From positions 1-36,660 of the forward strand of contig JACMND010000002.1 in the NCBI GenBank assembly GCA_014378705.1: 36,660 nt of DNA, read 5' to 3'. Below, one piece after another: positions 1 to 36,660 of the stretch (position 1 is the stretch's first letter; the number at the start of each line of letters is the position of its first letter). Source of the DNA: Pedobacter sp. GTDB taxonomy: Bacteria; Bacteroidota; Bacteroidia; Sphingobacteriales; Sphingobacteriaceae. The position numbers and the translations under genes were made by a program. Below the pieces are notes generated by a model. The model made no database searches, had not been told where the DNA came from, and saw nothing but the letters and a program-made list of their open reading frames with translations.

Positions 1-176
1 ATACTATTAATCGTATCCAGTTATTATCCGTGAAGCTGGCTTCCTCTCAACATAAATCGCCGTTTTCTTTTAGTACATAAATCTCAACTTCATTTCTAAT
101 TAACCGGCGTATATTATTTGCCTCTGACTTACCTTAAGCTTATAATAAAATTTCTTTTAGACCGGAGATTTTCATT
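1..176 (-). pseudogene. Possible decayed gene fragment at left edge
   Basis: Read on the minus strand in one frame, this stretch gives MKISGLKEILL, then two stops, then a 28-codon stretch containing RRLIRNEVEIYVLKENGDLC, another stop, and ERKPASRIITGYD. The charged and hydrophobic pattern looks like protein rather than noise, but the stops show it is not an intact gene. I do not recognise the family. It may equally be chance reading through AT-rich DNA. The adjacent sequence to the left of the window would decide. Confidence 0.15.
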
Positions 177-359
177 TCTACAATAAAATTGTTCCTAACT
201 TTTACCTTAAATACATTTTTATTAATTGCCTTAAATATTAATTTGATTTTCAACTATAATTTTACCGATAAAAAAGTCCAAAAAGGGTGCATTCAAAGAC
301 TTTCGGTCTGCTAATTTTATTGGGAAACAACAAAAGGAAAGTATAATAATTTGCCATAA

Positions 360-367
360 TAAATTTG
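360..367 (+). promoter_or_regulatory. Candidate Bacteroidota -7 box for the aldehyde dehydrogenase
   Basis: TAAATTTG matches the Bacteroidota -7 consensus TAnnTTTG exactly and lies 73 nt before the ATG at 441. No good TTG-type -33 element is seen about 19 nt upstream, so the call rests on the -7 box alone. Confidence 0.35.
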
Positions 368-440
368 CCATTCTCAATAAAGTTTACAACAACTTGTAAT
401 TAAACCTGTTTAAATGGAAGAATTATTTAATAATTAGAAG

Positions 441-1805
441 ATGACAGAATCAATTAATCCAACGACTGGAAAGCCTAATAAATCTTATTCATCTCATACC
501 AAAATTGAAATAGATGACAAAGTTGATCAAACTTATAACGCATGGGATTCATGGAGACAAACTTCTTTTGCAGAGCGTTCTGTGATGATGCGAAATGCAG
601 GTAGAGCTTTAAGAAACAGGAAAGATGAACTGGCTAACCTTATGGCAATAGAAATGGGAAAGCCATTAAAAGGCGGGGTCGCTGAAATTGAAAAATGCGC
701 CGATGCTTGTAGTTTTTATGCTGATAATGCAAAGAGATTTTTACGTGATGAGCCTGTAAAAACAGATGCGGGTAAAAGCTACATAAGCTATCAGCCGCTC
801 GGTGTAATATTAGCGGTAATGCCCTGGAACTTTCCATTTTGGCAAGTTTTCAGGTTTCTTGCTCCGTGCTTGATGGCCGGTAATTGTGGAATTTTAAAAC
901 ACGCTTCAAACGTGCCGGGATGTGCGTTGGCGATTGAAGACATCATTAAAAAAGCAGGCTTCCCTCCTTTTGTATTTCAAACGCTTTTAATTGACAGTAA
1001 ATCGGTAAATGCGGTAATTGAAAACTCTAAAATTTCTGCGGTTACATTAACCGGAAGTGTAGAAGCTGGAAAAAAAATTGCCGAAAAAGCCGGTTCAGTT
1101 TTAAAGAAGACAGTTTTGGAACTTGGCGGAAGCGATGCTTATATTGTTTTAGAAGATGCTGACCTTGACCTTGCTGCTGAAACCTGTGTTAATAGTAGGC
1201 TTATTAATAGTGGTCAAAGCTGTATCGCAGCAAAAAGGTTTATCGTTATGGAGAAGGTTGGAAAGAAATTTATAGAGCTTTTTAAGGATAAGATGTCGGC
1301 TAAAGTTGTGGGAGATCCGCTAAACGACAAAACCGATGTTGGTCCTTTAGCCCGGCTTGACTTAAGAGATGAGTTACACAAACAAGTTGAGGGCAGTATC
1401 CAGAAGGGTGCAATTTGTATACTTGGTGGTAAAATTGAGCCTGGCACACATGCTTTTTATCCGCCTACAATATTAACAAATGTTAAAAAAGGAATGCCAG
1501 CTTATGATGAAGAGCTTTTTGGTCCTGTAGCAAGCATTATTTTAGCCATGAATGAAAATGAAGCTATCAACATTGCCAATGATACTGTTTTTGGATTAGG
1601 CGCCGCAATATTTTCCAGAGATATTGTTAAGGCTGAAGAAATTGCGGCTAAAAGATTACAGGCCGGCTCCTGTTTCGTAAATTCACTTGTTAAATCAGAT
1701 CCGCGTTTACCTTTCGGCGGGATAAAAAATTCTGGTTACGGAAGAGAGTTGGCTGCTTTTGGTATCAGGGAATTTGTAAATATTAAAACAGTTTATGTTA
1801 AATAG
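441..1805 (+). CDS. NAD(P)-dependent succinate-semialdehyde dehydrogenase (Sad/YneI-like)
   Basis: Aldehyde dehydrogenase superfamily enzyme, 454 residues with no signal peptide, expected to be cytosolic. It probably oxidises succinate semialdehyde to succinate, the last step of GABA breakdown. Visible signatures are the PWNFPFWQ cofactor-side motif, LTGSVEAG, the general base Glu227 in LELGGSD, and the catalytic Cys261 in NSGQSC, 34 residues after the Glu as is usual in the family. The overall pattern (ISNPTTGK-like start, LKHASNVPG, LARLDLRDELHKQVE, FGGIKNSGYGREL) follows E. coli Sad (YneI) more closely than GabD. Its 3' end overlaps the convergent DUF3307 gene by 8 bp. A class III aminotransferase at 26655 could supply a semialdehyde, but the two are 25 kb apart. 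Family certain; exact substrate inferred. Confidence 0.9.
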   Translation: MTESINPTTGKPNKSYSSHTKIEIDDKVDQTYNAWDSWRQTSFAERSVMMRNAGRALRNRKDELANLMAIEMGKPLKGGVAEIEKCADACSFYADNAKRFLRDEPVKTDAGKSYISYQPLGVILAVMPWNFPFWQVFRFLAPCLMAGNCGILKHASNVPGCALAIEDIIKKAGFPPFVFQTLLIDSKSVNAVIENSKISAVTLTGSVEAGKKIAEKAGSVLKKTVLELGGSDAYIVLEDADLDLAAETCVNSRLINSGQSCIAAKRFIVMEKVGKKFIELFKDKMSAKVVGDPLNDKTDVGPLARLDLRDELHKQVEGSIQKGAICILGGKIEPGTHAFYPPTILTNVKKGMPAYDEELFGPVASIILAMNENEAINIANDTVFGLGAAIFSRDIVKAEEIAAKRLQAGSCFVNSLVKSDPRLPFGGIKNSGYGRELAAFGIREFVNIKTVYVK

Positions 1806-2529
1806 ACCGCAGTACTGATTCTATTATCCATCCCAAAAAAACAGAAACAGAAAAACTCATTAAAGTGCCAATTAATACATACTCCGTTTTTTTTTGGGTA
1901 TTTGCTTCTTTATCATTATACCTTAAAATAGATTTTGCAGCAATCAATAAACCCACCGCTGTATATTGGCCTATTAGTATAAAAGTTAAAATTAGAAAGC
2001 GTTCAAAAAATCCAATCCACATTCCTGCTTGAGCCAACCCTTCTGCATTCACACCTGCTTCGTCCCGCCATTTTTTGGTTGCCAATCCTACCAAAATACC
2101 CATTGGCCAGGTAATGAAAATGTAGGCAGCCATAACAGCAAGAAACCGAACATTGCTATATACTTCATTTAGTAGTTTACCAGCCTCCTGCAATTTATCA
2201 AATAAAATAATCCATAAAACGATTATCGCCAGCAGGTGTAAAACCTGGTCAATTAAAAAATATAGTACCCTGGCCGGGCGGTAAGATTTCCAAATATCAA
2301 TCAATAAATGTGTTACAAAAATAAATACCGCCAACCACCATTGGCTCCATAAGCCCACTAAAATATAAGCCACAATAGCGGTTATGCCAACGTGAAAATA
2401 CAATGGCAACGATAACCATTTTTTGTTTTTACGGTCTTTTATCCACGAACCTGGTTGAATCACAAAATCGGTTAATAAATGAGCTATTACTAGTTTTATG
2501 AGTACGCTTACTTCTTCCTGTACGATCAT
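1798..2529 (-). CDS. DUF3307 family membrane protein
   Basis: Integral membrane protein of about 243 residues of the DUF3307 family; the function is not established. The N-terminus carries the family signature: a hydrophobic helix ending in HLLTDFVIQPGSW followed by a basic KDRKNKKW stretch. Several further membrane helices follow, including HVGITAIVAYILVGL, WWLAVFIFVTHLLIDIW, a long LLAIIVLWIILF segment, and two near the C-terminus (ILTFILIGQYTAVGLLIAA and VLIGTLMSFSVSVFLGWII). I chose the ATG at 2529; a TTG one codon upstream is also open. It follows the SatD gene by 5 nt on the same strand, so the pair is surely one operon, an arrangement common in Bacteroidota. Its stop overlaps the end of the convergent dehydrogenase gene. 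Confidence 0.85.
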   Translation of the reverse strand: MIVQEEVSVLIKLVIAHLLTDFVIQPGSWIKDRKNKKWLSLPLYFHVGITAIVAYILVGLWSQWWLAVFIFVTHLLIDIWKSYRPARVLYFLIDQVLHLLAIIVLWIILFDKLQEAGKLLNEVYSNVRFLAVMAAYIFITWPMGILVGLATKKWRDEAGVNAEGLAQAGMWIGFFERFLILTFILIGQYTAVGLLIAAKSILRYNDKEANTQKKTEYVLIGTLMSFSVSVFLGWIIESVLRSI

Positions 2530-2534
2530 CAAAG

Positions 2535-3152
2535 CTATATTAAGGTTGAAATATAGTGAATCGCTTTTTCAATTTCTTTCCACTTAGAAAGCTTTATCCT
2601 GTTATTAATTGCAGATTGAACTATCTGTAGTTTATCTGCCATCTGCTGCTGGGTTCTATTTTCAAGCACCAAAAAAATCACTTCAGCCTGATTGCGTGTC
2701 CAGCCAGTAATGATAACATCCATTAATCTGCAAATGATATACAACTGTTCATTTAATTTTTCATCAGACGTAACTATCTTTATTAACTCATCTTGTTCCA
2801 AATTATCAAATATTCTACCTGAAATATGAAACGCTTCACCATCCGAATCTAAAACACTTTTACCTCTATATGCGATCTGGCCAACGCCGATTGACATTCT
2901 AGCATCAAGCATAACTTTCTCTGAAATTTTAAACATTTTAAACCAGCATCTTATCTGTATACAACGCTTTAAAGCTTCTGGCGCCATATCAAATAATAAT
3001 TGAAAACTATCTCCTCTAAATATCTGAGCTTGTTTTATTCCAACCCACGAGGCGAATAAATCCCTGCTCGACTCAATCAATTTTTTCCTTTTCCCTTCCG
3101 TAACCCTGGTAAAACCAATTATATCGCCCGTAATCACAAAAGAATTTTTCAT
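2535..3152 (-). CDS. SatD family protein: cyclase-like domain plus C-terminal helix-turn-helix
   Basis: 205-residue soluble protein of the SatD family, named after a streptococcal acid-tolerance locus; the molecular function is unproven. By eye the first ~130 residues follow the class III nucleotide cyclase plan: ITGDIIGFT with Asp10 (first metal Asp position), FRGDSFQLLF with Asp48 (second metal Asp), ARMSIGVGQI (like RIGIHTG), and GEAFHISGRI (like GxAVNxAAR), where Arg113 is kept but the catalytic Asn is His109. Residues about 165-195 (NRTQQQMADKLQIVQSAINN) form a plausible helix-turn-helix. This suggests a nucleotide-sensing, probably non-cyclising, DNA-binding regulator. It heads an operon with the DUF3307 gene. 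Three 24-bp palindromes begin 8 nt upstream of its ATG, suggesting autoregulation. Family call firm; cyclase relation is my inference. Confidence 0.85.
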   Translation of the reverse strand: MKNSFVITGDIIGFTRVTEGKRKKLIESSRDLFASWVGIKQAQIFRGDSFQLLFDMAPEALKRCIQIRCWFKMFKISEKVMLDARMSIGVGQIAYRGKSVLDSDGEAFHISGRIFDNLEQDELIKIVTSDEKLNEQLYIICRLMDVIITGWTRNQAEVIFLVLENRTQQQMADKLQIVQSAINNRIKLSKWKEIEKAIHYISTLI

Positions 3153-3159
3153 ATATAAA

Positions 3160-3241
3160 ATTATCTATTAAAAATTAGATAATCAAGTATTATCTATCTT
3201 GTAATAGATAATTAACTATTATCTATCTCAGAGTAGATAAC
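3160..3241. promoter_or_regulatory. Triple inverted-repeat operator array (29-bp period)
   Basis: Three copies of ATTATCTA-N8-TAGATAAT start at 3160, 3189 and 3218, exactly 29 bp apart. Arms lie at 3160-3167/3176-3183, 3189-3196/3205-3212 and 3218-3225/3234-3241. The last arm ends in C instead of T; otherwise all six octamers are identical. The loops differ (TTAAAAAT, TCTTGTAA, TCTCAGAG), as do the 5-nt spacers (CAAGT, TAACT), so the arms are what is conserved. The array sits between divergent satD and the arsenosugar operon, its first arm 8 nt from the satD ATG. It reads as a cooperative operator, most simply for the SatD helix-turn-helix. Confidence 0.75.
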
Positions 3242-3316
3242 GTGTTTGTAAAATGTATTTCTGATGAAGCAGAAAAAAAGGTAATTATTGATGTTAAAAC
3301 TATTGAATTATATTAG
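3242..3316 (+). CDS. Possible 24-codon ORF or gene remnant
   Basis: Directly after the last operator arm, a GTG opens a 24-codon frame with the protein-like peptide FVKCISDEAEKKVIIDVKT ending in IELY-stop. No ribosome binding site is evident and the frame is open only from 3212. It may be a remnant of a longer gene or chance; its end overlaps the candidate promoter of the arsenosugar operon. I assign no function. Confidence 0.12.
   Translation: MFVKCISDEAEKKVIIDVKTIELY
3288..3316 (+). promoter_or_regulatory. Candidate promoter of the arsenosugar operon
   Basis: TTG at 3288-3290, 18 nt, then TATATTAG at 3309-3316, one mismatch from the Bacteroidota -7 box TAnnTTTG. It lies 22 nt upstream of the ATG at 3339 and about 50 bp from the inverted-repeat array, close enough for a bound regulator to act on both directions. 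Confidence 0.35.
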
Positions 3317-3338
3317 GCGTAAATAAATAAAAAATAAG

Positions 3339-3671
3339 ATGAACACATATTATAACCCTGAGGATCTGAAGAAATTTGGTAATATCAGCGAATATCAGCC
3401 TGAACTGGCTAAAAAATTTTTCGATTACTATGGCGAAGTTTTTAAAGATGGAGCATTAACCGCCCGCGAAAAATCATTAATTGCCTTGGCTGTTGCACAT
3501 ACGGTACAATGCCCCTATTGCATTGATGCATACTCAACAGATTGCCTTGAAAAAGGATCAAACGAAGAGCAAATGATGGAAGCACTTCACGTGGCTGCTG
3601 CCATACGTGGCGGATCTTCATTAGTTCATGGTGTACAAATGATGAATAAAGTAAAAGAACTTTCCATGTAA
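3339..3671 (+). CDS. Arsenosugar-associated AhpD/CMD-like peroxidase protein
   Basis: 110-residue carboxymuconolactone decarboxylase/AhpD-fold protein. The AhpD-type redox signature is present: LTAREKSLIALAVAHTVQCPYCIDAY with Glu44 and the Cys58-x-x-Cys61 pair, plus an extra Cys69 and His84/His97 in the helical part. Such small AhpD-like proteins recur next to the radical SAM enzyme ArsS in arsenosugar clusters and are named arsenosugar biosynthesis-associated peroxidase-like proteins. The gene is first in a plus-strand operon, with arsS beginning 44 nt downstream. Its role is not proven: it could remove peroxide, act as a dithiol reductase, or keep arsenic trivalent. The family call is firm; the pathway role rests on context. 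Confidence 0.85.
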   Translation: MNTYYNPEDLKKFGNISEYQPELAKKFFDYYGEVFKDGALTAREKSLIALAVAHTVQCPYCIDAYSTDCLEKGSNEEQMMEALHVAAAIRGGSSLVHGVQMMNKVKELSM

Positions 3672-3714
3672 GTTTGGGTTATTCAGCTACTATTAACATT
3701 TAAAAAAATACTTC

Positions 3715-4764
3715 GTGAAAAGTCTTCAGGCATCGCACAATCAACTTTCAGACACTTTTATACAACTAAGGGTATTGAATTCGGCTGACGAAAGTATTGC
3801 GGCTTTACCAAAGTTTCATAAAAAATTAGAATCTGCAGGATTACTTCCCTTTAAACCCGCTACACTTGATACATTACAGATTAACGTGGGCAAAATGTGT
3901 AACCAAACCTGTAAACATTGTCATGTAGATGCCGGGCCGGATCGAAAAGAAATAATGACCAGGTATACAATGCAACAGTGCCTTGATGCATTGGCAAAAA
4001 GTAATATATCTACGGTTGATCTTACAGGAGGGGCACCAGAAATGAACCCTGATTTTGAATGGTTTGTAGAGGAGATCAGAAAATTAGGTCGTAAAGTAAT
4101 TGTACGGTGTAACCTAACCATTATTGTAGCAAATAAGAGATACAATAACTTACCGAAATTTTTCAAAAAAAATCAGGTTGAGGTAGTTTCATCACTGCCT
4201 TACTACACATCCCACAAAACAGATAGCCAACGTGGCGACGGTGTTTTTGATGATTCAATAACGGCTTTAAAAATGTTAAATGAAGTTGGTTATGGGATAC
4301 AAGGAAGTGGTTTAACACTTAATTTAGTTTATAATCCTTCAGGTGCTTTCTTCCCTCCTCCTCAGGAAGGGCTACAAACTGAGTTTAAACATCAGCTATT
4401 GGAAAGGTTTGGAATTGTGTTTAATGAGTTATTCGCCATAACAAATTTACCAATAAGCAGATTTCTTGATTATTTAATGGTAAGCGGAAATTATGATTCA
4501 TACATGGAAAAATTGGTAAATACATTTAACCCGGTGGCTGCGCAAAATGTAATGTGTAAAAGCATGATCTCTGTAGGGTGGGATGGGTATTTGTACGATT
4601 GCGATTTTAATCAAATGCTGGATCTAAAAATTAATAAACCCAACTCAAATCACATAGCCGATTTTAATATTCAGCAGCTCATAAATCGTAACATTATCAT
4701 CAACCAGCATTGCTTTGGATGTACGGCAGGAGCCGGTTCGAGCTGCGGAGGTGAAATAGCATGA
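3715..4764 (+). CDS. arsS: Arsenosugar biosynthesis radical SAM enzyme ArsS
   Basis: Radical SAM protein, 349 residues from a GTG start (no in-frame ATG gives the full N-terminus). The [4Fe-4S]/SAM motif is Cx3Cx2C at Cys62, Cys66, Cys69 (CNQTCKHC), followed by VDLTGGAPEMNP, the usual radical SAM GGE-like element. The C-terminal Cys-rich part has MCKSMISVGWDGYLYDCDF and the family-specific tail CFGCTAGAGSSCGG. ArsS is known to join a 5'-deoxyadenosyl radical to methylated arsenic, making the core of dimethylarsinoyl ribosides. It is the second gene of the operon; its stop overlaps the next start by 4 nt (ATGA), so translation is probably coupled. Identity is strongly supported by the motifs and the neighbours. 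Confidence 0.93.
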   Translation: MKSLQASHNQLSDTFIQLRVLNSADESIAALPKFHKKLESAGLLPFKPATLDTLQINVGKMCNQTCKHCHVDAGPDRKEIMTRYTMQQCLDALAKSNISTVDLTGGAPEMNPDFEWFVEEIRKLGRKVIVRCNLTIIVANKRYNNLPKFFKKNQVEVVSSLPYYTSHKTDSQRGDGVFDDSITALKMLNEVGYGIQGSGLTLNLVYNPSGAFFPPPQEGLQTEFKHQLLERFGIVFNELFAITNLPISRFLDYLMVSGNYDSYMEKLVNTFNPVAAQNVMCKSMISVGWDGYLYDCDFNQMLDLKINKPNSNHIADFNIQQLINRNIIINQHCFGCTAGAGSSCGGEIA

Positions 4765-5363
4765 TGGATAAAGTGCTGATCATTTTCATTAAAAATCCAA
4801 TATCAGGAAAGGTTAAAACCAGGTTGGCAAAAGATATCGGTGATGAAAATGCGCTAAAAATTTATAACCATTTGCTCACCCATACGCGGCAAGTAACCAG
4901 TTTGGTTAACGCAAACCGTTTATTGTTTTATACTGACTCAATTTCTTTACAGGATGAATGGCCGGAAACGGATTTTCAAAAACATGTACAGCAGGGCAAT
5001 GACCTGGGTAAACGCATGATAAATGCCTTTCAAGCATCTTTTTCACAAGGAAATAACCAATCAATCATTATTGGCAGCGATTGTATGGATTTAAGCACTA
5101 AACTGATTGAGAAAGCTTATTTAAAGTTAGATAATCACGATTTTGTTATCGGTCCGGCAAAAGATGGAGGCTATTATTTACTGGGAATGAAATATACGGA
5201 GGCTAAGTTATTTCTAAACAAAAATTGGAGCACTCATACTGTAGCAGCCGATACTTTAAAAGACATCAATGCAATAAATAAAACCTGTTACATTTTACCT
5301 CCGTTATCAGATATTGATACAATTGAAGATTTAACCACGGACCTAAAAAACTTAATTAAATAG
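4761..5363 (+). CDS. Arsenosugar-associated glycosyltransferase (DUF2064 family)
   Basis: 200-residue protein of the DUF2064 family, a GT-A-like nucleotidyl/glycosyltransferase fold. Motifs: the nucleotide-binding loop near the N-terminus (IFIKNPISGKVKTRLAKDIG), a DxD-type GSDCMDL around residue 110, and FVIGPAKDGGYYLLGM. It lacks signal peptide or membrane segments. The gene is locked between arsS (4-nt overlap, ATGATGG start) and arsM (6-nt gap). In arsenosugar clusters this family is thought to decorate the arsenic-riboside with a further group; the exact donor and acceptor are not known. Family firm, reaction inferred from neighbours. Confidence 0.87.
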   Translation: MMDKVLIIFIKNPISGKVKTRLAKDIGDENALKIYNHLLTHTRQVTSLVNANRLLFYTDSISLQDEWPETDFQKHVQQGNDLGKRMINAFQASFSQGNNQSIIIGSDCMDLSTKLIEKAYLKLDNHDFVIGPAKDGGYYLLGMKYTEAKLFLNKNWSTHTVAADTLKDINAINKTCYILPPLSDIDTIEDLTTDLKNLIK

Positions 5364-5369
5364 AACTCC

Positions 5370-6338
5370 ATGGATACTCAGCAAACAACTACCTACAATG
5401 TATATAAAGCAGCGGCAGAAAGTCCCGAAAAGGGATTATGCTGTACCACAACTCCTGTTTGGCAATTACCCGGCCTGAAAGTTCCTTCAAAAATGCTGCA
5501 AATGAACTACGGTTGCGGAAGCACTGTCAATCCACGGGATCTCTCGGGTGATCCAACCATTTTATACGTCGGAATTGGTGGTGGAATGGAATTGCTGCAA
5601 TTCTCTTATTTCAGTCGGCGTAAAGGTGGTGTAATCGGCATCGATGTAGTTGATGAAATGATTGATGCGTGTCAGGCTAATCTAAAAGAGGCCGAATTAG
5701 TTAATTCCTGGTTTAAACCCCATTTTATAGACATCCGCAAGGCGGATGCCTTAAATCTGCCTTTAGCAGATAATTCTGTAGATGTGGCCGCACAGAATTG
5801 TTTGTTCAATATTTTCCGCGATGAAGAACTTGAGCAAGCATTGGGCGAAATGTACCGGGTTTTAAAACCTAACGGGCGATTAATTCTGTCAGACCCAACC
5901 TGCGAACAGCAAATGCCGTTAAACCTCAAAAATGATGAAAGGCTTCGGGCATTATGTCTTTCGGGTGCATTGCCGCTGAACGAATACATAAAAAGGCTAA
6001 CAGATATAGGTTTTGGAACTATAGAAGTTCGGGCTAAAAGACCATATCGAATATTGGATCCCCTCAATTACGAAACCGATCAATTAATATATATTGAAAG
6101 CTGCGAAATTTGTGCGATAAAAGATCTAATGCCTGTCGATGGGGCTTGTATTTTTACAGGTAAAACAGCGATCTATTATGGCGATGGTTTTTTTGACGAC
6201 GGAAAAGGCCACACCTTATTTGCCAATCAGCCTCTGGCAATTTGTGACAAAACCGCCTCTGCATTAAAATCTTTGAATCGTAACGATCTGTTTATTTCCG
6301 GCTCTACCTATTTTTATGACGGTGGCGGTTGTTGCTGA
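5370..6338 (+). CDS. arsM: Arsenite S-adenosylmethionine methyltransferase ArsM, arsenosugar type
   Basis: 322-residue class I SAM-dependent methyltransferase. SAM motif I is ILYVGIGGGMELLQ (64-77), motif II around GVIGIDVVDEM, and MYRVLKPNGRLILSD is the post-motif region. It is rich in cysteines suited to As(III) binding: Cys24-Cys25 (GLCC), Cys49 (NYGCG), Cys144, Cys178, Cys196, Cys245/Cys248 (CEIC), Cys260 and a C-terminal GGGCC. It methylates arsenite to provide the dimethylarsenic that ArsS uses. Last gene of the four-gene operon; 6 nt after the glycosyltransferase. The region beyond residue 240 carrying CEIC and GGGCC is longer than in detoxifying ArsM and fits the arsenosugar-cluster subtype. 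Confidence 0.92.
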   Translation: MDTQQTTTYNVYKAAAESPEKGLCCTTTPVWQLPGLKVPSKMLQMNYGCGSTVNPRDLSGDPTILYVGIGGGMELLQFSYFSRRKGGVIGIDVVDEMIDACQANLKEAELVNSWFKPHFIDIRKADALNLPLADNSVDVAAQNCLFNIFRDEELEQALGEMYRVLKPNGRLILSDPTCEQQMPLNLKNDERLRALCLSGALPLNEYIKRLTDIGFGTIEVRAKRPYRILDPLNYETDQLIYIESCEICAIKDLMPVDGACIFTGKTAIYYGDGFFDDGKGHTLFANQPLAICDKTASALKSLNRNDLFISGSTYFYDGGGCC

Positions 6339-6368
6339 TAAGCAACCAATGTTGACCATCTACTGACT

Positions 6369-6394
6369 TAAGCAAAGTTTTAAAAACGCTTAAA
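6369..6394 (+). terminator. Weak hairpin after arsM
   Basis: TTAAGC (6369-6374) pairs with GCTTAA (6389-6394), and inside it GTTTT pairs with AAAAC. There is no T-tract, so it is a poor intrinsic terminator; it overlaps the upstream part of the mnmA promoter region. Confidence 0.2.
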
Positions 6395-6398
6395 AGAG

Positions 6399-6406
6399 TA
6401 TATTTG
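6399..6406 (+). promoter_or_regulatory. Candidate -7 box of mnmA
   Basis: TATATTTG is an exact match to the Bacteroidota -7 consensus TAnnTTTG, 56 nt before the mnmA ATG. The expected TTG at -33 is not evident. Confidence 0.45.
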
Positions 6407-6462
6407 CGCTTTAAAATTTGGCTGATTCTAATATAAGCTCAGCATAATGCGATCTAATTAAA

Positions 6463-7551
6463 ATGAGTAAAAAAGGCAGGATCCTGGTTGCCATGAGTGG
6501 TGGAGTAGACAGTTCAGTAGCAGCAGTTATGTTACATGAACAGGGCTATGAAGTGATTGGTCTAACCATGAAAACCTGGGATTACGCAACTGCCGGCGGT
6601 TCTTCAAAAGAAACAGGCTGCTGTAGTTTAGATAGCATTAACGATGCCCGTGCGTTAGCCGTAGGTTATGGATTCCCACATTATATACTTGACATTCGTA
6701 ACGAATTTGGCGACTTAGTAATTGACAATTTTGTTGATGAATATCTAGCCGGACGCACACCCAATCCTTGTGTTTTATGCAATACCCACATTAAATGGGA
6801 AGCTTTACTAAAACGTGCCGATAAGTTGGACTGCGAGTTTATAGCAACCGGTCACTATGCCAATATCCGCCTTCAAAATAACGGCCGTTACGTAGTTTCA
6901 AAAGGTAAAGATGAAAACAAAGATCAATCATACGTTCTTTGGGGTGTTTCACAGGCAAATCTTTCACGCACTCAATTCCCTTTGGGAAGTTTTGCAAAAT
7001 CAGAGATCCGTCAAATGGCTAAAGATATGGGTCAGTCAGAACTGGCTATGAAATCTGAAAGCTATGAAATCTGCTTTGTTCCGGATAACGATTATCGTGC
7101 ATTTTTACGGAATAAAGTAGAAGATCTTGATGAAAAAGTTGGCCCGGGCAACTTCGTGCTAAGCAACGGAAATGTGGTAGGCAAGCATTTAGGTTATCCT
7201 TATTACACTATTGGACAACGTAAAGGACTAAAACTTGCGTTTGGCCATCCGATGTTTGTAACGCGTATTTTGCCAGAAAGTAACACAGTGATGCTGGGCA
7301 CTATAGAAGAACTTGAACGCACATCTGCTTTAGTTCGCAACCTCAACTTGGTTAAATATGCCTCTATAAATGAGCCATTTGAAGCCATTACCAAGATTCG
7401 GTATAAAGACGCCGGTGCCATGAGTAGCATTGTTCAGGAAGGTGGTAATATGAAGATAGATTTCCACCATGCCGTTTCTGGAATTGCTCCTGGTCAATCC
7501 GCGGTATTTTACGAGGGGAATGATCTTTTAGGAGGAGGTTTTTTAATTTAA
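6463..7551 (+). CDS. mnmA: tRNA-specific 2-thiouridylase MnmA
   Basis: Cytosolic ATP-dependent enzyme that thiolates U34 of tRNA-Lys, tRNA-Glu and tRNA-Gln. 362 residues, normal length. The PP-loop SGGVDSS lies at about residues 12-18 near the N-terminus. Catalytic Cys103 is in NPCVLCN and persulfide-accepting Cys204 in YEICFVPD, matching E. coli Cys102 and Cys199. The tRNA-recognition and beta-barrel parts (GYPYYTIGQRKGLKLA) and the C-terminal PGQSAVFYEG are complete. It stands alone between the arsenosugar operon and topA with its own probable promoter. Sulfur donors are not in the window. Confidence 0.97.
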   Translation: MSKKGRILVAMSGGVDSSVAAVMLHEQGYEVIGLTMKTWDYATAGGSSKETGCCSLDSINDARALAVGYGFPHYILDIRNEFGDLVIDNFVDEYLAGRTPNPCVLCNTHIKWEALLKRADKLDCEFIATGHYANIRLQNNGRYVVSKGKDENKDQSYVLWGVSQANLSRTQFPLGSFAKSEIRQMAKDMGQSELAMKSESYEICFVPDNDYRAFLRNKVEDLDEKVGPGNFVLSNGNVVGKHLGYPYYTIGQRKGLKLAFGHPMFVTRILPESNTVMLGTIEELERTSALVRNLNLVKYASINEPFEAITKIRYKDAGAMSSIVQEGGNMKIDFHHAVSGIAPGQSAVFYEGNDLLGGGFLI

Positions 7552-7743
7552 ATCGGTTTATTTTGGTAAAAATGGGGATATATTGTTTGCCTGTTAACCT
7601 GATTTCAAAAAATATTTGTTTCATGAAAACCCCTTCCTGCCAACAAAATTAACTTTTTTGGGTTTAAAATTTTTTAATGTAGGTTTTAATCTACTGGGTT
7701 TACCTTATTAAATAACTTACTTTGCATCAAAATCAAGTACTAA

Positions 7744-10302
7744 ATGGCTAAAAATTTACTTATTGTTGAGTCACCTGCAAAAGCAAAAACAATTGAAGGT
7801 TACCTTGGCAAAGATTTTCTTGTAAAATCAAGCTACGGGCACATACGTGATCTTGCAAAAACGGATGATGCCATTGATATCAAAAATAACTTCGCACAGC
7901 GTTATGAAGTTCCTGCTGATAAAAGGGCCATTGTAAATGAATTAAAGAAGCTCGCAAAAGAAGCAGAAATGGTTTGGCTGGCATCTGATGAGGACCGCGA
8001 AGGTGAAGCTATATCCTGGCATTTATTTGAAACTTTAGACCTTAAAGAAGATAAAACCAAACGTATTGTTTTCCATGAAATCACCAAGCCTGCTATACTA
8101 AAAGCAATAGAATCACCAAGAAAAATAGATTATAATCTGGTTAACGCCCAGCAAGCCCGGCGTGTGTTAGACCGCCTGGTAGGTTTTGAACTTTCGCCTG
8201 TTTTGTGGAAAAAGGTAAAACCTTCCCTGTCTGCCGGTCGTGTTCAATCCGTAGCGGTTCGTTTAATTGTTGATCGCGAACGCCAGGTTAACCGATTCAT
8301 TTCGACAGCAGCTTTCCGGGTTGTGGCTATATTCTTTACCGATAATATTAAGGAAATTTTTAGGGCAGAGCTTCCTCTTCGATTTGAAGAATCGGCAGAA
8401 GCAAATTTGTTTTTAGAAGATTGTGTAAAGGCAACCTTTAAAGTTAAAGGTCTTGAAACCCGTCCAACAAAACGGAGTCCGGCCGCACCCTTTACAACTT
8501 CTACATTGCAGCAGGAAGCAAGTAGAAAATTGGGGTTTTCAGTTGCAAGAACAATGTCTGTGGCGCAGAAACTATATGAGCATGGTCAGATTACCTATAT
8601 GCGAACGGATTCCGTAAATTTATCGGAAACCGCATTAAATGCTGCTGCCGCAGAAATTAACTCGGCATACGGTCAGAAATATCATGAATTAAGAAAGTTT
8701 AAAACTAAATCTGCAAGTGCCCAGGAGGCACATGAGGCAATTCGTCCAACCTATTTTGAAAGACATACTATAGAAGGTGACATTTCTGAAAAACGTTTGT
8801 ATGAGTTGATTTGGAAACGAGCCATTGCATCACAAATGAGCGAAGCTCAATTTGAAAAAACTACCGCCAAAATCTCTGTCTCTACCCGTAAAGAAGAATT
8901 AATAGCCAATGGGGAGGTAATGAAATTCGATGGATTTTTAAAAGTTTATATAGAATCAACAGATGAAGAACAGGAAGTAAATCTGGACGAAGAGTCAGAG
9001 AACTCCTTGTTGCCGCCATTATTATTGAACCAGGTTTTAAACCTAAGGGAAATGTCTGCTGTTGAAAGATTTACGCGTCCACCGGCACGTTATACAGAAG
9101 CTAGCCTGGTTAAAAAACTAGAAGAGCTTGGCATTGGTCGCCCTTCTACTTACGCTCCCACTATTTCTACAATTCAGAACCGGGGTTATGTTGTAAAAGA
9201 CGAACGACCCGGTAAATCAAGAGAATTTAAAGTACTGTCACTGCAGAGTGGAAAAATAACTCAACAAACAAAAACTGAAATAACTGGTGCTGAAAAAAAC
9301 AAACTTTTTCCTACAGATATCGGAGCAATCGTAAATGATTTTTTAGTTGAGCATTTTAAGGGAATTGTAGATTTCAATTTTACAGCAACGGTTGAAAAAG
9401 AATTCGATGAGATAGCCCATGGCTTAAAAAACTGGACAGAAATGCTCACTGAGTTTTACAATCCTTTTCATCAGGAGGTTGAGAAGACGACACTAAACGC
9501 CGAGAGAGCAAACGGCGGGAGAGACTTGGGAGTTGATCCGGACAGTGGAAAAAAAATGTCAGTACGTATTGGCCGTTATGGGCCCTTTGTTCAAATTGGT
9601 GAGGCCTCAGAAAACGAGACGGACGAAAAGCCACGCTATGCGAGCTTACGTAGCGGACAAATGATTGAATCCATTACCCTGGAGGAAGCATTGGATCTTT
9701 TTAAATTGCCTTTTCAATTAGGAGAGCATGAAGCAAAAGAGTTAAGTGTAGGGATCGGTCGATTTGGGCCTTATGTAAAATGGGGCGAAAACTTTATATC
9801 CTTACCTAAAGGCGAGGATCCGTTTTCAGTTAATTTGCCAAGAGCAATTGAAATCATCAACGAAAAAAACATTGCCGATGCTCCTGTTTCGCATTTCCAA
9901 GATCTACCTGTTACAAAAGGCAAAGGACGTTTCGGACCGTTCATTAAGTGGAACAATCTCTACATCAACGTGCCGGCTAGGTATAATTTTGAAGCTTTGG
10001 GCAAAATAGAAATTGATGAACTTATCAGCAATAAAGTTGAAAAAGAATCTAACCGCTTTATTCAGAGTTGGCCGGAAGAAAAAATAGCAATCGAAAACGG
10101 GAGATGGGGTCCTTTTATCCGCTTTGAAAAACAAATGTTAAAATTGGCCAGGAACCCCGCTACCAAAGACAAGTATACCAATGAAGATTTGGCAGGTTTG
10201 TCTATCGATTCAATCAAAAAATTAATCACCGATCAGATTCCTGACGCTTTTACACCCAAGGTAAAAAAAGCAGTCAAAAAAGCTGTAGTTAAGAAGAGAT
10301 AG
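7744..10302 (+). CDS. topA: DNA topoisomerase I (type IA)
   Basis: 852-residue type IA topoisomerase that relaxes negative supercoils. TOPRIM domain at the N-terminus: LLIVESPAKAKTIEGYLG and the acidic ASDEDREGEAISWHL for Mg2+. The active-site tyrosine is Tyr285 in ITYMRTDSVNLS. The C-terminal third has no zinc-ribbon cysteines; instead it holds four GRxGP repeats (GRYGPFVQIG, GRFGPYVKWG, GRFGPFIKW, GRWGPFIRF) and ends in a Lys-rich tail (KVKKAVKKAVVKKR), probably for DNA or polymerase contact. This repeat-type tail is typical of Bacteroidota TopA. The ATG follows a CTTTGC sequence by about 20 nt, but no exact -7 box was found. Confidence 0.97.
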   Translation: MAKNLLIVESPAKAKTIEGYLGKDFLVKSSYGHIRDLAKTDDAIDIKNNFAQRYEVPADKRAIVNELKKLAKEAEMVWLASDEDREGEAISWHLFETLDLKEDKTKRIVFHEITKPAILKAIESPRKIDYNLVNAQQARRVLDRLVGFELSPVLWKKVKPSLSAGRVQSVAVRLIVDRERQVNRFISTAAFRVVAIFFTDNIKEIFRAELPLRFEESAEANLFLEDCVKATFKVKGLETRPTKRSPAAPFTTSTLQQEASRKLGFSVARTMSVAQKLYEHGQITYMRTDSVNLSETALNAAAAEINSAYGQKYHELRKFKTKSASAQEAHEAIRPTYFERHTIEGDISEKRLYELIWKRAIASQMSEAQFEKTTAKISVSTRKEELIANGEVMKFDGFLKVYIESTDEEQEVNLDEESENSLLPPLLLNQVLNLREMSAVERFTRPPARYTEASLVKKLEELGIGRPSTYAPTISTIQNRGYVVKDERPGKSREFKVLSLQSGKITQQTKTEITGAEKNKLFPTDIGAIVNDFLVEHFKGIVDFNFTATVEKEFDEIAHGLKNWTEMLTEFYNPFHQEVEKTTLNAERANGGRDLGVDPDSGKKMSVRIGRYGPFVQIGEASENETDEKPRYASLRSGQMIESITLEEALDLFKLPFQLGEHEAKELSVGIGRFGPYVKWGENFISLPKGEDPFSVNLPRAIEIINEKNIADAPVSHFQDLPVTKGKGRFGPFIKWNNLYINVPARYNFEALGKIEIDELISNKVEKESNRFIQSWPEEKIAIENGRWGPFIRFEKQMLKLARNPATKDKYTNEDLAGLSIDSIKKLITDQIPDAFTPKVKKAVKKAVVKKR

Positions 10303-10370
10303 TACTTAAAAAATTAATTAGGCACAATTATAGAGAAATGTAGATTGCATTGTAGCATACATTTAAATTA

Positions 10371-10775
10371 ATGAAAAAAGATCTTCCTGAAAATTTAGTA
10401 GAAAATATTTCAATTGCCGTTGTTCTGGAAAGTGCCACTCCTGAAAGTAAATCGTGGAACGTTTATTTGATCAACTTAAAAAATGAACCGATAGAAACTG
10501 TTTTAGTGACCTCTAAAGGATATGGTAAAAGAGCGAACGAGGATGTTAAAACTTCAATATTACGCCATTCTTTAGGCAATGTAGCCAATCGAAGTTATGC
10601 CCTTATAGAATTAATTGACGAACAGGTTTTTGGCTTGACGAACGAATACTGGCTTAGTTATTATATCAATGACCAGATTTACGACAAAAAATTTATTTTT
10701 GTACCTGAAAGCATTGTTGAATCAAATATGATCCGGGTTCCGGTGCTGAACAAGCCCGGGGTGATGATCGGCTGA
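10371..10775 (+). CDS. Small conserved-looking protein of unknown function
   Basis: 134 residues, no signal peptide, membrane segment or cysteine motif. I do not recognise the family. It looks like a compact alpha/beta protein: alternating strands in SWNVYLINLKNEPIETVLVTSKGYG, LGNVANRSYALIELID, and a strand-rich C-terminus (EYWLSYYIND, KKFIFVPESI). It lies 68 nt after topA on the same strand, so it may be read through from topA, but 5' sequence with little structure separates them. Codon use fits its neighbours, which argues for a real gene. A topA-linked function is only a guess. Confidence 0.7.
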   Translation: MKKDLPENLVENISIAVVLESATPESKSWNVYLINLKNEPIETVLVTSKGYGKRANEDVKTSILRHSLGNVANRSYALIELIDEQVFGLTNEYWLSYYINDQIYDKKFIFVPESIVESNMIRVPVLNKPGVMIG

Positions 10776-10892
10776 AAACAAACATGATTTTTCCAACTTT
10801 GCCATCCCGATTAACCCAATATAGCTTTAATCAATTTTGTTAATTGCAAAGAATCTTTATCTACTTTAGAGCTCTTTAATTTATTAAAATTT

Positions 10893-11978
10893 ATGGAGCT
10901 CAATAGTAAAAAACTTGAAACTACCTCCCGAATCGTTTACTATTCTATTTCAGCAATTCTTTGTCTATTTCTGATTCTTCTATCCAATAAAATAATTGAT
11001 GACCTTGACACAACGATCATCAGACCTCAAATTGAAAATTTTGAGAATAAAACCACCCTTCTTGGTTTGAGCCAAACAGCAACTACGCTGGATGTTGAAC
11101 TTGATAACCTAAACACGAAGAGAAATACAATTGATAAAACGATAGCAATAGCAAAAGAAAATTCTAATATCGAGAAACGATCTTTTGACAACTGGGTGCA
11201 AACCCGCAAAACTTTGGGTTCACCGGAAACTGACCCGGAAATAATTTATAGGGTAAAAAAATTAGATAACCTTTATAAGATTGAACAGGCCTGGCGTTTA
11301 CAGCTAAATTCAATACAATCGGAAGCAGACAAAATATTAGATCAGCAACAAAAAGTTCAAAAATTAATTACGAAAGAAAAAGCAATTACAGATGTAAAAT
11401 TTTTTCATGACTTAAAGCGATATGAACTTAAAGTTTTTCTAATCCGATTACTTTTCATCGCTCCCATTTTAATTTTGGGTATTTTCTTTTTTATCCGCTA
11501 CAGAAAACATAAGTTTTGGCCTTTATTCTTTGGTTTTTCTTTGTTCTCATTTTATGCATTTTTCTTTGGTCTTGTTCCGTATTTACCAAGTTACGGAGGT
11601 TATGTACGCTATGCTGTAGGGATTTTGCTATCTGCCGGGCTTGGTTATTATGCAATTAAAACAATTCGTAAATACATAGAACAAAAGCAAAAAGAATTAA
11701 AGGTATCAACACATGAAAGAGCTAAAAATGTGCAAACAGAAGTAGCTGAAAAGGCACTTACAAACCATTTTTGCCCTTCCTGCGGTAAGGACTTTATTAT
11801 TAATAAATGGGAGTTCCCAATTAAAAATATTGAGATAGAAGCATATAAATTGGTAACCGATTTTTGCCGGCATTGCGGACTAGTACTTTTTACCAAGTGT
11901 GGCATTTGTGGTAATAAAAATTTTGCCCATATCTCTTTTTGTTCAAGTTGTGGATCAAAACCAGTAACCAATAAATAA
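10893..11978 (+). CDS. Membrane protein with coiled-coil and four CxxC zinc-ribbon motifs
   Basis: 361-residue protein I do not recognise. Order of parts: membrane helix 13-33; a polar, heptad-rich region 40-175 likely to be a coiled coil (DVELDNLNTKRNTIDKTIAIAK, SEADKILDQQQKVQKLI); three more membrane helices 181-202, 206-230 and 234-255; a basic linker; then a C-terminal cytoplasmic tail with CPSC (294/297), CRHC (325/328), CGIC (336/339) and CSSC (350/353), which can make two zinc ribbons. With an even number of helices, the coiled coil would be outside the cytoplasm and the ribbons inside. This suggests a membrane sensor or scaffold, but no catalytic motif is present. It is a single gene 117 nt after the preceding one. 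Confidence 0.75.
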   Translation: MELNSKKLETTSRIVYYSISAILCLFLILLSNKIIDDLDTTIIRPQIENFENKTTLLGLSQTATTLDVELDNLNTKRNTIDKTIAIAKENSNIEKRSFDNWVQTRKTLGSPETDPEIIYRVKKLDNLYKIEQAWRLQLNSIQSEADKILDQQQKVQKLITKEKAITDVKFFHDLKRYELKVFLIRLLFIAPILILGIFFFIRYRKHKFWPLFFGFSLFSFYAFFFGLVPYLPSYGGYVRYAVGILLSAGLGYYAIKTIRKYIEQKQKELKVSTHERAKNVQTEVAEKALTNHFCPSCGKDFIINKWEFPIKNIEIEAYKLVTDFCRHCGLVLFTKCGICGNKNFAHISFCSSCGSKPVTNK

Positions 11979-12044
11979 GATTGAAATAAAATAAATAGGC
12001 CTCAAGAATCGCAGTTATCACAGATACATTATTATTTTTACTTC

Positions 12045-12758
12045 ATGCTTGAAAACGTTGATCTGCATCAGGTTTTGGTATTGGATATTGAAACCGTTCC
12101 GCAATACCCGTCTTTTGCTGATGTGCCTGAAAAATTTACTGAACTCTGGGCAAAAAAAACGGAGTATCACCGACGGGAAGGAGAAACTCCCGGAGAGTAT
12201 TATTCAAGGGCTGGTATATGGGCCGAATTTGGTAAGATCATTTGTATCTCGGTAGGTATTTTTACTAAACAACAAACTGAAACAGGTTTAAGAATTAAGT
12301 CATTTGCGGGAGACGATGAAGCAATTATATTACAGAATTTCAATTTATTGTTAAAGAAATACTCCGGCTCTATTTTTCTTTGCGCCCATAACGGCAAAGA
12401 ATTTGATTTTCCTTATTTATGCCGCCGTATGCTGATTAATTGCATACAGATTCCGGAACAACTGAAAATCAGCGGTAAAAAACCATGGGAAGTTCAGCAT
12501 TTAGATACCCTCGAACTTTGGAAGTTTGGTGATTATAAAAATTATACTTCATTAAATTTACTTGCAGCGGTTTTTAACATCCCAACTCCTAAAGATGATA
12601 TTTCAGGAAGCGACGTACATCATGTATACTGGAATGAAAAAAATTTATCCCGTATTGTTACCTACTGCCAGAAAGATGTAATAACCACCGCCCAGTTGTT
12701 ATTAAAATTTAAGTGCCAGCCTTTAATTGCTGATGATTTAATTTCTATTGTTGATTAA
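12045..12758 (+). CDS. Predicted 3'-5' exonuclease, PolB-like DEDDy family
   Basis: 237-residue ribonuclease-H-like exonuclease of the predicted 3'-5' exonuclease related to the DNA polymerase B exonuclease domain. Exo I is VLDIETVP with Asp14 and Glu16; Exo II is [13 protein letters not shown] with Asp121; Exo III is YCQKDV with Tyr207 and Asp211 (YxxxD), so it belongs to the DEDDy class. The protein is a stand-alone nuclease; substrate (DNA or RNA) cannot be told. Its stop overlaps the start of the next ABC gene by one base (TAATG), indicating co-transcription, though no functional link is obvious. Confidence 0.88.
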
Positions 12759-14491
12759 TGATTAGCATAAAAAATTTGGAAGTGAGCTTTCGTACTGAAA
12801 ACGGCTGGTTCCCGGCCGTCAGAAAAATCTCATTTGATCTGAAGAAATCAGAAGTAGTAGGTATTGTAGGAGAATCAGGTTCCGGAAAATCAGTAACTTC
12901 TTTATCAATTATGCGGTTACACGATCCGGCTGCAAGTAAAATTACCGGAGAAATATTTTATAACGAAATTGATCTATTGTCATTATCTGTGGATCAAATC
13001 CTTAATTATCGCGGCAACAAAATTTCCATGATCTTTCAGGAGCCTATGACTTCATTAAACCCGGTATTAACCTGTGGATTTCAGGTTGCAGAAGCTATAA
13101 AGCAACATGGAATTACCTCAAAAGAACAAATTAAATCATCCGTACTCAACCTGTTTAAAGAAGTGCAGTTGCCTTCTCCTAACCTTACTTATAACAAATA
13201 TCCGCATGAACTATCCGGGGGCCAAAAACAAAGGGTAATGATCGCCATGGCTTTATCGTGCAACCCGGAAGTTTTAATTGCCGATGAACCAACAACCGCA
13301 TTAGATGTAACGGTTCAGAATACCATCTTACAGCTCCTTTTGCGTATCAAGAACGAAAGGAATATGAGCCTGATATTTATTTCACATGATTTGGGAGTGA
13401 TCGGTGAGATCGCTGATCGTGTTATTGTAATGTACAAAGGCGAAATTGTTGAAACCGCGGATGTACATACGATATTCAATTCTCCCCAACATCCTTATAC
13501 TAAAGGTTTGCTGGCCTGCCGTCCCTCACCGGAAATGCGCTTATATAAATTGCCGGTAGTATCTGATTTTTTAAATTCTGAATTAACCCAAATAGAAAGT
13601 TTAAATAATAATAATATTTCTGAAATTTTATCTTCTTACCAAATAAATGAAGCTAAATTTCAGGCAAGAAGAAAGGTAGTTTATGCGCAGCCTCCGATTT
13701 TAAAAGTAGAAAACCTAAAAACCTGGTATCCCGTTAAACATGGATTTTTTAGTAACGGGTCTGACTATAATAAAGCCGTTGATGATGTTAGTTTTGAGGT
13801 TTATCCCGGAGAAACTCTTGGTTTAGTAGGAGAATCCGGCTGCGGAAAAACAACTTTGGGAAGAAGCATTTTAAGACTAATAGAACCAACGGCAGGGAAT
13901 ATTTTTTTTAAAGGGAAAAACCTGATCAATCTGTCGATTAATGAAATGAGAGCATTTCGCCGTAACATTCAGATCATTTTCCAGGACCCATATTCTTCTC
14001 TAAATCCACGTTTAACAATAGGCCAGTCAATTATCGAACCAATGGAGGTTCATGGTGTTTACGGCAATTATAAACAAAGAAAACAACGTGTAATGAGTTT
14101 GCTTGATCGGGTTAATCTCAAGCCTGAACATTTCAACCGCTACCCGCACGAGTTTTCCGGTGGTCAGCGGCAACGGATATCCATTGCCAGAGCTTTGGCT
14201 TTGCAACCTGAGTTTATTATTTGTGATGAATCTGTTTCGGCATTGGATGTATCTGTACAAGCCCAGGTTTTAAACTTGCTAAGGGAATTGCAGGAAGAAT
14301 TTAAACTGAGCTATATTTTTATTTCGCATGATTTGGCTGTGGTAAAACACATTTCAGACCGGATGATGGTGATGAACCAAGGCAAAATTGAAGAAATTGG
14401 AGATGCCGAAGAAGTTTACCATCATCCGCAAACAGAGTACACGCAAAAGCTCATTAGCGCTATTCCAAAGGGGATCACGCTCAGAAATTGA
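12758..14491 (+). CDS. ABC transporter ATPase with two nucleotide-binding domains (peptide/nickel type)
   Basis: 577-residue fused pair of ABC ATPases of the Dpp/Opp class, like YejF or GsiA. Domain 1: Walker A GESGSGKS, signature LSGGQKQR, Walker [13 protein letters not shown]. Domain 2: Walker [10 protein letters not shown] (358-366), signature FSGGQRQR, Walker [13 protein letters not shown]. The second Walker B has Ser after the catalytic Glu where Pro is usual. Both halves end with the oligopeptide-type tail ([29 protein letters not shown]). It would energise uptake or export of peptides, but no permease or binding-protein genes lie nearby; they must be elsewhere. It overlaps the exonuclease stop by one base. 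Confidence 0.93.
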
Positions 14492-14561
14492 ACTTAGCAG
14501 GAATCAGTAAACTGACCAAAAAGAAATGGCTTTATTAAATAAATCCGGTTAAAGCGGTAAC

Positions 14562-14579
14562 CCCTGATTTTTATTAGGG
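14562..14579 (+). terminator. Weak hairpin downstream of the ABC ATPase gene
   Basis: CCCTGA (14562-14567) pairs with TTAGGG (14574-14579) around a 6-nt loop, one G-T pair. No T-tract follows, so termination here is doubtful. The remaining intergenic stretch to rnr (280 nt in total) shows nothing else recognisable. Confidence 0.2.
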
Positions 14580-14771
14580 CTTGTAGCGAAAAAACGGGAC
14601 TAAAATTACAGAATGGCAGTAGCTTTCGTTTACAAAAACCTAGAATACTCCTTGATAAGATTACTAACGGTATGTGAATTTACTAACTCATAATCCGGTT
14701 TTAAATAATTCAATTGATGCTAATTTCAATAAACATAAAAAGCATCCTTATCTTAGAAAAAATCTTAAAAC

Positions 14772-16904
14772 ATGTCTAAAAGCAAATCAAATAGTTTTGA
14801 TCTGGTACTTACCAAATTGATTTCTGATGTTTTTGAAAAAAGCGGTAACAAGCCGTTAAATTACAAACAGGTTGCCGCCAAACTAAACCTTGATGACCCG
14901 GAAACAAGAGAAGCGGTGCTTGAAATTTTAAAACAGGAAACCAGAAAAGGTGTGCTTTCTGAACCTGAAAAAGGAAAATTCCGGTTAAACGAACTGAAGA
15001 CTTACGTAACAGGACGGGTAGATATGACCGCCGATGGTTCTGCCTTTATTGTTAACGAAGACGAGTTTGAGAATGACATATTTATTGGTCCGCGTAAGCT
15101 CCGAAATGCGCTGCACAAGGATATCGTGAAGGTTTATGTGTATGCCAAAAGTAAAGGGCGCAAAAAGGAAGGTGAAGTTGTTGAGATTATTGAGCGTGCC
15201 CGGATGGAATTTACCGGCATTGTTAAATTGTCGGATAAATTTGCTTTTCTGATACCGGATGATCGTAAAATGCTGCACGATATTTTTATTCCGCTAAGCG
15301 ATATTCTTGGAGCAGAAAATGGTGAAAAAGCTATCGCCGAAATTGTTGACTGGCCGGAAGGCGCTAAAAACCCAATTGGGCGAATTAAACATGTTCTGGG
15401 TAAGCAGGGTGATAATAATACGGAGATGAACGCCATCCTGGCGGATTACGGTTTTCCTCTTTCCTTTCCGGTTGAAGTTGAAAATGAAGCTAACGCTATT
15501 TCGGATATTATTTCATTGGATGAAATTGCCCGGAGACGGGATTTCAGAAATGTATTAACTTTTACCATTGACCCGGCTGATGCCAAGGATTTTGATGACG
15601 CTATTTCTTTTCAAAAACTGAAGAATGGCAATTATGAAATCGGCGTTCATATTGCTGATGTAACTCATTACGTAAAACCCGATTCGGCTTTAGATAAAGA
15701 AGCGTTTGAACGCGGAACTTCGGTTTACCTTGTTGACCGTGTGATCCCTATGTTACCAGAAAGGTTATCGAACGGTCTGTGTTCTCTACGCCCAAATGAA
15801 GATAAGTTGTGTTTTGCCGCAGTTTTTGAACTGGATGCCAAAGCCAATGTACTAACCCAATGGTTCGGCAAAACGGTAATACATTCTGATAAACGTTTTA
15901 GCTACGAGGATGCCCAGGAAATTCTTGAAAATAAAACCGGTATTTACAGCGAAGAACTACTTAAACTGAATGAGCTGGCTTATATTCTGCGTGCGGAAAA
16001 ATTTAAACACGGGGCGATCAGTTTTGAAACGACCGAAGTTAAGTTCAACCTGGATACTGAAGGTAAACCGATTGGCGTTTACATCAAAGAGCGGAAAGAT
16101 GCCCACAAACTGATTGAAGATTACATGCTGCTGGCCAACAAAAAAGTGGCTGAGTTTATCGCTAAAAAAGGAAAAGGAAATCAAAAATTAACCTTTGTCT
16201 ACCGTTCGCACGATGCGCCAAACGAACAAACGCTGCAAACCTTCGCTACCTTTGCCTTAAAGTTTGGCTATAAAATAAACACCACATCCAGTCAGGAAGT
16301 TGCCCGTTCGCTCAATCATTTAATGGCCGATGTGGAAGGCAAAAAAGAACAGAACGTTTTAACCCATCTGGCTATCCGCTCAATGGCTAAAGCAGTTTAC
16401 ACGACTAAAAAACACAGCCATTATGGTTTGGCCTTTGATTTTTATACACACTTCACCTCTCCTATCCGCCGATATCCGGATGTGATGGTGCATCGGCTAT
16501 TGGAACATTACCAGGATAACGGAAAGTCTGTAAGCGAAGAGGCTTACGAAAAAATGTCTGTCCATTCGTCGCAGATGGAGAAAAAAGCCGCAGATGCGGA
16601 GCGGGCTTCCGTTAAATACAAACAAGCGGAATACCTAAAAGATAATGTGGGCGAAAAATATACAGGCATTATTTCCGGATTAACTGAATGGGGAATGTAT
16701 GTGGAAATCATCGAAAATAAATGCGAAGGCATGGTTCGCTTACGCGATATAAACGATGATTTTTATGTGCTGGATGAAAAGAATTACTGTATCATCGGCC
16801 AGCGTAAAAAGAAAAAATACCAGTTAGGAGATGAGGTAACGATTGTGGTTAAAAAGGTGGATTTGAGCAAGAGGCAAATTGATTTTAACCTGGTGACGGG
16901 GTAA
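14772..16904 (+). CDS. rnr: Ribonuclease R
   Basis: 710-residue processive 3'-5' exoribonuclease of the RNB family. An N-terminal winged-helix/cold-shock region (NYKQVAAKLNLDDPETREAV; GRVDMTADGSAFIV) precedes the RNB catalytic domain with the metal-binding motif DPADAKDFDDAIS, then GVHIADVTHYVKPDS and RVIPMLPERLSNGLCSLRP. The S1 domain is near the C-terminus (YTGIISGLTEWGMYVEI ... DLSKRQIDF). The RNB end shows HYGLAFDFYTHFTSPIRRYPD. Degrades structured RNA, including rRNA and tmRNA-tagged mRNA. Single gene, 280 nt after its upstream neighbour; convergent with the OmpA operon. A short basic stretch (RKKKKYQ) lies in the S1 part instead of a long Lys tail. Confidence 0.96.
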   Translation: MSKSKSNSFDLVLTKLISDVFEKSGNKPLNYKQVAAKLNLDDPETREAVLEILKQETRKGVLSEPEKGKFRLNELKTYVTGRVDMTADGSAFIVNEDEFENDIFIGPRKLRNALHKDIVKVYVYAKSKGRKKEGEVVEIIERARMEFTGIVKLSDKFAFLIPDDRKMLHDIFIPLSDILGAENGEKAIAEIVDWPEGAKNPIGRIKHVLGKQGDNNTEMNAILADYGFPLSFPVEVENEANAISDIISLDEIARRRDFRNVLTFTIDPADAKDFDDAISFQKLKNGNYEIGVHIADVTHYVKPDSALDKEAFERGTSVYLVDRVIPMLPERLSNGLCSLRPNEDKLCFAAVFELDAKANVLTQWFGKTVIHSDKRFSYEDAQEILENKTGIYSEELLKLNELAYILRAEKFKHGAISFETTEVKFNLDTEGKPIGVYIKERKDAHKLIEDYMLLANKKVAEFIAKKGKGNQKLTFVYRSHDAPNEQTLQTFATFALKFGYKINTTSSQEVARSLNHLMADVEGKKEQNVLTHLAIRSMAKAVYTTKKHSHYGLAFDFYTHFTSPIRRYPDVMVHRLLEHYQDNGKSVSEEAYEKMSVHSSQMEKKAADAERASVKYKQAEYLKDNVGEKYTGIISGLTEWGMYVEIIENKCEGMVRLRDINDDFYVLDEKNYCIIGQRKKKKYQLGDEVTIVVKKVDLSKRQIDFNLVTG

Positions 16905-17230
16905 AATTTATATTTAGGGATGAAGGTCGGATAATTCTTGGGATGATGGTGAAATTAATTAAAGGACACCTAATCAAAAAATAAGGCCTTTAACTTTTAA
17001 GGCAATAGTTTAATTCAGCAGGATTAAAAAAATTTGCAGAATTAAAATTTGCTACAACCCGTAATTGGCGATCATATAAGATGGTATACAATACAAGTTA
17101 GAACCTCTTCATCTTAAAATTAATTGCCCACTTTTCCAGCACCTATACGCTGCCAAAAATTAATCAGGATAAAGCAATAGTTAATTAAAAAAGCATGTTA
17201 AATCTAAGCAAATTCCTAGCTTATGATCCC
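16905..17230. other. Convergent intergenic region
   Basis: This 326-nt region separates the ends of rnr (plus) and the OmpA-like gene (minus). A modest hairpin, GCCTT-N8-AAGGC (16986-17003), could end rnr transcription although no T-tract follows. No open frame longer than about 13 codons with a start was found, and no repeat or RNA gene was recognised. Confidence 0.4.
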
Positions 17231-19210
17231 CTATATTCTGGCAATTGAAGCATTCACGTTGCCCGCTTTTATTTTAATGATTTTAAACTCCGTACGTCGG
17301 TTTGCCTGGTGGTCGGCTTCAGAGCAGGAATTTTTAAACCGGCAACTTTTTAGTAGTTCAGATTCACCCAAACCTTTTGCCACATACCTTGTAGAATTTA
17401 CACCATTATTTTGCAAATAAGCTACGGTAGATTCTGCTCGTTTTTGAGACAGTATTAAATTATAAGCCGCCGTTCCGCGTGAATCAGTATGCGAACGCAT
17501 TTCGATTATGACATCTGGTGTGGTTTTCATAAATGAAACCAACTTACTCAGATCACTTGCAGCATCCGGGCGGATATTCCATTTATCAAAATCGTAATGT
17601 ATATTGTTTAAACGTACAAGGTAAGCCGCATCACTCTTTTCTAGTTGAAAATTAACACTAAATGTAGTAGATTCTTTTAGGCCAAAAGTAGAGATTTGCC
17701 CTTGTTTATCTGTAAAGAAACGGTTATCGTCGCCTTTTACAGTGTAATTCTGATCAGGCTCCAGATCAAATCTAAAGTTGCCCGAAGCATCAGAAAGCAC
17801 AGAGCTTTTTTTACCCGTTTCTGAATTAATTAAATGAATTAATAACCCCGACATTGGTTCGCCGGTGATTTTATCTACAATCTTTCCTTCTATAGCCAGA
17901 GCCAGAACTTTAACCTCCGGCTTTGAATAAGAAAATTTATAGATGTCATCTAATCCGCGGCCACCGTTTCTGTTAGATGAAATAAATCCATTCTGATCAT
18001 TTGTAAACAAAATTCCAAAATCATCTTTTGGAGAGTTTATGGGGGATTTCATGTTTTCTACGTTGCCGAATTCATTAAAAGCGCCGCTTGCACTAAAAAT
18101 ATCCAGTCCACCCATTCCTACATGCCCTTTTGAAGAAAAGTATAATTTGCCATCTAAACCTACATACGGAAAACCTTCATCATCTTTAGAATTTATGTTT
18201 ATTCCACAGTTTGCTGCTCCACCCCAGGTTCCGTCAGTATTGCGTTTAGAAGCATAAATGTCTGTGCCACCTTGTCCGCCGGGCATATCAGAAGCAAAAT
18301 ATAATGTATTTCCATCGGCTGATATTGCCGGATGCTGAACAGAAAATTGAGCATCTAAATTAAAAGGCAAAGCAACCGGCTGATTCCAGTTATCACCATT
18401 TTTAACAGCGCAATAAATATAGTTTCGGCCGATAATCTTTCCTTTCCCCTTTTTAGAACCTTCCGCCTCAGAGCGTGAAAAATAAACGGTATCGCCATTA
18501 GTGGTAAATACTGCCGGCCCGGTATGAAACTCATTATTTATTGGTGATGGAAGTATGGATACTTTTGGAGAAGTACCGCCATTGCTTTCATATAACTTCA
18601 AATACGGATTTCCTGTCCAGCCATAAACTTCCTTATTGCTTTTATCTTTAGCCTCATCGCCCTGTGTAAACCATCTATCAGAAACAAAAACAAAACCTGT
18701 TTTATATTTTACAGGCGAAAATTCAGAATACTCCGAATTCATGGCCATTTCATTATCCACATGTACATTGGCTTCCGGGTTTTCCGCCCACATTTTAGCC
18801 GCGTCGCAGGAGTTTGCTAAAAATTCAGCTTCCTGGGTTTTCTGTAAATCCTTTTGACCGTACAACTGGAAGTTTTGCTTTGCCTGATCAAATTTTGAGT
18901 TTTGCTTTAAAGCTTCTGCATAATATTTATAATTTACAGGTTCAGCATCCTGGTAAGAAATAACCATCGCGTAAGCTTGTTCCGCAGCCTGTGTATTGTT
19001 TATAAACCGATAGCAATTAGCCAGTTTTTGAGCTACCAAAAGGGAAGGCTTTTTTTGCATCACTTTCTCATAAAGCTCAAGAGCAAACTTGTAATCATAT
19101 TTGTCGTAATATTTATTTGCTTTTTCTACATTGTCAGAAAAAATATTCTGAGGTAGGAAGTAAGTAAATAAACAAAAAACGGATGCGATTAAAATCTTTC
19201 TGTAATTCAT
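17231..19210 (-). CDS. OmpA family protein with TPR and PD40 propeller (T9SS-associated)
   Basis: 659-residue exported protein. Signal peptide 1-25 (KILIASVFCLFTYFLPQNIFS), TPR-like helices about 28-165 (EKANKYYDKYDYKFALELYEKV), a WD40-like PD40 propeller about 180-430 with repeats such as PAISADGNTLYFASDMPGGQGG and FSSKGHVGMGGLDIF, a carboxypeptidase-regulatory-like beta domain about 438-520, and an OmpA peptidoglycan-binding domain 534-645 (IHYDFDKWNIRPDA, RSHTDSRGTAAYN, NRRTEFKI). This architecture recurs beside PorP/SprF genes and resembles PorE-type proteins thought to tie the type IX secretion machinery or its surface products to peptidoglycan. It is the last gene of a four-gene minus operon, 10 nt after the PorP/SprF gene. 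Confidence 0.92.
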   Translation of the reverse strand: MNYRKILIASVFCLFTYFLPQNIFSDNVEKANKYYDKYDYKFALELYEKVMQKKPSLLVAQKLANCYRFINNTQAAEQAYAMVISYQDAEPVNYKYYAEALKQNSKFDQAKQNFQLYGQKDLQKTQEAEFLANSCDAAKMWAENPEANVHVDNEMAMNSEYSEFSPVKYKTGFVFVSDRWFTQGDEAKDKSNKEVYGWTGNPYLKLYESNGGTSPKVSILPSPINNEFHTGPAVFTTNGDTVYFSRSEAEGSKKGKGKIIGRNYIYCAVKNGDNWNQPVALPFNLDAQFSVQHPAISADGNTLYFASDMPGGQGGTDIYASKRNTDGTWGGAANCGININSKDDEGFPYVGLDGKLYFSSKGHVGMGGLDIFSASGAFNEFGNVENMKSPINSPKDDFGILFTNDQNGFISSNRNGGRGLDDIYKFSYSKPEVKVLALAIEGKIVDKITGEPMSGLLIHLINSETGKKSSVLSDASGNFRFDLEPDQNYTVKGDDNRFFTDKQGQISTFGLKESTTFSVNFQLEKSDAAYLVRLNNIHYDFDKWNIRPDAASDLSKLVSFMKTTPDVIIEMRSHTDSRGTAAYNLILSQKRAESTVAYLQNNGVNSTRYVAKGLGESELLKSCRFKNSCSEADHQANRRTEFKIIKIKAGNVNASIARI

Positions 19211-19220
19211 CTAATTTGTA

Positions 19221-20201
19221 TTAAAAATACCTTGGTGTAGGCATCGCAGTTACTTTTTTATTATTGTTGATAACAAATCCCAACGAAATTTCGTGGGTTC
19301 CATTGGTATAATCTCCCAGGGCAGATAACGAGTAATCATAAGCATAACCCAGGCGATAATTTTTAGCGAAATACATTTCAACCATACCTACCACGGCATT
19401 CTTTTTAAATGTAGTTGCTTCCATATCAGCTTTCGTCCACAAATTTAATCCGCTACGATAAGAAGCCCCAACCCAAACAGCATCTTTAAATAAAAAGAAA
19501 GCATTTAAATCAAGATTGGTAGGTCCCTTAGTATCTTCACGAAACATTATAGAAGGTTTAAATTTAACATTTTCTGTGATATTGGCTAAATATCCGGCAG
19601 TTAAAAAGAAATGTTTTCCCTGCCGGGCGATCACATCTTTTCCGGTTCGCTGATAATTTAATGATTCTGATATCAGATTGGTAACCGAAGCTCCCGCGTA
19701 CAATTTTTCATTGCTAAAATGAATTCCAAATTTACCATCCGGGGCCATGTAATTTTGATTACCGTTCATAAAATTTGGATCGTTCGGATCATCAATATTG
19801 GCACCCGAAGCATTTAAAGAATATTTGGAAACTCCCAATGCCAGCCCAAAGGCTAACCTTGAGTTTTCTCCCATGGGCACACGGTACGAATAATTTGCAT
19901 ACGCGGCAGTTTGAGATTGTAAACCGATCTTATCATTAATAATACTTAAACCTAGACCAACGTTATTATTGCTAAAAAATGCGCCGTCAATAATTATGGT
20001 TTGAGATTTTGGAGAACCCGGTAATCCCACCCACTGATTGCGGTGCAATAAACTGACATTCAGCTCTTCTTTATATCCGGCATATGCTGGATTGATTATC
20101 AGGCTGTTAAACATATATTGACTGAATTGCGGATCCTGTTGTGCGGTAGCTGTTAACCGACATAAACAGAATAAAAGGAATATCATACTATGCTTTCTCA
20201 T
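19221..20201 (-). CDS. PorP/SprF family type IX secretion membrane protein
   Basis: 326-residue outer-membrane beta-barrel protein of the PorP/SprF family. A signal peptide (MRKHSMIFLLFCLCRLTATAQ) precedes the family signature DPQFSQYMFN, then NPAYAGYKEELNVSLLHRNQW and GLPGSPKSQTI. The rest shows alternating aromatic strands (YRLGYAYDYSLSALGDYTNGTHEISLGF) typical of a barrel. I chose the ATG at 20201: a longer frame exists from 20267 but would overlap the previous gene by 65 nt and put a basic stretch before the signal peptide; the chosen start lies one base after the previous stop. Members of this family assist secretion or surface retention of partner proteins with a type B C-terminal sorting domain, and one is encoded directly upstream. 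Confidence 0.93.
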   Translation of the reverse strand: MRKHSMIFLLFCLCRLTATAQQDPQFSQYMFNSLIINPAYAGYKEELNVSLLHRNQWVGLPGSPKSQTIIIDGAFFSNNNVGLGLSIINDKIGLQSQTAAYANYSYRVPMGENSRLAFGLALGVSKYSLNASGANIDDPNDPNFMNGNQNYMAPDGKFGIHFSNEKLYAGASVTNLISESLNYQRTGKDVIARQGKHFFLTAGYLANITENVKFKPSIMFREDTKGPTNLDLNAFFLFKDAVWVGASYRSGLNLWTKADMEATTFKKNAVVGMVEMYFAKNYRLGYAYDYSLSALGDYTNGTHEISLGFVINNNKKVTAMPTPRYF

Positions 20202-20202
20202 A

Positions 20203-21402
20203 TCAATCTTTCTTAACCATAGTAATAAATCCCTTGTACGCCTTTTTAACACCACTTTCTTCAACATTTAAAATATAATAATAGGTGCCGGGATTGAGGT
20301 TTCCTCCGTCCCATGCTTTTGTTGAAGAGTAATTACTAACCTGAAAAACCTTATCTCCCCAGCGGTTAAAAACGCTCAGGTCGTTGTTCGGAAAAAGATC
20401 CAGGTTCTTAATTTCCCATTTATCGTTAATCCCATCGCCATCCGGAGAAAACGCGTTAAAAAATGTGAAAGGACCGTCGGTTTTTATAGCCGCCAGTGTA
20501 AAAGGTAAGTTGGTAATCACTTCCGTAGATGAATATAAAAGATGCTGGTTTAAACCGTCACCAAAATTTCCACTTGTAGGGAATGATGGCCCGGCTTTTT
20601 CCCATATGTTCAACCGGTTGTAATCAACAAGTTGTGTGAAACCTCCATCCTGAACAGAATTTTGGTAAAAACGAATATTTACTTTAGAAGTTCCGTTTTG
20701 CTCAAGTACATAAAAATACTTTTCATATACATTGTCAATGTCAGGCCTTTTACTCATGCGGCTATAACCCGCCGAAGAAGGATCTTTCTTACTGAAGGAT
20801 GCTGAAAAACTGTTTTGTACAGCGTCTTTTGAATCAACTTCAAACGGTCGGTAAAATGATTCCCCGCCGTCTGAGGTTCCGAGAGGAAATTGATATGTAC
20901 TAACAGAATTTATTATTCTAAGCAACCGGCCTTTGTTATCTGTACTTATAAAACCAGAGCTTCGGTCAATTGCATTGGCACTTGAATTTAGAACGGTAAG
21001 TGTGTATTGATCTGTTTTCAATTCCTGATCATTTAAACTTAAGGTACCATTCAAGTCTGTATTAATCTTTAAAGTTTTAGCTGCCGTGCCTGATATGCTG
21101 AGAGATGGAAACTCCGTTTTAAAAGTACCACCAATTGATTGTTGGGCGCCAGACAACTCTACAATTCCAGTTGATTGTTTATTAAAAGCTGTAAATGAGG
21201 GATCGTTATTTTGCCAGTCGGTTTTGACTATCAGCCTGCCGTTATTTAAAATAATTCCGCTTTGATTTGTAAAAGCACCGTCTATGAAAAATATTCCCCC
21301 GTCGGATATTCCAATTTTAGCACCTTTATTAAAAACCTGCGATTTTACCTGCTGCAAATAAGCTCCTGCTAAAAGCAGCATTAACAATAATGTCTTTTTC
21401 AT
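20203..21402 (-). CDS. Secreted protein with gliding-type (type B) T9SS sorting domain
   Basis: About 399 residues. Signal peptide MKKTLLLMLLLAGAYLQQVKS; a beta-rich middle (repeated strands such as GIILNNGRLIVK and LKINTDLNGTLSLNDQEL) that looks like a surface or adhesin domain without a known name; and a C-terminal sorting domain of the CHU_C type, FFNAFSPDGDGINDKWEI, NNDLSVFNRWGDKVFQ, WDGGNLNPGTYYYIL, KGFITMVK. Such a domain directs export by the type IX system and needs a PorP/SprF partner, which is the next gene. I use the ATG at 21402, one base after the upstream stop; an ATG three codons earlier would overlap that gene. Function of the middle region unknown. Confidence 0.9.
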   Translation of the reverse strand: MKKTLLLMLLLAGAYLQQVKSQVFNKGAKIGISDGGIFFIDGAFTNQSGIILNNGRLIVKTDWQNNDPSFTAFNKQSTGIVELSGAQQSIGGTFKTEFPSLSISGTAAKTLKINTDLNGTLSLNDQELKTDQYTLTVLNSSANAIDRSSGFISTDNKGRLLRIINSVSTYQFPLGTSDGGESFYRPFEVDSKDAVQNSFSASFSKKDPSSAGYSRMSKRPDIDNVYEKYFYVLEQNGTSKVNIRFYQNSVQDGGFTQLVDYNRLNIWEKAGPSFPTSGNFGDGLNQHLLYSSTEVITNLPFTLAAIKTDGPFTFFNAFSPDGDGINDKWEIKNLDLFPNNDLSVFNRWGDKVFQVSNYSSTKAWDGGNLNPGTYYYILNVEESGVKKAYKGFITMVKKD

Positions 21403-21403
21403 A

Positions 21404-22624
21404 CTACTCAATTACGGTAATATAGAAAGTAGCTGCAATCGCTGTTGTTGGGGATGCGCTAACATTACTGAATTTTATTTCAACTGTACCCGTTGCAGAA
21501 ACTCTTGCGTAGGCAATGATAAGCCCATCAGGCAATGCAATTGATGGTGATACAATGACAGATGAAGACACCGCCGCACTTGCTATTGCAAAAGTTACAA
21601 TTTGAGAAGTGCCTGCAGCTACTACAGGAATATTTCCAGAGGTACCCGTTTTAATTATGTTCGCAATCGTAGTTCCGTTTATTCCTATGCGTGCGTTACC
21701 GTTTACATCCAGTTTTCGCGATGGTGAAAGAAGACCAATTCCGACATTTCCACCAGAAGAAATTCGTATTCTTTCTACAAGATTGGTAGCAATCGAAAAA
21801 TCTTTCGCATCCCTAGTTCCTATAAAATCTCCGGAGGTTCCGGGAGTTGTTCCGGGATTACCGTTTGTAACCCAAACATTGTTTGGTGTTGGCCCTACAG
21901 GTCCTTTAATATTTGCTGTTAAAGCCCATCCTCCTGCTCCATTTACGTATACATCACCACCATCAACATCCAAATACAAATCATTTAAAACACCTGTTCC
22001 TGATAGAGGCACCCCGCTTCCGCTGGTCCACGTTGCACCATCTGTTCCTTTCGGACCATTTGGTCCAACCGGGCCATTAGGACCCGGAGATCCAGGTGTT
22101 CCGGGTGTTCCAGGTGTTCCAGGAGTACCTGCCGGGCCATCCGGGCCAGTTAAACCAGCCGGACCAGTATTTCCATCAAGGCCTTGGACACCCGTCGGTC
22201 CAGGAGCACCCTGTAAACCGGTTACACCTGCTGGGCCTGTGGTACCGGCGGGACCTAATAATCCTTGAATTCCTTGGGGACCCATCGGGCCATTTGAAAT
22301 ATCGTACCACTGGTCAGTGAGCCAGGTATTAAAGCGCTGTGCTGTAACGTTATAAATTAACAATCCGTTAATTTCAATATTCGTTGTGCCTGTTGGTTGT
22401 AAAGCGTCTCGCTGAGTTGTTGTAAGCCTCGGAATTAATAACCCCTTGGAGCTTGATACAATATCCAAAACGGTTTTGTCATTTGGGGTTTCAGTACCTA
22501 TTCCTACCGAACCACTTTGCGAATACGCATCCGTGGTTAAAGTAATGAAACATAAGATTATCAGAGCCAGTACCTTACCAGCTAAACTGTTAGTCTTAAA
22601 ATAAGAAAGTAAGTTTGTGTTCAT
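21404..22624 (-). CDS. Collagen-like secreted protein
   Basis: 406 residues. N-terminal signal/membrane segment (LAGKVLALIILCFITLTTDAYSQ), a short VGIGTETPNDKTVLDI box typical of Bacteroidota surface proteins and tail-fibre-like proteins, then about 29 uninterrupted Gly-X-Y triplets (residues 112-198; GPMGPQGIQ to GTDGAT), with four consecutive GTP triplets. A second KGPVGPTPNN block and a repeated box (GNVGIGLLSPSRKLDVNGNARIG) come next, then a Ser/Ala/Val-rich globular end. It probably forms a collagen-type triple helix on the surface. No sorting domain is visible, so how it is exported or held is unclear. First gene of the operon with the type B substrate, PorP/SprF and OmpA genes. Confidence 0.9.
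   Translation of the reverse strand: MNTNLLSYFKTNSLAGKVLALIILCFITLTTDAYSQSGSVGIGTETPNDKTVLDIVSSSKGLLIPRLTTTQRDALQPTGTTNIEINGLLIYNVTAQRFNTWLTDQWYDISNGPMGPQGIQGLLGPAGTTGPAGVTGLQGAPGPTGVQGLDGNTGPAGLTGPDGPAGTPGTPGTPGTPGSPGPNGPVGPNGPKGTDGATWTSGSGVPLSGTGVLNDLYLDVDGGDVYVNGAGGWALTANIKGPVGPTPNNVWVTNGNPGTTPGTSGDFIGTRDAKDFSIATNLVERIRISSGGNVGIGLLSPSRKLDVNGNARIGINGTTIANIIKTGTSGNIPVVAAGTSQIVTFAIASAAVSSSVIVSPSIALPDGLIIAYARVSATGTVEIKFSNVSASPTTAIAATFYITVIE
22092..22127. repeat. 9-bp tandem repeat coding Gly-Thr-Pro
   Basis: Four consecutive 9-mers on the plus strand (CCAGGTGTT, CCGGGTGTT, CCAGGTGTT, CCAGGAGTA; 22092, 22101, 22110, 22119) encode GTP-GTP-GTP-GTP on the minus strand in the collagen-like gene. 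Nine base pairs is a multiple of three, so slippage would change triplet number without a frameshift. Confidence 0.6.
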
Positions 22625-22658
22625 AAATGAGCGTATTAATGTTTTCTTTTTCTTTATG

Positions 22659-22676
22659 AGGATTTATAAACATCCT
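22659..22676 (-). promoter_or_regulatory. Inverted repeat upstream of the collagen-like operon
   Basis: AGGAT (22659-22663) and ATCCT (22672-22676) form a 5-bp stem around 8 nt, 35-52 nt upstream of the collagen-like gene start on the minus strand. It may be a leader hairpin or operator; a clear -7 box was not found in this 179-nt divergent region shared with the transketolase gene. Confidence 0.2.
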
Positions 22677-22803
22677 GTGGCGGGGTTTACGAGGCTAATT
22701 CCCAATATGTTTCAACTTATCATTATCAGGCAATTTTATTTTGACAACAAACAACTGTCATTTCAAAACAATAAGTAATTTAGCCCCTCTGATAAAAAAA
22801 AGT

Positions 22804-23649
22804 ATGATACCGGATATTGAAAAATTAACAAACATTGCCATACAAGTAAGAAGGGATATTGTAAGGATGGTTCATGGAAGCCAATCCGGCCACCCGGGCG
22901 GTTCATTAGGCTGCGCCGATTATTTTGTTGCACTGTATTTTCATATAATGCGACACAATCCTGACTTTCAATTAGATGGGAAAAATGAAGATTTATTTTT
23001 TCTATCAAACGGACATATATCACCTGTTTGGTATAGTGTTCTGGCCCGCTCAGGTTATTTTAAGGTGGAAGAACTATCTACATTTAGAAAATTAAATTCC
23101 CGCTTGCAGGGTCATCCCACAACACACGAACATTTACCGGGCATTCGCATCGCATCCGGATCGTTAGGCCAGGGTTTGTCGGTAGCTATTGGTGCAGCTC
23201 AAACTAAAAAATTAAATGCCGATCCAAATCTTGTTTATTCCCTTCACGGAGATGGAGAACTGCAGGAAGGTCAGATTTGGGAAGCAGCTATTTACGCACC
23301 TTACAATAAAATTGATAACCTCATTTCTACTATTGACGTGAATGGTCAGCAAATTGACGGCTCTACTGAAAATGTTTTGTCACTTGGAAACCTTCAAAAT
23401 AAATGGGAGGCATTTGGATGGGAAGTGTTGGAAATGAACGGCAATGATATGCAGGATGTGATTAGAACACTTGAGCTTGCCAAATCAAAAACAGGTAAAG
23501 GTAAACCTATCATGATATTGATGCAAACCGTAATGGGCAATGGTATTGACTTTATGATGCACTCACATAAATGGCATGGCATCGCACCTAATGACGAGCA
23601 ATTGAAAGCTGCACTGTTACAATTAACCAGTACTGAGGAAGACTATTAA
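22804..23649 (+). CDS. Transketolase, N-terminal subunit
   Basis: 281-residue N-terminal half of a split transketolase (pentose phosphate pathway; moves two-carbon ketol groups between sugar phosphates with thiamine diphosphate). Motifs: GHPGGSLGCADYFVALYF, SNGHISPVWYSVLARSG, GHPTTHEHLPGIRIASGSLGQGLS, and the ThDP/Mg2+ motif GDGELQEGQIWEAA with IDVNGQQIDG. I chose the ATG at 22804 (MIPDIEKLTNIAIQVRRD); an in-frame TTG at 22741 gives an N-terminus that lacks family similarity. The C-terminal subunit follows after a 249-nt repeat-rich spacer. The two halves assemble into one enzyme. Split forms are common in Bacteroidota. Confidence 0.93.
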   Translation: MIPDIEKLTNIAIQVRRDIVRMVHGSQSGHPGGSLGCADYFVALYFHIMRHNPDFQLDGKNEDLFFLSNGHISPVWYSVLARSGYFKVEELSTFRKLNSRLQGHPTTHEHLPGIRIASGSLGQGLSVAIGAAQTKKLNADPNLVYSLHGDGELQEGQIWEAAIYAPYNKIDNLISTIDVNGQQIDGSTENVLSLGNLQNKWEAFGWEVLEMNGNDMQDVIRTLELAKSKTGKGKPIMILMQTVMGNGIDFMMHSHKWHGIAPNDEQLKAALLQLTSTEEDY

Positions 23650-23898
23650 AGGAAGCTTTTAAGATTTAGTATTCAATACTTAGTATTAAGATTACTAAAC
23701 TACCCGATTAAATAGATACGAATAGAACTATTACCAATCACTTTTTACGAAGTAAGAAGTACCACCAATAAATACTAAATTTTAAGTACTTAGAATTTAG
23801 ATTAGGTTACGCTACCTCATAACTAAAATATGAATACACTGTAATCAATTGCTTTTTACCAAGTACTATTTACTAAGTACTAACTACAAAATACTAAA
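23650..23898. repeat. Degenerate TACTTAGTA-type repeats between transketolase halves
   Basis: The 249-nt spacer holds many variants of a short palindromic motif: AATACTTAGTATT (23675-23687), AAGTACTT (23784-23791), AAGTACTATTTACTAAGTAC (23861-23880). Two longer stretches are imperfect direct copies: about 23728-23779 (CAATCACTTTTTACGAAGTA ... AATACTAAA) and 23839-23898 (CAATTGCTTTTTACCAAGTA ... AATACTAAA). No open frame is present. It may be remnants of an interspersed repeat; the second copy ends exactly at the start codon of the next gene. Confidence 0.5.
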
Positions 23899-24861
23899 AT
23901 GAAAAAATACAACTATAGCGAAAAAAAAGATACACGTTCTGGTTTTGGAGCCGGTTTAGTTGAAGCCGGAAAAAGAAATACAGATGTAGTTGCTCTTTGC
24001 GCCGACCTGACAGGTTCTTTAAAAATGGATAGTTTTCAAAAAGAATTTCCTGATCGTTTTTTTCAGGTTGGAATCGCGGAAGCAAATATGATAGGTATAG
24101 CAGCAGGGATGACCATTGGTGGCAAAGTTCCTTTTACTGGTACTTTCGCTAATTTTTCTACCGGAAGGGTTTATGATCAAATACGGCAGTCTGTGGCCTA
24201 TTCAAATAAAAATGTTAAGATTTGTGCTTCGCATGCCGGTTTAACATTGGGGGAAGATGGTGCCACGCACCAGATTTTAGAAGATATTGGTTTAATGAAA
24301 ATGTTGCCCGGTATGACAGTCATTAACCCTTGTGATTTCAATCAGACCAAAGCGGCAACCATCGCGATAGCGGAATTTAAAGGCCCTGTATATTTACGAT
24401 TTGGACGTCCAGCGGTTCCTGTTTTTACTGATCCGGATCAAAAGTTTGAAATAGGAAAAGCCTGGATGGTTAATGAAGGCAAAGATGTAAGCATATTCGC
24501 AACCGGCCACCTCGTTTGGAAAGCCATTGAAGCTGGAGAGAAATTAGCTGCAATGGGTATTGATGCCGAGATTATTAACATCCATACGATAAAACCACTG
24601 GATGAAAGAGCAGTTTTAAATTCGGTAGCAAAAACAGGATGTGTGGTTACCGCTGAGGAGCATAACCGTATAGGCGGATTGGGCGACAGTATTGCACAGG
24701 TTCTGTCTAGAAATAATCCTTTACCCCAAGAATATGTTGCCGTTGATGATAGTTTTGGCGAAAGTGCAACACCTGACCAGTTAATGATAAAATATGGCCT
24801 TGAAAGTAATGATATCGTCAAAGCGGTTCAAAAGGTAATTGGCAGGAAGATAAAGAAGTGA
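23899..24861 (+). CDS. Transketolase, C-terminal subunit
   Basis: 320-residue C-terminal half of the split transketolase, holding the pyrimidine-binding and C-terminal domains. Motifs: CADLTGSLKMDSFQKEFPDRFFQVGIAEANM, where the Glu of GIAEANM is the one that activates thiamine diphosphate; TFANFSTGRVYDQIRQSVAYSN; HAGLTLGEDGATHQILEDIGLMK; and the C-terminal VTAEEHNRIGGLGDS. It works only with the N-terminal subunit encoded just upstream. The ATG lies directly after the repeat-rich spacer, with no clear ribosome binding site, as is usual in this phylum. Co-transcription with the first half is likely but the spacer could carry a second promoter. Confidence 0.95.
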   Translation: MKKYNYSEKKDTRSGFGAGLVEAGKRNTDVVALCADLTGSLKMDSFQKEFPDRFFQVGIAEANMIGIAAGMTIGGKVPFTGTFANFSTGRVYDQIRQSVAYSNKNVKICASHAGLTLGEDGATHQILEDIGLMKMLPGMTVINPCDFNQTKAATIAIAEFKGPVYLRFGRPAVPVFTDPDQKFEIGKAWMVNEGKDVSIFATGHLVWKAIEAGEKLAAMGIDAEIINIHTIKPLDERAVLNSVAKTGCVVTAEEHNRIGGLGDSIAQVLSRNNPLPQEYVAVDDSFGESATPDQLMIKYGLESNDIVKAVQKVIGRKIKK

Positions 24862-24953
24862 GGTAAATTAGGATTTAAGAGACATAACCTTATCATAAAC
24901 CAATAAACAAGTAAACCCATAACCTCTTAACCTCCATCCTCTAAATTAAAACC

Positions 24954-25502
24954 ATGCAGCCGGAAGATTCTGAAATACTTCAAAAATTTGCTGATCTTAA
25001 AACAAGGAATGAGGCCTTTAATCTGCTTCTTAAAAAATACCAGCAGAAAATTTATTGGCATATTCGGCGCCTGGTAATCAATCATGACGATGCTGATGAC
25101 CTGATTCAGGAAGTTTTTATAAAAGTTTGGAAAAACCTGGCCGAGTTTAGAAATGATTCTCAATTGTATACATGGCTTTATCGGATTGCGACCAATGAAA
25201 GCATCACCTTTTTAAATCGCAAAAAACTAAAAAATAACGTTTCGCTGGATGAGGTAGGATATGATCTTGCGGAATCTCTGGCAGACAGCACCTACTTTGA
25301 TGGGGACAAAGCCCAAATGAAACTTCAAAAAGCTTTACTCACTCTCCCTGAAAAGCAACGTCTTGTTTTTAACATGAAATATTTTGATGATCTTAAATAT
25401 GAGGAAATTTCTGCCATACTAGGAACAAGTGTGGGAGGTTTAAAAGCTTCTTATCACCTTGCGGTTAAAAAAGTTGAGCATTATCTTTTAAACAAAGATT
25501 AA
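24954..25502 (+). CDS. ECF-type RNA polymerase sigma factor
   Basis: 182-residue sigma-70 family protein with regions 2 and 4 only. Region 2: RLVINHDDADDLIQEVFIKVWKNLAEFRNDSQLYTWLYRIATNES, including the DDLIQEVF core-binding helix. Region 4: LLTLPEKQRLVFNMKYFDDLKYEEISAILGTSVGGLKASYHLAVKK with the -35-recognition helix. It would direct transcription in response to an envelope signal. It starts a three-gene operon with a putative anti-sigma factor (31 nt downstream) and a small periplasmic protein, and the operon ends at a strong terminator. Its targets are not known from the window; autoregulation would be usual. Confidence 0.94.
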   Translation: MQPEDSEILQKFADLKTRNEAFNLLLKKYQQKIYWHIRRLVINHDDADDLIQEVFIKVWKNLAEFRNDSQLYTWLYRIATNESITFLNRKKLKNNVSLDEVGYDLAESLADSTYFDGDKAQMKLQKALLTLPEKQRLVFNMKYFDDLKYEEISAILGTSVGGLKASYHLAVKKVEHYLLNKD

Positions 25503-25533
25503 ACCATTGGTTATATAAAACATCATAAGTATT

Positions 25534-26166
25534 ATGGATTCCGGGAATAACGAAAATAGCTGGATTAATGAATCACCTTTACTGGCAGCACTGGATATTA
25601 AAAATCCGTTTAGTGTGCCTTTTAATTATTTTGCTGAATCTAAGGATCGCATAAACGGCCTCTGCATGGTGGAGAATGCAAGATTCAATTTAGAAGAAGA
25701 ATTTTCAATTCCTGTTAGTTATTTTGAGGATCTTACTGCTCAGATAGAAACCCGGATCTCTGAAGATAATTTACATTTACTTGCTGCTCAACACGGTTTT
25801 AAGGTTAAACAAAATTACTTTACCGAACTTGAGTCAAAAATTATAAATAGAACTGAATTAGATAAAGTTTTAAATAAAGCAACTGTAGTATCTCTTAAAA
25901 ACAACTGGTTTAAATATGCTGCTGCCGCTGCTCTTGTTGCAATTGTATTCGGCTCCGTCTTATTTTTTAACAATCAAAACCGTAGCATCAGTTCGCAGTT
26001 AAATAAAATAACAGACCAGGATATTGTGAGTTATTTACAAATTAATTCTGGAATAGGCGATACACCGGTGATTTTTGAAAATATAAATTTGAGCATAAAT
26101 CTAAGTGATTTTAGTAGTGAGTTTTCAGATGTAGAATTAGAAAACTATATTAATACCACCTTATAA
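25534..26166 (+). CDS. Putative membrane anti-sigma factor with three YF repeats
   Basis: 210 residues with a single membrane helix at about 126-145 (FKYAAAAALVAIVFGSVLFF), so residues 1-125 should be cytoplasmic and the last 65 outside. The cytoplasmic part has three copies of a short motif: NPFSVPFNYFAESKDRI (24-40), EEFSIPVSYFEDLTAQIETRI (55-75) and HGFKVKQNYFTELESKIINR (87-106), consensus F-S-V-P-x-x-Y-F-x-x-L-x-x-x-I. No zinc-binding anti-sigma motif is visible. Position between an ECF sigma gene and a small periplasmic protein gene makes an anti-sigma role the best guess; the repeats may bind the sigma factor. The C-terminal DIVSYLQINSGIGDTPVIFE part is acidic. Confidence 0.75.
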   Translation: MDSGNNENSWINESPLLAALDIKNPFSVPFNYFAESKDRINGLCMVENARFNLEEEFSIPVSYFEDLTAQIETRISEDNLHLLAAQHGFKVKQNYFTELESKIINRTELDKVLNKATVVSLKNNWFKYAAAAALVAIVFGSVLFFNNQNRSISSQLNKITDQDIVSYLQINSGIGDTPVIFENINLSINLSDFSSEFSDVELENYINTTL

Positions 26167-26175
26167 ACAACAACT

Positions 26176-26592
26176 ATGAAATTTTTATTTACTTTTTTTA
26201 TTTGTCTTATTTTTGCAATTCCTTTATCAGCTCAGAATTACAAGCAAAGATCAGAACAGGTAGAAACAGTTAAAATCGCGTTTATAACTCAAAAACTTAA
26301 GCTAAATACATCTGAAGCAGAAAAATTCTGGCCTGTATATAATAGCTACCAAAAGGATATGAAAGAGGTTTTAAAACTTAGAAAAAACCTTAAAAATGAT
26401 GAAGAATTTGATCAAGAAGATAAGTTTGACAACGAACTGGAGTTCGAAAGCCGGTTGTTAGAAACGCGGAAAAAGTACAAGCAAGAGTTTACAAAAGTTG
26501 TTCCTTCACAAAAAGTAGCTATGTTTTTTCAGGCAGAACGTGAATTTCGAGAACGATTGATTAAAGAATTGAGAGAGAGAAGAAAGAATTAA
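26176..26592 (+). CDS. Periplasmic Spy/CpxP-like (LTxxQ) sensor protein
   Basis: 138 residues with a clear signal peptide (KFLFTFFICLIFAIPLSAQ) and a highly charged, all-helical mature part: FITQKLKLNTSEAEKFWPVY, then KDMKEVLKLRKNLKNDEEFD, and a C-terminal REFRERLIKELRERRKN. This is the pattern of the LTxxQ/CpxP/Spy group and of the small proteins annotated in Bacteroidota as sensors of ECF-type sigma factors. It lies 9 nt after the putative anti-sigma gene and likely modulates its periplasmic side. No metal-binding His or Cys cluster is visible, so heavy-metal sensing is not supported here. Confidence 0.8.
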   Translation: MKFLFTFFICLIFAIPLSAQNYKQRSEQVETVKIAFITQKLKLNTSEAEKFWPVYNSYQKDMKEVLKLRKNLKNDEEFDQEDKFDNELEFESRLLETRKKYKQEFTKVVPSQKVAMFFQAEREFRERLIKELRERRKN

Positions 26593-26613
26593 AAGGTAGG
26601 TGTCATCTTAAAC

Positions 26614-26648
26614 GGCTTTCATTAAACAATGAAGGCCTTTTGTATTTT
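26614..26648 (+). terminator. Intrinsic terminator of the sigma-factor operon
   Basis: GGCTTTCATT (26614-26623), loop AAAC, then AATGAAGGCC (26628-26637): a 10-bp stem with one G-T pair, followed by TTTT-G-TATTTTT. It lies 22 nt after the stop of the Spy-like gene. It ends only a few bases before the aminotransferase start codon at 26655. Confidence 0.8.
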
Positions 26649-26654
26649 TACAAA

Positions 26655-27833
26655 ATGTTAACTCAACGCCAGTTATTTCTTCTAAATACCGCACAAACTT
26701 CCGATAGTCCAAAATCACTTGAGATTACCAAGGCCGAAGGTATTTATCTTTACGATATAACCGGAAAAAAATTCATTGATCTGGTTTCAGGCTTTGCGGT
26801 AAGCAATGTAGGTCATCGGCATCCCAAAGTAGTTCAGGCCATAAAAGATCAGGCCGATAAATATTTACACCTTACTGTGTACGGAGAATACATTCAGTCA
26901 CCGCAGGTTTTATTCGCTGAAAAGCTTTGTTCAATATTACCCAAATCGTTAAACTCCGTTTATTTTGTTAATTCTGGTGCCGAAGCTACAGAAGGTGCCA
27001 TGAAACTGGCTAAGAGATTTACCGGCCGGGTTCAAATAATTTCTTGTATAAATTCTTACCATGGAAGTACGCAAGGGGCGTTGAGTTTAATGGGAAACGA
27101 ATATTATAAACAATCCTTTCGTCCATTATTACCGGGTGTTCGTTATATCAGGTACAACATTGAAAAAGATATTGAATTAATCAATTTTGAAACCGCGGCC
27201 GTATTTTTGGAAACCATTCAGGGCGAAGCAGGCGTAATAATTCCGGATTATAATTATATGCAGGTTCTGCGTAAGCGATGTGCTGAAACAGGAACTTTAT
27301 TGGTTTTAGATGAAATTCAAACGGGATTTGGCCGCACTGGTGAATTATTCGGTTTTGAGCATTACAATATTATACCTGATATTATACTCCTGGCAAAAGG
27401 AATGGGTGGGGGGATGCCAATAGGTGCGTTTATTGCCAATAAAATGGTTATGGATTCTTTGAAAGAGAACCCTGTGTTAGGGCACATCACAACCTTTGGT
27501 GGGCATCCGGTAAGTTGTGCGGCTGGATTAGCGGCTTTAAATGTTTTGCTTGATAATAAACTCGCTAAAAAAGTAGATACTAAAGAACACCTTTTCCGAA
27601 AATATCTGACTCATCCTAAAATAATAGAGATCCGTGGAAAAGGATTACTTCTTGCTATTCAGTTAAGTTCCTTTACGGAAGTAGAAGAAATCAGCAAAAC
27701 CTGTTTAGAAAAAGGGCTAATTATTGACTGGTTTCTGCATAACGATACGTCATTAAGAATTGCTCCGCCCCTTACCATTACCCCAGATCAGATTAAAGAA
27801 GCTTGTGCCATTATATTAAATGCTTTAAAATAG
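26655..27833 (+). CDS. Class III aminotransferase (acetylornithine/GABA type)
   Basis: 392-residue PLP-dependent fold-type I aminotransferase. Motifs: YDITGKKFIDLVSGFAVSNVGHRHPKV near the N-terminus; NSGAEATEGAMKLAKR for cofactor phosphate; VLDEIQTGFGRTGELF with the Asp that binds the pyridine N; Lys248 in LLAKGMGGGMPIG as Schiff-base lysine; and THFGGHP-like ITTFGGHPVSCAAGLAAL. The ATG at 26655 is chosen; a TTG at 26640 lies inside the terminator and is unlikely. The substrate cannot be settled: ornithine/acetylornithine, GABA and others share these motifs, and no arginine biosynthesis genes are adjacent. It is convergent with the next gene, 23 nt apart. Confidence 0.88.
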   Translation: MLTQRQLFLLNTAQTSDSPKSLEITKAEGIYLYDITGKKFIDLVSGFAVSNVGHRHPKVVQAIKDQADKYLHLTVYGEYIQSPQVLFAEKLCSILPKSLNSVYFVNSGAEATEGAMKLAKRFTGRVQIISCINSYHGSTQGALSLMGNEYYKQSFRPLLPGVRYIRYNIEKDIELINFETAAVFLETIQGEAGVIIPDYNYMQVLRKRCAETGTLLVLDEIQTGFGRTGELFGFEHYNIIPDIILLAKGMGGGMPIGAFIANKMVMDSLKENPVLGHITTFGGHPVSCAAGLAALNVLLDNKLAKKVDTKEHLFRKYLTHPKIIEIRGKGLLLAIQLSSFTEVEEISKTCLEKGLIIDWFLHNDTSLRIAPPLTITPDQIKEACAIILNALK

Positions 27834-27856
27834 CTTTCTTTTAAATATAAGTTGAT

Positions 27857-29737
27857 TTACCAGCCTATGCCGTAATCTTCTCCATGATTACTGGAACCTC
27901 CCCAAAAGCTACCGTGTGCCCAGTCAAAAAAGATGGCGTTGATCGGACCGCTGGTACGCTCTTCAAAGCTAAGGTCATATCCTCTTTTTTTTAAGTCCTC
28001 TTTAACACTCTCTGAAGTAGTCGTGTTTAATAAAATCTGCCCTGGTTTAGGTTTTCTGTCATCTATTTTAGATCCTCCCAATGATAACCACAGTTGATTG
28101 CTATTAAAGTTGGCCGCTTCTGCCGCTTGCTGTACATTCATGCCGAATTCAACTACATTTAAAAAGAATTGTAAAAGATTCTGATCCTGAGTATCGCCGC
28201 CCTGAACAGCGAATGATAAAAAAGGTTTTCCGTCTTTTAAAGCCATAGAAGGTGTCAACGTTACTCTTGGCCGTTTACCTGGTTCAACCACGTTGAAAGG
28301 ATTTAAATTTGCATCCAGTACAAAACTTTGCATGCGTTGGCTCATTCCTACACCTGTGTTACCTGCTATACAGGCTGGCATCCATCCACCGCTTGGCGTT
28401 ATCGAAACTACCCACCCTTCCTTGTCGGCAGCTTCTACAGAAGTCGTACCTTTCCATAATCTGTCCTGATAATCAACAGCAGAAGAGCTATTTCTGATAT
28501 CGTGAGAAGGCTCAAAATTTCTCTTGGTAGAATCCAGTTCATATCCTCTTTGCTTTAATAACTTTAAATATGGATTTTTTCTACCTTCAAAAGGATACGG
28601 ATTTCCCGGACCAATATTGGAATTATTTTTTGCATCCAGAATCAAACCTGCACGTTGTTTGGCATAATCCTTACTTAATAATCCTCTTATCGGTTCTGCA
28701 GGTGCAAAATACGGATCTCCGTAATAAAAATCACGGTCAGCAAAAGACAAATTCATGGCCTGATAAACTGTATGAATGTATTTGGCACTATTGTAACCCA
28801 TACTTTTTAAATCAAAATTTTCAAGAATATTAAGTCCTTGCAGCAAAACCGGACCTTGTGTCCACTGCTTTAGTTTATAAACATCAATTCCTTTGTAATT
28901 CACCGATAGCGGTTCTTCCTCAATGGGCTTCCAGTTTGCCAGGTCCTCCATAGTAAATAATCCACCTTGTTCTTTGTTTCCTCTAACAATTTCTTCTGCG
29001 ATATCGCCCTTATAGAAGCGATCATAAGCTGCCATGATGGCCTCACTTCTGCTTTTACCATTTTTAAGGGCAGTACGTTCTACTTCCACCATTTTTGTAA
29101 GTGTTTGAAGAAGATCTTTTTGAACGAATATTTCACCGGCTTCTGGTGCTTCCCGTTTTTGGCCAGGATGGGTAAGAAAAACTTTTTTACTGTACGGCCA
29201 TGTTTTGATAAGTTCTTTATTTCTCTCCATACTGTTGGCGCTTTGTGCTTCAATAGGGTATCCCGCTGCCATCTCCATTGCCGGAGCCAATACCTGTTCA
29301 AGGCTTAATTTACCATAGTTGGCTAACATATATAAAAGCCCACCGGGTGTACCGGGTGTAGTGGCGGCCAATGCACCATACTCTGGGGGGAAGTTGTATC
29401 CTTTTCCTTTAAAAAATTTGGCTGTAGCCCCTGATGGGGCAACTCCCATGGCATTAATGCCAATTACCTTTTTTGTTTTAGGATTATAAATAAGCGCTTG
29501 TGTTTCACCACCCCAACTCAACACATCCCACATAGTACATGTGGCTGCAAGCATAGCACATGCCGCATCAACCGCATTGCCGCCATTTTGAAAAGTCATG
29601 GCACCTGCCGTGGCCGCCAAGGGTTTGCCTGTTACAGCCATCCAATTTTTACCATGTAACACCGGCTTTTGGGTTTGCTGTGCTGATGAAGATAAAATAA
29701 TAGCCATCAGAACAAAAACAATAAAGGATCTTTTCAT
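27857..29737 (-). CDS. Gamma-glutamyltransferase family Ntn-hydrolase, divergent
   Basis: 626-residue exported member of the gamma-glutamyltranspeptidase family. Signal peptide KRSFIVFVLMAIILSSSAQ. The large-subunit part has AATAGAMTFQNGGNAVDAACAMLAA and GTPGGLLYMLANYGKLS. The self-cleavage/catalytic Thr is Thr431 in KGTTSVEAADKEG. Small-subunit motif PGKRPRVTLTPSMALKDGKP is present. It departs from classical enzymes: the usual TTHxS is TTSVE, and the TxTLNxxFGS-like segment is replaced by SITPSGGWMP. It may act on gamma-glutamyl or other acyl-amide substrates in the periplasm or at the surface; glutathione cleavage is not assured. Single gene, divergent from rhlE. Confidence 0.88.
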   Translation of the reverse strand: MKRSFIVFVLMAIILSSSAQQTQKPVLHGKNWMAVTGKPLAATAGAMTFQNGGNAVDAACAMLAATCTMWDVLSWGGETQALIYNPKTKKVIGINAMGVAPSGATAKFFKGKGYNFPPEYGALAATTPGTPGGLLYMLANYGKLSLEQVLAPAMEMAAGYPIEAQSANSMERNKELIKTWPYSKKVFLTHPGQKREAPEAGEIFVQKDLLQTLTKMVEVERTALKNGKSRSEAIMAAYDRFYKGDIAEEIVRGNKEQGGLFTMEDLANWKPIEEEPLSVNYKGIDVYKLKQWTQGPVLLQGLNILENFDLKSMGYNSAKYIHTVYQAMNLSFADRDFYYGDPYFAPAEPIRGLLSKDYAKQRAGLILDAKNNSNIGPGNPYPFEGRKNPYLKLLKQRGYELDSTKRNFEPSHDIRNSSSAVDYQDRLWKGTTSVEAADKEGWVVSITPSGGWMPACIAGNTGVGMSQRMQSFVLDANLNPFNVVEPGKRPRVTLTPSMALKDGKPFLSFAVQGGDTQDQNLLQFFLNVVEFGMNVQQAAEAANFNSNQLWLSLGGSKIDDRKPKPGQILLNTTTSESVKEDLKKRGYDLSFEERTSGPINAIFFDWAHGSFWGGSSNHGEDYGIGW

Positions 29738-29870
29738 AACAATTATTTATGAAGCTAATTTAGAAAAACGTAAGACTATAATCTTGTAAAAAATCTTTAA
29801 AAATGCAATCTCATCTATCAATTAATCCCAAAACCAAACAGGGCATAACTGCTCATAAGATTTAAACCCT

Positions 29871-29878
29871 TACATTTG
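29871..29878 (+). promoter_or_regulatory. Candidate -7 box of rhlE
   Basis: TACATTTG matches TAnnTTTG exactly, about 49 nt before the ATG. No TTG -33 element is seen at the expected distance. The 5' untranslated part is A-rich (AACACAAAGAGCAAATAAA). Confidence 0.45.
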
Positions 29879-29926
29879 CCAACAGTATAAAGTCTCTAAA
29901 ACACAAAGAGCAAATAAAAAATAAGA

Positions 29927-31204
29927 ATGTCATTCGAAAAATTAAAATTAATAAAACCGCTTTTAAGCGCTTTACAAGCAGAAGGTTACATTTCTCCCAC
30001 TCCCATTCAGGAACAAGCCATACCCATTATATTAGAACGTCAGGATCTGTTAGGTTGCGCACAAACCGGAACTGGGAAAACAGCTGCTTTCGCACTTCCA
30101 ATATTGCAGCTTTTACAAGCTGACCCATTTTACGGAAAAGAACCACGTATGATTAAAACGCTGATCTTAACTCCAACCCGGGAGTTGGCTATTCAGATTG
30201 GCGAAAGCTTTAAAGCTTATGGAAGAAACCTTACTTTAAAACAAACGGTTATTTTTGGCGGAGTTTCGCAGGGACCTCAAACCCTTAAATTAAAGCACGG
30301 AGTAGATATATTAATCGCTACCCCCGGTCGTTTGCTCGATCTGATGAACCAGGGTTTTGTGTCTTTACACCATGTTAAAATTTTTGTTTTAGATGAAGCA
30401 GACCGTATGCTTGATATGGGATTTATCCATGACGTAAAAAAAGTGATCGCTAAGATTCCGCAAAAACGCCAGACTTTGTTCTTTTCGGCAACCATGCCTC
30501 CGGAAATTCAAAAACTTTCACAAAGTATATTAACAAACCCACAGAAAGTGGAGGTTACCCCAGCTGCAACTACCGCAGAGACCGTAGAACAGGGAATATA
30601 TTATGTAGAGAAGTCAGACAAGAAAAAACTACTGATCCATATTTTAAACGATAAGTCTGTTAAAACCGCTTTGGTGTTTGCCCGTACCAAGCATGGAGCA
30701 GATAAAATAGTAAAAGATCTGGTTAAGGCCGGAGTAAAAGCAGAAGCGATTCACGGAAACAAGTCTCAAAATGCCCGTCAAAATGCGTTGAACAATTTTA
30801 AAAGCGGAAAAATTAAAGCACTGGTTGCTACCGATATTGCCGCCAGGGGAATTGATATAGACGCCCTTGCTCACGTAATTAATTATGAATTACCAAACAT
30901 TCCGGAAACTTATGTACACCGTATCGGGCGTACAGGCCGTGCCGGGGCTAGTGGTAAAGCATTTTCGTTTTGTGATGATGAAGAAATGGATTATCTGAAA
31001 GATATTCAAAAACTAATCGGGCAAATTATCCCTGTAATCGAGGATCAACCGTATCATATGCGTGGAGCCGAATTTAGGTTCGCACAACCCAAGCAAAAGA
31101 AAGCGACAACTAAAAATCCAGTTTCACAGCGTAGCAGCCAGGGCGGTTCGGGAACTAAAGAAGGTAAAAGAAGATTTGGAAACAGGCCATCAAACAGAAA
31201 TTAG
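29927..31204 (+). CDS. rhlE: DEAD-box RNA helicase RhlE
   Basis: 425-residue DEAD-box helicase. Q motif PTPIQEQAIP; motif I AQTGTGKTAAF; Ia PTRELA; Ib ATPGRLLDLMNQ; II LDEADRMLDMGF; III FFSAT; IV VFARTKHGADKI; V ATDIAARGIDI; VI HRIGRTGRAG. The order, spacing and residues follow E. coli RhlE closely (FGGVSQGPQ, VFARTKHGADKIV). The C-terminal ~50 residues are basic and low-complexity (KQKKATTKNPVSQRSSQGG, KRRFGNRPSNRN), a typical RNA-binding tail. Helps unwind RNA during ribosome assembly and RNA decay, often raised in the cold. Single gene with its own probable promoter. Confidence 0.95.
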   Translation: MSFEKLKLIKPLLSALQAEGYISPTPIQEQAIPIILERQDLLGCAQTGTGKTAAFALPILQLLQADPFYGKEPRMIKTLILTPTRELAIQIGESFKAYGRNLTLKQTVIFGGVSQGPQTLKLKHGVDILIATPGRLLDLMNQGFVSLHHVKIFVLDEADRMLDMGFIHDVKKVIAKIPQKRQTLFFSATMPPEIQKLSQSILTNPQKVEVTPAATTAETVEQGIYYVEKSDKKKLLIHILNDKSVKTALVFARTKHGADKIVKDLVKAGVKAEAIHGNKSQNARQNALNNFKSGKIKALVATDIAARGIDIDALAHVINYELPNIPETYVHRIGRTGRAGASGKAFSFCDDEEMDYLKDIQKLIGQIIPVIEDQPYHMRGAEFRFAQPKQKKATTKNPVSQRSSQGGSGTKEGKRRFGNRPSNRN

Positions 31205-31297
31205 AAAGTTGGATTAATTGCGTTTATGGTTGAAGCGGCATCCTATTTTGCAATCCGGAGCATAGCGGGAGAAATGCCAGAAATACAGAGAAGGCAA

Positions 31298-31309
31298 CGT
31301 TTTAAAACG
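31298..31309. terminator. Palindrome between convergent rhlE and cupin genes
   Basis: CGTTTTAAAACG is a perfect 12-bp palindrome in the 119-nt convergent gap. As RNA it has almost no loop and no T-tract follows, so it is only a weak candidate for a bidirectional end signal. Confidence 0.2.
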
Positions 31310-31323
31310 CCCAAATACAATTG

Positions 31324-31890
31324 TTACATATTTTCGTCATCACCCGAAGCTGGATTATTCTTGCTCCAATTATATTTTAAAGGTCCGTCTGCACCATAAA
31401 CGGGATCTTTAGCAGGTATAGGAACAAGGGCAATATTGTGATCGGCTTTAGGCCTTTCACCTTCATTTCCATAATTCATATCGTACGTAAAACCTTCGGG
31501 ATAAGCTCCTAAAACTTTAAAATCATCAGAACATTTTAAGCACTTATGAGCTACCCCAGCCGGTATAATCAGTACATCGCCACGATTTAACTCTATGAAA
31601 CCCCCATTTGGACCACCCATCTGCACATCGGCTTTCCCAGAATAAACACCCATCACTTCATGCGTGTTACTATGATAATGATGATAATTAAAAATGCCGT
31701 CTACCCATGAATTGGACCACCCGTTTCGCTTAAATAGGGTCTCTATCACATTAACATCATCGCCGGGCAGAATTAATAACGCCCCTTTATAAATGATTAA
31801 AGGCAATAAAGCATTATTTGGAAAAGTTTGATCGGCCTCAATTACCTGGAAAACTTCGTAAGCTTGTTGAACTAAATTATTTTTATCCAT
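31324..31890 (-). CDS. Cupin domain protein
   Basis: 188-residue cytosolic single-domain cupin. The metal site is visible: HYHSNTHE (His71, His73, His77, Glu78) as cupin motif 1 and PAGVAHK with His115 as motif 2, joined by the barrel strands VMGVYSGKADVQMGG and ELNRGDVLIIP. N-terminal 60 residues are helical (LVQQAYEVFQVIEADQTF) and the C-terminal tail is polar (PVYGADGPLKYNWSKNNP). The cupin fold has many activities (dioxygenase, isomerase, binding), so the reaction is unknown. It is alone between rhlE and a DUF58 gene, 75 nt downstream of the latter, and may share its transcript. Confidence 0.88.
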   Translation of the reverse strand: MDKNNLVQQAYEVFQVIEADQTFPNNALLPLIIYKGALLILPGDDVNVIETLFKRNGWSNSWVDGIFNYHHYHSNTHEVMGVYSGKADVQMGGPNGGFIELNRGDVLIIPAGVAHKCLKCSDDFKVLGAYPEGFTYDMNYGNEGERPKADHNIALVPIPAKDPVYGADGPLKYNWSKNNPASGDDENM

Positions 31891-31965
31891 TTTTTGGTTT
31901 ATTAAGATAACAGAGATTTTTTAATTCAGATTTACTTTTGCAAAAAATTTAATTTGTATTATTTT

Positions 31966-32889
31966 CTAAATCATCTTACCTCGTTTTATGAGATAAGCAT
32001 TCAGAACCTGATAGAATCCTTCATGAATATCCGCGTCTACCAGATCAATCCGGTATTGTGCACAGCGTAATTTTAGTTCTTTATGGTAGGATTGAATCGC
32101 TTTCAAATAAAAGTCTTTTACGTTTGCCGGATGCACTTTTAACTCCTCACCACTTTCCATATCTATAAAATGATAAGGCCGATTATCAAAGCTGAATTCA
32201 AGTTCTTTTTTATGATCCAATACATTAAAAATAACTACTTCATGTTTGTTATGTTTAAGATGCTGGAGAGCTGAAAATATCTCGTCGAGCTGCTTATCGG
32301 AATTGCCACCTTCAAGCATATCGCTAAAAATAATAACCATGGATCGTTTATGAACCTGCTCGGCAATGTCATGCAGTGCGGAAGCAACTGCCGTCTGTTT
32401 ATTTGGGCTTTGAGATCTTATCAGCCCTTCCAGTTCATTAAACAAGTACTTTTGATGCGCTGTAGTGGATTTAGCGGGAGTGAAAAATTCAATTCTATCC
32501 GAAAAAAATGTTAATCCGAACGCATCCCGCTGCATTTTCAAAAGATAAATCAGAGATGCTGCGGAGTACGTGCTAAACATCAACTTATTAAAATCTTTTT
32601 CTGGAAAATACATGGATGAAGAAATATCCATCACGATTTGACAGCGGAGATTTGTTTCTTCTTCAAAACGTTTAACAAAAAGCTTATCCGTGCGTCCATA
32701 TAATTTCCAGTCAATATTTTTTATTGAATCTCCCTGGTTGTAAACCCTGTGTTCAGCGAATTCTACCGAGAAACCATGGAACGGACTTTTATGCAAACCT
32801 GTTATAAATCCTTCAACAACCTGGCGTGCCAGCATTTCCAGATTGCCAAAATCCTGAAGTTCCTTAAAATTTGAAAGATTAGGCTCCAT
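31966..32889 (-). CDS. DUF58 domain protein (vWA-like)
   Basis: 307 residues. The DUF58 signature is seen in the order GFSVEFAEHRVYNQGDSIKNIDWKLYGRTDKLFVKRFEEET, followed by a von Willebrand A-like domain with a MIDAS start DISSSM and a later IIFSDMLEGG. No membrane helices. DUF58 proteins usually sit in MoxR-BatA/B operons, where they help activate or assemble partner proteins; here no MoxR ATPase or Bat genes flank it, so its partner must be encoded elsewhere or it works alone. The ATG at 32889 is the only sensible start. Downstream (minus strand) is the cupin gene. Confidence 0.92.
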   Translation of the reverse strand: MEPNLSNFKELQDFGNLEMLARQVVEGFITGLHKSPFHGFSVEFAEHRVYNQGDSIKNIDWKLYGRTDKLFVKRFEEETNLRCQIVMDISSSMYFPEKDFNKLMFSTYSAASLIYLLKMQRDAFGLTFFSDRIEFFTPAKSTTAHQKYLFNELEGLIRSQSPNKQTAVASALHDIAEQVHKRSMVIIFSDMLEGGNSDKQLDEIFSALQHLKHNKHEVVIFNVLDHKKELEFSFDNRPYHFIDMESGEELKVHPANVKDFYLKAIQSYHKELKLRCAQYRIDLVDADIHEGFYQVLNAYLIKRGKMI

Positions 32890-32976
32890 TATCGGAAGTT
32901 ACCCAAAGTTTATAGAAGGTGTTTCGCACAAAATGAGATTAGAAATTTTTGATAGAATATGAGATAACGTGCATCG

Positions 32977-33010
32977 ATAAAAAACCCCTTTAACTAGTAA
33001 GCTAAAGAGG
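32977..33010 (-). terminator. Intrinsic terminator of the S46 peptidase gene
   Basis: Read on the minus strand: CCTCTTTA (33010-33003), 10-nt loop, TAAAGGGG (32992-32985), one G-T pair, then TTTTTTAT (32984-32977). It lies 27 nt after the stop of the peptidase gene. AATTTTTT on the other side would also allow termination from the opposite strand. Confidence 0.8.
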
Positions 33011-33036
33011 AATTTTTTATAACACTTGTTTTATTA

Positions 33037-35238
33037 TTATTTCTTCATGATCAGTTTACTTTTATCAACAGCAATTTTATCACGACGGATATCCAGTTCA
33101 TTGATAATATTTTTAGCGCCGCCTAATACATCAATACACCACAATACAAAGCGGGAATCAACAGAAATTGTGCGCTTATAATTTTTATCAAAAGCAATAT
33201 CCCCGCTCATTGCTTCCCAGTTTCCGTCAAAAGCCAACCCGATTAATTCACCATTACCGTTAATAACCGGCGAACCTGAATTACCACCGGTAATGTCGTT
33301 ATTTGAGATGAAATTGACTGGTAATGTTCCGTTTTCGCCGTATTCCCTAAAGTCACGTTTTTTATACGCATCTAAAAGAGATTGAGGCAGATCAAACTCC
33401 TGATCCCCTTTTTTGTACTTGGCTACCATTCCATCAATGTTAGTGGTTACATTATAAGTAATGCCATCTTTTGGAGAATAATTTTGAACCTGACCATAAG
33501 ATATTCGCATGGTAGAATTAGCGTCTGGATACCTTAAGGCGGTTTTATTGGTTTCTAATATCGCTTTCAGATACAGGTTATCCAACCTGGATTTTTGGGT
33601 AATAAAATCTGTTGACACAGACCCCAGGTTATTTTTTACATAATCCTGCGGATTTAAATTCTTCGCATACATATATCCCGGATCTTTTTCAAGTTCGCTC
33701 ATATTGGGATTTGAAACAAAGGCTCGAAGCTTAACAGGATCAATTAATTTGCTGTTAGCCCACAAGTAATCTGCGTAATTCTTAAAGGTTTCTTCAGGCG
33801 AACCTTTCCAATAATTTTCAGTTATTAAAGTAATGAATTTAGGATGCTGTGACTTTGAAACATCGTTGTAAAATGCTGTTAGGATCCGGGCAAAAATCTT
33901 TTTATCAGCAATTTCATTGTAAGTTTGCTGATAGTCGTCCAATACGTTGCTCATGTTTTCTTTTACCTGTGCCATATATGCCGCATCATCTTTCTTTTCA
34001 CTCATAGAACTAAACAAACCGCCCAATTGTGACGCGTTCCTAACCCATGGCGTAGCTAGCAAACCTTCGTTAATGTAAGTTATATGAACGGCGAAGGGTT
34101 CGTAAGCTGCGTAAGTGGTTTTGTAATTTTGCATCAAATTTCTGTAGACCGAATCTTTTGCTGTCGAAGTAAATTTTGCTTCCTGCGTTTGTTTTTCTTC
34201 ATAAATTTTTAGGCGCTTCAACTGCTCAGTCTGACCTATAAAATACTTCCAATAATTTGCGATACTCGCATATTGCGAAGAAAGTTTTAATCTGGTATCT
34301 ACGTTTTTGTCCATCTCCTCCTTCCACGCTTTCAAACGGATGTCTCTTAGTTTTACGATGGTAGGATTCGTTTTACCTGTTGCCAGAGCTACTCCATAAG
34401 AGGTTAAATAACGGTCTGTACGACCCGGATACCCATAAACCATTGAGAAATCATTATTCTTTACGCCTTTAATTGAAACAGGGAGATATTTTTTAGGAGT
34501 ATAAGGTTTGTTATTTACATTGTAAACAGCAGCTTTATTGTTGGCATCCGCGTAAACTCTAAAGATGGAAAAATCACCAGTATGGCGTGGCCATTCCCAG
34601 TTATCGGTATCACCGCCAAATTTTCCAATGGATTGTGGTGGAATGCCAACCAGACGGATATCCGTAAAACGGTTATAAACAAATAATAAAAACTGATTGG
34701 CTTTGTAAATGTCTCTCACTTCAGCTTCAGAATCAGTTCCTGCAGAAGCACCAGAAGCAATTTGTTTACTGATTTCGGCGATTTTTGAAGCTCTTTGGTT
34801 GTCGGTGACCCCGGCAAGTGCGGCCATTACCTTTGGCGTTACATCTTCAATACGCACTAAAAAACGGACAAATAAACCAGAAATTGGTTTTTCTTCAGTA
34901 AATGACTTCGCATAAAAGCCGCTGTCAAGAATGTTATTTTGAGCTGTTGAATTAGAAGCTGCAGCATCATAACCACAATGGTGATTGGTAAATATTAATC
35001 CGTTTTTTGACACAATTTCTCCAGTACAAAATCCACCGAAGGAAACAATCGCATCTTTTATGCTTGCTTTATTTACACTATACAAATCTTCAGGCGTAAG
35101 CTTAAACCCCTGTTTTTTCATTTGCTCGTAGTTTTTGCCAATAAGCATTGGCAGCCACATCCCTTCGTCAGCTTTGACGGTAATTCCGTTTAAGAAAATA
35201 AAAGCCAAAAAAGCGATGCTAAAGATTTTAATTTTCAT
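33037..35238 (-). CDS. S46 family dipeptidyl peptidase, DPP7-type specificity
   Basis: 733-residue exported serine peptidase of family S46, which removes dipeptides from peptide N-termini. Signal peptide IFSIAFLAFIFLNGITVKA. Catalytic histidine region LIFTNHHCGYDA (His86/87); Asp region GGDTDNWEWPRHTGDFS about residues 220-240; catalytic Ser654 in TGGNSGSPV. Eighteen residues after Ser654 the P1-specificity position is Gly (AFDGNWEAMSGDI), as in DPP7 (hydrophobic P1), whereas DPP11 has Arg there (acidic P1). This points to hydrophobic P1 preference. A large helical cap lies between residues 300 and 560. Periplasmic; feeds on peptides, typical of peptide-using Bacteroidota. Single gene with its own terminator. 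Confidence 0.95.
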   Translation of the reverse strand: MKIKIFSIAFLAFIFLNGITVKADEGMWLPMLIGKNYEQMKKQGFKLTPEDLYSVNKASIKDAIVSFGGFCTGEIVSKNGLIFTNHHCGYDAAASNSTAQNNILDSGFYAKSFTEEKPISGLFVRFLVRIEDVTPKVMAALAGVTDNQRASKIAEISKQIASGASAGTDSEAEVRDIYKANQFLLFVYNRFTDIRLVGIPPQSIGKFGGDTDNWEWPRHTGDFSIFRVYADANNKAAVYNVNNKPYTPKKYLPVSIKGVKNNDFSMVYGYPGRTDRYLTSYGVALATGKTNPTIVKLRDIRLKAWKEEMDKNVDTRLKLSSQYASIANYWKYFIGQTEQLKRLKIYEEKQTQEAKFTSTAKDSVYRNLMQNYKTTYAAYEPFAVHITYINEGLLATPWVRNASQLGGLFSSMSEKKDDAAYMAQVKENMSNVLDDYQQTYNEIADKKIFARILTAFYNDVSKSQHPKFITLITENYWKGSPEETFKNYADYLWANSKLIDPVKLRAFVSNPNMSELEKDPGYMYAKNLNPQDYVKNNLGSVSTDFITQKSRLDNLYLKAILETNKTALRYPDANSTMRISYGQVQNYSPKDGITYNVTTNIDGMVAKYKKGDQEFDLPQSLLDAYKKRDFREYGENGTLPVNFISNNDITGGNSGSPVINGNGELIGLAFDGNWEAMSGDIAFDKNYKRTISVDSRFVLWCIDVLGGAKNIINELDIRRDKIAVDKSKLIMKK

Positions 35239-35398
35239 GATTTTAATAATGATTTAGTGAATGTAAATAAGCTTGTTAAGACTTAAATTGACAATACAAG
35301 TTTAGCCTGATTATTGAGTTTGTGGCCCCCATTTAAAAAATTAATCTTCAAATCTTAAGCCATAATTGTTCGGATATAAGATTGTGTATAAGTACAGA

Positions 35399-35779
35399 TT
35401 AAAGGTGAGAAATGTTCTTTTTACTGTACGTCAAATTAATAATTAACACAATTATCATGATTAGTAATCCAAAAAACTCACGAGTTTCTTCAATCCAGGG
35501 TTTGGTGGCTTTCATTGTCTGTGCTATATTTTCAGCCTGGTGCTCGCCGGCCCAATTGATCACACCTGTTTTATCAAAAAATAAATACAAGGCATATAAA
35601 GCATAAACAACAATTCCAACCAGATAAGCCTTGGGATGATACTTATTACGTGCAGCTAAAAAACATAATCCGGCCGAATAAAGATAAAGCGGCATCCAGA
35701 CGTACGGATCTACATCATTGTATTGCAAACCTGCAAAGATGATAAAGATGACACAAAAAATAATGTTAAAGATTTTCAT
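35399..35779 (-). CDS. TMEM220-like small membrane protein
   Basis: 126-residue membrane protein resembling the transmembrane 220 family. Four membrane segments: IFNIIFCVIFIIFAGLQYN, VWMPLYLYSAGLCFLAA, AYLVGIVVYALYALYLF and LLIMIIVLIINLTY. The short LQYNDVDPYVWMP segment after the first helix is the family signature. Between the third and fourth helices is a polar, likely extracytoplasmic or amphipathic stretch (KTGVINWAGEHQAENIAQTM) ending in IEETREFFG. I use the ATG at 35779; a TTG two codons upstream would add two residues. Function unknown. It lies 25 nt after the partial phosphodiesterase gene on the same strand, so they may be co-transcribed. Confidence 0.85.
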   Translation of the reverse strand: MKIFNIIFCVIFIIFAGLQYNDVDPYVWMPLYLYSAGLCFLAARNKYHPKAYLVGIVVYALYALYLFFDKTGVINWAGEHQAENIAQTMKATKPWIEETREFFGLLIMIIVLIINLTYSKKNISHL

Positions 35780-35804
35780 ATTCAAGGTTTAATTTTTTAA
35801 GATC

Positions 35805-36660
35805 TTAAGAAAATAAATGCCTCCATATTACATCGTATACTTCAGTTGGTTGTATTATTATTTGTGGATTATTTTCGTCTGTTATTAAAACAGGATAATA
35901 TTTCTCTGGAATGTCAACGCGGCCGTGAGAACCTTTAATCAGTGTTGCATCTAAGGGAATTACATCCATCACATACCTGAAGCCGGCTTTTTTGCGCAAC
36001 AATTTATAGCCTGCCCTTAGTTTTGAAGTCATAAACATTTCTACCGGATCGTAGCCGGGCTTTTTATGGATGTCAACCATTCTGGCATAATCGGGTGCTT
36101 TAGTATCGTCCAGCCAAAAATAATAGGTAAACCAGCAATTTTCCCTGGCGATAAGCACCAAATCCCCCGCCCGTTGATGATTGATGTGGTGTTCAGCCTG
36201 AGCATCATGGTCTAATATAAGTTCTATTCCGCTAACACTTTTTAGAATTTCTTTAACCTGCTCTGTAACTGATGGATCATTTATGTAAACATGTGCAATC
36301 TGATGATCGGATACAACGAACGCTTTTGAAGCCCCCGCATCCAGTAATTCAAGGCCTCTTTCCACTCGAACCTCTAACAATCCGGCTTTACGCAATACAC
36401 GGTTTAGATGTACCGGGATATTTACCGGGGCAATGCCATATTCTGAAAGAAGAATGATCTTCGCCTCCTTTCGCTGGTAAAATTCGACCAGGTTTTCTAA
36501 AACCTGATCTATTTCTAAAAGCTCCGAAGAAATTTTGGTCAAATCCGGCCCATATTTCTGTAAACAATAATCCAGGTGCGGCAGATAGATCATGGTTAAC
36601 GTGGGATTGTACAAATCATCGGTTAACATGGAAGCATTGGAAATCCACTGTGTAGATTGA
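35805..36660 (-). CDS. Alkaline phosphatase/nucleotide pyrophosphatase-like protein, 5' end missing
   Basis: The reading frame stays open to the right edge (an internal ATG at 36629 is not the start; in-frame residues upstream read QSTQWISNAS), so at least 285 residues are present and the N-terminus is outside the window. Type I phosphodiesterase/nucleotide pyrophosphatase superfamily: NPTLTMIYLPHLDYCLQKYG, KIILLSEYGIAPVNIP (metal-site D/H region), VVSDHQIAHVYIND, and LIKGSHGRVD near the end with the metal-binding His. The metal/Thr active site expected earlier in the chain is not seen. The pattern is like the pyrophosphatase gene of ebo-type clusters (EboF), but the other ebo genes would be outside the window. 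Cytosolic by appearance; substrate unknown. Confidence 0.75.
   Translation of the reverse strand, partial: QSTQWISNASMLTDDLYNPTLTMIYLPHLDYCLQKYGPDLTKISSELLEIDQVLENLVEFYQRKEAKIILLSEYGIAPVNIPVHLNRVLRKAGLLEVRVERGLELLDAGASKAFVVSDHQIAHVYINDPSVTEQVKEILKSVSGIELILDHDAQAEHHINHQRAGDLVLIARENCWFTYYFWLDDTKAPDYARMVDIHKKPGYDPVEMFMTSKLRAGYKLLRKKAGFRYVMDVIPLDATLIKGSHGRVDIPEKYYPVLITDENNPQIIIQPTEVYDVIWRHLFS

Follow-up and report, generated by a model that had tools for sequence, protein, structure and literature searches.

A palindrome array at 29-bp pitch before satD in Pedobacter, a probable operator of the satD-DUF3307 operon

In the window, by which we mean the whole 36,660-nt stretch of Pedobacter sp. DNA that was analysed, satD and the gene of a DUF3307 membrane protein (likely start the ATG at 2529) lie together on the reverse strand, and a divergent set of arsenosugar (ars) genes encodes a peroxidase-like protein, ArsS, a glycosyltransferase and ArsM. 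Before satD sits an array of three palindromes, 29 bp apart from start to start at both intervals (Table 1). The first two are exact and the third carries a single change, its final T to C, which gives the general form ATTATCTA-N8-TAGATAA(T/C); the 8-nt loops differ between the three. This arrangement agrees in sequence and coordinates with that reported in the first-pass annotation, which had, in addition, placed the array 8 nt from the satD ATG; the gap between the start codon (3150-3152) and the array is actually 7 nt (3153-3159).

Table 1. Features of the satD region, in window coordinates; operator and promoter elements are predictions.
Feature	Position	Strand	Description
Predicted operator palindrome 1, satD-proximal	3160..3183	.	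ATTATCTA-N8-TAGATAAT
Predicted operator palindrome 2	3189..3212	.	exact match to ATTATCTA-N8-TAGATAAT
Predicted operator palindrome 3	3218..3241	.	outermost base changed once
satD	2535..3152	-	PF16264; cyclase-fold domain and C-terminal helix-turn-helix
DUF3307 membrane protein, second operon gene	1798..2532	-	PF11750, E 6.3e-24
Candidate satD -7 element	3156..3163	-	TAATTTTA, 7/8 to TAnnTTTG
Candidate satD -33 TTG	3184..3186	-	sits between palindromes 1 and 2

With up to three mismatches to the palindrome allowed, these three sites are the only ones in the window; shuffled windows held 0.57 sites on average and reached three in 1 of 100, in a test that is blind to exactness and spacing. The core TTATCTA-N8-TAGATAA is found exactly at four places in the 3.3-Mb genome, namely the three of the array and C66:3269, and the latter was set aside as a second target because it falls within a 430-aa open reading frame. 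Palindromicity alone, which ignores the similarity between copies, gave its highest mean z at 28 and 29 bp, with few loci individually prominent. As a test it was too weak, and we therefore adopted an array score, which uses 8-nt half-sites at a pitch of 26-31 and lets the second step differ from the first by no more than 1. When the window was scored in 731 tiles, the maximum of the three-copy score, 47.4, fell at the satD array, and the best value elsewhere was 34.1.

The SatD protein matches PF16264 with 32.3 bits over a cut-off of 29 (E 9.8e-8), a family annotated for secretion and acid tolerance and known from the sat genes of Streptococcus mutans. In alignment A2, 60 of 79 sequences match the family too, at E 0.01 (A2 and A4, used below, contain 79 and 65 of the collected homologues). 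An AlphaFold model built on 79 sequences has a pLDDT of 97.6, and its comparison with known structures gives residues ~1-130 a nucleotidyl-cyclase/GGDEF fold. The best match of this domain is 4wpa by Foldseek (E 1.1e-4) and 2qv6 by VIA-align (Z 11.3, rmsd 3.1, 113 aligned), and a profile search matches SatD to Ma1120 (E 5e-5). D48 is invariant and D10 nearly so among the 79 sequences of A2. At the C-terminus the model has a helix-turn-helix (HTH) with helices 153-163, 168-175 and 179-188, of which the last, by its position in the model, is assigned as the recognition helix. Sigma70_r4 matches 34 of the 79 A2 members, and other HTH models match fewer.

At 111 of 114 loci the DUF3307 gene comes directly after satD in the same orientation, the junction being mostly an overlap or a gap of a few tens of nt and never more than 250; in the second set of loci described below, a DUF3307 match is present somewhere in the locus, position ignored, in 38 of 45. 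The model of the protein is all-helical (pLDDT 93.7), and H17, D21, H46, D78 and H98 are among its invariant residues (alignment A4, 65 sequences), a pattern that suggests a metal-binding membrane enzyme. The invariant His and Asp residues sit in or near predicted helices. Neither Foldseek nor profile searches of the PDB returned a significant relative of DUF3307. The PHROG membrane family phrog_2470 is matched at 6e-15. A tblastn search of phages with SatD and DUF3307 gave no match for either protein, and PADLOC holds no model matching one or the other.

Homologues of satD were sought in the genome itself and 40 relatives (9 of 41 with a match), 395 Bacteroidota genomes (105 with a match) and also in 296 Actinomycetota genomes (21 at E 1e-8) and plasmids (15 records at E 0.01). 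GTDB contigs were scanned with a sequence pattern peculiar to the group of the window and gave at least 20 loci. The gene is patchy in the window's genus, with a match in 5 of 20 genomes, own included, one of them at only 31% identity. Duplicates (L006, L016, L017, L135, L136, L154-L158) were left out, together with weak, partial or off-target loci (L015/L125, L159, L161, L181) and L143, which has only 22 nt upstream; L101, also short upstream, was counted in the two-or-three-copy test and not in the three-copy test. The near copies L129 and L130 were both counted, and L041/L061 and other pairs come from one genus.

The array score was computed over the 150 nt before satD and compared with dinucleotide shuffles at a threshold of z>4, with stretches at -330 to -180 as controls. 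The three-copy score (40 shuffles) exceeded the threshold in 84/114 satD loci versus 2/114 controls. With two or three copies allowed (60 shuffles), this rose to 86/115 versus 5/114 in set 1, the Bacteroidota, where two of the five controls (L064, L068) are probably continuations of the array, and the same score gave 35/45 versus 2/43 in set 2. The set-2 arrays come from 7 of 9 plasmid loci, all 16 relatives among the matches listed and 12 of 20 Actinomycetota loci. One haloarchaeal plasmid locus, L132, reached z 8.2 in set 2, and two further ones, closely similar to each other, have two copies at pitch 29 (z 8.6 and 9.2, mononucleotide shuffles). The best three-copy pitch, in the 112 loci with a three-copy z>4, was (28,28) in 54, (29,29) in 47, mixed 28/29 in seven and something else in four. 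At L068 the array before satD is an expanded one, with four or more near-identical 29-bp units, and extends past -180, where its control stretch has a z of 11.0.

While the layout is kept, the letters are not. Four relatives at 54-63% identity have TATCTA/TAGATA half-sites before satD; in more distant relatives the letters of the same layout are different, and they vary by clade (TATCTA, TATCGG, TATTAC, TATAAG, TTTAAC, TCAAG). The absence of arrays before other satD genes, which the first-pass annotation had named as counter-evidence, is thus not what was found. The exact-letter search upstream of these genes that it had suggested would miss most of the arrays, since it is the spacing and the dyad symmetry that are conserved.

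The threshold was not reached at 29 of the 115 set-1 loci and 10 of the 45 set-2 loci. Thirteen of the set-1 misses belong to family f33 (L092-L100, L104-L107) and two to family f51 (L108, L109), and in both groups there is an insertion ahead of a different recognition helix; L118, the other f33 locus, has a normal recognition helix and an array. Judged by eye, several f33 misses may have in common a single upstream dyad like ACGTTGC...GTAACG. Seven of the 29, one of them from f51, pass z>4 over 400 nt under the weaker mononucleotide shuffle: L024, L027, L064, L072 and L074 with z from 4.8 to 20, and L085 and L109 weakly, at z 4.7. Eight are left without explanation (L059, L069, L078, L081, L087, L103, L117, L123). 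The set-2 misses are the plasmid loci L131 and L133 plus eight Actinomycetota loci, five of which (L162, L163, L164, L174, L177) also have no DUF3307 match in the locus; L150 and L165 have an array and no DUF3307 match.

The comparison of arm similarity with protein similarity at 121 array-bearing loci bears on which protein reads these letters. Arm distance correlates at 0.50 with the distance between N-domains and at 0.41 with that between recognition helices. Given the N-domain, the partial Mantel correlation of arm with helix is 0.18, a value reached by none of 500 permutations; the partial correlation of arm with N-domain given the helix is 0.35, and since this is the larger of the two, shared descent accounts for a strong part of the variation in the arms. 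A scan of 190 protein columns with N-domain distance removed ranked 179, 184 and 180 first to third and 181 seventh, all four within the modelled recognition helix; the chance of the helix filling the top three is about 1 in 10,000, if all ten of its columns are among the 190.

Individual residues and letters go together as well. At the 103 Bacteroidota loci, Q179 is found with TAT in 80/82 and other residues with TAT in 1/21; Y183-K184 goes with AAC in 11/11 versus 10/92, R184-R185 with TTAC in 11/12 versus 2/91, and E184-R185 with CGG in 7/11 versus 3/92. Over all 121 loci, Q184-R/H185 goes with AAG in 18/28 versus 6/93, a pairing seen in both Bacteroidota and Actinomycetota. In L041 and L061, KR replaces NQ at 178-179 and TGTTAC replaces TATTAC. 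The pairs are broken in L067, L070, L083, L089 and L147, and the Fisher values for them ignore relatedness, several loci coming from one genus. Read in this way, the arm letters follow the putative recognition helix of SatD itself. The first-pass view of the array as a protein-binding one, with SatD as the protein that probably binds it, gains support from these sequence comparisons.

The position of the array relative to a candidate promoter points in the direction of repression. The satD upstream region contains a TTG-N20-TAATTTTA pair, conforming to the pattern TTG-N20-TAnnTTT, as candidate -33 and -7 elements on the basis of TAnnTTTG, the Bacteroidota -7 consensus. Palindrome 1 lies between the candidate boxes, and its outer arm is overlapped by the candidate -7 element. 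TAnnTTTG itself occurs in the last 110 nt at 44/100 array loci versus 13/99 controls, and at 15 of these 44 loci a distance of 10-12 nt separates its centre from the last dyad of the fit; it is absent there from 56/100, the window included.

We consider it very likely, on the evidence of sequence, that the array serves satD-DUF3307 as its operator, to which SatD would bind in a nucleotide-tuned negative autoregulation; SatD would then be an autoregulator, probably an autorepressor, of its own operon. Computation shows the array itself, the conservation of its pitch and place, its tie to satD and the agreement of arm letters with residues of the recognition helix. Beyond this we infer that SatD physically binds, that it represses and does not activate, and that it does so cooperatively; the nucleotide ligand, the physiological role and the function of DUF3307 are of the same standing. 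The C-terminal HTH of SatD would read one half-site, TATCTA in the window. Successive half-sites, 14 or 15 bp apart, face opposite ways, and the six of them make up a lattice in which each pair takes 29 bp (28 or 29 bp in the relatives); SatD dimers would fill it side by side in a regular rotated series, probably cooperatively. That the pitch is kept despite altered letters suggests protein-protein contact between neighbouring dimers. In the window, palindrome 1 occupies the stretch that separates the candidate -33 from the candidate -7 element, so that bound SatD would keep RNA polymerase out, with negative autoregulation of satD-DUF3307 as the consequence. The cyclase-fold domain, with its conserved aspartates, may sense a nucleotide and then loosen or tighten the grip on DNA.

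The alternative that deserves most attention is that SatD activates the operon from the array, or toggles between activation and repression on binding a nucleotide. At many loci the fitted array extends at least 100 nt upstream of the satD start, which is activator territory too; on the other hand, the proximal site of the window overlaps the candidate -7 box, and the 10-12 nt between TAnnTTTG and the last fitted dyad in 15 of the 44 loci is a typical repressor position, so we regard activation as unlikely. Control of satD through the array by a DNA-binding protein other than SatD is far less probable, even though palindromes could serve any dimeric regulator: the recognition-helix columns of SatD outrank the other scored columns for the arm letters, and the array accompanies satD onto plasmids and into other phyla. 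Still less credit can be given to the idea that the palindromes are RNA hairpins, an attenuator or a stability element in the satD leader. Inverted repeats are able to fold, but here the loops vary while the arms match a protein helix, and the candidate promoter over palindrome 1 implies that most of the array is not transcribed with satD. An Rfam search of 2500-4000 found no RNA family match, a result by which little is excluded.

The least probable of these alternatives is that the main target of the array is the divergent arsenosugar operon, satD being a bystander. The array does sit between the two operons, with 97 bp from its end to the ars start. When the 200 nt upstream of the leading gene were scored at 14 ars loci, however, arrays were present at two, the window included, both with satD adjoining, and the other 12 had none (z at most 2.6), while satD genes in other surroundings do have arrays. 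The array therefore goes with satD, as the earlier annotation had supposed, and its further idea that binding might reach the arsenosugar promoter looks weak. Before the arsenosugar operon, at 3308-3325, lies TTATATTAGGCGTAA, which recurs in the G015 locus and is altered in that of G012 (L183, L184); it is perhaps part of the ars promoter. A short GTG frame at 3242-3316, which ends within this element, is probably not a gene.

The satD-DUF3307 pair is also found on mobile elements. Besides this pair, the 3,770-bp plasmid pEC34A has rop, mobA and one short hypothetical gene; the pair is also present on a 4,424-bp Klebsiella plasmid and on a Vibrio conjugative plasmid. The pair makes up a large share of such tiny E. 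coli/Klebsiella plasmids (1792-3481 of L130, 362-1937 of L129), and in these two loci there are two, perhaps three, AACC/GGTT-type palindromes before satD. The satD region of pEC34A has no near match among 20,395 E. coli records. On a Sphingomonas plasmid (L133, 4069-5609), satD-DUF3307 adjoins annotated Pycsar effector and nucleotide cyclase genes, with a TIR-domain gene ~2.3 kb to the other side; no array was found before this satD (z 0.4). In S. pyogenes, satD is reported to be an essential accessory gene present in only 178 of 249 genomes (PMC11323703), and a gene that is essential yet missing from many genomes is what one would expect if its product represses something harmful.

These observations are compatible with satD-DUF3307 as a module for addiction or defence, and a chromosomal role in metabolism or stress is equally plausible. 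One bolder proposal, which we put forward as doubtful though worth stating, is that satD-DUF3307 forms a two-gene mobile module, widespread among bacteria and archaea and serving neither housekeeping nor acid tolerance, in which nucleotide-sensing SatD, polymerised on its lattice, would restrain a harmful DUF3307 and release it on a nucleotide signal such as that of phage infection. Each lineage would have rewritten operator letters and helix together, and the copies would thus be mutually insulated.

What is new here is not a category of regulation; it is an operator architecture that runs through the family and whose letters change along with the recognition helix. A family annotated for secretion and acid tolerance gains a testable proposed job, that of a DNA-binding autoregulator with a named operator, whose 28/29-bp half-site lattice is kept across phyla and haloarchaea as its sequence diverges with the helix. 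The many natural helix-operator pairs also offer a ready data set from which a code of protein-DNA recognition could be worked out and orthogonal repressors drawn. Two papers treat the SatD family as related to acid tolerance (PMC10326533, PMC11323703), in contrast to the predicted DNA-binding autoregulator of the present work. Neither an operator for SatD nor a DNA-binding role for the family was found among the matches listed in open PubMed Central papers.

Several known systems can be set beside this one. Class III nucleotidyl cyclases, GGDEF domains and GTP cyclohydrolase III have their fold in common with residues 1-130 of SatD; SatD, whose catalytic competence is putative, differs from them in that an HTH is fused to the domain. 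Toxin-antitoxin modules likewise consist of two adjacent co-directional genes, and the predicted operator of satD-DUF3307 similarly precedes the first; that the second gene may be toxic and neutralised by the first is hinted at by the essentiality reported for satD in S. pyogenes. Autorepressing HTH regulators with an operator before their own gene include antitoxins and the Aca proteins. As in those cases, the predicted satD operator precedes the gene of the regulator itself, the operon is short, and a candidate promoter is overlapped. Unlike them, SatD has a putative sensor domain of nucleotidyl-cyclase fold, and the letters of its lattice change across phyla and in haloarchaea without loss of the strict 28/29-bp pitch.
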